This document shows, piece after piece, positions 1-49,632 of a DNA stretch of 49,632 bases. Made by a program: the position numbers and the translations under genes. The notes beneath the pieces are model-generated. The model was not told the origin of the DNA, did not search any database, and was given only the letters and a program-made list of their open reading frames with translations. Position 1 is the stretch's first letter. Each line of letters begins with the position of its first letter. This stretch comes from an uncultured Actinomycetes bacterium (GTDB lineage Bacteria; Actinomycetota; Actinomycetes; Nanopelagicales; Nanopelagicaceae), in NCBI GenBank assembly GCA_903933585.1, contig CAIZKO010000039.1, forward strand, positions 1 to 49,632, given 5' to 3'.

Positions 1-453
1 AGGAACTAGGAGTCCAACACTGGTTTCAGTTGGACAAGCGAGCACCCAGTCAAATGTACCCGTGAAGGAATCCAGATCTTTCCAATCCACTTCTACAACT
101 TCCGTAACGATCCCATAGAGATCGGCAAAGGCACGAGCGAGGTCTGCAACTCGATTGGAGTAAAAACCGGTTGAGACAACTACAACTTTGCCTGACACGA
201 AATTGTTAATTGCAATCTCAATAGCCAGGGTGCCCGAACCTTGAAAGGATGCGATGTGCTGCTGGCCGGAGAGAGCAAGTATTTTCTTATGAACATACTC
301 CATCGTCGCCAGATAATCGGAGTCGTTGCGGGAGAAGCAGGGGCCAAGGCCCATAATATTTTCCTCGGTCAGTGAACCCGGTCCAGGAGTAAATACGATC
401 TTCTCGGAGTTCTTTTGAGCAACGAAATCCTTGATGGTTACGGCATTGTTCAT
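1..453 (-). CDS. Class V aminotransferase, PLP-dependent (partial, 3' end beyond window)
   Basis: The first 151 residues of a fold-type I PLP enzyme of the class V group (alanine-glyoxylate / 2-aminoethylphosphonate-pyruvate aminotransferase-like). The N-terminal FTPGPGSLTEENIMGLGPC stretch (residues 21-39), a following S-R-N-D segment and the glycine-serine turn QGSGTLAIE (about 80-88), where the cofactor phosphate binds, support this. The reading frame runs open off the left edge of the window, so the catalytic lysine is not visible. The start is an ATG with AAGGGG about 6 nt upstream. It lies downstream of the antiporter gene on the same strand after a 92-bp gap that holds nothing else I recognise. 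The substrate cannot be told; together with the class III aminotransferase at 1700 it suggests amine or amino-acid conversion. Confidence 0.8.
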   Translation of the reverse strand, partial: MNNAVTIKDFVAQKNSEKIVFTPGPGSLTEENIMGLGPCFSRNDSDYLATMEYVHKKILALSGQQHIASFQGSGTLAIEIAINNFVSGKVVVVSTGFYSNRVADLARAFADLYGIVTEVVEVDWKDLDSFTGTFDWVLACPTETSVGLLVP

Positions 454-545
454 ACTTTTCCCCTTAAGTGCAGACTGATTCGCAGGCTACCAAGGGGTGA
501 TGTTTAGTTGATGAACTAACGGTTAATTCCAGGTATTCCTTAGAG

Positions 546-1673
546 TTATGAGGAAAGCTCGGAACTTTGGGTCGATTTAGGTGCGCTCGCTGTGAACAGA
601 ATGGTCACCAGAGCGCTCACCATGATGGCACCGGCTTGCCCATTATTGAGCACTCCATTTGCTGTGCCCAGAGTGACCGCAGCAGCGGGTATTCCTAACT
701 GAGCACTTGCCAGGAGGATGTTGTTCTTTGGTTGGCCAAAGAGAATTGATGGCGCATGTGCAAGCAAAGCGCCTACACATAAAAGCAGCGCGAGCAACAT
801 CGCATCTCGTGAATGAAAGGTCTCACGGATGTTGATTGACGCCCCAAGCCAGACAAAATAGATGGGAGCGAAGAATCCATCACTAACGCCAAATAGTTGG
901 CGTGCTAACCGATGAGGTACTCCGATGCTTGCAAGAGCCACACCCAAGGTGAAACCTGCGATCATTACAGAGGCATGGAAATGGAGGGCGAGTGCGGCTA
1001 CCAGGAGGAGGAGGGCCAAACTGATTCGTAGTTCTAAACCCAAATTGTCAGCCTTCGAAATTTGATGAGTGCTGGTAAGCCACCCCTTGGACTTTGCAAA
1101 GCGGAGAGCAAAGTAAATTGCAACAGAGGCAATGAGAACCAGGATGGCTCCTTCGGTGGCTTGCAATCGACCACTCTTTTGGGTGAAGAAGGGCAGCGCT
1201 ACAAAAGCTAAAGCGTCTGCGATGGTGACCTGGGTAATCAAGATACTTTTAGATTCCGACGGTGCAATCTTTTCAACCAGTGGGATAACCAAGGCGGCAG
1301 AGCTCGAAAATGAAATAACCGCCGCCAACTTCCAATTAGAAAAATGTGCCAGGTGATCGATGGCGACCCCGATCAGAACTGCCAAAAATAAATTAGCTGA
1401 AAGTATCCAGGCCGCCTTCTCAAATGACTTACGAGTGAGTGTTCGATAATCGATATGGCTTCCCGCTGTAAACATCAAGAGCGCGAAACCCACCGTTGCG
1501 AGTAATTTGAGCGTCTGATCTTGATAGGGAATCTTGTTGAAACCACTCACGCCAAAGAGTGCTCCAACTATGAGTTCACCGACGGCTACTGGGACTCCCC
1601 AGCGCTTGGGTAGGCGCAGTAGGGGGCCAGCCAAACCTGCGACAACTAAGACTCCAAGCATTTGGATGCTCAT
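546..1673 (-). CDS. Cation:proton antiporter, CPA2/KefB-like membrane protein
   Basis: A 375-residue, highly hydrophobic protein with about 11-12 predicted membrane segments, in the size range of the Na+/H+ exchanger (CPA) transmembrane domain alone. The N-terminal GPLLRLPKRWGVPVAVGEL and the later DALAFVALPF and PIYFVWLGASINI segments resemble the membrane core of the KefB/NapA-like CPA2 family, including a central membrane aspartate in the ADA(L) stretch. No C-terminal TrkA-N/RCK regulatory domain is present. It probably exchanges Na+ or K+ for protons across the cytoplasmic membrane. Its ATG sits 6 nt after a TAGCCT -10 box with no ribosome-binding site, so the mRNA is probably leaderless. 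The promoter lies back to back with that of the aminotransferase at 1700. Ion specificity is not known. Confidence 0.85.
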   Translation of the reverse strand: MSIQMLGVLVVAGLAGPLLRLPKRWGVPVAVGELIVGALFGVSGFNKIPYQDQTLKLLATVGFALLMFTAGSHIDYRTLTRKSFEKAAWILSANLFLAVLIGVAIDHLAHFSNWKLAAVISFSSSAALVIPLVEKIAPSESKSILITQVTIADALAFVALPFFTQKSGRLQATEGAILVLIASVAIYFALRFAKSKGWLTSTHQISKADNLGLELRISLALLLLVAALALHFHASVMIAGFTLGVALASIGVPHRLARQLFGVSDGFFAPIYFVWLGASINIRETFHSRDAMLLALLLCVGALLAHAPSILFGQPKNNILLASAQLGIPAAAVTLGTANGVLNNGQAGAIMVSALVTILFTASAPKSTQSSELSS

Positions 1674-1679
1674 AACCCA

Positions 1680-1685
1680 AGGCTA
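1680..1685 (-). promoter_or_regulatory. -10 box of leaderless antiporter promoter
   Basis: TAGCCT on the minus strand (TANNNT consensus), exactly 6 nt upstream of the antiporter ATG at 1673, with no ribosome-binding site between. Predicted transcription start coincides with the start codon. Confidence 0.5.
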
Positions 1686-1686
1686 A

Positions 1687-1692
1687 TAGACT
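1687..1692 (+). promoter_or_regulatory. -10 box of leaderless class III aminotransferase promoter
   Basis: TAGACT on the plus strand, 7 nt upstream of the GTG start at 1700, without a ribosome-binding site. It is only one base pair away from the minus-strand -10 box for the antiporter. Confidence 0.5.
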
Positions 1693-1699
1693 CCTGCCC

Positions 1700-3058
1700 G
1701 TGACTACGATCAATCGAGAGCATTTAAAGAAGCTAATCGCGCAGGAAGAAGCGCGCTTTTTGACACTTCACCCCAAGAGCGGTGATTTATTTGAGAGAGC
1801 CAAAGAGGTTATGCCCGGTGGCGTGCCAATGTCTTGGATGGCTAAGTGGCCCGGGGCATATCCAATATTTGTTGATAGCGCCCAAGGCGCGCGTTTTAGC
1901 GATGTCGATGGCCACGAATATGTGGATCTATGTTTAGGCGATACGGGTTCCATGACGGGCCATTCGCCACGGGCGACCGTGGAAGCGATCAACGCCCAGT
2001 TGAAGCGTGGATTGACCGCGATGTTGCCAACCGAAGACGCGGTCATTGTTGCAGCCGAACTGGCTCGCCGATTCGGGCTTCCGCTCTGGCAGTTCACCGT
2101 TACTGCGACTGACGCCAACCGCCATGTGATTCGCTATTCGCGCTTGATCACGGAGCGCTCGAAAATTATTGTCATCGATAAGTGTTATCACGGCTCGGTT
2201 GATGAAACCTTTGCAACCTTGGATGACGCTGGCAATACCATCAAGCGTCCCGGAAATCTTGGAGCACCAGTTGATCTGGCGCAGACAACGCGCGTCGTTG
2301 AATTCAACAATTTAGCGGCGATGGAAGCAGCGCTCGCCCATGGTGATGTTGCAGCTATTCTGATGGAACCTGCTATGACAAATATTGGAATTGTTCTACC
2401 AGATGACGGTTACCTCAAAGCAGTTGGAGAACTTGCTAAAAAATACGGTGCGGTTTGGATTATTGATGAGACACATACGATCTCAGTTGGCCCTGGCGGT
2501 ATGACCGCATTACATGGATTGCGGCCCGATGTGTTAACAATTGGTAAGGCGATTGCTGGTGGAATCCCGACGGGGACCTTTGGGATGACTCAAGAGATTG
2601 CGGCGCGAATAAAGGCGAAGGTAGAGCGCGAACTTATCGATACTGGTGGAATCGGTAGCACCTTGGCTGGTAACGCACTTAGCCTCGCTGCGATGCGAGC
2701 AACTCTGACACAGGTCCTTACCGACGAGGCCTTTCTCCGCATGGTGAAGTTAGGTTCTCTCTGGTGCGACGGCGTCGATGCCGCTATCAAAGAGTTTGAT
2801 CTGCCCTGGTCATGCTCGCGCCTTGGTGCACGAGGCGAATATCTATTTCAACCGACGGCTCCTAGGACCGGTCGGGAAGCTGCGGACGCCGGAGACTTTG
2901 AACTGGAGCAATATGTCCACCTACGCTTGCTCAACGACGGGTTCTTAATCACGCCATTCCACAACATGGCGCTGGTTTCACCGGACACGACAGAATCAGA
3001 TATCAATGCGCACACCGCCGCATTCCGGGCCATGTGTGCCGATCTGGTCTCTGCCTAG
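1700..3058 (+). CDS. Class III aminotransferase, glutamate-1-semialdehyde aminomutase-like
   Basis: A 452-residue PLP enzyme of the class III (HemL/aspartate aminotransferase family) group. Visible landmarks are VMPGGVPMSW near residue 38, the DVDGHEYVDL substrate-loop segment, the cofactor aspartate motif IIDETHTI (about 254-261) and the Schiff-base lysine in LTIGKAIAGGIPTG (about 281-294). The usual SGTEA phosphate-binding turn of true GSA aminomutase reads TATDANRHVIRYSR here, so an aminotransferase with another substrate is likelier than HemL. Translation starts at GTG 1700 just after a TAGACT -10 box. Its stop codon overlaps the GTG of the next gene (TAGTG), so the two are translationally coupled. 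Confidence 0.82.
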   Translation: MTTINREHLKKLIAQEEARFLTLHPKSGDLFERAKEVMPGGVPMSWMAKWPGAYPIFVDSAQGARFSDVDGHEYVDLCLGDTGSMTGHSPRATVEAINAQLKRGLTAMLPTEDAVIVAAELARRFGLPLWQFTVTATDANRHVIRYSRLITERSKIIVIDKCYHGSVDETFATLDDAGNTIKRPGNLGAPVDLAQTTRVVEFNNLAAMEAALAHGDVAAILMEPAMTNIGIVLPDDGYLKAVGELAKKYGAVWIIDETHTISVGPGGMTALHGLRPDVLTIGKAIAGGIPTGTFGMTQEIAARIKAKVERELIDTGGIGSTLAGNALSLAAMRATLTQVLTDEAFLRMVKLGSLWCDGVDAAIKEFDLPWSCSRLGARGEYLFQPTAPRTGREAADAGDFELEQYVHLRLLNDGFLITPFHNMALVSPDTTESDINAHTAAFRAMCADLVSA

Positions 3059-3738
3059 TGAATCTTAAGAACTTACTCCGCCCGCACAGAACTATCCCCA
3101 GGACTAGCTGGACTGCTCATTCTCCCTGGTCGCTCAGTATTTCGCGGGTGCTCATCCTGACCTTTGGTTTAACCATCTTCGGATTTGGGGAAGCCCTGCT
3201 TATTCAATCCACGCTTGGTAACGCCCCTTGGAGTGTGCTCTCGCAAGGAATAAGTCGTCACTCTTCGCTCTCATTGGGTTGGGCAACTTTCTATTTAAGT
3301 ATTGTCGTCCTGCTCGGCTGGGTGCCGCTCAAGCAGCGTCCTGGATTTGGAACTCTCGCCAATATCGTGGTCATCGCTTTTTCTCTCCAAATCGGAACAG
3401 ATATTTTTCCAATCCAACATCACACGCTCTGGATCCGTCTTGCATACGTCTTTGGCGGAATCGCATTAATCGGGTGTGGATCGTCGTTCTACATCACCTG
3501 TGGCCTGGGACCCGGACCACGTGATGGGCTGATGACAGGAATTCATCGCGTCACTGGAATCCGCGTTGGACGCGTTCGCTTATTTATTGAAATCATTGTC
3601 TTGAGCATTGGATGGGTAGCTGGTGGTCGTGTTGGAATCGGAACACTCTGCTTTGCGCTCTTTATCGGTAACTCGGTGGCGATCTGGTTAGGGCTGGTTC
3701 GCCATCTTGAAAATGCCATCCAACATCGCCGGAGTTAA
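3058..3738 (+). CDS. YczE/YitT-like integral membrane protein
   Basis: About 226 residues with five or six membrane segments and glycine-rich turns (GLGPGPRDGLMTGI near residue 148) typical of the YczE/YyaS/YitT family of membrane proteins of unknown function. I place the start at the GTG whose first base is the last base of the preceding stop (TAGTG); an in-frame ATG at 3034 lies inside the upstream gene and is less likely. YczE-type proteins elsewhere are often linked to MocR/YczR regulators, which carry an aminotransferase-like PLP domain. Here the partner is a real aminotransferase. The last 51 nt are antisense to the 3' end of the uracil-DNA glycosylase gene. Confidence 0.75.
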   Translation: MNLKNLLRPHRTIPRTSWTAHSPWSLSISRVLILTFGLTIFGFGEALLIQSTLGNAPWSVLSQGISRHSSLSLGWATFYLSIVVLLGWVPLKQRPGFGTLANIVVIAFSLQIGTDIFPIQHHTLWIRLAYVFGGIALIGCGSSFYITCGLGPGPRDGLMTGIHRVTGIRVGRVRLFIEIIVLSIGWVAGGRVGIGTLCFALFIGNSVAIWLGLVRHLENAIQHRRS

Positions 3739-4386
3739 TTTCTTGGTAAAGGTATTTTGCTGGCTGGGGTGATAACTCCCAATCACTTTTAAGATCCGTC
3801 CATCAGCAGATTTCGTCACAAAGGTAGAACCATGGCCGAATTTTGGTCGTGGTGATGGAATCTCAAAATCCATTGATGAAAGTTGCGCGATCAAACCGGT
3901 CCAGGCAAAGTTTCCCAGCGCGACAAAGACTTTAGCGGTGGGCAAAAGCAGTTCAATTTCATTTGCCATAAATGGGGCGCAGGTGGCCTTCTCTTCATTG
4001 GTTGGCTTATTGCCAGGAGGCGCACAACGTACCGCGCAGAGAATGCGGGTGCCATAGAGCTCTTGTCCGTCCTTGCGGGAGTCACTTGTAGGTAACTTCG
4101 CTAAACCAGCGCGATACAGCGAGGCGAACAGAAAATCGCCGGAACTATCACCAGTGAATATACGACCAGTTCTATTTGCTCCATGAGCTCCTGGTGCTAG
4201 CCCCACAATAATGATTTCAGCTTTGGGATCTCCGAAACCGGTAACTGGCTTTCCCCAATAATCGTGATCGGCATAGGATTTTCGCTTGGCCAGGGCGACC
4301 TCTTGGCGCCAATCAACTAAACGCGGGCAGAGAGTGCAGGCGGTGATCGCTTTATCTAACGCTGCGATCGACTTATATCTTGGCAA
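3688..4386 (-). CDS. udgB: Uracil-DNA glycosylase, family 5 (UdgB), Fe-S type
   Basis: A 232-residue DNA repair enzyme that excises uracil, and in family 5 also hypoxanthine and related lesions. The family signature GLAPGAHGANRTGRIFTGD spans residues 62-80, and the second active-site motif is YHPSQQ with His206. Cysteines 17 and 20 plus 117/121 and 136 are placed to bind a 4Fe-4S cluster. The start is TTG at 4386, inside the 3' end of the ppx/gppA gene (14-nt overlap), so translation is coupled to that operon. The 3' end runs 51 nt into the oppositely oriented yczE-like gene. Family 4 is excluded by the HGANRTGR signature. Confidence 0.88.
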   Translation of the reverse strand: MPRYKSIAALDKAITACTLCPRLVDWRQEVALAKRKSYADHDYWGKPVTGFGDPKAEIIIVGLAPGAHGANRTGRIFTGDSSGDFLFASLYRAGLAKLPTSDSRKDGQELYGTRILCAVRCAPPGNKPTNEEKATCAPFMANEIELLLPTAKVFVALGNFAWTGLIAQLSSMDFEIPSPRPKFGHGSTFVTKSADGRILKVIGSYHPSQQNTFTKKLTPAMLDGIFKMANQP

Positions 4387-5287
4387 GGCCCCAGGCGATT
4401 CCGTCGAGAATATCGGATTCCGAAGCCACGAACTCTTTTGCTCCGGTTAGCGTCATGACGCGAGATAAGACGAGGGAGCCAGAGGTAATTACATCTACCC
4501 GTCCCGGGTGCATATAACCAAGCGCAGCGATCTGATCGCGTGTCATCGATGCAAACATCTCGGCGACCTGGTGCACCTTGGCCGCTGGAATTCTGGAGAG
4601 GTGGATCGCATAACGGTCATAATCCAGCAGATCTAACGTTGCAGCTGCAACCGTGGTTGCGGTGCCCGCAACAGCAATTAGCGTTTGTGCTGCCGTGAAG
4701 TCAACATCCCCACTGGCATCGAGAATTGCGGAATCGATATCTACGATCGCTGCGGCGATCTGCTGCGCGGTCGGCGGTTGCGAAGTCAGATGGCGCTCAG
4801 ACATACGCACACAACCGATATTTACCGAGCGGGCCGCTATAACAGCGCTATCCCCCAACACAAACTCGGTTGATCCTCCACCAATATCCACGACCAAGAA
4901 TGGTGATAACTCTTGACCCAACTCTTTCGTAGCACCGAGGAACGACAAGGCGGCCTCTTCGCTACCCGGTATGACTTCGGGAGCAATTCCCAATATGCCT
5001 TGTACGCCGTCGATAAATAGATCACGATTTGTTGCATCGCGCGTAGCGCTGGTGGCGCAGAAGCGAATCTTCTCCACGCCTTTGGCACGAAGGACCGCTG
5101 CATATTCCGCGGTCACGGCCAAGGTACGTTCTATCGCTTCGGGAGCAAATGTCTTGTTCTTATCAACGCCCTGCCCCAGTCGAACCACCCGCATATCGCG
5201 ATGGACTTCACGAAAATTATTTCCGTCGATATCTGCAATAAGCAGACGGAGCGAATTAGTTCCGCAGTCGATAGCCGCTACTCGCAT
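4373..5287 (-). CDS. ppx: Exopolyphosphatase / guanosine pentaphosphate phosphatase (Ppx/GppA)
   Basis: A 304-residue ASKHA-fold phosphatase that hydrolyses polyphosphate or converts pppGpp to ppGpp. The phosphate-1 loop IDCGTNSLRLLIAD is at the N terminus, the CATSATRDATN segment carries the conserved region near residue 85, and VDIGGGSTEF (about 132-141) is the second phosphate loop. The length equals the short, two-domain actinobacterial Ppx proteins and lacks the C-terminal HD-like region of the E. coli enzymes. I chose the ATG at 5287 because the family begins M-R-V-A-A-I-D-C-G; an ATG 18 nt upstream is possible. It overlaps the DUF501 gene by 10 nt in an operon with ftsB-like and udgB. 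Confidence 0.9.
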   Translation of the reverse strand: MRVAAIDCGTNSLRLLIADIDGNNFREVHRDMRVVRLGQGVDKNKTFAPEAIERTLAVTAEYAAVLRAKGVEKIRFCATSATRDATNRDLFIDGVQGILGIAPEVIPGSEEAALSFLGATKELGQELSPFLVVDIGGGSTEFVLGDSAVIAARSVNIGCVRMSERHLTSQPPTAQQIAAAIVDIDSAILDASGDVDFTAAQTLIAVAGTATTVAAATLDLLDYDRYAIHLSRIPAAKVHQVAEMFASMTRDQIAALGYMHPGRVDVITSGSLVLSRVMTLTGAKEFVASESDILDGIAWGLAKI

Positions 5288-5769
5288 GGGTTCGCCTTCC
5301 ACCAATCCGGAAGCGCTGCAAGGGCTTCATCCCCCAGTGGATTAACGCCGGGACCCGCTGCAAGAGAGTGCGCAATCAACGAATGCAAACACTTCACGCG
5401 ATCGGGCATTCCTCCCGCCGAAATTCCAGCAACTTCGGGGACATCGATCCCGAGGGCGGCACGGGCGGCCATGTAATCATCATGCGCAGCATGATATTCA
5501 CCAGCGAGATCGTGATCGGTTTCTAAGCGACTTTGCATCTCACCCATCATTCCCGAACTCTCGAGAGTTGAGATCGCTCCGGTAAGTCTGGGACAGGTCG
5601 CATAATAAAAGGTTGGGAAGGGCGTGCCATCGGATAACCGGGGCGGCGTCTCAACTACATCGGGCTTGCCACAAGGACAGCGGTGCGCAATAGCATGGAC
5701 ATCTCGCGGAGTTCTTCCCAGCTGGAGTCCAATGGCAAGGAGATCTTGCTCGGTGGGTTTATCAGTCAT
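5278..5769 (-). CDS. DUF501 domain protein
   Basis: A 163-residue protein of the actinobacterial DUF501 family, whose biochemical function is unknown. The conserved HRCPCGKPDVVETPPRL (residues 28-44) and FPTFYYATCPRL (about 51-62) segments hold cysteines that could bind metal. AGGMPDRVKCLHSLIAHSLA near residue 118 is also typical. It sits between ftsB-like and ppx, as in Mycobacterium (Rv1024-Rv1026 order), with an ATGA overlap with the upstream gene and a 10-nt overlap with ppx. The constant placement suggests a link to division or phosphate signalling, which is inference. Confidence 0.88.
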   Translation of the reverse strand: MTDKPTEQDLLAIGLQLGRTPRDVHAIAHRCPCGKPDVVETPPRLSDGTPFPTFYYATCPRLTGAISTLESSGMMGEMQSRLETDHDLAGEYHAAHDDYMAARAALGIDVPEVAGISAGGMPDRVKCLHSLIAHSLAAGPGVNPLGDEALAALPDWWKANPCE

Positions 5770-6155
5770 TTACTTTGACTTGCACTCGTAATAGTTGAGA
5801 CCAAACGCGAATACCAAGGGGTTCCGCCTGGAACGACTCCTTCGATCGGGGCAACGGGTACCGTTTGCGCCGCATTCGAAGCTGTGTTGGTCAGGACCAC
5901 GTACTCACGCTCCCCAGGAAATACATAATGCAGACGTATTCTGGCCTGCGTTGCGACATAGGAGGGATCGTTCCAGAGCGTCAACTCCTTTTCAGCGGCT
6001 TGCAATGTCGCCTGCGAGGCTGCCAATTGTGCGCCATAGGCGCTGATCTGCGCGCGCTGTGTGAAGTAACTATGAAGAGGTGGAGCGAGGGTAATCGCTA
6101 AAACTAAAAGCACCGTGGCGAAGGCTAAGCTCCGCCCCGATATGCTTCTAAACAT
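5766..6155 (-). CDS. ftsB: FtsB/DivIC-like septum formation initiator
   Basis: A 129-residue bitopic membrane protein: short cytoplasmic N terminus, one membrane segment (about residues 9-26), then an extracytoplasmic helical region (about 30-65) suited to a coiled coil with FtsL. A conserved tail includes PSYVATQARIRLHYVFPGE, the family's hallmark. FtsB/DivIC scaffolds FtsL and FtsQ and activates septal peptidoglycan synthesis. It lies 16 nt downstream of eno, as in other Actinobacteria, and its stop overlaps the DUF501 start (ATGA). The start at 6155 has AAGG about 6 nt upstream. Confidence 0.87.
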   Translation of the reverse strand: MFRSISGRSLAFATVLLVLAITLAPPLHSYFTQRAQISAYGAQLAASQATLQAAEKELTLWNDPSYVATQARIRLHYVFPGEREYVVLTNTASNAAQTVPVAPIEGVVPGGTPWYSRLVSTITSASQSK

Positions 6156-6171
6156 TTATAGCCTTGTAAAG

Positions 6172-7461
<1,290 letters not shown>

Positions 7462-7482
7462 TTAGTTGTTATAGGTCTAATT

Positions 7483-8148
7483 CTAGCGAGTCGATTCCCA
7501 AGGCTTCTCCTCAGCTTCATACTCATGTATTGCCGAGATATAGCCTTTGGTAGCCGTTCGTAGCGCAATTTCGGCGTCAATCCCTAATTTCTGTGCCTGA
7601 TCGATGATTCCAAGGAGCAACGCACCTAACTCTGCCTCGTCAGTATCGCTCTTGATGGTGACGGGATGGGCAACGGGAAGTGAATATCCATATTTATCTG
7701 CCCGATAGATCAATTTGGCCGCCAGCGCCATCGCGGGTTGGGCTAGTGGGACTCCATCAGTAGCTGATGTTCTGCCCTTCTCTTCACGCTTTTGCTTCTC
7801 CCAATTTTCCAAGACATCGTCAAAGGTCACATCAGAATCGGTAAATACATGAGGGTGGCGCCGAATCAATTTCTCCGAAATCCCCCGAGCGACATCGTCG
7901 ATCGTAAATGGATCTTGCGAATCTTCCTCCGCGATTGCGGAGTGAAAGTAAACCTGAAGCAGAACATCGCCAAGTTCTTCGCGCATGGCGACGCGATCTT
8001 TCTCATCGACGGCTTCGGAGAATTCGTAGGACTCTTCTAATAGATATTTGAGGAGTGATTCATGGGTCTGCTCGGCATCCCAGGGACACCCCCCAGGAGA
8101 ACGTAACCGATGCATGACCTCTTGCAGTCGAACTAGCTCTGAGGTCAT
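7483..8148 (-). CDS. mazG: MazG family nucleoside triphosphate pyrophosphohydrolase
   Basis: A protein of about 221 residues that hydrolyses (d)NTPs, probably house-cleaning of abnormal nucleotides. The signature is LRSPGGCPWDAEQTHESL near residue 14, followed by the metal-binding EESYEFSEAVD and MREELGDVLLQVYFHS (EExxE...ExxD pattern). I place the start at the ATG giving M-T-S-E-L-V; a longer open frame from 8217 reaches back into the preceding gene and lacks family similarity. Only one full MazG domain plus a degenerate C-terminal part is seen, like the mycobacterial protein. It lies between the SurA-like gene (13-nt gap) and eno, the normal actinobacterial order. Confidence 0.93.
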   Translation of the reverse strand: MTSELVRLQEVMHRLRSPGGCPWDAEQTHESLLKYLLEESYEFSEAVDEKDRVAMREELGDVLLQVYFHSAIAEEDSQDPFTIDDVARGISEKLIRRHPHVFTDSDVTFDDVLENWEKQKREEKGRTSATDGVPLAQPAMALAAKLIYRADKYGYSLPVAHPVTIKSDTDEAELGALLLGIIDQAQKLGIDAEIALRTATKGYISAIHEYEAEEKPWESTR

Positions 8149-8161
8149 GATCGCGTATGGA

Positions 8162-8791
8162 CTACTTTGTTGGTGCTGGCGTTGGGGTGGTCGATGAAGC
8201 GGTTCCTGGTGGAACAACTGTCACCTGAGTGGCATCCCATGTTCCATATTTAGCGTTGACTTTCACGCCTGCTTTAATCGCGAGTTGACGAACTAAATCC
8301 TGAACTGCGGTGCTCGAATTAGCAGCCGCGGTACCTTGCTTCTCAACCAGAGCAGTCAAACCTTCGACGTAGAGAATCTCGCGCACATAGCCAGGGAAAT
8401 CTTTGCTCGCGATACTCGATGAAACTTCACCCAACTTTAACTTCGCGGCGCTCCCTTGTTGCGTCAAGATTGCGGCTGAGCGAGTTTTCACTTGAGCCTC
8501 TGTTACCGTGACGTTGTTAGCGGCAGCGGTCTGCGCCAAGAGCGTTGAGATAATGTAAAAGTTGAGCGCTTCGGCATTAAGAGCAGGGCCGACGGCCAGC
8601 TGCATTCCAGTTGTCGAGACGGTCTTGCGCTCGGCGATAATCGCCTTCACGGTGCCATCGACTTGAGTAGCGCTGATCTTGACCTTGCCCACGCTCGCCG
8701 CGGCGGCAGAGGAATCTAGGAATATCCAAAGGCCGGCACCGGCACCCACTACGACCAATGCGCCAATGACGCCAGCAATTATCTTCTTCAC
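8162..8791 (-). CDS. SurA N-terminal-like secreted/membrane-anchored protein
   Basis: A 209-residue protein with an N-terminal membrane anchor or signal (K-K-I-I-A-G-V-I-G-A-L-V-V-V-G-A, residues 2-17), a helical SurA/PrsA-like chaperone region and a KYGTWD motif near residue 180, seen where foldase-like proteins begin their parvulin domain. The tail is Pro/Thr/Ser-rich. There is no lipobox cysteine, unlike many actinobacterial relatives that are lipoproteins, and no parvulin isomerase domain follows. Likely an exported chaperone-like protein. Start is GTG with AGGGAG about 6 nt upstream. It sits between mfd and mazG, a position kept in many Actinobacteria. Confidence 0.75.
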   Translation of the reverse strand: MKKIIAGVIGALVVVGAGAGLWIFLDSSAAAASVGKVKISATQVDGTVKAIIAERKTVSTTGMQLAVGPALNAEALNFYIISTLLAQTAAANNVTVTEAQVKTRSAAILTQQGSAAKLKLGEVSSSIASKDFPGYVREILYVEGLTALVEKQGTAAANSSTAVQDLVRQLAIKAGVKVNAKYGTWDATQVTVVPPGTASSTTPTPAPTK

Positions 8792-8801
8792 GCGGGGCTC
8801 C

Positions 8802-11800
8802 CTAGAGATTGTTCAGGACTTCGATAGTCCAGGACAGGACAGAAGTATCGCCTACCGAGGCATTTTCTAGCCAATTTGGGGCGGCATCACGGGCCACCAG
8901 CAGGCTCGATGTTGCCTGCTTCACAAGGCTGCCTGGGTAAACCCGAAGCAAGCGGAGTTGAGCCGACTCCGGAAGCACGATCGGGGCGACTTTGAGGAAC
9001 TTCCCTTGCCAGACTACCTCGGTCAAATTCTTAGCTTTAGCCAAGGTCCGCACCCGAGCCACTGCAATCAAACTCTGTGCCGGTTCTGGAAGTTCTCCGA
9101 ATCGATCTTCTAGTTCTGCAACGATCGCACTCAACCCCGCGCTATCAACACAATCGGCAAGGCGGCGATACAAATCCAGGCGCAACCGTTCCGCTGGAAC
9201 ATATTCAACGGGTAGATGCGCAGTAATAGGCAATTCAACTTTGCACTCTTTGACCCGAGGATTTACATCTACATATCCCACCTTGAAATCCTCTACCGCT
9301 TCACCAACCATTCGCATATAGAGATCGAAGCCGACTTCGGCAATATGCCCAGATTGCTCTCCACCCAGCATATTTCCGGCGCCTCTAATTTCGAGATCTT
9401 TTAGCGCTACCTGCATGCCAGATCCCAGATCGGTATTTGTTGCAATTGTGGTGAGGCGATCGTGGGCGACTTCAGTCAGTGGCTTATCCGGGGAGTACAA
9501 GAAGTATGAATACGCTCGCTCACGACCGCGGCCGACGCGCCCTCGCAGTTGATGCAGTTGAGATAACCCAAAGGCATCAGCACGGTCGACGATGAGGGTA
9601 TTCGCATTGGGAATATCAATCCCACTCTCAATGATTGTTGTACAGACCAAGATATCAAAGTCGCGTTGCCAAAACCCTAATATGACATCCTCAAGTTCGC
9701 GCTCACCCATCTGCCCGTGAGCAACCCGCACTCGTGCCTCGGGAACCAGCTCCTTCAGCCGCAACGCAACGCGGTCGATACTTTCTACGCGATTGTGGAG
9801 GAAGAAGATCTGTCCATCGCGCAACAATTCCCGGTGCAGCGCAGCTGTCACTTGCTTCTCATCGTAGGGTCCAACATATGTAAGAACCGGGTGACGCTCT
9901 TCTGGAGGAGTCGTGATGTTCGACATCTCGCGGATTCCGGTAATTGCCATCTCTAGCGTCCGCGGTATTGGGGTTGCTGACATTGATAAGACATCGATAT
10001 TCGTTCGCGCCTTCTTGAGCTCCTCTTTATGCTCAACTCCAAAACGCTGCTCTTCATCAACAATGACTAGGCCGAGATCTCTAAAAATCACATCTTTGGA
10101 GAGTAGGCGATGGGTGCCGATGACAATGTCGATGCTCCCAGTGGCCAACCCTTCGAGAATCTCCTTCGATTCTTTCGCGGTATTGAAGCGCGAAAGCCCC
10201 GCAATTCGGACTGGGAAGCCGGCATAGCGCTCGGCGAAAGTTTTGAGATGCTGCTGCACCAAGAGGGTCGTAGGAACTAAAACTGCTACCTGCTTGGCAT
10301 CTTGCACCGCTTTAAAGGCGGCACGAATCGCAATTTCGGTCTTGCCGTATCCCACATCACCACAGATGATGCGATCCATGGGATGACTGCGCTCCATATC
10401 GCGTTTAACCTCGTCAATAGTTGAGAGCTGATCGATCGTCTCTACAAATGGGAAGGCTGCTTCTAACTCGCGCTGCCACGAGGTATCTTGGGAAAAAGCA
10501 AAACCTGGAGCACTCATTCTCGCCGCATAAAGTTGAATAAGTTCGGCTGCTATCTGCTTGACTGCCTTGCGCGCTTTGCGTTTAGTGTTCTGCCAATCCG
10601 CTCCCCCAATGCGGTGCACCGTGGGTGCCTCCCCGCCTACATATTTCGTTACCTGCTCGAGAGTATCTGTCGGAACAAATAAGCGGTCACCTGGGTGACC
10701 CTTCTTCGAAGCGGCATATTCGATGACTAAATATTCGCGCGAAACCCCAGCAACCGTTCTCGCCACCAGCTCTACATATTGCCCCACGCCATGTTGCTCA
10801 TGAACTACATAGTCGCCGGCTTTGAGTTCGATCGGATCAATCGCCTTCTTGCGTCGCGAGGGCATGCGAGCCTGATCTTTATTGGAGCTACGCACGCCGG
10901 TAATATCTTTCTCGGTAATAAGTGCACTCTTGAACTCGTGTGAGATAAACCCATGTTCAATCGGCGTTGCCACTACGTAGATCGCATCACGGGTCAGTCC
11001 CGAGGAAATATTCTTAAGCAAACGGACGGGAAGTCCCGATTGTTGGAACAACTTTGCATAACGCTCAACAATTCCAGGACCGGCTGCGGTAAATACGAGC
11101 AGGTACTTCTCTGTCAACCACTCTTGCAGATCTGCAACGAGCCCTTCGGTATGCCCCTTATATTCTGGAACGCCCTGCAGTGGTATTCCTGGCTCACTCT
11201 CGGAGTAATCGCTGGAATATGGATCGATTGCACTCCAATGATTCGCACGTTCTCGCAATTGGTTCAGGGTGTAATAGCCGCCGCCCGCCAGCTCTGCCGT
11301 GAGGTTGATAGGAGCCTGCGCACCATGAGCCGCATTCGACCACGAAGCATCGAGAAATTCCTTATTTGTCGCGACTAAATCCAGCGCTCGCGAGTTGATC
11401 CGTGGTTCATCAATAAGAACTATGTGAAAATTCACGGGCAGTAAATCCACAATCGAGGTGAGGTCGTTTCTTAAGAGACCCTGGAGCGACTCCATTCCAT
11501 CTACGTATATCCCCTCGGCTAGCTTTGCCGTTAACTCTGCAACCTCTGGAAAGGCGGAGGTGAGATAACGAGCGCGTTCCTTAATCTTGGGGGTCAGCAA
11601 AATCTCACGACACGGATAGATCGTGACCTCGCCGGTTACTGGTTCATAAGTCCTTTGATCGGAGACGGTAAACCAGGCAATCTCTTCAATCTGATCGCCA
11701 AAGAAATCAACGCGGATGGGGTGATCTTGATCGGGCAGAAAGAGATCGAGAATTCCACCGCGAACCGCAAAGTCACCGCGCTTCTCCACGAGATCGGTTC

Positions 11801-12236
11801 TTATGAATCCTAAGAGAACGAGGTGGGCGATCAACTCGCTCATGGGAATCTCTTGATCGATATCGAGTGTTACTAGCGGAATTTCCAGTGGTGCGATTGG
11901 TTGAATCAACGCCCGCACCGAGGTCACGATCACCTTCGCACTGCCAAAGTTTGAGAGAACTTTGATGCGAGTAGCGACGGTGTCGCTCTTGGGGCTGAGT
12001 TTTTCGTGTGGCAAGGTCTCCCACGGCGGAAGTTCTACTACGGAGCCCAGACCAAGGTAGGTATCTAACTCATCTTTTAGTTCGCTCGCCCGCCTGGATG
12101 AGGCGGTGACCACGATCAGTGGCGAACGCTGACTTCGGGCAGCCAGCAAGAATCCAACGCTAGAAGAGGGGGCAGCGAGATGTTCGGCGGATTGATCAAT
12201 CTCAATATCCGAGAAGGCGCGCAGCAGAGCGCTCAT
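8802..12236 (-). CDS. mfd: Transcription-repair coupling factor Mfd
   Basis: A protein of about 1144 residues that removes stalled RNA polymerase from damaged DNA and recruits UvrA. Domains in order: UvrB-like N-terminal module, CarD-like polymerase-interacting domain starting near residue 470 (KAGDYVVHEQHGVGQYVEL), helicase domain with GDVGYGKTE (about 623-631) and DEEQRFG (about 727), and the C-terminal TRCF domain (VECKVELPITAHLP-like segment near 1010). The ATG at 12236 is chosen because GGGGAGGTGG lies just before it; the frame stays open 42 codons further upstream without family similarity. Divergent from ppc across 157 bp. Confidence 0.97.
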   Translation of the reverse strand: MSALLRAFSDIEIDQSAEHLAAPSSSVGFLLAARSQRSPLIVVTASSRRASELKDELDTYLGLGSVVELPPWETLPHEKLSPKSDTVATRIKVLSNFGSAKVIVTSVRALIQPIAPLEIPLVTLDIDQEIPMSELIAHLVLLGFIRTDLVEKRGDFAVRGGILDLFLPDQDHPIRVDFFGDQIEEIAWFTVSDQRTYEPVTGEVTIYPCREILLTPKIKERARYLTSAFPEVAELTAKLAEGIYVDGMESLQGLLRNDLTSIVDLLPVNFHIVLIDEPRINSRALDLVATNKEFLDASWSNAAHGAQAPINLTAELAGGGYYTLNQLRERANHWSAIDPYSSDYSESEPGIPLQGVPEYKGHTEGLVADLQEWLTEKYLLVFTAAGPGIVERYAKLFQQSGLPVRLLKNISSGLTRDAIYVVATPIEHGFISHEFKSALITEKDITGVRSSNKDQARMPSRRKKAIDPIELKAGDYVVHEQHGVGQYVELVARTVAGVSREYLVIEYAASKKGHPGDRLFVPTDTLEQVTKYVGGEAPTVHRIGGADWQNTKRKARKAVKQIAAELIQLYAARMSAPGFAFSQDTSWQRELEAAFPFVETIDQLSTIDEVKRDMERSHPMDRIICGDVGYGKTEIAIRAAFKAVQDAKQVAVLVPTTLLVQQHLKTFAERYAGFPVRIAGLSRFNTAKESKEILEGLATGSIDIVIGTHRLLSKDVIFRDLGLVIVDEEQRFGVEHKEELKKARTNIDVLSMSATPIPRTLEMAITGIREMSNITTPPEERHPVLTYVGPYDEKQVTAALHRELLRDGQIFFLHNRVESIDRVALRLKELVPEARVRVAHGQMGERELEDVILGFWQRDFDILVCTTIIESGIDIPNANTLIVDRADAFGLSQLHQLRGRVGRGRERAYSYFLYSPDKPLTEVAHDRLTTIATNTDLGSGMQVALKDLEIRGAGNMLGGEQSGHIAEVGFDLYMRMVGEAVEDFKVGYVDVNPRVKECKVELPITAHLPVEYVPAERLRLDLYRRLADCVDSAGLSAIVAELEDRFGELPEPAQSLIAVARVRTLAKAKNLTEVVWQGKFLKVAPIVLPESAQLRLLRVYPGSLVKQATSSLLVARDAAPNWLENASVGDTSVLSWTIEVLNNL

Positions 12237-12258
12237 GACCACCTCCCCACGCCAAAAT

Positions 12259-12282
12259 CCCCCAATTCCAAAGAGATGGGGG
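12259..12282 (-). promoter_or_regulatory. Hairpin in mfd 5' untranslated region
   Basis: CCCCCA (12259-12264) and TGGGGG (12277-12282) form a perfect 6-bp stem with a 12-nt loop, followed on the minus strand by ATTTT and then the mfd ribosome-binding site. It lies downstream of a plausible TAGAAT -10 box, so it would be in the mfd leader RNA. Could be a weak attenuator; function unproven. Confidence 0.35.
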
Positions 12283-12393
12283 TACTTAATTAAGGGAATT
12301 CTAGCCCTCTGAGGATGGGATGATTTACCCCTGTAACAAGCCCCCACCGGTGTGGGCCGCATCGCTTAGCTAATCCGCGGAGGTAACGCGAGT

Positions 12394-15030
12394 ATGAGCA
12401 ATCCTAATCTCTCTACCGATCCGAAGAGTTACATCGCGCGCGATGATCAAGCGCTGCGCAGTGACGTCCGCAAGCTCGGTGAATTGCTCGGAGAGACGCT
12501 CGTGCGGCAAGAAGGCTCCGATTTATTGCAACTAGTCGAAGCGGTTCGTAAAGCGGTTCGCGAAGGCGGCGGTGAGGAGATTCTCTCCAAACTTTCTGTG
12601 GAAGATAGCGTGCAACTAGTGCGGGCATTTAGCACATACTTTCATCTCGCCAATGTTGCAGAACAGGTTCACCGCGCCCGCGTACTTCACGATGAGCGTG
12701 AAGCGAGTGGCTCCTGGATCTCGCGCGCAGTCGACCGCATCGTCGAGGCGCAAGCCGGCGGACAAGAAATTGCCCAAAGAGATTTGCAGAGTTGGATGGA
12801 TGAATTTTCAGTGCGCCCGGTCTTCACCGCCCACCCAACCGAGGCTGCTCGACGATCGGTACTGAGTAAATTAGGAACGATCGCGGATCTGCTTGATGAT
12901 AAGAAAGGATCGGTTCAAGAGCGGCGCTTAGCCGAGACCGTTGACCTCCTGTGGCAGACCGATGAACTTCGGTTGGGACAACCAGAGCCGCTCGATGAAG
13001 CAGTTAATGCGCTTTACTATCTCGATGATCTCTTCTCAATGACTGTTCCCGAAGTATTGGACGATTTTGCACGTGAACTATCGCGCCTGGGCGTAACAAT
13101 CTCTCCTACCTCCCGCCCGCTCTCCTTTGGAACGTGGATCGGCGGAGATCGAGATGGCAACCCAAATATCACCGCAGCAATCACCCGTGATGCAATAACG
13201 CTACAGATCGGACATTTCATTCGCGCCATGTTGGCCGCGCTTGATCCGCTGCGCCAGGCGCTCTCGGTCTCAACTCGTATTGCCGGCGCATCGCAGGAAC
13301 TACAAAGTTCGGTAGCGCAAGATTTAGATAACCTCCCCGAGATTGAAGCGCGCTTTCGCCGCCTCAATATCGAAGAGCCATACCGCCTTAAAGCCACGGC
13401 AATTAGGCACCGCTTAATTCTCACGCAGCGTCGCCACGCCGCCAACGCCCCACATCAAGGGGGTCGAGACTATGAAAATACCGCTGAACTCTTGGCAGAT
13501 CTGGTACTCATGCGCGACTCATTACTCGCCCACAAAGGTGAACTCATCGCTCACGGCCACTTAGAGCGCCTCATACGCGCGGTTTCAACCTTTGGAATTA
13601 CCCACGCAACGATGGATGTTCGTGAACATTCAGATGCACATCATCATGCCTTGGCAGAATTAAAGGCGAACCCGGATTCCATCGATGCATTGGCGCAGAA
13701 CACCATTGATACCTTTAAAGCGATAAACGAATTGATTTTGAAGTTCGGCCCTGAAGTTATTGAGACCTACATTATTTCTATGACCAAGGCTCACACCGAT
13801 GTACTTGCAGCTGTAGAGCTAGCAACGCACGCAGGTCTCGTAGTCGGGGGACATTCAAAGGTCGGCTTCGCGCCACTCTTGGAAACTGTCGCCGAATTGC
13901 GCGCGGCGGATACCATCTTGGATCTCTTGCTCTCCGATCCAAGGTACCGTGAGATTGTAAAGAGTCGTCACGATGTACAAGAGGTCATGCTCGGCTACTC
14001 CGACTCAAATAAAGATGCAGGTATCGCAACATCCCAGTGGGAGATACACAAGGCGCAACGCAAATTACGCGATGTTGCTATCAAGCACGGCGTAAAACTC
14101 CGGCTCTTCCACGGTCGAGGTGGATCAGTGGGCCGAGGTGGCGGACCTACCTACGATGCATTGATCGCACTTCCTTGGGGTTCGATCGATGGACAGGTGA
14201 AGATGACGGAACAGGGTGAGGTCATCTCAGATAAGTACTCGCTCCCGGCGCTAGCTCGCGAAAATGTGGAACTCACCTTGGCGGCCGCTTTAGAAGCAAC
14301 TGTTCTCAACAGGGCCCCTCGGCAATCCCCCGCGGATTTGGCGCTCTGGAGCAATTGCATGGACCTCATTAGCGATAACGCCTTTGCCCGCTACCGCGCT
14401 CTCGTAGATCACCCAGATCTCCCCGCATATTTCTATGCCTCAACTCCAGTGGAACAGTTGGGAGATCTCTTCTTGGGATCGCGCCCGTCGCGCCGCCCAG
14501 ATGCCTCAGGAGGACTAGGTAGCTTGCGAGCGATTCCTTGGGTCTTCGGGTGGACACAATCACGTCAGATCGTCCCAGGCTGGTTCGGAGTGGGTTCTGG
14601 ATTGAAAGCTGCGCGCGAAGCGGGACAGTCGCCCGTATTGACCGGCATGCTGCAGGATTGGCACTTCTTTAGAACCTTCATCTCCAATGTCGAGATGACC
14701 TTGGCTAAAACTGATTTGGTGATGGCAGGTAAATATGTCGATCGCCTAGTGGATCAAAACTTGCACCACTTCTTGGCGACTATCGAAGAAGAGTTCAACC
14801 TCACCCGCACCGAGATCATGCTCTTGACCCAGAAGGATGAAATTTTGGGTGATCAACCGATCCTGGCGCGAACCTTGGGCGTCCGCGACGCCTATCTCGC
14901 TCCACTCCATTTACTGCAGATCTCTTTGCTGGAGCGAGTACGAAAAGGTGAGAGTCCAGATAGCACGATACGCCGAGCGCTGTTGCTGACGATCAACGGT
15001 GTTGCTGCAGGTTTGCGAAATACCGGCTGA
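12394..15030 (+). CDS. ppc: Phosphoenolpyruvate carboxylase
   Basis: An 878-residue anaplerotic enzyme that carboxylates phosphoenolpyruvate to oxaloacetate. The catalytic FTAHPTEA motif contains His147, VMLGYSDSNKDAG begins near residue 531, the FHGRGGSVGRGGGP loop near 572 holds the essential arginines, and the C terminus ends in the invariant-like T-I-N-G-V-A-A-G-L-R-N-T-G, which is the allosteric aspartate/active-site tail. A GGAGGTAA ribosome-binding site precedes the ATG. It ends one nucleotide from the 3' end of the convergent secA, with no terminator between them. Confidence 0.97.
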   Translation: MSNPNLSTDPKSYIARDDQALRSDVRKLGELLGETLVRQEGSDLLQLVEAVRKAVREGGGEEILSKLSVEDSVQLVRAFSTYFHLANVAEQVHRARVLHDEREASGSWISRAVDRIVEAQAGGQEIAQRDLQSWMDEFSVRPVFTAHPTEAARRSVLSKLGTIADLLDDKKGSVQERRLAETVDLLWQTDELRLGQPEPLDEAVNALYYLDDLFSMTVPEVLDDFARELSRLGVTISPTSRPLSFGTWIGGDRDGNPNITAAITRDAITLQIGHFIRAMLAALDPLRQALSVSTRIAGASQELQSSVAQDLDNLPEIEARFRRLNIEEPYRLKATAIRHRLILTQRRHAANAPHQGGRDYENTAELLADLVLMRDSLLAHKGELIAHGHLERLIRAVSTFGITHATMDVREHSDAHHHALAELKANPDSIDALAQNTIDTFKAINELILKFGPEVIETYIISMTKAHTDVLAAVELATHAGLVVGGHSKVGFAPLLETVAELRAADTILDLLLSDPRYREIVKSRHDVQEVMLGYSDSNKDAGIATSQWEIHKAQRKLRDVAIKHGVKLRLFHGRGGSVGRGGGPTYDALIALPWGSIDGQVKMTEQGEVISDKYSLPALARENVELTLAAALEATVLNRAPRQSPADLALWSNCMDLISDNAFARYRALVDHPDLPAYFYASTPVEQLGDLFLGSRPSRRPDASGGLGSLRAIPWVFGWTQSRQIVPGWFGVGSGLKAAREAGQSPVLTGMLQDWHFFRTFISNVEMTLAKTDLVMAGKYVDRLVDQNLHHFLATIEEEFNLTRTEIMLLTQKDEILGDQPILARTLGVRDAYLAPLHLLQISLLERVRKGESPDSTIRRALLLTINGVAAGLRNTG

Positions 15031-15031
15031 G

Positions 15032-17719
15032 TTAGGCCGCGCCGTGACAGCGCTTGTACTTCCTACCTGATCCGCAAGGGCAGGGAGCATTCTTAGGAGT
15101 ACCGCCGCTCTGTTGTGTTGAACCGTCCTCGTCCGCTGCGGTGTAACGCAACTGACTGACTTCGGCTTGTTCGGGAACTTCGAGTCCAGGGGCGGCGATA
15201 ATGGGAGCGCCATTCTCATCGGTAGCCTCAACGTTCACTTCGACATGGAAGAGCAGACCGACTAACTCTTCCTTAATTCCATCCATCATTGCAGCAAATA
15301 GTTCATAACCTTCGCGTTGATATTCAACCAGCGGGTCGCGTTGCGCCATTGCACGCAGGCCGATGCCCTCCTGCAAATAATCCATCTCGTAGAGATGCTC
15401 GCGCCACTTGCGATCGAGAACCGAGAGCAGCACCTTACGTTCGAGTTCACGAGTAACAGCTTCAGTGAGTGACTCTTCGCGGGCTAAGTATTGAGCTCTA
15501 GCATCTTGGAGGACACGATTCAAAACGAGATCGGCATCCAGGTTTGCTACTCCTCCTACCTCAGCGGCGATAGATTGCGCTGTTACTGAAGATGGATACA
15601 AGACATTGAGCGCAACAAATAGCGCATCAAGATCCCATTGCTCTGGATAACCTTCGGCAGTCGCACCCTGCACATAAGCGGTAATAGTGTCTTCTAAAAA
15701 GTTCTTGACTTGTTCGCTAATGTCTGCGCCCTCAAGGACCTCGCGGCGCTCTGAATAAACGACGGTACGTTGTCGGTTCATAACATCGTCATATTTCAAA
15801 ACATTTTTACGCATTTCGAAGTTAAGGGATTCGACCTGAGTTTGCGCAGAACGAATTGCATTTGAGACCATCTTCGATTCAATCGGTACATCATCCGCGA
15901 TTCCAGCAGCTCCCAGGAAGCGCTCTACCAATCCGGAGTTAAAACGCCGCATCAGATCATCTTGTAACGAGAGGTAAAAACGAGATTCTCCGGGGTCACC
16001 CTGGCGCCCAGAGCGGCCGCGCAACTGGTTATCAATACGGCGAGATTCGTGGCGCTCGGTGCCAAGTACGTAGAGTCCTCCAGCAGCAACCACGGTCTCG
16101 TGCTCCAAAGCTACGGCGGCCTTCTGCTTTGCAATCTCAGCGGGCCACGCTGCTTCATACTCCTCGGGAGTCTCGGCGGGATTCAATCCGCGATGTTGTA
16201 GTTCGAAATCAGCCATAAATTCTGGATTTCCACCGAGCATGATGTCAGTACCACGGCCAGCCATATTCGTAGCGACGGTTACTGCACCAACGGTTCCCGC
16301 GCGCGCAATCACTGCCGCCTCGCGTTCGTGTTGTTTAGCATTCAATACTTCATGTTTGATGCCGCGGCGAGTCAGGACAGCAGAGAGCTCTTCAGATTTC
16401 TCAACGGAAACGGTTCCGACTAGCACAGGTTGCCCAGCCTTGTGGCACTTGGCGATATCGTCGGCTACCGCTAAAAATTTGGCAGCCTCGGTTTTGTAAA
16501 TGAGATCAGATGAGTCAACACGAGCAGTTGGCTTATTTGTTGGAATTGGAATAACGCCTAACTTGTAAATCTGCATAAATTCGGCGGCTTCTGTCATGGC
16601 CGTACCGGTCATTCCTGATAGCTTCTTATAAAGACGGAAATAGTTCTGCAAGGTTATGGTTGCAAGAGTCTGATTCTCATCTTTGATCTCAATGCGCTCC
16701 TTCGCCTCGAGAGCCTGGTGCAGGCCTTCTGCATAGCGGCGTCCAGAGAGCATGCGGCCGGTATGTTCATCAACTATGAGTAGCTCACCACCCATAACCA
16801 CATAATCTTTATCGCGCTTAAATAGCTCCTTGGCGCGGATGCCGTTATTGAGATAGCCAATCAAAGGTGTGTTAACCGCTTCATACAAGTTTTCAATCCC
16901 AAGAATCTTTTCTACCTTGGTGACGCCCTCTTCCAAAATGGAGACCGTCTTCTTCTTCTCATCAATTTCATAATGGAGATCGCGTTGCAATTGGCCGCAG
17001 ATATTGGCAAATTCAACGTACCACTTGGTGGCCTTATCAGCTGGTCCGCTGATAATAAGCGGAGTTCTGGCTTCATCGATCAGGATGGAGTCGACCTCAT
17101 CTACGATGGCAAAGTTGTGCTCGCGCTGAACGCAATCTTCCAAAGACCAAGCCATGTTGTCGCGCAGGTAATCGAAACCAAATTCATTGTTCGTGCCATA
17201 GGTAATATCAGCCGCATATGCTTCACGACGCTCGGCAGGCGTCATGCTTGCAAGAATTACGCCGACGCGTAGTCCAAGGAAGCGGTGTACCCGACCCATC
17301 CATTCGCTATCGCGCTCTGCCAAGTAATCGTTTGTTGTGACTACATGGACGCCCTTGCCAGTCAGAGCGTTGAGATATGCAGGAAGTGTTGAAACAAGAG
17401 TCTTACCTTCACCGGTACGCATCTCGGCGATATTTCCCAAATGCAGCGCGGCCCCGCCCATTATCTGGACGTCGTAGTGGCGCTGTCCCAGGGTGCGCAT
17501 TGCAGCCTGACGGACAGTAGCGAAGGCCTCAGGGAGCAGAGCGTTGAGATCTTCCCCAGCGGCGTAGCGATCCCGAAATTTTTGAGTTTGAGCGCGGAGC
17601 TCTTCATCACTGAGCGCGACAATCTTGGACTCCCAAGAGTTAACCTCTTCGGCAATTTTCTCTAGGTTGCGAATCGCACGACCCTCGCCAGCGCGCAGGA
17701 TTTTATCTAGAACAGCCAC
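15032..17719 (-). CDS. secA: Preprotein translocase ATPase SecA
   Basis: An 895-residue motor that drives Sec-dependent export at the membrane. Walker A is MRTGEGKTL (100-108), Walker B is DEVDS (207-211) with [12 protein letters not shown] following, helicase motif [14 protein letters not shown] is present, and the C-terminal SEC-C zinc motif [14 protein letters not shown] binds SecB/ribosomes. Full length, so it is the housekeeping SecA1 type. Start is GTG with GAGGG about 6 nt upstream. It lies after comF with a terminator between, so it probably has its own promoter. The hpf gene that usually sits next to secA in Actinobacteria is absent. Confidence 0.97.
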
Positions 17720-17766
17720 GAACCCTCATTTCAGAAATTTTTAACATCTACTAGCCCCCTATCGTA

Positions 17767-18441
17767 TTAGGAAAAAACACGGGGTGAGACCCCGGCCGCG
17801 AGCACCCCAGACGGGGTTATTCCCTGCTCCCCTAGGGCTCTGAGCCCCTCTCGAATCGACGTTCCTGAAGTTACTAGGTCATCGATCAAGAAGGAGGGCT
17901 CTGGTATCGAGCCGCTGATTCGGGAAATATGCCTGCTCTCCACGGAGTAAGCCCCAGAGATATTGCGAACTCGCTGCGCCCGATTGAGATTGCTCTGATC
18001 TGCTACTTTGCGATTTACGCGCAAAGCCTCCCTTACTTCAACGCGATACGCGGTGGTTCTCTCGATCAACGCGGCTGCCCGACGGGCGAGCAAATACGAG
18101 TGACGGTACCCCCGCTTGCGATTTGCGAGAGCACTCGATGGAATTGGAACGAGCGCCAACACGGCCGATTGATTGAAGTTAGCTTTCGCACTCATAAAGG
18201 TTTCAACAATAAGCCTGGCCAAATAATTCCGCGCCTGCAAATTATTCTCTTCCTTAGTCAAGAGTATGAGCTGGGCCAACTCATCTCCATAATAAGCACC
18301 AGCCCATAATGGAACTCCATCTATTTCGCGCCAACCCATCACTCGATGGATTTTTGAGTCACATACGTTACAGAGAGAGGCGCCGGGTAGCGCACAAAGA
18401 AGGCAGATGCTCGGAAAGAGTAAGTGAAGAAGCGAATCCAC
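17767..18441 (-). CDS. comF: ComF family phosphoribosyltransferase-like protein
   Basis: A 224-residue ComF/GntX-type protein. An N-terminal cysteine cluster (C-L-L-C near 14-17 and C-N-V-C near 24-27) can bind zinc, VPIPSSALANRKRGYRHS holds the conserved arginines, and FLIDDLVTSGTS (about 190-201) is the PRPP-binding signature. ComF proteins take part in DNA uptake in competent bacteria; here no other competence gene is near and the role is unknown. GTG start, 20 nt after mtrB. Its last eight codons form a terminator hairpin. The mtrA-mtrB-(lpqB)-comF order is that of mycobacteria without lpqB. Confidence 0.85.
   Translation of the reverse strand: MDSLLHLLFPSICLLCALPGASLCNVCDSKIHRVMGWREIDGVPLWAGAYYGDELAQLILLTKEENNLQARNYLARLIVETFMSAKANFNQSAVLALVPIPSSALANRKRGYRHSYLLARRAAALIERTTAYRVEVREALRVNRKVADQSNLNRAQRVRNISGAYSVESRHISRISGSIPEPSFLIDDLVTSGTSIREGLRALGEQGITPSGVLAAGVSPRVFS
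17772..17794 (-). terminator. Intrinsic terminator overlapping the end of comF
   Basis: On the minus strand CGGGG-TCTCA-CCCCG is followed by TG and six T residues. The stem and T-run are the last codons of comF, so the stop codon comes just after the terminator. It would separate the mtrAB-comF transcript from secA. Confidence 0.75.
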
Positions 18442-18461
18442 AAGGCAAACTATCAGCTAAT

Positions 18462-20036
18462 TTAAATATCATCCTCGTCAAAAGATAAGAAGGATGTGGA
18501 TGATCCATCGTTGGGGTTAGCCGCAATGGGTTCAGCTTGAATCGGAATTCCTGGTGCCTTGGGTACTGTTAACACGAAGTGCGCTCCCTTGCCTGGAGCC
18601 CCCCACGCTTTAAGCATTCCTTGGTGCAATTTCGCATCGTCAAGGGCGATGGAGAGTCCAAGTCCGGTTCCACCACGCAATCGAGAGCGAGATGGATCAG
18701 CGCGCCAGAAACGATCGAAGAGCCGCTCCGACTCGCGCTCCGTAAAACCAATTCCGAAGTCACGAACGCCCACTGCAACTTCAATATCTGAATCCACAAT
18801 CGTTATCTCTATCGCCCGTCCTTCGCTGTGATCAATGGCGTTGGAGATGAGGTTTCGCAAGACCCTCTCGATACGCCGCGGATCAACCGAGGCAATAACC
18901 TCATTTTCTGGGAAGAAGGTAATTATCTGCCCCGCATCGCCAGCTTGCATCTGATCGATGGATTGCATGACCAACGACTTGATATCAACATCTTTGAGCT
19001 CGAGTATCGATGCGCTGGCATCGAAACGACTGACCTCCAAAAGGTCTGTGAGCAGCGATTCAAATCGAGTAATTTGCGCTTGCAAAAGTTCGGCGCTGCG
19101 GGCGGCAGCGGGGTCCATCTTTCCCTTGTTTTCAGCAATAACTTCCGAGGCCATGCGAATCGTTGTCAATGGAGTCCGGAGTTCATGCGAGACATCAGAG
19201 ACAAATCGTTGCTGAAGCCGCGAGAGATTTTCTAGGCGCGAAATCTGTTGTTGCATCGAGAGCGCCATCTCATTGAAAGAGATAGCAAGTCGGGCCATCT
19301 CATCCTGGCCCGAGACGCGCATGCGACGGTTCAAATCGCCCGCGGTCAATTGTTCGGCAATCTCTGCTGCGTCGCGAACGGGATTTATAGCTTGACGAAT
19401 GACGTACCACGAGATTCCACCGATCATAAAGACGAGAAGGAATCCAGCAAATAGAAGGAGTCGGCCAATAAAGTCCACGATGGTCTGTTGCTCGGTCAGG
19501 AGAAAGACGTAATACAACTCGTAGGGCGATTGCGGTGGAATCTCTATCGCATTTCCAACAATGATCGCGCTTCTTCTGCTTCCGTCTCGATATCCAATCT
19601 CCCCACGAATCCATTTTGCGGTTCCCAATTTGCGAACCTGTACGCGTAAGGAGTTTGGGATAGAGGCAAGTTCAACACTTCCCGAAGCCCCGTTGAATGT
19701 GGCGTTTGATTTTTTTACGAGGGGAGACCCAATAAGTACTACTTCACGCGGTGTAGTAACCGCTGTCGGATCATTAGACTGCAGAATCTTTGCAACCACC
19801 GCTGGCAATTTGAGTGAGGGTAGGTAGAGCGTCGCGTCAAGCTGCCCTTGGTCATATTCATAGAGTGACTGTGCTTCGGAGAGCGACTCACCGGTTTTTT
19901 CACGGTAGATCCCGTTGGATATCTGGATAAAGAGGATGCTTCCCACAAGAGATATGAGAATGATGGAGAGTAAGAAAGTTGTACTAATGACGCGAAAGAG
20001 GATTGAGCTCCGCCATTTCACGCCTAGCCGATTCAT
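18462..20036 (-). CDS. mtrB: Sensor histidine kinase MtrB
   Basis: A 524-residue membrane kinase paired with MtrA; in mycobacteria the pair coordinates DNA replication, division and cell-wall turnover. Membrane segments at about 15-39 and 190-212 flank an extracytoplasmic sensor region, followed by HAMP (about 212-265), HisKA with phosphorylated His284 in VSHELRTPLTT, and an ATPase domain with N box RNLISNAIDHS (394-404), G1 DFGIG (426-430) and G2 GGTGLG (455-460). Translation is coupled to mtrA through an ATGA overlap. The lipoprotein LpqB, normally encoded directly downstream and reported to modulate MtrB, is missing. Confidence 0.94.
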   Translation of the reverse strand: MNRLGVKWRSSILFRVISTTFLLSIILISLVGSILFIQISNGIYREKTGESLSEAQSLYEYDQGQLDATLYLPSLKLPAVVAKILQSNDPTAVTTPREVVLIGSPLVKKSNATFNGASGSVELASIPNSLRVQVRKLGTAKWIRGEIGYRDGSRRSAIIVGNAIEIPPQSPYELYYVFLLTEQQTIVDFIGRLLLFAGFLLVFMIGGISWYVIRQAINPVRDAAEIAEQLTAGDLNRRMRVSGQDEMARLAISFNEMALSMQQQISRLENLSRLQQRFVSDVSHELRTPLTTIRMASEVIAENKGKMDPAAARSAELLQAQITRFESLLTDLLEVSRFDASASILELKDVDIKSLVMQSIDQMQAGDAGQIITFFPENEVIASVDPRRIERVLRNLISNAIDHSEGRAIEITIVDSDIEVAVGVRDFGIGFTERESERLFDRFWRADPSRSRLRGGTGLGLSIALDDAKLHQGMLKAWGAPGKGAHFVLTVPKAPGIPIQAEPIAANPNDGSSTSFLSFDEDDI

Positions 20037-20713
20037 ACCTGGCTCGTTCCCGCCTTATATCCAACCCCTCGAACGGTTAATACGACTTGAGGATTATCAA
20101 CGTCTTCCTCGACCTTGGCGCGCAATCTCTGAACGTGGACGTTTACCAAGCGGGTGTCAGCGGCATGTTGATAACCCCAAACTTCGCTCAGTAACGCATC
20201 GCGAGTAAATACTCGCCCTGGCTCTTTCGCTAAAGCGACGAGGAGATCGAACTCCAGGCGCGTGAGTGGAATCGTCTTTCCATTTCTAATGATGGTGTGC
20301 GCCACTTGATCAATGACAATGTCACAAATACGCAAAGTAGTAGAACTCTCGCTGCTTGAACGACGTAGACGCACCTTGATTCGGGCAACCAACTCTGCTG
20401 GATTGAAAGGCTTGATCATGTAATCATCAGCGCCGGCTTCCAACCCCTTCACGACATCGTAGCTATCGCCTTTTGCCGTCAACATGACAATCGGAACCAT
20501 CGACTTTTCGCGGATTTTTTCACAGACTTCAATACCACTTAATCCCGGCAGCATGACATCAAGAAGGACGAGGTCAGGTTCATGCGAGTTGAAAATCGTC
20601 ATAACCTGATCGCCAGAGTTGACTAGATCAACTTCGAAGCCCGAGCCGTTAAGAACGATTCCGAGCATCTCGGCTAAATCTTGGTCGTCATCGACAACCA
20701 TAATGAGCGTCAT
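20033..20713 (-). CDS. mtrA: Response regulator MtrA
   Basis: A 226-residue OmpR-type regulator. The receiver has acidic pocket Asp8-Asp9, phosphorylation site Asp52 (LLDVMLPG), Thr79 and Lys101 (MIKPF). A winged-helix DNA-binding domain occupies about 130-222, with the conserved RVFTRDALLSEVWGY and DTRLVNVHVQRLRAK segments identical in style to mycobacterial MtrA. The ATG lies in a TAATG overlap with the sahH stop, so sahH, mtrA, mtrB and comF form one transcription unit. It likely controls cell-wall hydrolase and division genes. Confidence 0.96.
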   Translation of the reverse strand: MTLIMVVDDDQDLAEMLGIVLNGSGFEVDLVNSGDQVMTIFNSHEPDLVLLDVMLPGLSGIEVCEKIREKSMVPIVMLTAKGDSYDVVKGLEAGADDYMIKPFNPAELVARIKVRLRRSSSESSTTLRICDIVIDQVAHTIIRNGKTIPLTRLEFDLLVALAKEPGRVFTRDALLSEVWGYQHAADTRLVNVHVQRLRAKVEEDVDNPQVVLTVRGVGYKAGTSQV

Positions 20714-21990
20714 TAGCTGCCATGCTCCCAGGAGTTGAGGTAGAGCTCTTGCGCAGGGGTAAGGGTGTCGATGGACGCTCCCATGCTGGCCAGCTTTAGG
20801 CGAGCCACCTCTTTATCAATTTCGGTTGGAACATCGTGTAACCCAGCTCCCAGTGATGCTGCGGTCTTAATCAACCATTCAGCGGTGAGCGCCTGATCTG
20901 AGAAGGACATATCCATAACCGAAGCAGGGTGGCCCTCGGCCGCACCAAGATTTACGAGTCTGCCTTCAGCGATAAGCAGCAGGCGACGACCATCAGCCAG
21001 TACATATTCATCTGTTGAATGGCGAATTCGCTTGTTCTTCTTGGTGGCGTTCTGCTCTAGCCACGCTACATCAATCTCAATATCGAAATGGCCAGAGTTT
21101 GCGAAGATCGCCCCATCCTTCATCACCGCAAAGTGTTCTTCACGGAGGACATCACGGTTGCCAGTGACCGTAACAAAGAAGTCACCGATCTTGGCAGCAT
21201 CCAGTGAATTCATAACGCGATAGCCCTGCATCAGCGCATCGAGCGCCTTCGTCGGATCAATTTCAGTAATAACTACATTCGCACCCATGCCGCGAGCGCG
21301 TTCTGCCACACCTTTGCCGCAATATCCAAAGCCACACACAACAAAGGTTGATCCAGCAATCAGGCTATTTGTTGCGCGAAAGAGCGCATCTAATGAGGAT
21401 TGCCCAGTACCAAATCGATTGTCGAACATATGCTTTGTATCGGTATCGTTGACGGCGATCATTGGGAATTTGAGAGCACCATCTTTAGTCATTTGACGGA
21501 GACGAATCACGCCAGTTGTTGTCTCCTCGCATCCACCCATAATTCCGGGGAGCAATTCGGTCCGTGTTGTGTGAAGAGTGTTCACCAGGTCGCAGCCATC
21601 ATCGAAAACAAGATTAGGTTGAATATCGAGAGCCGAATTGAGATCGGCGTAATAACCTTCACGGTCCACACCATTATGTGCGAAGACATTGATGCCATAC
21701 TCGTGGACGAGAGCGGCGGCGGTGTCATCTTGTGTCGAAAGGGGGTTTGATGCACAAAGTGCGAGTTCTGCCCCTCCAGCTTTCAGCGCCCGCATGAGAT
21801 TCGCCGTCTCGGTGGTCACATGCATGCAGGCCGCAATACGAATCCCAGTAAATGGTTTCTCTGCAGCAAAGCGAGCCTTGATCTGAGCGAGAACCGGCAT
21901 ATTTCGTTCGGCCCACTCGATCCGCTTCTTGCCTTCGGCCGCCAGAGCGGAATTTGCAATGTTGTGGCTTACCGATGTTTCAACTGACAC
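20713..21990 (-). CDS. ahcY: Adenosylhomocysteinase, short archaeal/Thermotoga-type
   Basis: A 425-residue enzyme that cleaves S-adenosylhomocysteine to adenosine and homocysteine, keeping methylation going. [11 protein letters not shown] (56-66), [11 protein letters not shown] (79-89), [12 protein letters not shown] (187-198) and the NAD-binding [11 protein letters not shown] (217-227) are clear. The protein ends in [10 protein letters not shown], the ending of archaeal and Thermotoga enzymes, not the ...KPDHYRY tail of the longer (about 480-500 residue) enzyme usual in Actinobacteria. GTG start with AAGGAG 6 nt upstream; a TATGTT box about 20 nt earlier could be the -10. Heads the unit with mtrA-mtrB. 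An S-inosylhomocysteine activity, as known for some archaeal homologues, cannot be excluded. Confidence 0.93.
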
Positions 21991-22058
21991 AAGAACTCCT
22001 TCGAAATTTCATGAACATATCTAATAACCTGCTGGACGGGCGTCCGTAGGGTTAAAGG

Positions 22059-23426
22059 TTACCCGATGAGGGCAAGTACCTGCTCTCTCACTTGAGCCAT
22101 CTGCTCCGGGGAGTTCGCTTCCACATTGAGGCGGAGTAAAGGTTCGGTATTAGATGGGCGAACGTTGAACCACCAATCTGGACCTGTCACGGTCACGCCA
22201 TCTAGCTCATCAATTTCATAATCGGACTGAAATGAGGCCTTAATAAATTCAACGCTGGCTGCTGGATCTTCAACAACGGTGTTGATCTCCCCGCTGGAGA
22301 AGTATCGATTGAGGGGGGCGAGCAGAAGAGAGAGTGGCTGCGCGCTATGTGAAAGTTCGGCAATTGCAAAGAGCGCTGCGAGGGCGCCAGAGTCGGCTCG
22401 CCAAAAGTCGCTGAAGTAGAAGTGACCGGAGTGTTCTCCCCCAAAGACCGCCCCGCTTTCAGCCATCATCTTCTTAATATACGAATGCCCTACGCGCGAG
22501 CGCAGTGGCTTACCCCCGTGCTCTAGAACTATCTCAGGTACCGCCTTTGACGAGATCAAATTATAAATAACGGAGGAGCCCGGCTTCCGCTTTAATTCAC
22601 GGATCGCAATCAATGCGGTCAGCGCTGAGGGATTGACCAGCTCTCCCTTCTCGTCAACCAAGAAGCAACGATCAGCATCGCCATCGAAGGCCAATCCGAT
22701 ATCTGCCTTCTCCTTCTTTACGCGCTTAACCAAGTCAACCAAATTCTTTGGATCGATCGGATTTGCTTCATGATTTGGAAAATTACCGTCAAGTTCGAAG
22801 TAGAGCGGGACGAGATCAACGTTCAACCGAGCCATAAGTGCGGGAGCGGTGAAACCCGCCATGCCATTGCCTGCATCGACAACGACTTTGAGTCTGCGAC
22901 CAGTAGAGAATTCATCGGAGCCAAATAAGCTGAGAAGAAAATCGATATATGCATCGAGCAATTCTTTTGTGCTGGTCCTGCCGATAGATCCCGGCTGCAT
23001 GGGAACTCCCTGAACCATCAGATCTTTAATGCGCAGCAATCCCGATTCTGCCCCAATCGGGCGAGCCCCAGACTTCGCCAATTTAATTCCATTGTATGCA
23101 GCAGGGTTGTGACTCGCAGTAAACATCGCTCCGGGTAGGTTGAGAGAGCCGGAGGCGAAGTAGAGCATGTCGGTCGATGCTAGCCCGATGCGGATGGCAT
23201 CAATGCCTTGAGAGTTCAAGCCGTCGGCAAATGCAGTGGCGAGGTCATCTGATGAGGGGCGCATATCTTCCCCAATTACGACCGTCGCTGGTTCGCGTTC
23301 CTCCATTAAAAAGCGCGCGAATGCGGTACCGAGTACAAAGGTGAAATCAGGCGTTATCTGCTCATCAACGAGGCCGCGAATGTCGTAGGCCTTTATCACT
23401 TTATCTAAAGCGTCATGGGTAAACAT
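22059..23426 (-). CDS. manB: Phosphomannomutase / phosphoglucomutase ManB
   Basis: A 455-residue alpha-D-phosphohexomutase converting mannose-6-phosphate to mannose-1-phosphate (and possibly the glucose pair) for GDP-mannose and glycan synthesis. The active-site phosphoserine is Ser105 in MFTASHNPAAYNG, the Mg2+ loop is AFDGDADRC (about 230), the sugar-binding GGEHSGH near 325 and the phosphate-binding RPSNTEPLLRLNVE near 425. The ATG follows a TAGATT box by 6 nt with no ribosome-binding site: probably leaderless. The pyrophosphorylase at 28773 is the likely next enzyme in the pathway. Confidence 0.95.
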   Translation of the reverse strand: MFTHDALDKVIKAYDIRGLVDEQITPDFTFVLGTAFARFLMEEREPATVVIGEDMRPSSDDLATAFADGLNSQGIDAIRIGLASTDMLYFASGSLNLPGAMFTASHNPAAYNGIKLAKSGARPIGAESGLLRIKDLMVQGVPMQPGSIGRTSTKELLDAYIDFLLSLFGSDEFSTGRRLKVVVDAGNGMAGFTAPALMARLNVDLVPLYFELDGNFPNHEANPIDPKNLVDLVKRVKKEKADIGLAFDGDADRCFLVDEKGELVNPSALTALIAIRELKRKPGSSVIYNLISSKAVPEIVLEHGGKPLRSRVGHSYIKKMMAESGAVFGGEHSGHFYFSDFWRADSGALAALFAIAELSHSAQPLSLLLAPLNRYFSSGEINTVVEDPAASVEFIKASFQSDYEIDELDGVTVTGPDWWFNVRPSNTEPLLRLNVEANSPEQMAQVREQVLALIG

Positions 23427-23432
23427 GGTTTA

Positions 23433-23438
23433 AATCTA
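23433..23438 (-). promoter_or_regulatory. -10 box of leaderless manB promoter
   Basis: TAGATT on the minus strand, 6 nt before the manB ATG, in the 38-bp gap after the DUF3499 gene; no ribosome-binding site is visible. Confidence 0.5.
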
Positions 23439-23464
23439 CTTGAGATTAGCGCCCTGGAATAAAC

Positions 23465-23830
23465 CTAATTTGAGGGGAGCGCTCGCAAGTGGCCGCGGCG
23501 GCCGAGTTCAGGTTGAGCGGGTCCACTGGCGGTGGGAGTGCTCTGTTGATTTCCCACCTCACGAACCGCATTTGCGATCGCCATTAAGTCATCATCGCTC
23601 GGTCCCGCTGGATCTGACTCTGGCTCTAACTTAGTGACGCTCCAGCCATTGGGTAGCGTCAATTTCTCGCTATGTGATTGGCAGAGATCATACGAATGGG
23701 GCTCGGCATACATCGCAAGTGGCCCTAGAACCGCGGTCGAATCGGCGTAGATATACGTGAGAGTCTTTATGGCTGGCAAAGTGCAACTGGCGCGCGAACA
23801 GGTTCGACTGGATCGGTGTTGTGTTCGCAT
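23465..23830 (-). CDS. DUF3499 family zinc-ribbon-like protein
   Basis: A 121-residue protein of the actinobacterial DUF3499 family, function unknown. The conserved core is CSRASCTLPAIKTLTYIYAD (11-30) and AEPHSYDLCQSH (42-53); Cys11, Cys16, Cys50 and His53 are well placed to bind zinc. The C-terminal third is low-complexity and Pro/Gly-rich. It lies between DUF5719 and manB in the whiB2-associated cluster, as in Mycobacterium and Streptomyces. The ATG is 7 nt after a TAATCT box, so the mRNA is probably leaderless. Confidence 0.9.
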   Translation of the reverse strand: MRTQHRSSRTCSRASCTLPAIKTLTYIYADSTAVLGPLAMYAEPHSYDLCQSHSEKLTLPNGWSVTKLEPESDPAGPSDDDLMAIANAVREVGNQQSTPTASGPAQPELGRRGHLRALPSN

Positions 23831-23837
23831 AATTGAG

Positions 23838-23843
23838 AGATTA
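23838..23843 (-). promoter_or_regulatory. -10 box of leaderless DUF3499 promoter
   Basis: TAATCT on the minus strand, 7 nt before the DUF3499 ATG, in a 50-bp gap after the DUF5719 gene. Confidence 0.48.
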
Positions 23844-23880
23844 GTGCCTCATCGCCTAGAAGTGTTGGATTTAGTGCAAC

Positions 23881-25188
23881 CTAGTGGCGCGCCAAGGTTC
23901 GTAGATCTGCGTTAGGGATTTGACCCCGCGAAATGAGTTGGTTGGCCAATAAGGGCAGGTAGTTGAGTCCACCATCAGAATTTGAAATGAGTGCTCCACC
24001 GTAGACCGTATCTTTGGTCAGTGGGGTAAATGTGATTCCGGTTAAAGGCCCAGTTGGGTGCCAAGCTGCCGATAAATCCCCGGTTATTACCGCGGTATTG
24101 GCCTTACCTTTGGAATCAATCCACTGTGCCTTGATAGCCACGGAGTGGCCCATGAAGAAAAATTGACCTGAGGCTCCAGCAAGATTGATTTTAAAATTTG
24201 CGATCGGTGTTAATTGATTGGCCCAAGCAAAGTCCACTCCACCCGAAGTTCGCTTTGTCAGAATCGAAGCGAAAATGGGTTGATCAGAACTCACCTCTAT
24301 TCCATAAGGAGTTGAGAGCGAGATCTTCGGCAACGGCAGGTCAACAACTCGCCCTTTTGCGACGGTGAGCGAATCGAAGCCAAGAGGGGTGATAACTCCC
24401 CCACCGGAGTGAATGGTCAGGTGAACGGTGGCACTTATATTTCCTGGAACGAGAAATCTCATAATGGAGGTGGCTTTGGTGGCAGAGCCAAATAACCCCG
24501 AGATGTAGCTGGACTTTGCCGGCGCTTCTACTGGTGTAACAAAACTCGCACCGAGTTCGCTTAATCCGTTTTTACGATGATCTAGTAGGAAAGAACTGAC
24601 TCGTCCCGACTCGGTAACAACATGGAGCGCGATGGACTCTTCACCGGGAACGAGGCTGGCCAGCGGAAGATCCTTCGCCGAATTCGCCTTTATCTTGACT
24701 GAGATAGGGGCGAGCGCCACCTTGGAGCTATACGGAAATACTTGGACGAGAGAATCGCTTAAACCACTGTTGATAATCTCCAGAACTCCCTGGCTAGTCA
24801 CCCCAGCGGATCCCCCGATAAACCACTGATCAATTCCACCTACTTCGCAGACCGCGTCGGCTGTGCTTGCGCCCGAAAGTGTTAAGAAAGCGATCTCCGA
24901 ACCCGGGTTACCTCCCACAAAGGTTGGGGCGCTGGAACCGGTAATCACTGTAGATTTTTGAACTTTTAGATTTGCGCTACTTCCAGCGACAAAGCGGGTC
25001 GATATGTTCTTTGCAGGCAGGGAAATTCTCTCGGAACCACCGCTCATAGCGCCGGGACAGACCACCGCAGGGTAACTCCCGTCGAGAACGATGCGGGCCC
25101 TGGCTTCTGGAATCAAGGTGGAGAGTGTCAGCGCAGTTGCAATGAGGAGTGGAGGGAGAAGCGCAACTAGCAAATTCCGCAGCTTCAT
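23881..25188 (-). CDS. DUF5719 family exported protein
   Basis: A 435-residue protein with an N-terminal signal or anchor (residues 5-27, ending ...IPEARA) followed by a beta-rich extracytoplasmic region with two cysteines (C44 in AVVCPG and one in ADAVCEVGG near 112) that may pair. It matches the DUF5719 family found beside large glycosyltransferases in Actinobacteria; function unknown. The start is 2 nt after the stop of the 1044-residue glycosyltransferase, so the two are made together and may act together at the membrane. Confidence 0.8.
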   Translation of the reverse strand: MKLRNLLVALLPPLLIATALTLSTLIPEARARIVLDGSYPAVVCPGAMSGGSERISLPAKNISTRFVAGSSANLKVQKSTVITGSSAPTFVGGNPGSEIAFLTLSGASTADAVCEVGGIDQWFIGGSAGVTSQGVLEIINSGLSDSLVQVFPYSSKVALAPISVKIKANSAKDLPLASLVPGEESIALHVVTESGRVSSFLLDHRKNGLSELGASFVTPVEAPAKSSYISGLFGSATKATSIMRFLVPGNISATVHLTIHSGGGVITPLGFDSLTVAKGRVVDLPLPKISLSTPYGIEVSSDQPIFASILTKRTSGGVDFAWANQLTPIANFKINLAGASGQFFFMGHSVAIKAQWIDSKGKANTAVITGDLSAAWHPTGPLTGITFTPLTKDTVYGGALISNSDGGLNYLPLLANQLISRGQIPNADLRTLARH

Positions 25189-25190
25189 GG

Positions 25191-28100
25191 CTACACCAAC
25201 TCTTCAAGTGGAACTTGGCGACGGCGGCGACCCGATGGAAGCGCCATCACAACAGCGATGAGCAGAGTGAGAAGTTCAAGGGAGATCAAGGCGCGGTGAG
25301 CAGTTCCATCAAAGAGGATCGTGATTTTGCCGGGAGTATTAACGGAAAAAACTGGTAAACCTGATGCAGAATGTCGAAGCGGATCGTTTGCTCCGTTATC
25401 GATTAAACGCCAACTTCGGTCGTACTGCTCAGCGAGAGTAATGGTTCCATATGTGACCGCATATCCCAGGGCTCCAATATCGCCCGAAGGAATTTGGTAA
25501 TTCTTGCCAAAGGTATCCGTCAGCATTATTCGGGGTGAAGCGCCTACGATGCGCCAGACGACTCCAATTGAAGTAGCCGACATCCGGGTAAAACCGCCTA
25601 CGCCATCAATGACACGAGCAGTTTGGGCGGAAACAGGCGCACGCAAAAAGAGATATTGAATTCCATACTGACCTAAGAGGCTGGCGGCCGTGACCCCCGA
25701 ACCAGATATCAGCGCTGTAACTGCCTCCGTAATTTGCGGCGGGGTTGCGGTTGCTACATCCGCGTCGCCGATCGTCAATCGATTTCCGCGCGATATAAAG
25801 AATCTGCTCGCACTTGCATTTGAGGCTAGGACCAAAGTTTTAGGTTTCGCTGGACTTTGCGCTAAGGAGGAGACAAATGCTGGGACCGCATCACTCTGAT
25901 CGGATTGCACAAGGGATGGGGACTGACCAAAGAGCACCCAGCCCGCCAGCAGCGTTGCGCTAATGAGTGAAAGTGCAGCCGAGCCAGCAACCGCCAGGTG
26001 GCCAATGCCGATATTTCGCAGTTTAAGATTTGGAGTCACATTTTCCACGGCCACCATCATCGGAGGAATGAGAATGATGGCGATCACTATGAAGACCGAA
26101 CCCACAAATACCGATTCAGTAGCGCCGTGACCGGCAACATGCAACTCATTGAGCAAGATAGCTCCGGCGAGAATTGATGAACTTATCAGCGAGCTGTGCC
26201 GCATCGAGCGGATGAAGAAACTAAAGAAGATAAAGAGGGGGATAGGCGCGACTATCCACCACGGTGGAGATCCTTCTCCACCGGGATTTGTGAGGAGAGT
26301 TTGCAGCCTGCCGCCATTGGCAAGTGGAATGCCAGGCGCGACTAGAAATTGCGTGGGATGGATGAGCGCACCGAGCGACCAAGGTAAGGAGAGAAAGAAC
26401 GTCGTTATTACTACCGCTCCACGTTTGGCAACGGGCCTAAAACTCGCACTCTCCACGAGATCGATCCACCCCGCAGAGTTCTCCGAACTTCTCGCCAGTG
26501 AAACTATTGCTCGCAGAAGTAGCGAAATTTGCAGAATGAGCCAGAGGGCAAGCAAGAGCGGGGAGAATGATGCGACGAGCGTTACCAAAAGGGTGATAGC
26601 GAAGACCCGACGCCACGAAAGTTCGGCGATATTGAACATCATTGGCTTGAGAAATATAAAGAGCGGCGCTAAGAGGTAGAGGACGAGAATCTCTATTCGA
26701 CCTTGATTGAGTGAACTCCAGAGCAGCGGGGTGAGGATATAAACAACGCCACCAAAGGTTGAGGTGCCCTCTGAAATTCCGATACGTCGCAACGCATTGA
26801 CGAAGATAATGAATGCAAGAGGTGGGGTGAGCAGAAATAGTGAGGTGATTAATAAGGAGAGATGACCGAAGGTAATAAATGAGGCGACGCCAAGGACGGC
26901 GAGCCAGGGCGGAGCAGAAGCGGCCGATCCCATTCCCACTAAATGCCACGCTTGTGCATAAATACGGAGTAGATCACCGCCACCAGTTGGAATGAAGCCC
27001 AGCGCTCCGCCAGAGAGCGAACCAAAACGGTCGCGCGCAGAAATAATAGCGAGAGCAGTTATTACAACCAAGGCTAGGGTGTCGGGCCTGCGGAAAACTC
27101 CACGAAATATCGAAGGCGCAGCAGAGGGCAAGGAATCTTGTTCATCGAACTCATCCGTAATAACTCCAAGATCGGAATAAGTTTGCGGAACTTTAATGTC
27201 GGAGGGCTCTTCCGCTCCCCTTAACTTCTGGAAAATTGTCGTGGTGACGCGATCTACTCCAGCGCGAATCTGACTTCCGCGCGGTGGGATATAAGCCCCC
27301 ACAACAGCGGGAGTGAGCAGCCGCTTCTTGCGACGTGCACGTCGAGCCTTGATGAGATCAGTCGGGTGAATAATCAGAAGCGCAACGGCGGCAATTTCAT
27401 CTCCGGCATATCCAGGCAGCTTTGCCAGCAGATCGAAGATAACGCGCAAAAAGCTGGTTCCAAGGAGTTGAAAGGTGACCCAGGGCAGCAGCCACCATGA
27501 TGAGTTTGCCAGCATGACATAGGCGGCATTTCTGCGGTCGAGCAGCAAGGGGCGATGTAAGAATGCCTCCGATACATCCACAATGCGACGTTCACTTGCC
27601 GAGGCCTCTGCGTGGAAAGCGCTCGCCGCACCGACGCAGATCGCACTAAATCCCGCAACTCGCGCGCGCCAACCTAAATCGACATCGTCGCGGAAGAGTG
27701 CGAGATTTGGATCTAAGCCACCAATCTCTTCGAATGCTTCTCTCCGAACCAACATACCCGCTGTACTGACAGAGAGAACATCCTTTATTTCATCGTGCTG
27801 ACCTTGATCTTGCTCGCGTGGTTCCAACCCGGTCCAACGCGCACCATTTCGCGCAATCGAGACTCCAGCCTCAAGAAGATGGTCGCGGTCGTACCAACCC
27901 AATAACTTCGGACCTGCAATAGCTACTTGAGGTCGATCATTGATTGCTTCTAGCAAGAGCGCAAGGGCATCCTTTGCAGGTGCGCAATCATCATGAATTA
28001 ACCAGATACATTCATGTACAGAATCTGCGGGATCTCGCAATTTAGGAGAATGCGCCATAGCCATTTCAATCGCATCACCAAATCCAATATCTGGCTCGGC

Positions 28101-28325
28101 TTCGATGTAAGTAATACCGGCGGCGCGAAGCAACTTTGGCGAGGCATCGGTTGATCCCGTATCCACTGCGATGATCCGATTAATTCTCCGGGTTTGAGAA
28201 GAGAGCGATGAAATAACTTCTGGAAGCCAAGTAGCACCGTTATGTGAAACGATTATTGCGGTGACAAAAAATCGAGATAGATCAACCTCGTGTGATGCGT
28301 GCTCCGAAGATAAATTCGTTGCCAT
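25191..28325 (-). CDS. Giant GT2 glycosyltransferase fused to polytopic membrane domain
   Basis: A 1044-residue protein. Residues about 20-260 form a GT-A glycosyltransferase family 2 domain: VTAIIVSHNGATWLPEVI, acidic HDDCAP (about 115) and RDDVDLGWRARVAG (about 217-230). A linker with two membrane segments follows (about 260-320), then about a dozen membrane segments from residue 420 to 810, a roughly 190-residue extracytoplasmic region, and a last membrane helix near the C terminus (VMALPSGRRRR end). It probably transfers a sugar for a cell-envelope glycan and may handle the lipid-linked donor or product. It lies directly after whiB and is coupled to DUF5719. Substrate unknown. Confidence 0.85.
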   Translation of the reverse strand: MATNLSSEHASHEVDLSRFFVTAIIVSHNGATWLPEVISSLSSQTRRINRIIAVDTGSTDASPKLLRAAGITYIEAEPDIGFGDAIEMAMAHSPKLRDPADSVHECIWLIHDDCAPAKDALALLLEAINDRPQVAIAGPKLLGWYDRDHLLEAGVSIARNGARWTGLEPREQDQGQHDEIKDVLSVSTAGMLVRREAFEEIGGLDPNLALFRDDVDLGWRARVAGFSAICVGAASAFHAEASASERRIVDVSEAFLHRPLLLDRRNAAYVMLANSSWWLLPWVTFQLLGTSFLRVIFDLLAKLPGYAGDEIAAVALLIIHPTDLIKARRARRKKRLLTPAVVGAYIPPRGSQIRAGVDRVTTTIFQKLRGAEEPSDIKVPQTYSDLGVITDEFDEQDSLPSAAPSIFRGVFRRPDTLALVVITALAIISARDRFGSLSGGALGFIPTGGGDLLRIYAQAWHLVGMGSAASAPPWLAVLGVASFITFGHLSLLITSLFLLTPPLAFIIFVNALRRIGISEGTSTFGGVVYILTPLLWSSLNQGRIEILVLYLLAPLFIFLKPMMFNIAELSWRRVFAITLLVTLVASFSPLLLALWLILQISLLLRAIVSLARSSENSAGWIDLVESASFRPVAKRGAVVITTFFLSLPWSLGALIHPTQFLVAPGIPLANGGRLQTLLTNPGGEGSPPWWIVAPIPLFIFFSFFIRSMRHSSLISSSILAGAILLNELHVAGHGATESVFVGSVFIVIAIILIPPMMVAVENVTPNLKLRNIGIGHLAVAGSAALSLISATLLAGWVLFGQSPSLVQSDQSDAVPAFVSSLAQSPAKPKTLVLASNASASRFFISRGNRLTIGDADVATATPPQITEAVTALISGSGVTAASLLGQYGIQYLFLRAPVSAQTARVIDGVGGFTRMSATSIGVVWRIVGASPRIMLTDTFGKNYQIPSGDIGALGYAVTYGTITLAEQYDRSWRLIDNGANDPLRHSASGLPVFSVNTPGKITILFDGTAHRALISLELLTLLIAVVMALPSGRRRRQVPLEELV

Positions 28326-28358
28326 TATGCGGCACTCGTGAGCTCAAAGATATGCGAG

Positions 28359-28661
28359 TTAAGCAGAACGACGCTTAAGGCGACGACGCTCTCGCTCGGA
28401 GAGCCCACCCCAAATGCCAAAGCGCTCATCATGTCCTAGAGCGTATTCCAAGCACTCTGAACGAACATCACAGGAGAGGCAGACTCGCTTCGCTTCACGC
28501 GTGGAGCCGCCCTTCTCAGGAAAGAAGGCTTCTGGATCGGTCTGAGCGCAAAGGGCGCGCTCTTGCCAGGAGAGGTCAGGATTTCCATTATTGGAGCCGC
28601 CGAGGTTGGTGAGGCCACCCATTCCAAAATCTCCTTGAGCGGCAAGCTGGCGTTCTGACAT
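28359..28661 (-). CDS. whiB2: WhiB family Fe-S regulator (WhiB2/WhmD type)
   Basis: A 100-residue WhiB-like protein with cluster ligands Cys38, Cys61, Cys64 and Cys70, the G[VI]WGG turn (FGIWGGLSERERRRLKRR) and a basic C-terminal tail. WhiB2/WhmD is needed for septation in mycobacteria and for sporulation septa in Streptomyces. Its Fe-S cluster binds the primary sigma factor. The start has GAGGAG about 5 nt upstream. A perfect 16-bp palindrome lies about 70 nt before the start. Neighbours (manB, ManC-like, DUF3499) match the whiB2 locus of M. tuberculosis. Confidence 0.94.
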   Translation of the reverse strand: MSERQLAAQGDFGMGGLTNLGGSNNGNPDLSWQERALCAQTDPEAFFPEKGGSTREAKRVCLSCDVRSECLEYALGHDERFGIWGGLSERERRRLKRRSA

Positions 28662-28731
28662 ACATACTCCTCAAACTTTTCGGTCCGACCATCAACGGTA
28701 AGTCCGGCTGGATGTAAAACGTCTTAGGTGA

Positions 28732-28747
28732 ATTACACGCGTGTAAT
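28732..28747. promoter_or_regulatory. Perfect palindrome upstream of whiB, candidate operator
   Basis: ATTACACGCGTGTAAT is a perfect 16-bp inverted repeat 70-85 nt before the whiB ATG in the 111-bp intergenic gap. It has no loop or T-run on the minus strand, so an operator for a dimeric regulator fits better than a terminator. Confidence 0.5.
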
Positions 28748-28772
28748 CCCTTTTCGTCAAGTCCAGCAGAGA

Positions 28773-29789
28773 TTATTTCTCGGCAAAATAGCCAAAAAAC
28801 TGGTTCTCGGCAATAAATCCGCCAGGAATTTCGTAATTTGGGGCAACAAATGTATTAATGAGGTGAGCTCCAGGACCGATGCGAGCCCCGCTCCCAATGA
28901 CCGAAGAAAGAATTCTCGCGCCATTTTCAATTCTGGCAGCTGATGCTATGAGCGATCCCTCTCCGATCAGAGCAGATGCATCAATCTCTGCATCTCGTGC
29001 GACGAGAGATCCAGCCCCCTGGATATACGCACCTTGATCTAGAAGTTCATCGAAGGCGATCGACCGCGCCGCTCCCGAGATCAAATCGGCTGTAGCTTTT
29101 AAGAGCGCGGTAGGGGAGCCAATATCGAGCCAGTAAGAAGAATCTAAGTAGCCAAGTATTTTTGAACCGTCAGCAAGAAGCGCAGGAAAGACTTCGCGTT
29201 CAACGCTTACGGCTCGATCTCGCGGAATAGCGTCGATGACACCTCGGTTAAAGATGTAGCAGCCGGCATTAATAATGCTGGTGGGCGGGTTTTCCATCTT
29301 CTCATTGAAAGAAAGTATCCGGGAGCCATCCATTTCGACCACACCAAACGCTCGTGCATCAGCAACCGTTGTGAGATGCAGCGTTGCATCCGCATCCCCC
29401 GTCAGATGAAGATCCATCTGTGCCTGCAGATCATGACTGCTTAATACATCCCCATTGAAAACTACGATCGGCCCAGCGCCACTCAGAAGCGCAGCCGCGT
29501 TAGCTATTGCACCACCGGTTCCCAACGCACTCTTCTCGACGGCATATGAGATCTTGATGCCGAATCGTTCGCCACCTCCAAAATGAGGCTCAAAGATTTC
29601 AGCTAGGTAAGAGGTGGCAAGAACTATCTCAGTTATTCCGGCGGCTCGCGCCTTTGCAATTTGGTGCTCAGTAAATGGAATGCCCGCGACGGGGATCATC
29701 GGCTTTGGGGTGCGATATGTCAGTGGCTGTAACCGGGTTCCAAAGCCACCGACGAGCAAAATTGCCGATGTGGGTCGCGTGTGCTGCAT
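28773..29789 (-). CDS. manC: NDP-sugar pyrophosphorylase (mannose-1-phosphate guanylyltransferase-like)
   Basis: A protein of about 338 residues with an N-terminal nucleotidyltransferase domain (ILLVGGFGTRLQPLTYRTPK, residues 9-28; FNGDVLSS near 110) and a C-terminal left-handed beta-helix of hexapeptide repeats (about 250-330). This architecture and the whiB2/manB neighbourhood match actinobacterial mannose-1-phosphate guanylyltransferase, which makes GDP-mannose for envelope glycans; a glucose- or other NDP-sugar enzyme is possible. I use the ATG at 29789; a TTG two codons earlier also exists. It directly follows dapC (6 nt) on the same transcript. Confidence 0.82.
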   Translation of the reverse strand: MQHTRPTSAILLVGGFGTRLQPLTYRTPKPMIPVAGIPFTEHQIAKARAAGITEIVLATSYLAEIFEPHFGGGERFGIKISYAVEKSALGTGGAIANAAALLSGAGPIVVFNGDVLSSHDLQAQMDLHLTGDADATLHLTTVADARAFGVVEMDGSRILSFNEKMENPPTSIINAGCYIFNRGVIDAIPRDRAVSVEREVFPALLADGSKILGYLDSSYWLDIGSPTALLKATADLISGAARSIAFDELLDQGAYIQGAGSLVARDAEIDASALIGEGSLIASAARIENGARILSSVIGSGARIGPGAHLINTFVAPNYEIPGGFIAENQFFGYFAEK

Positions 29790-29795
29790 CTTCAA

Positions 29796-30863
29796 TTATC
29801 CAAGCATCCGCGCTGCAGCGGCAGCGATTTGCTGATCGGTTGCGGTGAGCGCGAAGCGAACGTGATGTGACCCAGCCTCGCCATAAAATCCACCAGGAGT
29901 TACCAAAATTCCCCTATCCGCAAAGAATGAGACCGAGTCCATGTCAGGCTCTCCTCGCGTACACCAGATATACAAACCGGCTTCGCTATCTTCGATGACA
30001 AAACCTAAAGAGGTCAGAGCAGGCCGCAGGACCTCGCGCCGCTGGGCATAGCGTGCTGCCTGTTGGTGCACATGAATCTCATCTCCCAACGCTGCCACCA
30101 TCGCTGCTTGAACCATTGTTGGCACCAATAAACCCGCGTGCTTGCGAATCTCGCGAATTCTTGCAATTAAGAGTGGATCACCAATGATCATTCCAGCGCG
30201 GTAGCCCGCAAGATTAGAGCGCTTTGATAGTGAGTGCAGGGTGATGAGATTCTTGTTGTCACCATCTGCTACCTGAAGAATTGAGAGGGGTTGCGGACCA
30301 TCTACCCGAGCGGGAAAATTGAAATAACACTCGTCACTGGCAATGACCGCGCCGCTTTTACGTGAGTAGGCAATTACCGCTTGCAACTCCTCGCGAGCCG
30401 AGATCCGCCCCGTTGGATTGGATGGTGAATTAATCCAAACCAGGTCTGAGTCGGGCCATGATCTCGGATCGAAATCAACGGAGTGATGCTCTGCTTTAGC
30501 CATGATTGCGCCCACTAAATATGTGGGATATGCGATCTTCGGATAGAGAACTGAGTTGGCCTCTAATTGTGTTGGTAAGTTCGCAACAACCTCTTTAGAG
30601 CCAATGCTGGGCAGAACATCAAACTCGCCGGTCACTCCCAAAATATTGGTTGCCCAATCTCGCATTGCCGCTCGCAGAGCTGGTGAGCCAATGGTGAGTG
30701 GATATCCCGGTGCATTTGCCCTTTCGACAAGTGCGGCCTGAATGAAATCTGGTGTGGCATCGACCGGCGTTCCTACTGAGAGGTCGATGGCTCCATCTTT
30801 ATATTCCCGTGCGCGGGCGCCGTAGGGAGCCAAGACATCCCAGGGAAAATCCGGGAGTTTGAT
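29796..30863 (-). CDS. dapC: Succinyldiaminopimelate aminotransferase DapC
   Basis: An aminotransferase class I/II enzyme (about 355 residues) that makes N-succinyl-LL-diaminopimelate in the lysine/peptidoglycan pathway, with DapD at 44062 acting just before it. INSPSNPTGR, ASDECYFNFP and the Schiff-base Lys in LHSLSKRSNLAGYRAG are visible. The family N terminus L-P-D-F-P-W-D-V-L-A-P-Y is encoded in frame, but the first ATG/GTG/TTG-type codon is TTG at 30833, nine codons inside it. Upstream of that, between the fdxA stop (TAG) and the motif, the only plausible initiator is ATC at 30863, 9 nt after GGAG. I annotate that start as a hypothesis; TTG 30833 is the fallback. Confidence 0.85.
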   Translation of the reverse strand: MKLPDFPWDVLAPYGARAREYKDGAIDLSVGTPVDATPDFIQAALVERANAPGYPLTIGSPALRAAMRDWATNILGVTGEFDVLPSIGSKEVVANLPTQLEANSVLYPKIAYPTYLVGAIMAKAEHHSVDFDPRSWPDSDLVWINSPSNPTGRISAREELQAVIAYSRKSGAVIASDECYFNFPARVDGPQPLSILQVADGDNKNLITLHSLSKRSNLAGYRAGMIIGDPLLIARIREIRKHAGLLVPTMVQAAMVAALGDEIHVHQQAARYAQRREVLRPALTSLGFVIEDSEAGLYIWCTRGEPDMDSVSFFADRGILVTPGGFYGEAGSHHVRFALTATDQQIAAAAARMLG

Positions 30864-30866
30864 TCT

Positions 30867-31187
30867 CTACGCTCCAGCCTTAGGGAGAGCTACAACAGTT
30901 GGGTGATCGGTATCCGATGCTCCAACTTTGCTCGCCCCGCCGGGTGAACCAATAGTCTGGAAGAAGGCGGAGTTGATCTCGCTGTACTGCTTCCAATCCG
31001 CGGGAACGTCATCTTCATAATAGATCGCCTCAACCGGACAGACCGGCTCGCAAGCTCCACAATCAACGCACTCATCGGGTTGGATATAAAGCATCCGATT
31101 ACCCTCATAGATGCAATCAACGGGGCACTCCTCGATGCATGATTTATCTTTGACATCAACACAAGGCTCAGCGATTATGTAGGTCAC
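30867..31187 (-). CDS. fdxA: Ferredoxin, 3Fe-4S/4Fe-4S (FdxA)
   Basis: A 106-residue seven-iron ferredoxin for low-potential electron transfer. It starts V-T-Y-I-I-A-E-P-C, with cluster cysteines in PCVDVKDKSCIEECPVDC and the second motif CVDCGACEPVCP. The GTG at 31187 is chosen because GAAAGGATT lies 7 nt upstream and it gives the standard family N terminus; a longer frame to 31214 is unlikely. A TATTAT box at 31229-31234 could be the -10. Its stop is 3 nt from the proposed dapC start, so fdxA and dapC are one unit, as in other Actinobacteria. Confidence 0.94.
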   Translation of the reverse strand: MTYIIAEPCVDVKDKSCIEECPVDCIYEGNRMLYIQPDECVDCGACEPVCPVEAIYYEDDVPADWKQYSEINSAFFQTIGSPGGASKVGASDTDHPTVVALPKAGA

Positions 31188-31228
31188 GTCAATCCTTTCA
31201 AGTAGCGGTTCCAATCAACTGCGGAACA

Positions 31229-31234
31229 ATAATA
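31229..31234 (-). promoter_or_regulatory. Candidate -10 box for fdxA-dapC
   Basis: TATTAT on the minus strand, about 40 nt before the fdxA GTG, in the 95-bp divergent gap with the cysS-like gene. No convincing -35 was found. Confidence 0.35.
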
Positions 31235-31282
31235 GGTAGAGAATAGTGGATACCAGAGCGAAAAATTGGGTGAGGGGGTTCC

Positions 31283-32884
31283 ATGAAGCCATTACCTGGG
31301 TTGGCTGAAATCGGGGAGCGCGTAAGTATCCGCCTCCATGACGCCGAAGGCGGCTTTCGTGACCTCCTAGGCCATCTGGTGGCACTTAATCAGGTCCGGA
31401 AGAAGGATGGCCAGATAGTCACCTTCGACCCAGACCGGATTTCACTCTGGAAAGTTGTTCCCTCCAATCCGATCTCTACCGGGATCATTCTCTATGACAC
31501 CATGAGCCGAACCCAGCGCGAATTAACCATCAGCGATGGGAGAGCCTTGCGGATGTACTGCTGCGGCCCTACGGTCTACCGCGATGCCCACGTTGGCAAC
31601 CTCCGCACCTTTCTCTTAGGAGATTTAATAACTCGATTGGTGCGACTTAGTGGCCACCAGGTGCGAAGTATTCAAAATATTACCGATGTCGGTCACATGA
31701 GCGAAGACATAAACTCCGCCGACGAGTTAGAGGACAAAATTCTTACCCAAGCAAAGGCCGAGCAAAGAGATCCATTTGATGTCGCGCGAGCATACGAAGC
31801 CGGGTTCCACCAAGATATTTCTCGTCTTGGCATTGGCGCTGCTGACATCTATCCGAGGGCAAGCGAGAGTATCGAGATGATGCACCGCTTGATTACAAAC
31901 TTAATTGATTCCAATCATGCATATGTTGGCGGTGATGGATCTGTTTACTTCTCCGCCAGCTCCTTTGAAAGTTATGGCGCGATTAGTGGCAATAAATTAG
32001 CTGAATTGGTGCCCGGTCATAGATACGAGTACGAAGAAGATAACACTAAGAGATTTCATGCCGATTGGGCGCTCTGGAAAGCGGCGGGGAGCCGTACCGA
32101 GATGGTCTGGGACTCGCCATGGGGACGTGGCTTTCCCGGGTGGCATATTGAATGTTCGGCGATGTCACTGCACTACCTCAATAGCCATGTCGATCTCCAT
32201 TTAGGTGGGATTGATCTGCGCTTTCCCCATCATGAAAATGAGCGCGCACAGAGCAACTGCGCATCGCGCAGCGAGGTGACCGATCAATGGGTGCACGGCG
32301 AACATCTCCTCTTTGAGGGAAGGAAGATGTCAAAGAGTAGTGGGAACGTCGTTCTGCTCGAAGATGTAATCCAACGCGGCTTTGATCCTTTGGCGCTACG
32401 CCTGGTCTTCTTAGAGAACAAATACCGCAGCCAGATGGATCTCACCTGGGATCAGATTGCAGCCGCCGATTCCACGCTGCACCGCTGGAGGAACAAATAT
32501 CAGGAGTGGTCTAAGGTTGAAAGCCACAACGATCTTGAGGCGGTATCTGCAATTGTGGAATCAATCTTTGCGCTGCTCCGTAGCGATCTGGATACCCCGC
32601 GCGCACTTGTGAAGTTGCGGGCGATAGAACGCGATACCGCTATTTCAGAGCGTACCAAGGCTCAGGTTTTTGCAGCGACCGACGAATTCTTCGGCCTGGA
32701 GCTAACCCGGACCTTGGTTGCACCTGAATTAAGCAGCGCAATTCACGAGTTAATTGCCCTGCGAGAGCAGGCACGCCAGGAGAAGAATTTTGCACGGAGC
32801 GATCAACTCCGCGATCAACTTGCGACGTTGAAAATTAAAGTGACTGATGGTCCTGATGGACAGAGTTGGGAAGTTATTCCTTAA
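31283..32884 (+). CDS. cysS: Cysteinyl-tRNA synthetase with N-terminal SH3-like fusion
   Basis: A 533-residue protein. Residues about 68-533 are a class I CysRS: N-terminal I-L-Y-D-T-M-S-R-T-Q-R-E-L, MYCCGPTVY (91-99), HIGH-like HVGN (103-106), zinc ligands Cys94, Cys291, His316/317 and Glu320, KMSKS (348-352) and the charged C-terminal anticodon region. Residues about 8-62 (GERVSIRLHDAEGGFRDLLG... then FDPDRISLWKVVP) resemble the small SH3-like domain at the N terminus of Rv0428c-type GNAT acetyltransferases. No start codon lies before the CysRS N terminus other than the one at 31283, which has GAGGGG 6 nt upstream, so the fusion is translated. MshC is excluded by the C-terminal domain. May be a paralogue of a canonical CysRS elsewhere. 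Confidence 0.85.
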   Translation: MKPLPGLAEIGERVSIRLHDAEGGFRDLLGHLVALNQVRKKDGQIVTFDPDRISLWKVVPSNPISTGIILYDTMSRTQRELTISDGRALRMYCCGPTVYRDAHVGNLRTFLLGDLITRLVRLSGHQVRSIQNITDVGHMSEDINSADELEDKILTQAKAEQRDPFDVARAYEAGFHQDISRLGIGAADIYPRASESIEMMHRLITNLIDSNHAYVGGDGSVYFSASSFESYGAISGNKLAELVPGHRYEYEEDNTKRFHADWALWKAAGSRTEMVWDSPWGRGFPGWHIECSAMSLHYLNSHVDLHLGGIDLRFPHHENERAQSNCASRSEVTDQWVHGEHLLFEGRKMSKSSGNVVLLEDVIQRGFDPLALRLVFLENKYRSQMDLTWDQIAAADSTLHRWRNKYQEWSKVESHNDLEAVSAIVESIFALLRSDLDTPRALVKLRAIERDTAISERTKAQVFAATDEFFGLELTRTLVAPELSSAIHELIALREQARQEKNFARSDQLRDQLATLKIKVTDGPDGQSWEVIP

Positions 32885-33779
32885 CGCCGGCGAAGAGATC
32901 TAGCTCTCTGCCTGCCTTGTCATATGGCCCGCCCGCTTCACCTTTTACACGAATGTAATATTCGCTTCCAGTGATTCGAGTCGATAGCCGCTTTGAAAAT
33001 TTAAAGAGATCGCCATGAAGGATCAGCTGCGTTTTATGCGCACGCAGCGCCGCCAATTTCTGCGGAAGGAATTTCTCGCCATCATATTTTGTCGTTACAA
33101 CTCCATCTGCTTTAACAAATGGGAGAGCCAACCACTGCGCCGGTACATAGTTAAAGAACTTAATCAGAATCTGAATGAATACATTGCTGCTTCGCAGACT
33201 GCCGTGCAGCGCAGACCGAGGTATGGCGCTCCAATAGATCTTTGAAATCTCCCAAGGAGCTCCGGTTCCAAACGTTGGATCCGCTGCTAGCTCCGCGGCC
33301 CGCATTGCGATCTGGTGTGCTTTGATGTGGTCAGGGTGGCCATATCCCCCATGATCATCGTAGGAAATCAATACCTGGGGTTTGCGCTCCCGAATAATTT
33401 CTACGAGTCGAGTCGATGCTTCGTCGAGATCTGCCCGCCAAAAGCAGTCGGGGCGTTCATTGGGAGGCGTTCCCATCATCCCGCTGTCGCGATATTCACG
33501 CTCTGGGGCGCCTAAGAATTGAAAGTCAGTGACGCCTAATTCGGTCATAGCCGCAGCTAACTCACCCTCTCGGTACTTACCCAAGGAATCTTCCTTCGCC
33601 GCCGCGTGATGAGCTAACGATGGAACTAGGACTTCGCCCTCTTCCCCGCGCGTGCAGGTGACCAGGGTGACCGCCGCTCCTTCTGACCGATAACCAGCCA
33701 TAGTGGCGCCGTTGTTAATAGTTTCGTCATCTGGGTGAGCATGCACCAAGAGAAGTCGTCGCGCAGGCAATTGGTTCAT
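32874..33779 (-). CDS. mshB: Mycothiol biosynthesis deacetylase MshB
   Basis: A 301-residue LmbE/PIG-L family zinc hydrolase that deacetylates GlcNAc-inositol in mycothiol synthesis. HAHPDDE (13-19) gives zinc ligands His15 and Asp18 and base Asp17, TCTRGEEGEV and GKYREGELAAAM follow, and GGYGHPDH holds the third zinc ligand. The GEEGEV and YRDSGMMGT stretches favour MshB over the conjugate amidase Mca. A CATAAT box 6 nt before the ATG suggests leaderless mRNA. The gene is divergent from the TetR regulator across 35 bp and overlaps the CysRS gene tail to tail by 11 nt. Confidence 0.92.
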   Translation of the reverse strand: MNQLPARRLLLVHAHPDDETINNGATMAGYRSEGAAVTLVTCTRGEEGEVLVPSLAHHAAAKEDSLGKYREGELAAAMTELGVTDFQFLGAPEREYRDSGMMGTPPNERPDCFWRADLDEASTRLVEIIRERKPQVLISYDDHGGYGHPDHIKAHQIAMRAAELAADPTFGTGAPWEISKIYWSAIPRSALHGSLRSSNVFIQILIKFFNYVPAQWLALPFVKADGVVTTKYDGEKFLPQKLAALRAHKTQLILHGDLFKFSKRLSTRITGSEYYIRVKGEAGGPYDKAGRELDLFAGVKE

Positions 33780-33785
33780 GGGCTC

Positions 33786-33791
33786 ATTATG
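33786..33791 (-). promoter_or_regulatory. -10 box of leaderless mshB promoter
   Basis: CATAAT on the minus strand, 6 nt before the mshB ATG, within the 35-bp divergent gap shared with the TetR gene. Confidence 0.45.
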
Positions 33792-33801
33792 AATGATGAG
33801 A

Positions 33802-33807
33802 TACCAT
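33802..33807 (+). promoter_or_regulatory. -10 box of leaderless tetR promoter
   Basis: TACCAT on the plus strand, 7 nt before ATG 33815; no ribosome-binding site. This spacing favours ATG 33815 over GTG 33809. Confidence 0.48.
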
Positions 33808-33814
33808 CGTGCGA

Positions 33815-34414
33815 ATGAACGAGGAAAAGATCCGCTTACCCCGCGATGAGCGCCGGGCTACGCTCTTAGCTGCCGCTTTAGAAGTTTTCACAGCCGTCGG
33901 ATATCACGCCGCCGCTATGGATGAGATTGCGGATCAAGCCAGCGTGAGCAAGCCCGTTCTCTACCAACATTTTCCCTCAAAACTCGATCTCTATTTGGCC
34001 GTCCTAGATATCCACTGTGAATACTTGGTGGCAGATATCCGCGCCGCCGTGGGTTCCACCAAGGACAACGCCGGGAGAGTGCTAGCAACTGTTAACGCCT
34101 ACTTCGACTTTATCAATCGCGAAGGTGAAGCTTTCCGCCTCCTCTTTGAGAGCGATATGGCCGTGGAGCCGCAAGTGCACGAAAGACTTAATCGGATGTC
34201 CTATGACTGTGCCATGGCTTTTAGTGAGGCGATCACGACCGATACCGGAATCTCCCAAGAGTCGGCGATGATGCTTGCGGTGGGACTCATCGGTACCGCA
34301 CAGACCACGGCGCGCCATTGGCTTGCGCGTGATGGAAAGATCGATCGCGAGTTGGCGGTAAAGCTTGTGGCCAGTCTGCAGTGGCGTGGAATTTCAGGTT
34401 TCCGCAAGATCTGA
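33815..34414 (+). CDS. TetR family transcriptional regulator
   Basis: A 199-residue one-component repressor. The N-terminal helix-turn-helix (about residues 10-55: FTAVGYHAAAMDEIADQASV then SKPVLYQHFPSKLDL) is typical TetR; the rest is the all-helical ligand-binding domain, with the GLIGTAQTTARHWL segment seen in actinobacterial homologues. It is divergent from mshB, so it may control mshB and itself, but no obvious operator palindrome was found in the 35-bp gap. DUF3107 follows 19 nt later with its own -10 box. Ligand unknown. Confidence 0.88.
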   Translation: MNEEKIRLPRDERRATLLAAALEVFTAVGYHAAAMDEIADQASVSKPVLYQHFPSKLDLYLAVLDIHCEYLVADIRAAVGSTKDNAGRVLATVNAYFDFINREGEAFRLLFESDMAVEPQVHERLNRMSYDCAMAFSEAITTDTGISQESAMMLAVGLIGTAQTTARHWLARDGKIDRELAVKLVASLQWRGISGFRKI

Positions 34415-34421
34415 AGAGCAC

Positions 34422-34427
34422 TAAACT
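34422..34427 (+). promoter_or_regulatory. -10 box of leaderless DUF3107 promoter
   Basis: TAAACT, 6 nt before the ATG at 34434, in the 19-nt gap after the TetR gene. Confidence 0.5.
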
Positions 34428-34433
34428 CTAGGC

Positions 34434-34685
34434 ATGGGTAAAAAAGATAAAGATTCTAAGACCTCAATTCGCGTTGGGATTAGCGACAGCTCCCAAGAGC
34501 TCCACTTTGAAACCTTGCTGGGACATGAAAAGGTCGTAGCGCTCGCCAATGAGGCAATTTCGGGTGGCACTACTCTGGTGCTCGTTGATATTAAAGATCG
34601 CACAATCTTGGTGCCTGCCGGGAAGATCTCTTACATCGAAATCGGCGATACCTCTGATCAAAAAGTTGGATTTACCTCGTTATAA
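34434..34685 (+). CDS. DUF3107 family protein
   Basis: An 83-residue soluble protein of the actinobacterial DUF3107 family, function unknown. The conserved tail is VLVDIKDRTILVPAGKISYI followed by EIGDT. It lacks membrane segments and catalytic motifs and often lies near TetR genes in Actinobacteria. Its last 14 nt overlap the oppositely oriented PHP gene. A leaderless promoter just upstream suggests it is expressed independently of the TetR gene. Confidence 0.88.
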   Translation: MGKKDKDSKTSIRVGISDSSQELHFETLLGHEKVVALANEAISGGTTLVLVDIKDRTILVPAGKISYIEIGDTSDQKVGFTSL

Positions 34686-35517
34686 CCCGGCGAGCATTTG
34701 CCTTCGACTCTAACTTTTCAAACTCCACAGGATCGGTATGGAACTCCGCTAGTTGATTGAGTTTTCCATTTCCGTGATAATCACTCGATCCAGTCTTTAC
34801 TAAATCATATTGTCGCGCAATATTGGATAACAATTCGCGGTTCTCTAAGGTGTGATCGCGGTGAAACACTTCAATGCCATCGAGGCCAGCCGCGACATAA
34901 CTTTCAAAGCTTGCGGCAGAAACTACTCGACCACGTAGCGAAGACATGGGATGCGCGATTACCGCTACTCCCCCTGCCTGCTTGATTAATTCGATGGCAA
35001 CCTCTGGAGTCGGAGAGTAGTGCGCAACATAATATGGCGAATTATTATGTAGGACTTCCGCGAAGACCTCTTCCCTAGATTTCATATAGCCCTTTGCGAC
35101 GAGCGCATCGGCTAAGTGTGGGCGGCCTAAGGTGGCCCCATCAGAGAGTTGCGCCTCGACATCCTCCATAGTTATTGAATAATCCGCTGCGTTTAGTCTT
35201 GCAATAATTTTGTGCATCCGGCCGATTCGATTATCTCGCGTCTTTGCCATCATCGTCATCAAAGCTTCTTCGTTCCTATCAAAGAGTAGGCCGAGCATGT
35301 GGACACTGATTCCGTCGGTCGTCTGACAAGAAATTTCTGAACCTAGAACAAGTGATAAGCCAGGGCGAAGTTGGTTGCTCGCTTCGTCCCAACCCGCGAC
35401 CGTGTCATGGTCCGTTAACGCTATGGTGGTTAGCCCCGCTGCATGAGCTTTATTAATTAATATACTCGGCGTATCAGTACCATCACTGAAATTCGAATGG
35501 GTATGTAGATCAATCAT
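34672..35517 (-). CDS. PHP domain phosphoesterase
   Basis: A 281-residue metal-dependent phosphoesterase of the PHP family (COG0613-like; relatives hydrolyse 3',5'-nucleoside bisphosphates or short RNA ends). N-terminal DLHTHSNFSDG gives metal ligands His5, His7 and Asp12, TTIALTDHDT gives the next ones, and GSEISCQ, IAHPMSS and GSSDYHGNG supply the rest. The ATG at 35517 overlaps the eamA stop by 8 nt; a longer open frame to 35715 reads back through that gene and has no PHP similarity. Last gene of the MgtE_N-NRAMP-EamA-PHP operon. Substrate not determinable. Confidence 0.9.
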   Translation of the reverse strand: MIDLHTHSNFSDGTDTPSILINKAHAAGLTTIALTDHDTVAGWDEASNQLRPGLSLVLGSEISCQTTDGISVHMLGLLFDRNEEALMTMMAKTRDNRIGRMHKIIARLNAADYSITMEDVEAQLSDGATLGRPHLADALVAKGYMKSREEVFAEVLHNNSPYYVAHYSPTPEVAIELIKQAGGVAVIAHPMSSLRGRVVSAASFESYVAAGLDGIEVFHRDHTLENRELLSNIARQYDLVKTGSSDYHGNGKLNQLAEFHTDPVEFEKLESKANARRVITR

Positions 35518-36409
35518 TGTCACTCTTGTTCCGCAAGACAAAGATGGCGCATCCAATAAGGAGGCCGAAGATTCCCGGAATTGTTCCCGCCGAGGGCCTT
35601 TGATGTAGCCAGAACCAGGCGATGATGGCCGCGACTGGAACCTCGAAGAAGACGACAAGGGACACGACGACTGGCGATACTCTCTTGAGAGACATGTTGA
35701 AAAGAGTGTGTCCAAAAAATTGGGCTCCGATAATCAGACCGGCTAAGTAAATCCATTGCAATGCGGGAAAGTGCACGAGCTTTGAACCCGTAGATAAACT
35801 TACAAAGAGGGTTGTCACCGCGCACGAGGAAAAACATACAGTCGTATAGGTCGATGTTGCTAGCGACTTCTGAACTCCAGAACCAATGATCATGTAAGCA
35901 GCAGCAAGAGCGCTGCAGAGGATTCCGAAGAGATCGCCTTCAAAGGCCCGGGTAGATAGTGAGAAATCGACTCCGGTGATTAGGAGAAGCGAGGCGAAGG
36001 CGAGAAACATTCCACCTAACGACTGCGAGGATATTCGCGCCCCGCGAATTTTCATATAGAGCGCCGCGAAGATTGGTTGCAGCGCTGCTAGAGCGGTGCC
36101 GGCCGCCACCGAGGTAAATCGCATCGCGGCGAAGAAGGCCAAGAAGTGGGCGGCGAGGAAGATTCCAGCCAGCGCTGATATCGCGATCAGGCGACGATTC
36201 TTTCGCTCGAACATCTCGCCCGATTTGATGGCAAAGGGAGCCATGATGAGCGCTCCCCCAAGGTTGCGCCAGAAGATGAGGGTTGGGATAGGCATTGAAC
36301 TCTTAGCAATCAGCGGACCCGATGATCCGATCCCCAAAATTCCAGCGAGGAGAAAGGGGATGTCTCTACCTTTTGGAAGGGCGGTATGGTCGTGCGTATT
36401 TACTGTCAC
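35510..36409 (-). CDS. EamA/DMT superfamily transporter
   Basis: A 299-residue membrane protein with ten predicted helices arranged as two EamA repeats (about 15-145 and 160-290), including FWRNLGGALIMAPF and a terminal ...FVLRNKSDND. DMT exporters move amino acids, nucleobases or other small metabolites out of the cell. GTG start overlapping the NRAMP stop (GTGA); it in turn overlaps the PHP start by 8 nt. Substrate unknown. Confidence 0.88.
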   Translation of the reverse strand: MTVNTHDHTALPKGRDIPFLLAGILGIGSSGPLIAKSSMPIPTLIFWRNLGGALIMAPFAIKSGEMFERKNRRLIAISALAGIFLAAHFLAFFAAMRFTSVAAGTALAALQPIFAALYMKIRGARISSQSLGGMFLAFASLLLITGVDFSLSTRAFEGDLFGILCSALAAAYMIIGSGVQKSLATSTYTTVCFSSCAVTTLFVSLSTGSKLVHFPALQWIYLAGLIIGAQFFGHTLFNMSLKRVSPVVVSLVVFFEVPVAAIIAWFWLHQRPSAGTIPGIFGLLIGCAIFVLRNKSDND

Positions 36410-37656
36410 AATTTAAAGATAAACCAGAATTGAGCAAGTACGCAGACTCCGACGAGGGCAATAATGGCGCCGTACAGGGTCAACGAACGCTTCCCTGCGG
36501 TGAATTCGCCCATCAACTTCTTATCGCGCGCGATGCCGAACATATATGCAAGAAGTGGAAGCAAGAGAATGGCATTCAAGACCTGAGAAGATATCAAAAT
36601 CCAGATAAGTGATACCCCGGGGATCATAATTAATCCACCAGCCACTACGGTGATTGCTGCAAAGGTCATGTAGAAAAGCGGGGCCTCATCAAATTTATCA
36701 TCGAGCGCTGCTGGGGAACCGGTCAAATCGCCCACTGAATAAGCAGTGGAAAGTGGCAATATCGAAGCAGCTAAAAGCGCGGCGCCGATGATTCCGATTG
36801 CAAAGATATCTTTAGCAAGGGTTCCAGCCAGTGGCTCCAGGGCGCGGGCAGCTTGCGAAGCATCGGTGATATTTGTAATGTGTTGTGCATTGAGAGTTGC
36901 GGCGCAAGTAACTATTACAAAAAATCCGATAATTCCGGTTAATGCCGAACCCACCCAGACATCGGCTCGCAATAATTTGAGGTCAGCTCGGGTAAGGCGC
37001 TTATCCACTGCATACGATTGAATAAAAGCTAGCCCCCAAGGAGCCAAAGTGGTTCCGAGGGTTGCAGTCGCTATGTTTACAGCGTCGCGAGTAAATGGCA
37101 TAGAAGGGACGACCATACCGTGCAACGCAGATCCCCAATGAGGATGCGACATGAATCCGGCAACAACGTAAGAAATAAAGACAGCGGAGAGTACGAAAAA
37201 TACGCGCTCCGCCTTTTTGAAGGTTCCACGTAGAACAAGCGAAGAGATCAAGAAGCCGGTGAGAGGAACAGTTATATAGCGCGAGATTCCAAAAAGTTGA
37301 CCGGCAGCGGCAACGCCGGCAAATTCTGCTGTCATAGTTCCGACATTCGCCAATATCAATGCCACTGCGCTAAAACTTCCGGCACGAGCGCCATACTTTT
37401 GACGCACTAAACCGATGAGCCCTTGGCGAGTTACAACGCCGATGCGCGCGCCTAAATCTTGAAAGACTATAAGCGCAAATGTTGAAACGACAAGAACCCA
37501 GAGCATGCGATAGCCATATTTAGCTCCGAGTTGCGAGTAAGTCGTGATTCCGGCCGGATCATCATCCGACAAGCCTGCAATCACTCCAGGTCCCATGACC
37601 GATAAAAAGGCCGCAATTCTCAGCTTGCGGCCACTCGGAATAGTTATGTTGCTCAT
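36406..37656 (-). CDS. NRAMP-related divalent metal transporter, probable Mg2+ type
   Basis: A 416-residue membrane protein with about 11 helices of the NRAMP/LeuT fold. The first helix carries GPGVIAGLSDDDPAGITTY (22-40) where classical NRAMPs have D-P-G-N, and the sixth has GTTLAPWGLAFIQS (201-214) where they have M-P-H. So the metal-binding asparagine, methionine and histidine are replaced, with the transition-metal-selecting Met changed to Ala. Such changes are reported for NRAMP-related Mg2+ transporters. It is coupled (ATGA) to an upstream MgtE_N/CBS protein, a Mg2+ sensor module. Mn2+ transport is the alternative. Confidence 0.85.
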   Translation of the reverse strand: MSNITIPSGRKLRIAAFLSVMGPGVIAGLSDDDPAGITTYSQLGAKYGYRMLWVLVVSTFALIVFQDLGARIGVVTRQGLIGLVRQKYGARAGSFSAVALILANVGTMTAEFAGVAAAGQLFGISRYITVPLTGFLISSLVLRGTFKKAERVFFVLSAVFISYVVAGFMSHPHWGSALHGMVVPSMPFTRDAVNIATATLGTTLAPWGLAFIQSYAVDKRLTRADLKLLRADVWVGSALTGIIGFFVIVTCAATLNAQHITNITDASQAARALEPLAGTLAKDIFAIGIIGAALLAASILPLSTAYSVGDLTGSPAALDDKFDEAPLFYMTFAAITVVAGGLIMIPGVSLIWILISSQVLNAILLLPLLAYMFGIARDKKLMGEFTAGKRSLTLYGAIIALVGVCVLAQFWFIFKL

Positions 37657-38987
37657 GATCGCGATACCCCGCCTTGCGTAAAGCGATTGCGATTCTGCGA
37701 GAGCGCGTCGACCAGATCATCGGCGAGAATCCGACCAATCGGCTTGTTCTTCTCATCAATGACGATAATTGAGGAACCGCGGTTATTGGAAAATTCTTCA
37801 ACAACTTCATTGATCGGAGTCTCAATCGTGACTGCAGTGGGAAAGGGTTTAGCCATGAGCGTTGAAACTAGACTCGAAGGAGCGGCACCAATTAACTCTA
37901 CGGTCTGAATGTGATCGAGGAGTTTGCCTTTGCTATCGACTACGACAACTCCGTCGGAGCTTTCACGTTCTCTATTTTCTACCAGCAACTGCAATGCAGT
38001 AGCCACGCTATCAGTGCTTTTTACAATCAAGATGTGAGTGGTCATTATGCCGCCCGCCAGCTCTTCGTCGAAAGAAACCAACTCGCGTAACTGCTTGGCT
38101 GTTCCAACTTCCATGGCGTCCAAAATACTTTCGCGGTGTTCTTCTTCAAGATCGCGCAGTACTTCGGCTGACTCATCCGGTTCCATGTGGGATAGAAGTT
38201 TCGCGGAGCTCTCTGCAGTTAAGCCTCGGAGCAGACCCTCAAGTTCGTCATCTTCCATCTCTTCGAGTACGTCGGCGGCTAGAGCTGGATCCAACATTTC
38301 AATGAGTGCACCCTGCTCTCGACCGGCAAGATCTTCAATGAGATCGGCTAAGTCGGCAGGTCGCAATTGGCTCAGCGCGGAACGAGTTGCAGAGGTGCGA
38401 ACTACTCCCGTGGAATCTGTCAACGAGGCAACCGATGCCCAATCGAGGACGTGTTCAGGAGTTGGCCTGCGGGAAATTGATCCGGGAAAGAGTCGGCGCA
38501 AGAAGGACATAAAGGAGATATCAACTCCAACGACTCGGATCTCTTTATTAAAAGGTGCCAGGTAGAGATCAGAGGTGCGCACCACTCGCAGCCCATCAAC
38601 ATCAACGATCTGGTGATCCAGCACATCAGCATCGAGAAGTGATTCGCCGGGACGACGAGAAAAAGTTTCGAGATTGATCTTCGCCGAAGAGAGGGTGATC
38701 GAACTTGGGGTAAGAACCGAAATACGAGCCCCGTTGATAAATGACTTGCTATTGGCGATCTTGACTATCAAACCCGATACGGGTGGATATGTCTCTTCAC
38801 CATGTCGAACGACAACATCAACGAGTCGACCGATCTCTCGACCATCGGGTCCAAAGACCGGACGACCGATCAACCCCGCGAGAGAGACGAGCGAATCTCG
38901 AACACTCTTCCGGGAGATCAAAAGATCGCTACGACCAACCAACCGCTTTGCAACGGTATTAATAGAGGAGACTGGAGGGCGTTTCAC
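37653..38987 (-). CDS. PRC-barrel / MgtE N-terminal / CBS protein (soluble Mg2+ sensor)
   Basis: A 444-residue protein without membrane helices. Domains: two PRC-barrel-like segments (about 35-160; LIGRPVFGPDGREIGRLVDV), an MgtE N-domain with superhelical repeats (about 195-320; LRPADLADLIEDLAG, EMEDDELEGLLRGL) and a CBS pair (about 325-435). MgtE N and CBS domains bind Mg2+ and gate the MgtE channel, but the channel itself is missing here. GTG start, 6 nt after a TAGACT box, so leaderless. It is followed immediately by the NRAMP-related gene; in mycobacteria a similar protein (Rv1232c) lies near mrp, as here. Confidence 0.87.
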   Translation of the reverse strand: MKRPPVSSINTVAKRLVGRSDLLISRKSVRDSLVSLAGLIGRPVFGPDGREIGRLVDVVVRHGEETYPPVSGLIVKIANSKSFINGARISVLTPSSITLSSAKINLETFSRRPGESLLDADVLDHQIVDVDGLRVVRTSDLYLAPFNKEIRVVGVDISFMSFLRRLFPGSISRRPTPEHVLDWASVASLTDSTGVVRTSATRSALSQLRPADLADLIEDLAGREQGALIEMLDPALAADVLEEMEDDELEGLLRGLTAESSAKLLSHMEPDESAEVLRDLEEEHRESILDAMEVGTAKQLRELVSFDEELAGGIMTTHILIVKSTDSVATALQLLVENRERESSDGVVVVDSKGKLLDHIQTVELIGAAPSSLVSTLMAKPFPTAVTIETPINEVVEEFSNNRGSSIIVIDEKNKPIGRILADDLVDALSQNRNRFTQGGVSRS

Positions 38988-38993
38988 CCCGTC

Positions 38994-38999
38994 AGTCTA
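38994..38999 (-). promoter_or_regulatory. -10 box of leaderless MgtE_N operon promoter
   Basis: TAGACT on the minus strand, 6 nt before the GTG at 38987; probably drives the four-gene operon down to the PHP gene. Confidence 0.5.
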
Positions 39000-39022
39000 C
39001 GGGCTCACCGATGGATCAAGGA

Positions 39023-40150
39023 TTAGGTGTGCAGTGAAAGTGGTACCCCGACTAAGGAGCGGGGACGAATCATGATCGCGGATAAGAGTTCATCAAATGT
39101 TTTCTTGATCAGCCCGTCTCCAGCGTCGAGATACGCGGGGGTTCCATGATCTCCGCCATCGCGCAGTTGGATATCAAAGGGCACTTTAGCCAGAAGCGGA
39201 ATCTGCGAACCCACCAGTGCGCTCAAGCGCTTCGCAGTTTCTGCCCCGCCGCCTGCTCCAAAGATCGCGATCGGCTGACCGCAGTGTGGACAAGGGCTTT
39301 CGGACATATTCTCGACGACACCAAGGATCCGTTGCTTCATCTGAAATGCAATTCTTCCAGCCCGCTCAGCCACTTCGGCGGCGGCGACCTGTGGAGTTGT
39401 CACGACAAGAATTTCTGAGCGCGGGATCAACTGTCCTAACGAGATAGCGATATCTCCGGTGCCCGGTGGTAGGTCGAGGAGGAGCAGATCAAGTGATCCC
39501 CAGTAGGCATCTGTCATGAGTTGCTCGAGAACTCGATGGAGCAGCGGGCCACGATATGCAATTGGATCTTCGCGATTTGGCTTAAACATCTCCATGGAAA
39601 CTATTTTGACTCCGTGATTTTCTACCGGAATAAATGTCTGATCAAGCGCAGTTGGCCGCTTATCTAAAATTCCCATAAGACGAGGGATTGAGTGACCGTA
39701 AACATCCGCATCCAATATTCCAACGCTCAAACCACGGGCCGCTGCGGCGACAGCTAAGTTGGCGGTTACGGAGGATTTTCCAACTCCGCCCTTGCCCGAG
39801 GCAACACCAATCACGCGCGTTAAAGAGTCAGGTTGCGCAAATTGATTAAATTTTTCTCGGCCGCCGCGGAGTAACTTCTTAACAGCATCGCGCTCTTCGT
39901 CGTTCATTACTCCAAAATTAATAACGACAGAATTGATGCCTGCTATCGCCTCAACCGCAGATCCGATATCGGTCTGCAACTGATCGCGCATTGGACACCC
40001 GACAATTGTTAATTTAATGGCGATAGTCGCGATGCCATCGGCAAAGAGAACGGATTCCACCATCCCCAGGTCAGGCAAGGGACGACGAAGTTCAGGGTCA
40101 TTCACCTGCGACAAAGCCTTGTGGATCTCTGCAATTACCTCTTGAGTCAT
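39023..40150 (-). CDS. mrp: Mrp/ApbC P-loop ATPase, Fe-S carrier
   Basis: A 375-residue Fe-S cluster carrier. Residues 3-80 are a MIP18/DUF59 domain; the ATPase domain has the deviant Walker A SGKGGVGKSS (118-127), DADVYGHS, LDLPPGTGDIAIS and the cluster-binding SPCPHCGQ near residue 285. Mrp binds and delivers Fe-S clusters to apoproteins. It is 6 nt after a TAGAGT box with no ribosome-binding site: leaderless. Located between the MgtE_N gene and htrA, as in the mycobacterial Rv1223-Rv1232c region. Confidence 0.94.
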   Translation of the reverse strand: MTQEVIAEIHKALSQVNDPELRRPLPDLGMVESVLFADGIATIAIKLTIVGCPMRDQLQTDIGSAVEAIAGINSVVINFGVMNDEERDAVKKLLRGGREKFNQFAQPDSLTRVIGVASGKGGVGKSSVTANLAVAAAARGLSVGILDADVYGHSIPRLMGILDKRPTALDQTFIPVENHGVKIVSMEMFKPNREDPIAYRGPLLHRVLEQLMTDAYWGSLDLLLLDLPPGTGDIAISLGQLIPRSEILVVTTPQVAAAEVAERAGRIAFQMKQRILGVVENMSESPCPHCGQPIAIFGAGGGAETAKRLSALVGSQIPLLAKVPFDIQLRDGGDHGTPAYLDAGDGLIKKTFDELLSAIMIRPRSLVGVPLSLHT

Positions 40151-40156
40151 AGGCGA

Positions 40157-40162
40157 ACTCTA
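40157..40162 (-). promoter_or_regulatory. -10 box of leaderless mrp promoter
   Basis: TAGAGT on the minus strand, 6 nt before the mrp ATG, in the 17-bp gap after htrA. Confidence 0.5.
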
Positions 40163-40167
40163 CGACC

Positions 40168-41355
40168 CTATTTGGACGCGATAAGTGTGATCTTGACCGA
40201 CTTGATCACAGTACCCCGCTGATACTTCAGGGTTACGGTGTCACCGATTGAATGTGCTCGAATCGCGACGATGAGATCGTCGGCGACGGCAATATCTTTG
40301 CCATCAATGGCAAGAATGATGTCGCCTCTTTGGAATCCTGCTTTAGCCGCAGGACCGCCAGGCAGAATTGCGTTCGAAGTATTGGCAATCTTTGCGCCGG
40401 GACCGGCAAAACTGGAATCAAGGGACATCCCAACTATTGGATAGTGTGAGGTTCCGGTCTTGATCAGTTGATCCGCGGTCTTTTTGGCTTGGTTAATGGG
40501 GATAGAGAAACCTAAGCCAATCGAACCTGGTTGACCTGAAATCGAGTTCCCCAGAGAAGCGATTGCGGAGTTAACACCGATGACCGCTCCGGTTGAATCC
40601 ACTAAAGGCCCACCAGAATTACCAGGGTTGATGGCGGCATCAGTCTGAAGTGCATCGATGAACGAGCTTTCTCCCGCGGTGTTATCTGAGCTGGTTGTGA
40701 CGGGACGATTCTTGGCAGAGATGATTCCCGTCGTCACAGTTCCTTGCAACCCGAGCGGTGATCCAATTGCAATAACAGGATCTCCGACCTGAACATTGTC
40801 GCTGTTGCCGAGAACGAGGGCAGGAGCTCCCGTTATATCGATTTTGAGAACGGCGAGATCATAGGAAGTATCGCGCCCCACAAGGGTCGCCGTGTACTGG
40901 GTGTTGTTGGAAAGTTTGACCGTGATGGGTGTCTTTGCGAGCACTGCTGCTTCGACCACGTGGTTGTTAGTCATGATGTATCCGCTTGACTCAATAAAGA
41001 AACCAGTACCTGTATCTGTTCCTGCAGTGGTACTCGAATCAACTTCTACAACAGATGGAAGGACGCGAGCGGCAATTCCGGCAACCGAGTTAGGTGCGCG
41101 ACTGATAATTGAGGTGGATGTGACCATGTGATGCGAATTATCAAATGCAACTTTGCCAATCAGCGCGCCAACTAATCCGGCGATTAACGACATAGCCAAA
41201 GCCATGTACCAAGTGACTTGAACTACGCGCTTGAGAGGAGCTATAGGCGCAAAGTTAGCGGCCATCGATTGACCATCCGAAACCCACCAAGGGGTCTGCG
41301 TTGGGGTTGGAGAAGGATTGGGTACTTCGTTGACGATTGATTCCTCTTCAGACAT
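40168..41355 (-). CDS. htrA: HtrA/DegP-like membrane-anchored serine protease
   Basis: A 395-residue quality-control protease: cytoplasmic N terminus rich in Pro, one membrane helix (about 47-68), trypsin-like domain with His132, Asp166 and Ser247 (TNNHVVEAA, SYDLAVLKI, NPGNSGGPLV) and one C-terminal PDZ domain (about 310-395). It degrades or refolds misfolded exported proteins. The ATG at 41355 follows a perfect TATAAT by 6 nt, so I prefer it to a GTG two codons upstream. The sigE, rseA and tatB genes that neighbour htrA in mycobacteria are absent. Confidence 0.94.
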   Translation of the reverse strand: MSEEESIVNEVPNPSPTPTQTPWWVSDGQSMAANFAPIAPLKRVVQVTWYMALAMSLIAGLVGALIGKVAFDNSHHMVTSTSIISRAPNSVAGIAARVLPSVVEVDSSTTAGTDTGTGFFIESSGYIMTNNHVVEAAVLAKTPITVKLSNNTQYTATLVGRDTSYDLAVLKIDITGAPALVLGNSDNVQVGDPVIAIGSPLGLQGTVTTGIISAKNRPVTTSSDNTAGESSFIDALQTDAAINPGNSGGPLVDSTGAVIGVNSAIASLGNSISGQPGSIGLGFSIPINQAKKTADQLIKTGTSHYPIVGMSLDSSFAGPGAKIANTSNAILPGGPAAKAGFQRGDIILAIDGKDIAVADDLIVAIRAHSIGDTVTLKYQRGTVIKSVKITLIASK

Positions 41356-41361
41356 TCTCAC

Positions 41362-41367
41362 ATTATA
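41362..41367 (-). promoter_or_regulatory. Consensus -10 box of leaderless htrA promoter
   Basis: Perfect TATAAT on the minus strand, 6 nt before the htrA ATG; the clearest leaderless promoter in the window. Confidence 0.65.
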
Positions 41368-41373
41368 AGTCAG

Positions 41374-42003
41374 TTAAAGCTTTGTTGCCAGAAGTACTCC
41401 GCCGCCCAGCGGCAAAACAATGGAACTCCAACGCGAATCCTCTTTTACGGCGCGTATCCCGTCACGGCGCGAAATACTCTCAAAATCTCGCTGCGTGGGA
41501 TCGGCCACTTTCCCGCCGCTGAGCACATGATCCACGAAGAGCATCCCACCGGGTCGGAGCAGGCGATACGACTCGTGAATGAGATCCATCAAATCGGATG
41601 CAGGTCGAATAACAACGAGGTCATAATTGTTATCTGCAAGTTTGCCGACAACTTCCATAATAGTTCCTGTGATTAAACGAAAGCGCTGAGTTGAAATCCC
41701 GGACTCTTCAAAGACAGATCGGGCAGAAGCGGCGTGCTCGCGTTCGGTATCGATAGAGGTAAGGACTGCATCTACGCCTGCACCGGCGAAGAGCCAGAGC
41801 CCACTCACACCTGAACCAGTTCCAATTTCAACGATGGATCGCGCCTTAAGAGATTCAACCGCAAAGCGGAGCAGACCACCGACCGCAGGAGATGGATCAA
41901 GGGTGCCTAACTCTTCAGCATTGTTGCGGGCTTGTTGCATGAATATATCTTCGCGAACGTAGGCCTCAGCAAATGCTGACATATCGCCGCGGTTACCGAT
42001 CAT
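41374..42003 (-). CDS. O-methyltransferase family protein (Rv1220c-like)
   Basis: An S-adenosylmethionine-dependent methyltransferase of about 209 residues. Motif I is IVEIGTGSGVSGLWL near residue 55-69, the acidic TSIDTE end of strand 2 follows, and LRPGGMLFVDHVLSGG is the post-motif region typical of the catechol-O-methyltransferase-like family. I place the start at the ATG overlapping the pepA stop (ATGA); an ATG 18 nt upstream is possible. It stands beside htrA as Rv1220c does in M. tuberculosis. Substrate unknown. Confidence 0.83.
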   Translation of the reverse strand: MIGNRGDMSAFAEAYVREDIFMQQARNNAEELGTLDPSPAVGGLLRFAVESLKARSIVEIGTGSGVSGLWLFAGAGVDAVLTSIDTEREHAASARSVFEESGISTQRFRLITGTIMEVVGKLADNNYDLVVIRPASDLMDLIHESYRLLRPGGMLFVDHVLSGGKVADPTQRDFESISRRDGIRAVKEDSRWSSIVLPLGGGVLLATKL

Positions 42004-43517
42004 GAGAGAGATGTTAGCCATTCGATGAGCAAACGGGTGCCAAATCCAGTTCCACCTTTAATAACTTCGCCAGAATCCACCTCAGATCGCGCTGGTCCTG
42101 CGATATCGAGGTGCACCCAGTTTCGCTTCCCAACGAAGTGCTCTAAGAAGAGCGCCGCGGTAACCGATCCGGCGCTGAAATGTTGAGCCGAAGCATCGTG
42201 ATTGAGATCAGCTACTGGGCTGGCCAGTGAGGGTAGGTAATCATCTTGCAGTGGCATCGGCCAGACGCGATCTCCGATGCGCTCACCGATCTCGTGAAGC
42301 TGCGCTGTCAAAGAGGCATTGCGTGAATACATCGCACCATATTGTTTTCCCAGACCGAGCGTGGCTGAACCAGTGAGTGTTGCAATATCTAACAAGTAAT
42401 CCGGTTTTAACTCCAGGTCCGCATATGCCAGCCCGTCGGCGAGCACTAATCGACCTTCCGCATCTGTGTTGATAATTTCTACGGTGGTACCACCGAACTG
42501 TGTGATCACATCTGAAGGGCGTTGTGCCGTTCCAGAAACCATATTCGCAGCGCACATCATGAGCGCAGTAATTCGCACGCGTGGTTGAATCTTCGCCATT
42601 GCAACAGTTGCGGTCAATATTGCCGCCGCACCTGCCATATCGCTCTTCATCGGAATCATCAGATCGTACGGTCGCTTCATAGAGATGCCGCCGGTATCGT
42701 AGGTAATACCCTTGCCAACCAATACAACATGAGGCCAGTTCTTACTTCCCGCTGGTTCATAGCGAATTTCAATGAGCCGTGGGAGATCGCTCGGAGATGA
42801 CTTTCCAACTGCGCGCAATCCCCCGAATGCTTCAAGCTCGCGACCCTTTTTAACAGTGACGGTTAAATCTGGGTTCTTCGCTTGGCGAACGAGCAATTTA
42901 GCTTGTTCTGCTAGCCAGGCCGGGTTCTTGATATTTGAAGGAGTGTGAATGAGATCGCGAGTCCGCCAGGTTGCCTCTGCAAGAATGCTCGCGCGTACTG
43001 CTACATCTGAAAGTTCTTCATCAAATATAAACGCCGTGGCTCCTTTTTCGCGGGCATTTACATCGCTCTTGGAGTAATCGCTCTTAAGATTCCAACCGTA
43101 TTGTGAAAGTGATAACGCAACCAGATGCGCGAGCGCAGCGTCGTATTCCCCGGAGTAAGTACTGAAGATTGAATAACCGGTTGATTTCACCTTCCGGCCG
43201 AGCGCGGCTCCGGCTTTGCGAGCATCCTCTGTGGAGTCGCTACCAAGACCGAGAATAAATAGCCGAATGAGCGTGCCCGATTGGGTAAGGGGTATTTCCA
43301 GTATCTCCCCAGCCTTGGCGGTGAAGTTAGGCCACTGCTGGAGGATCTCGGCATAAGTGTTTCCACTCTTTGCGAGAATCTGAGAGGTAATTTCGTTCGA
43401 CTCTACTTCCGAACCGGTATCAGAGGCGTAGGCGGGAATAACTAGGGCGTTGAATTTAGCGAGCGCATCTGGCGAGATAGGACCAACCGTTGAAAAAGTT
43501 GGCTGAGGCAGATGCAT
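42000..43517 (-). CDS. pepA: Leucyl aminopeptidase PepA (M17)
   Basis: A 505-residue cytoplasmic aminopeptidase with an N-terminal macro-like domain (about 1-165) and a C-terminal catalytic domain holding two metals: VGKGITYDTGGISMK (metal-ligand Lys and Asp, near 270-285), PMKSDMAGAA, and NTDAEGRLVLAD (near 345). The start ATG follows a TAGAGT box by 6 nt; that box includes the stop codon of the DUF3117 gene. It overlaps the methyltransferase start by ATGA. Probably peptide turnover. Confidence 0.95.
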   Translation of the reverse strand: MHLPQPTFSTVGPISPDALAKFNALVIPAYASDTGSEVESNEITSQILAKSGNTYAEILQQWPNFTAKAGEILEIPLTQSGTLIRLFILGLGSDSTEDARKAGAALGRKVKSTGYSIFSTYSGEYDAALAHLVALSLSQYGWNLKSDYSKSDVNAREKGATAFIFDEELSDVAVRASILAEATWRTRDLIHTPSNIKNPAWLAEQAKLLVRQAKNPDLTVTVKKGRELEAFGGLRAVGKSSPSDLPRLIEIRYEPAGSKNWPHVVLVGKGITYDTGGISMKRPYDLMIPMKSDMAGAAAILTATVAMAKIQPRVRITALMMCAANMVSGTAQRPSDVITQFGGTTVEIINTDAEGRLVLADGLAYADLELKPDYLLDIATLTGSATLGLGKQYGAMYSRNASLTAQLHEIGERIGDRVWPMPLQDDYLPSLASPVADLNHDASAQHFSAGSVTAALFLEHFVGKRNWVHLDIAGPARSEVDSGEVIKGGTGFGTRLLIEWLTSLS

Positions 43518-43523
43518 GAGACG

Positions 43524-43529
43524 ACTCTA
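43524..43529 (-). promoter_or_regulatory. -10 box of leaderless pepA promoter, overlapping DUF3117 stop
   Basis: TAGAGT on the minus strand, 6 nt before the pepA ATG; its first three bases are the TAG stop codon of the DUF3117 gene. Confidence 0.48.
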
Positions 43530-43706
43530 TTTCTTAACGAGTGCTACTGCCGCCTGAAGGGCATTTCCTAGATTGGTTGCCTCTTCGACGTTGAGTTCGA
43601 CCACTAAGCGGCCGCCGCCCTCAAGAGGGATTCGCATCACTAGGCTGCGAGCCTCCTTGGTGACCTCCATGGGACCATCGCCAGTTCTTGGTTTCATGGC
43701 TGCCAT
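43527..43706 (-). CDS. DUF3117 family small protein
   Basis: A 59-residue protein, M-A-A-M-K-P-R-T-G-D-G-P-M-E-V-T-K-E at the N terminus followed by MRIPLEGGGRLVVEL, the almost invariant DUF3117 family sequence of Actinobacteria. Function unknown; very strong conservation suggests an essential basic role. AAGGGAG about 7 nt before the ATG is a good ribosome-binding site. Coding on the minus strand between pepA and the sigma-like gene. Confidence 0.93.
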   Translation of the reverse strand: MAAMKPRTGDGPMEVTKEARSLVMRIPLEGGGRLVVELNVEEATNLGNALQAAVALVKK

Positions 43707-43761
43707 GGTGAAACTCCCTTACTTAAAATCAATGAGGAACGTAGAGGAGAAGTATCTCGCA

Positions 43762-43965
43762 TCAGGCCAGAGGTGGGAAATCCAGGGCCGCTAAGAGGCG
43801 CTTCTTGCCACGCTCGATGACCGCGCTGACCACCTTATTCGGGACTCCAAGCGTCTTTGCAATCTCAATTGCGGTCATCCCCTTGACATAATGGAGCGAA
43901 AGAATAAAGCGCTCTTCGTCCGGCAGGCTCGCTAAGAGTTCCGCAATAGACGGCGCCGGCTTCAT
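43762..43965 (-). CDS. Minimal sigma-70 region 4-like helix-turn-helix protein
   Basis: A 67-residue protein: a predicted helix (SIAELLASLPDEERFILSLH) followed by a helix-turn-helix (about 28-48, MTAIEIAKTLGVPNKVVSAV) and a basic recognition tail (ERGKKRLLAA). It looks like region 4 of a sigma-70 factor without regions 2 and 3, so it cannot itself be a normal sigma factor. It might bind DNA or other RNA polymerase-associated proteins. The start at 43965 follows a TAATCT box by 7 nt; a longer frame from 44061 overlaps the dapD promoter and start. Divergent from dapD. Confidence 0.68.
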   Translation of the reverse strand: MKPAPSIAELLASLPDEERFILSLHYVKGMTAIEIAKTLGVPNKVVSAVIERGKKRLLAALDFPPLA

Positions 43966-43972
43966 AGAGGGC

Positions 43973-43978
43973 AGATTA
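43973..43978 (-). promoter_or_regulatory. -10 box of leaderless sigma-like gene promoter
   Basis: TAATCT on the minus strand, 7 nt before the ATG at 43965. Confidence 0.45.
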
Positions 43979-44048
43979 CTAGTAGGACTGGCAAAGTAGC
44001 ACGGGCCTGCAAAAAGGCGCAGCCAACCTTGGTTATTGGGCCATTTGA

Positions 44049-44054
44049 TAGCGT
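44049..44054 (+). promoter_or_regulatory. -10 box of leaderless dapD promoter
   Basis: TAGCGT on the plus strand, 7 nt before the dapD ATG at 44062; no ribosome-binding site. Supports this start over an upstream one. Confidence 0.48.
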
Positions 44055-44061
44055 TCGCCAT

Positions 44062-44973
44062 ATGAGAAGAGGCTTCGGTTCTGGCGTAGCAACAATTGCA
44101 GCAAATGGAGACCTCCTCGATTGTTGGTTCATCCAGGTTGGCCTTGAACCACTCGCAAATCCAGCGGACCGCTCTGCACTTCTCGCCGCCGACCCATTGC
44201 GCGGAGTCACGAAAGAGGCAGTCGATCTCGAGATCGATTTGGATAGCGCACCTACCTCGGCTGCCGACGCTTACCTCCGGCTACATCTCTTATCCCATCG
44301 CTTAGTGAAGCCCCACGGTATCAACCTCGATGGAATCTTCGGACTCCTCACCAATGTGGCGTGGACTTCTGCCGGACCTTGCTCGCTAATCGACTTTGAA
44401 TTAACCCGCGCCAAGTTGCGCGCAGCTCATGGCAATCTCACCGTTTATAGCGTCGATAAATTCCCGCGGATGGTTGATTACGTAATCCCAGAGGGCGTAC
44501 GTATTGCTGATGCAGATCGGGTCAGACTCGGCGCGTATTTATCGTCAGGCACAACGATCATGCACGAAGGCTTCGTCAACTTTAATGCCGGTACTTTGGG
44601 TAAGTCCATGGTCGAGGGTCGCATCAGCGCTGGTGTAGTTGTCGGCGATGGCAGCGATGTTGGTGGCGGCGCATCCATCATGGGGACACTGAGCGGCGGT
44701 GGTAAAGAAGTAATCTCCATCGGCGAACGCTGCCTTCTTGGCGCCAACTCTGGTTTAGGAATTTCTCTCGGCAATGATTGCGTCATCGAATCCGGCACTT
44801 ACATCACCGCCGGATCGAAGATCACCTTGCCCGATGGAAATGTTGTTAAGGCCCGGGAATTATCTGGCGCTAATAACTTGATCTTCCGCCGCAATTCTCA
44901 AAGTGGAAATCTTGAAGTTGTTCCAAAAGTAGGCGGCTGGGATGGGCTCAACTCCATCCTGCATTCAAATTAA
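44062..44973 (+). CDS. dapD: Tetrahydrodipicolinate N-succinyltransferase DapD (actinobacterial type)
   Basis: A protein of about 303 residues that succinylates tetrahydrodipicolinate, the step before DapC, in lysine and meso-diaminopimelate synthesis. The N-terminal half (GVATIAANGDLLDCWFIQ, HLLSHRLVKPHGINLDG) and the conserved DKFPRMVDYVIP are typical of the actinobacterial DapD. A left-handed beta-helix (about 160-280) includes MHEGFVNFNAGTLGKSMVEG, VVVGDGSDVGGGASIMGTL and LLGANSGLGISLG. I chose ATG 44062 from the family N terminus and the promoter spacing. A bidirectional terminator follows. Confidence 0.95.
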   Translation: MRRGFGSGVATIAANGDLLDCWFIQVGLEPLANPADRSALLAADPLRGVTKEAVDLEIDLDSAPTSAADAYLRLHLLSHRLVKPHGINLDGIFGLLTNVAWTSAGPCSLIDFELTRAKLRAAHGNLTVYSVDKFPRMVDYVIPEGVRIADADRVRLGAYLSSGTTIMHEGFVNFNAGTLGKSMVEGRISAGVVVGDGSDVGGGASIMGTLSGGGKEVISIGERCLLGANSGLGISLGNDCVIESGTYITAGSKITLPDGNVVKARELSGANNLIFRRNSQSGNLEVVPKVGGWDGLNSILHSN

Positions 44974-44984
44974 TTTCTAGAAAC

Positions 44985-45018
44985 AGGGTTTCGATGCTAG
45001 TCACCTCGAAACCCTTTT
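44985..45018. terminator. Bidirectional intrinsic terminator
   Basis: AGGGTTTCGA (44985-44994) pairs perfectly with TCGAAACCCT (45006-45015), a 10-bp stem with an 11-nt loop, followed by TTT on the plus strand and by a T-rich stretch on the minus strand. It lies between the convergent dapD and SpoIID-like genes. Confidence 0.85.
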
Positions 45019-45023
45019 GCTCG

Positions 45024-46286
45024 TTAGTAAGTATTTGGTGCGATCTCAAACCAAGACGAGGGAAGTTTTAGTTTCGATTTAAAATCCCCGACTGCTAATT
45101 GTGCTGTAACGCCAATACTAGAAGTAGCTGTAATCAACGTAGCGCTGTTCGTAACAGTTCTGGCGTTGATCGCCAATGAAACAACATCTGGCAGGTTAAA
45201 GGCAGTTGCGACATCTTTTTGGATCAGTACACGTTGCCAATGGGCATACAGCGGGTTCAAGAAAATATCCAAACTCCAAGGGTCTGGGACATTTGTTAGA
45301 TAGGGGAATGCGGTCCCCCAGACATCCGCACTGGTCTGTGTCTGTCCACCATCAGATGAGAAGAAGTAAACCGAGATTGGTTTGCCCTGATAGTAAATTG
45401 CTTGGGCGCTAATCGGATCCGTTTCAGTTGCCGCCACCGCGGCTTTCCAGTTCACCCCAACTATTGCCTCTGATTCTTTGGCATACCCGATGTATGCCTG
45501 GTCGTACTTGGTGTTATAGACGTTGCAATTACATGCGGCGCGCAGAGTTAGGTGAGAAAGGGCGTACGTACGTGAAGCGATTGCTTGCGCTTGGAGTGCG
45601 GCGGGAAGCCAACTCGAAGACATCTCGCTGATACCAAGTACATATTGATCAATCGTCATTGTGTCAGTAATTTCGATTTTGCTACCAACAACTTTTAGTT
45701 GAAGTTGGCCATATTTTAATTGGATATTTCCGCCGGGAGTTGCAACTTTAATGACGGTAAATGGGTCGGGCTTGGGTCCGCTAGTACCAGCAATAGGGGC
45801 GGGCAATGAAGCGGTGCCCGTCCAATAGAAATTCCACATGCTTCGGGCTGGATATACCTGAGAGGCAATCCCCCTTTCATATCTTGCCGCTGCAATCTTT
45901 TTCCCGATAATTGCGAACTTATAGGTGCTCGCTGACGTTCCCGATCCACCGTTACTCATTGACCCATCAGGATTTGTGCCGAGATCCAAACCAGATTGTA
46001 AGAAACTAGGAGCAACCCCAACTGTTGCAGAAGAAACTGCGTGTGCAATATTTACCGAAATCAATTGTGTATCAGGAACTGAAACAACTTGCGTTCCGGG
46101 GAACCAATAATTCAGGATGTATTGCGCGCTCTGGCCTTCCATTGCTTGACCTTGAGCACCTATCTGACTCATACCGACTCCATGACCAAATCCTGAACCC
46201 GTTAATACAAAATGAGGTGGGATGGTTGTAGCGAAAGCTGGCGCAGGCATAAGCGCAATGATAAGAACTAAAAGCAAGCGCTTCAT
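45024..46286 (-). CDS. SpoIID/LytB domain protein, probable secreted lytic transglycosylase
   Basis: A 420-residue exported protein with a signal peptide (residues 1-20, ending APAFA-T). GSGFGHGVGMSQIGAQGQA (about 31-49) sits near the N terminus, and the SpoIID catalytic core TIDQYVLGISEMSSSWLPAA with the conserved Glu (about residue 222) and QAQAIASRTYAL follow. SpoIID cleaves peptidoglycan during endospore engulfment; in non-sporulating Actinobacteria relatives act on cell wall. Cysteines in RAACNCNVY might form a disulfide. One base after the GT2 gene stop, so co-translated. Confidence 0.83.
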   Translation of the reverse strand: MKRLLLVLIIALMPAPAFATTIPPHFVLTGSGFGHGVGMSQIGAQGQAMEGQSAQYILNYWFPGTQVVSVPDTQLISVNIAHAVSSATVGVAPSFLQSGLDLGTNPDGSMSNGGSGTSASTYKFAIIGKKIAAARYERGIASQVYPARSMWNFYWTGTASLPAPIAGTSGPKPDPFTVIKVATPGGNIQLKYGQLQLKVVGSKIEITDTMTIDQYVLGISEMSSSWLPAALQAQAIASRTYALSHLTLRAACNCNVYNTKYDQAYIGYAKESEAIVGVNWKAAVAATETDPISAQAIYYQGKPISVYFFSSDGGQTQTSADVWGTAFPYLTNVPDPWSLDIFLNPLYAHWQRVLIQKDVATAFNLPDVVSLAINARTVTNSATLITATSSIGVTAQLAVGDFKSKLKLPSSWFEIAPNTY

Positions 46287-46287
46287 T

Positions 46288-47274
46288 TTAGATCAAGTTC
46301 TTTGGAGAGGTAATAAAGCCAATTCCCCAGGAGAAATGCATCGTTGCGAGAATTGCCGGCAGCATAATCTTCTCTTTAGCATCTTTACCAGTAACGAAAG
46401 ATCCGATTAGATTTCCGAGCAAATACATTCCGGCTGGAAGAAAGAGAACTGGGTTGACTGTCGCTCCCAGAAGAATAGAAAGCACCGTAATCGCGACCGT
46501 TACGGGTGGCGCAAGATAGCGGAGGTTGATTGTGCCTTTGTGATTGCGGCTTACCGCACGGCGCCAACGGCCGTACTCAAAATATTGCTTGGCGAGTGCA
46601 CGTAAAGTTGGTCGAGGACGATAAGTAACCACGAGTTCTGGATCAAACCATATTGTTCCCCCGGCTTGGCGCAGTCGATAATTAAGTTCCCAATCCTGAG
46701 CTCGGGTAAATCTTTCGTCATATCCACCAACTGCCAGCAACGCCGCTTTATCGAATACTCCCAAATAGACGGTATCGGCGGGTCCAGGTTTACCGCCCAC
46801 GTGAAAACGGGCGGCGCCCACTCCTAAAGGGGAACGCATGGCTGTTGCAACCGCGCGCTCAAAGGCACCAACACCTTTGGCGGCCATGATGCCACCGACA
46901 TTCACAGCACCGGTCTCGCTCATTTCTTTAACGGCGCTAGCAATGTAGGTAGGGGCAACTTCAGCATGGCCATCGATACGGCAGATAATTGAATACTGCG
47001 ACGCGGCTATCGCCAGGTTGAGCGCTGCGGCGGTTCGACCCGTTGGGTTTTCGACCAAGACCACTCGCGGATCTTTCGCGGCAAGTGCCAGGGCTATCTC
47101 GTTAGTGCGATCGGTGGATGGTCCGAGCGCCAAGATGACTTCGAGTGGACCTTCGTAGCGCTGCGCCAAAATGGCGGTGATCGCATCGTCGAGGTAGCGC
47201 TCTTCGTTCAAAATGGGCAGGACAACGGAGACTCCGACAGGAGTTTGCTCTGAATTTACGTTCTTCGGGCTCAT
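46288..47274 (-). CDS. GT2 glycosyltransferase with C-terminal membrane helices
   Basis: A 328-residue family 2 glycosyltransferase, GT-A domain about 15-240: VSVVLPILNEERYLDDAI, ICRIDGHAEV (DxD-like acidic triad near 99), FTRAQDWELNYRLRQAGG (base loop) and YGRWRRAV. Two or three membrane helices form the C terminus. It resembles ExoM/hyaluronan-type enzymes making an extracellular or wall-linked glycan. Divergent from the UDP-glucose dehydrogenase gene, so UDP-glucuronate could be the donor. A TAGCGT box 9 nt before the ATG is a possible -10. Confidence 0.85.
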   Translation of the reverse strand: MSPKNVNSEQTPVGVSVVLPILNEERYLDDAITAILAQRYEGPLEVILALGPSTDRTNEIALALAAKDPRVVLVENPTGRTAAALNLAIAASQYSIICRIDGHAEVAPTYIASAVKEMSETGAVNVGGIMAAKGVGAFERAVATAMRSPLGVGAARFHVGGKPGPADTVYLGVFDKAALLAVGGYDERFTRAQDWELNYRLRQAGGTIWFDPELVVTYRPRPTLRALAKQYFEYGRWRRAVSRNHKGTINLRYLAPPVTVAITVLSILLGATVNPVLFLPAGMYLLGNLIGSFVTGKDAKEKIMLPAILATMHFSWGIGFITSPKNLI

Positions 47275-47303
47275 ACAGCGCTCACGCTACCGTTTCGGAG
47301 CGT

Positions 47304-47309
47304 TACTAT
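47304..47309 (+). promoter_or_regulatory. -10 box of leaderless UDP-glucose dehydrogenase promoter
   Basis: TACTAT on the plus strand, 7 nt before the ATG at 47317, in the 42-bp divergent gap. Confidence 0.52.
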
Positions 47310-47316
47310 CGGCGTA

Positions 47317-48630
47317 ATGACTCTCAAAATCTCTGTGATTGGCACTGGATACCTGGGCGCCACCCACGCCGCCTGCATGTCGAGCCTTGGCTTCGAGGTC
47401 ATCGGCATCGATATCGACGCTGCCAAGATCGCCAGCCTTTCATCCGGAACGATTCCGTTCTACGAACCAGGCCTGCAAGAGCTCTTGCAGAGCGAGTTAA
47501 AAACCGGTCGACTTTCATTCTCGACAGACTTCAACGCGATCAAGGATTGCGATGTGCACTTTATCTGCGTGGGCACCCCACAGGTAAAAGATGGCCTGGC
47601 CGCAGATCTCACCTATGTCTTTGATTCTCTGGCCGCCATCGCGCCAGTTGTCAAAGACGGTTCACTGGTTGTTGGTAAATCAACGGTGCCAGTTGGAACC
47701 GCCGCCAAGATGCGTGAACTGCTTCTGAAAATTAATCCCAATACCGATTTGGCGTGGAACCCCGAGTTTCTGCGCGAAGGTTTTGCCGTTGAAGACACTC
47801 TTAATCCAACCCGTCTCGTCGTTGGTGTCACCAATTCTCGTGCCGAAGAAGTTTTGCGCGAGGTCTACGCGAAAAATCTGGCGGCGCAAACCCCGTGGGT
47901 TAGCGCTGATCTGCCCACATCCGAGCTCGTGAAAGTTTCGGCGAATGCATTTTTGGCAACCAAGATCTCATTTATAAATGCTATGGCTGAAATTTGCGAG
48001 GCCGCTGGTGGAGATGTCACTGTGCTTGCAAAGGCAATTGGGTACGACCCTCGCATCGGACACCGCTTCTTACAGGCGGGCATTGGATTTGGTGGAGGCT
48101 GCTTGCCAAAAGATATCCGCGCATTTATGGCGCGATCAGAAGAGCTCGGCGCGCAACAGGCGCTGGAATTCCTGCGGGAAATTGATTCCATCAATCTGCG
48201 TGCGCGCACTCGCATGATCGATCTCGTTCGCAAAGATCTTGGTGAAGATCTCCGCGGAAAGAAAATCGCAGTGCTAGGCGCGGCATTTAAGCCAGATAGT
48301 GATGATGTAAGGGATTCTCCAGCCCTGGATATCGCAGTTCAGATTCAGGCAGCTGGCGCGACAGTGACTGTGCATGATCCCAAAGCTATTGCTAATGCCC
48401 GCACTCGCTTTCCCGCGCTGGGATTTTCCGAGAGCATTGAAGATTGCGTAGCGGGTGCCGATCTCGTGCTCCACTTGACCGAGTGGAAGGTATATCGCGA
48501 GATTGATCCCTCGCTGTTGATCAAACTAGTGGCTAATCCCAAGATCATTGATGGTCGTAACGCGCTCGATCGAGATAAGTGGCGTGCGGCGGGCTGGACT
48601 TTTAGAGCGTTAGGCCGCAGTAACGCTTAA
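47317..48630 (+). CDS. UDP-glucose 6-dehydrogenase
   Basis: A 437-residue NAD-dependent enzyme that oxidises UDP-glucose to UDP-glucuronate. N-terminal Rossmann motif [12 protein letters not shown] (7-18), catalytic Cys262 in [10 protein letters not shown], Lys206 in [11 protein letters not shown], and the C-terminal UDP-binding domain with [17 protein letters not shown]. The product feeds uronic acid-containing envelope polymers, in line with the divergent GT2 gene. GDP-mannose dehydrogenase is a less likely alternative. It overlaps the purE 3' end by 4 nt. Confidence 0.93.
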
Positions 48631-49136
48631 AAACCGGTTCGAGTATTGCGCTTAGCGTTGAGGTTCTTTCCCTTTTCGAGCGAAGCAACCCGTGCGCTCT
48701 CCATCAAAGCACCAACCTTTGCTGCAATAACCGTATCACTTGATCCCAAGATACGTGCTGCCAACAATCCCGCATTCTTGGAATTGCCAACTCCCACAGT
48801 TGCCACTGGTATTCCAGCGGGCATCTGCACAATCGAGAGCAATGAATCCATACCGTCTAAGACCTTGAGGGCAACTGGAACTCCGATAACCGGCAGGGTC
48901 GTTGCAGCTGCGATCATTCCTGGCAAATGTGCCGCGCCACCAGCACCAGCGATTATTACTTTATAACCAGCACCAACTGCTCCGTGGGCAAAAGCTAACA
49001 TTTCATTTGGGGTGCGATGAGCACTCACAACATCGACTTCATAGCTGATTCCTAATTCATCGAGGACAATCGCCGCTTCTTGCATTGTGGGCCAATCAGA
49101 GTCAGACCCCATAACGATTGCTACATCTTTACTCAT
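48627..49136 (-). CDS. purE: 5-(carboxyamino)imidazole ribonucleotide mutase PurE
   Basis: A 169-residue enzyme of purine synthesis converting N5-CAIR to [14 protein letters not shown] (9-18), SAHRTP (about 39-44), [12 protein letters not shown] (about 65-76) and [13 protein letters not shown] are visible. Class I PurE works with PurK, encoded just upstream. The ATG at 49136 overlaps the purK stop by 8 nt (ATGAGTAA); a TTG one codon earlier is possible. It is convergent with the UDP-glucose dehydrogenase gene and overlaps it by 4 nt. Confidence 0.96.
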
Positions 49137-49632
49137 CAATGGCTCCGCTCAGATAATCGACCGCATGGCTTACCTCAGACCTTAAGTGTAGAAGATCGGA
49201 GCCGAGAAGGGTGACATGTCCAACTTTGCGACCCGGGCGCAACTCCTTCATGTATTGATGGACCTTCAGCGCGGGTATACGCGCCATCAGATGCAGGTAG
49301 GGGCGATACAAATCGCTGCTCTTATCTGTCTCGATACCAATCACATTGCCCATGACGGCATATGGGGCGAGCAATGAGGTATCACCAAGCGGCAGATCGA
49401 GCACAGCGCGCAGGTGTTGTTCGAATTGACTAGTGACCGCACCTTCAATGCTCCAGTGCCCGGAGTTGTGGGGACGAAGTGCAAGCTCATTAATAATCAG
49501 GTGATCGCCAACGACAAATATTTCGACCGCCATTACTCCGACGAGATCAATCCCTTGTGCAATCTGGAGTGCGATCTGCGCCGTCGCAGTCGCCAGCGCC
49601 TTTGATAGGTTCGGCACGGGAGTCACAGTTTG
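49129..49632 (-). CDS. purK: 5-(carboxyamino)imidazole ribonucleotide synthase PurK (partial, N terminus beyond window)
   Basis: The C-terminal 167 residues of an ATP-grasp enzyme that makes N5-CAIR from AIR, bicarbonate and ATP. ...[28 protein letters not shown] with metal-ligand Glu and Asn, [22 protein letters not shown] and [11 protein letters not shown] are characteristic. The frame is open to the right edge of the window, so the ATP-binding N-terminal part is not seen. Translationally coupled to purE. Confidence 0.94.

What the first reader, a model, noticed from the sequence alone, without database searches (positions are those of the whole stretch)
36406..38987. Two-part Mg2+ uptake system: soluble MgtE sensor plus divergent NRAMP transporter
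A PRC/MgtE_N/CBS protein without a channel is coupled by ATGA to an NRAMP homologue in which the D-P-G-N and M-P-H motifs read D-P-A-G and A-P-W. Loss of the methionine marks NRAMP-related Mg2+ transporters. The pairing suggests that MgtE's Mg2+-sensing domains have been taken over to gate an NRAMP fold. EamA and PHP follow in the operon.
Basis: partly seen in the sequence, partly recalled or inferred. Interest (0 to 1): 0.7.

Follow-up and report, generated by a model that had tools for sequence, protein, structure and literature searches.

The report
Magnesium transporter with separate MgtE-like sensor
A freshwater actinobacterium carries a probable magnesium importer next to a stand-alone magnesium-sensing protein; this gene pair was first described in 2014, but its close relatives keep a different pair (the same kind of sensor plus an uncharacterised membrane protein, DUF1003) in the very same chromosomal slot, and almost never have both.

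Summary
Window 36406-37656 (-) is an NRAMP-fold protein and 37653-38987 (-) is a soluble MgtE_N/CBS protein, joined by ATGA. The transporter belongs to the NRMT (NRAMP-related Mg2+ transporter) branch. Its best solved relative is EleNRMT (286 versus 87 bits for DraNramp), the tree splits it from classical NRAMPs at 100/100, and all six EleNRMT site residues checked are identical. [quoted passage not shown]

The pair and the gating idea are not new: Shin et al. 2014 (PMC4072509) reported both. They also showed that the transporter works without the partner, and that one paired homologue behaved as a Mn2+ transporter whose Mg2+ rescue the partner did not improve. The pair is widespread: 63 of 80 NRMT loci from many phyla, 7 of 16 scanned with an M-box riboswitch.

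New here: in the same family, a related MgtE-like gene plus DUF1003 occupies the same slot between mrp and eamA. Of 151 genomes, 58 have only NRMT, 80 only DUF1003 and 1 both; the exchange took place as whole cassettes. With phylogeny accounted for this is suggestive, not significant. Gating remains inference.

The parts
37653..38987 (-). Soluble MgtE-like protein (PRC-like N-terminus, MgtE_N, CBS pair), 444 aa, GTG start
38490..38891 (-). Two predicted PRC-type beta-barrels (residues about 33-166); holds most of the invariant residues of the 20-sequence alignment (D124, Q126, D129, R137, D140, D156, R164, R165)
   Evidence: AlphaFold2 model; alignment A2; PRC hit in homologues
38061..38366 (-). 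MgtE_N domain; D239, D271 and E275 align with TtMgtE Mg2+-site residues E59, D91 and D95
37698..38054 (-). CBS pair; D424 and D427 align with TtMgtE D247 and D250; the ATP-site residues of MgtE are not kept
37653..37656 (-). ATGA stop/start overlap of the two genes
   Evidence: sequence
36406..37656 (-). NRMT-type transporter (NRAMP/SLC11 fold), 416 aa
37549..37560 (-). TM1 ion-site motif D33-P-A-G36 (EleNRMT D55..G58)
37036..37053 (-). TM6 ion-site motif T202-T-L-A205-P-W207 (EleNRMT T224..A227); the proton-path histidines of NRAMPs are W207 and Q
39023..40150 (-). mrp (Fe-S carrier ATPase): upstream border of the slot, not part of the system
35510..36409 (-). eamA: downstream border of the slot (GTGA overlap with the NRMT stop), not part of the system

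Best explanation
The pair is a two-gene Mg2+ uptake system. The NRMT-type carrier moves largely hydrated Mg2+ (and, less selectively, Mn2+) into the cell without proton coupling, as EleNRMT does. The soluble MgtE-like protein is its cytoplasmic Mg2+ sensor. When cytosolic Mg2+ is high, Mg2+ bridges the MgtE_N and CBS domains, and the compact form holds the carrier shut or slows it. The PRC-like N-terminus would be the docking part that replaces the covalent link to a pore. Shown here: the families, the ion-site residues, the kept Mg2+-bridging acids, the conserved order sensor-then-transporter, and the M-box riboswitch on the same operon in distant relatives. Inferred: Mg2+ transport by this protein, the physical contact, and the sign of the regulation.
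For: Nearest solved structure by sequence and by fold is EleNRMT (4.2e-84, 286 bits versus 87 for DraNramp; TM 0.87). The tree puts it with EleNRMT, split from classical NRAMPs at 100/100. D55, G58, E133, T224, A227 and Q379 of EleNRMT are D33, G36, E111, T202, A205 and Q358 here; T224 is needed for Mg2+ in EleNRMT (PMC8806188). The partner's fold is the MgtE cytosolic domain (Z 22.8 to 8gpv over 248 residues, 21.0 to 2yvy). Five of the six TtMgtE Mg2+-site positions checked are acidic here, including both Mg4 residues, D91/D247 = D271/D424 (roles from PMC5882242). Of 150 MgtE_N genes listed in 296 Actinomycetota genomes, 49 lie next to an NRAMP, all on the same strand, the sensor upstream in 47. 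63 of 80 NRMT loci from many phyla carry the sensor. M-boxes stand before the operon in 7 of 16 loci scanned. Of 151 genomes of the order none has an MgtE pore and 41 with NRMT have no CorA; of 8 such genomes checked, only one has an MgtA over the cut-off.
Against: In Shin et al. 2014 two clostridial NRMTs restored Mg2+ uptake without the partner gene, and co-expressing the Acidobacterium capsulatum partner did not improve Mg2+ rescue; that transporter rescued Mn2+ instead. One Mg5 residue is Arg here (R403 for D226), and no plug helix or pore exists to act on. There is no M-box at this locus. The genome also has a CorA, so NRMT need not be the main importer. Some members of the same transporter subclade have no sensor next door (L157, L158, L169-L172, L174, L175). 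No complex was modelled.
Confidence: 0.58

Rival explanations
1. The transporter is in practice a Mn2+ (or broad divalent metal) importer, and the MgtE-like partner answers to Mn2+ or to total divalent metal.
For: The A. capsulatum paired homologue rescued Mn2+ but hardly Mg2+. EleNRMT itself moves Mn2+ with a Km of about 0.12 mM. The window genome has a CorA for Mg2+ and no other NRAMP.
Against: Thr at the position that confers Mg2+ use, no Met, and all EleNRMT site residues kept. Relatives with the same operon are controlled by the Mg2+ riboswitch. Many sister genomes have NRMT but no CorA or MgtE pore.
Confidence: 0.22
2. The MgtE-like protein senses Mg2+ but does not gate NRMT by contact. 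It acts as an assembly factor, metal chaperone or signalling protein, and the shared operon reflects a common purpose only.
For: NRMTs work without it. The same kind of protein stands next to an unrelated membrane protein (DUF1003) in other genomes. In one transporter subclade the sensor is a 260-300 aa form without the PRC part.
Against: Order and close linkage are strongly kept, and each partner type has its own MgtE-like branch (100/100), as expected if the two proteins must fit each other.
Confidence: 0.2

Closest known systems
NrmT/NRMT operons with an MgtE N-domain gene (Shin et al. 2014, Clostridium acetobutylicum Ca_c0685, A. capsulatum)
   Same: Same two gene types, mostly in the same order; the feedback idea was already proposed there
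   Different: No M-box here; one intact sensor with a PRC-like N-terminus (in Ca_c0685 it is split in two genes); carrier of the DPAG subclade, not the EleNRMT subclade
EleNRMT (PDB 7qia; Ramanadane et al. 2022)
   Same: Fold, D..G/T..A ion site, lost proton-path histidines; 38% identity over 393 columns
   Different: TM1 reads DDDPAG, not GNDAGG; separate subclade
MgtE Mg2+ channel (T. thermophilus)
   Same: N domain and CBS pair, N-CBS Mg2+-bridging acids
   Different: No membrane pore, extra PRC-like N-terminus, ATP-site residues not kept
MgtE_N/CBS + DUF1003 gene pair of Actinomycetes
   Same: Same sensor architecture, same chromosomal slot in this family, sensor gene first
   Different: Partner is a roughly 165-aa protein with two predicted TM helices and no known function; its MgtE-like protein is a separate branch

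Membership tests
NRMT (NRAMP-related Mg2+ transporter) | D..G / T..A(or T) ion-site motif in place of the NRAMP consensus | tested here: met
   D33, G36, T202, A205; consensus from PMC8806188
NRMT (NRAMP-related Mg2+ transporter) | Groups with characterised NRMTs, apart from Mn2+/Fe2+ NRAMPs | tested here: met
   Split from classical at 100/100; best structure EleNRMT by sequence and fold. The fork that unites the window's subclade with that of EleNRMT is weaker (95/66)
NRMT (NRAMP-related Mg2+ transporter) | Mg2+ transport | not testable with these tools
   needs an assay
NRMT (NRAMP-related Mg2+ transporter) | M-box riboswitch on the operon (frequent, not defining) | tested here: not met
   No Rfam match up to E 1 in 33000-44000; present in 7 of 16 relatives
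Classical MntH/NRAMP | DPGN and MPH motifs, NCBIfam MntH/nramp cut-offs | tested here: not met
   DPAG, APW; 122 of 430 bits and 65 of 272 bits
MgtE Mg2+ channel | MgtE pore domain (PF01769) and membrane helices | tested here: not met
MgtE cytosolic Mg2+ sensor (fold and sites) | N domain + CBS pair with Mg2+-bridging acidic residues | tested here: met
   Z 22.8 to 8gpv; 5 of 6 site positions acidic; Mg2+ binding itself not tested

The most novel reading that the evidence does not exclude
The soluble MgtE_N/CBS protein is a general cytosolic Mg2+ sensor that serves interchangeable membrane partners, and DUF1003, a family of unknown function with two predicted TM helices, is a Mg2+ transport protein or Mg2+-regulated membrane partner that does the same job as NRMT. 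In Nanopelagicaceae-like genomes one cassette has repeatedly replaced the other.
Probability: 0.33. Interest if true: 0.75.

Novelty: new member of a known kind. Interest (0 to 1): 0.42.

Why it matters
The finding as given extends a published but little-followed idea: that bacteria detach the MgtE sensor and use it to control another transporter. It adds residue-level support and a much wider survey. The side result matters more. A near-perfect either/or between the NRMT cassette and the DUF1003 cassette in one chromosomal slot gives the first functional lead found here for DUF1003, a family present in most of the Actinomycetes sampled, and a simple test (does the DUF1003 pair rescue a Mg2+-uptake mutant?). 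Twelve DUF1003-only genomes checked (98-100% complete) have no CorA, MgtE pore, NRMT or MgtA over the cut-off, so their Mg2+ importer is otherwise unassigned apart from CNNM/CorC proteins.

Tried and rejected
(1) NRMT replacing CorA: NRMT and CorA are not anti-correlated over 151 genomes (18 both, 41 NRMT only, 36 CorA only, 56 neither; Fisher p 0.30). (2) Partner swap at a constant sensor: rejected, because the sensors of the two cassettes are separate branches at 100/100, so whole cassettes were exchanged. (3) The either/or as a proven functional link: the raw Fisher p of 1.7e-28 ignores kinship. On the Mrp tree about 10 changes are needed, but only 5 contrasts lie on supported branches and the sign test gives median p 0.25. 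It is also not universal: a mycobacterium-like genome (G038) has an NRMT with a short MgtE-like gene and also has DUF1003. (4) M-box or other known RNA at the locus: none. (5) A solved relative of DUF1003: none by sequence. (6) Literature on Rv1231c/Rv1232c or DUF1003 in metal transport: none in the papers that these searches listed (titles and abstracts only).

Full report
What is there. On the minus strand run mtase, htrA, mrp, the MgtE-like gene (38987-37653), the NRAMP-type gene (37656-36406), eamA and php. The first overlap is ATGA, the second GTGA. The MgtE-like gene starts 36 bases after mrp, so it has no promoter space of its own and probably shares the mrp transcript (inference).

The transporter. 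By sequence its best solved relative is EleNRMT (7qia, 286 bits); DraNramp scores 87 and the other NRAMPs less. NCBIfam's MntH and nramp models stay far below their cut-offs. The AlphaFold model (pLDDT 88) finds EleNRMT first, TM 0.87, E 3.7e-25. In a tree of 54 proteins (IQ-TREE, LG+C20) it lies with EleNRMT and other MgtE-linked transporters, split from classical NRAMPs at 100/100; the fork that unites its own subclade with that of EleNRMT has 95/66. All six EleNRMT positions checked are identical: D33, G36, E111, T202, A205, Q358; classical proteins have N, A and M at the second, fourth and fifth, and the DDPSG outgroup has D, S and A at the third, fifth and sixth. In EleNRMT, T224A removes Mg2+ but not Mn2+ transport (PMC8806188). 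The two NRAMP histidines of the proton path are W and Q here, so proton coupling is unlikely (inference from PMC8806188).

The partner. MgtE_N and two CBS stretches are clear. The PRC part is weak here and clear in homologues; AlphaFold shows two small barrels. The MgtE_N/CBS half superposes on MgtE cytosolic domains (Z 20-23 over about 230-255 residues). I mapped the TtMgtE residues whose mutation disturbs Mg2+-dependent closure (PMC5882242) with the numbering checked on the acidic and ATP-site residues. E59, D91, D95, D247 and D250 align with D239, D271, E275, D424 and D427; D226 aligns with R403. Apart from the D226 position, which is mostly Asn or basic elsewhere too, these positions are acidic in most partners of other NRMTs and nearly all partners of DUF1003. 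The ATP-site residues (PMC5529423) are not kept. So the protein has most of what MgtE uses to bridge N and CBS domains with Mg2+, and nothing of the pore.

How general the pair is. In 296 Actinomycetota genomes, of the 150 MgtE_N genes listed 49 lie next to an NRAMP and 42 next to DUF1003, none next to both; all are on the same strand, and the sensor is first in 47 of 49 and 42 of 42 (inputs). Among 80 named NRMT loci from many phyla, 63 have a MgtE-like gene in the flank (several MAG titles are plainly mislabelled). M-box riboswitches stand upstream of the operon in 7 of 16 loci scanned: six from Firmicutes (Peptococcaceae, Desulfosporosinus, Pelosinus and one unclassified) and one from Geobacteraceae. 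All this agrees with Shin et al. 2014 (PMC4072509), who named NrmT, reported the MgtE-N-like companion and proposed feedback regulation. They also reported two facts that limit it: the clostridial carriers worked without the companion, and the A. capsulatum carrier was a Mn2+ transporter whose Mg2+ rescue the companion did not improve.

What is new: the same slot holds another cassette. In 34 of 97 genomes of the family examined, the space between mrp and eamA holds, in the opposite orientation, a MgtE-like gene followed by DUF1003 (PF06210, about 165 aa, two predicted TM helices). In 30 (the window included) it holds the MgtE-like + NRMT pair. In 26 it is empty and the NRMT cassette lies elsewhere in the genome. 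In 7 it is empty with no cassette found. Over 151 genomes 58 have NRMT only, 80 DUF1003 only, 1 both and 12 neither. Nearly all genomes of the same class sampled outside the family have DUF1003, most of them listed next to MgtE_N, so that cassette is probably the older one. The sensors of the two cassettes are separate branches at 100/100, so whole cassettes were exchanged. On an Mrp tree the traits change about ten times, but only five contrasts rest on supported branches, and the sign test is not significant. I therefore treat functional equivalence of NRMT and DUF1003 as a good hypothesis, not a result. Twelve DUF1003-only genomes checked lack CorA, MgtE pore, NRMT and any MgtA over the cut-off; all have CNNM/CorC proteins.

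Sensor re-pairing. The window's carrier belongs to a DPAG subclade. Other members in Mycobacterium, Mycolicibacterium, Nocardioides and Microthrix have a 260-300 aa partner without the PRC part, and some (Patulibacter and several MAGs from other phyla) have no MgtE-like neighbour. The window's full-length sensor instead groups (100) with partners of a different carrier type (TPY; L116, L137, L138). So sensor and carrier have probably been re-paired at least once.

Mechanism and verdict. Most likely this is an uncoupled Mg2+ carrier under feedback by a detached MgtE sensor, the PRC part serving for docking. Family, ion site, sensor residues and linkage are shown; transport, contact and sign of control are inferred. 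As a system it is a new member of a kind described in 2014. The exchange with DUF1003 is the part that deserves follow-up.

Noticed in passing
slot between mrp and eamA; L067-L084, L241-L320: Alternative cassette MgtE-like + DUF1003 in the same slot, in the opposite orientation, and cleanly empty slots in genomes whose NRMT cassette lies elsewhere
   Followed up: yes
L267-L270, L280 and window 40150-40168: tatB, which lies between htrA and mrp in relatives, is missing there in the window and in its nearest relatives
   Followed up: no
L142-L144, L146: A few genomes of the same family carry a different NRAMP-type protein (DDPSG in TM1, SPY in TM6), a separate 100/100 clade with no MgtE-like gene found in the about 1-kb flanks
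   Followed up: partly
L217:1974-2463: Two M-box riboswitches in tandem before the MgtE-like + NRMT operon of a Pelosinus MAG
   Followed up: no
G299, G305-G308, G312, G314-G316, G321, G327, G341: 98-100% complete genomes with no CorA, MgtE pore, NRMT or MgtA over the cut-off; CNNM/CorC and the DUF1003 cassette are the Mg2+-related candidates seen
   Followed up: partly
L268 (G354): The MgtE-like gene appears broken into two reading frames in one close relative whose NRMT gene is intact
   Followed up: no
L159-L161, L166, L168 versus window: The sensor partner of one NRMT subclade is either a full protein with PRC part or a short form without it: re-pairing of sensor and carrier
   Followed up: partly
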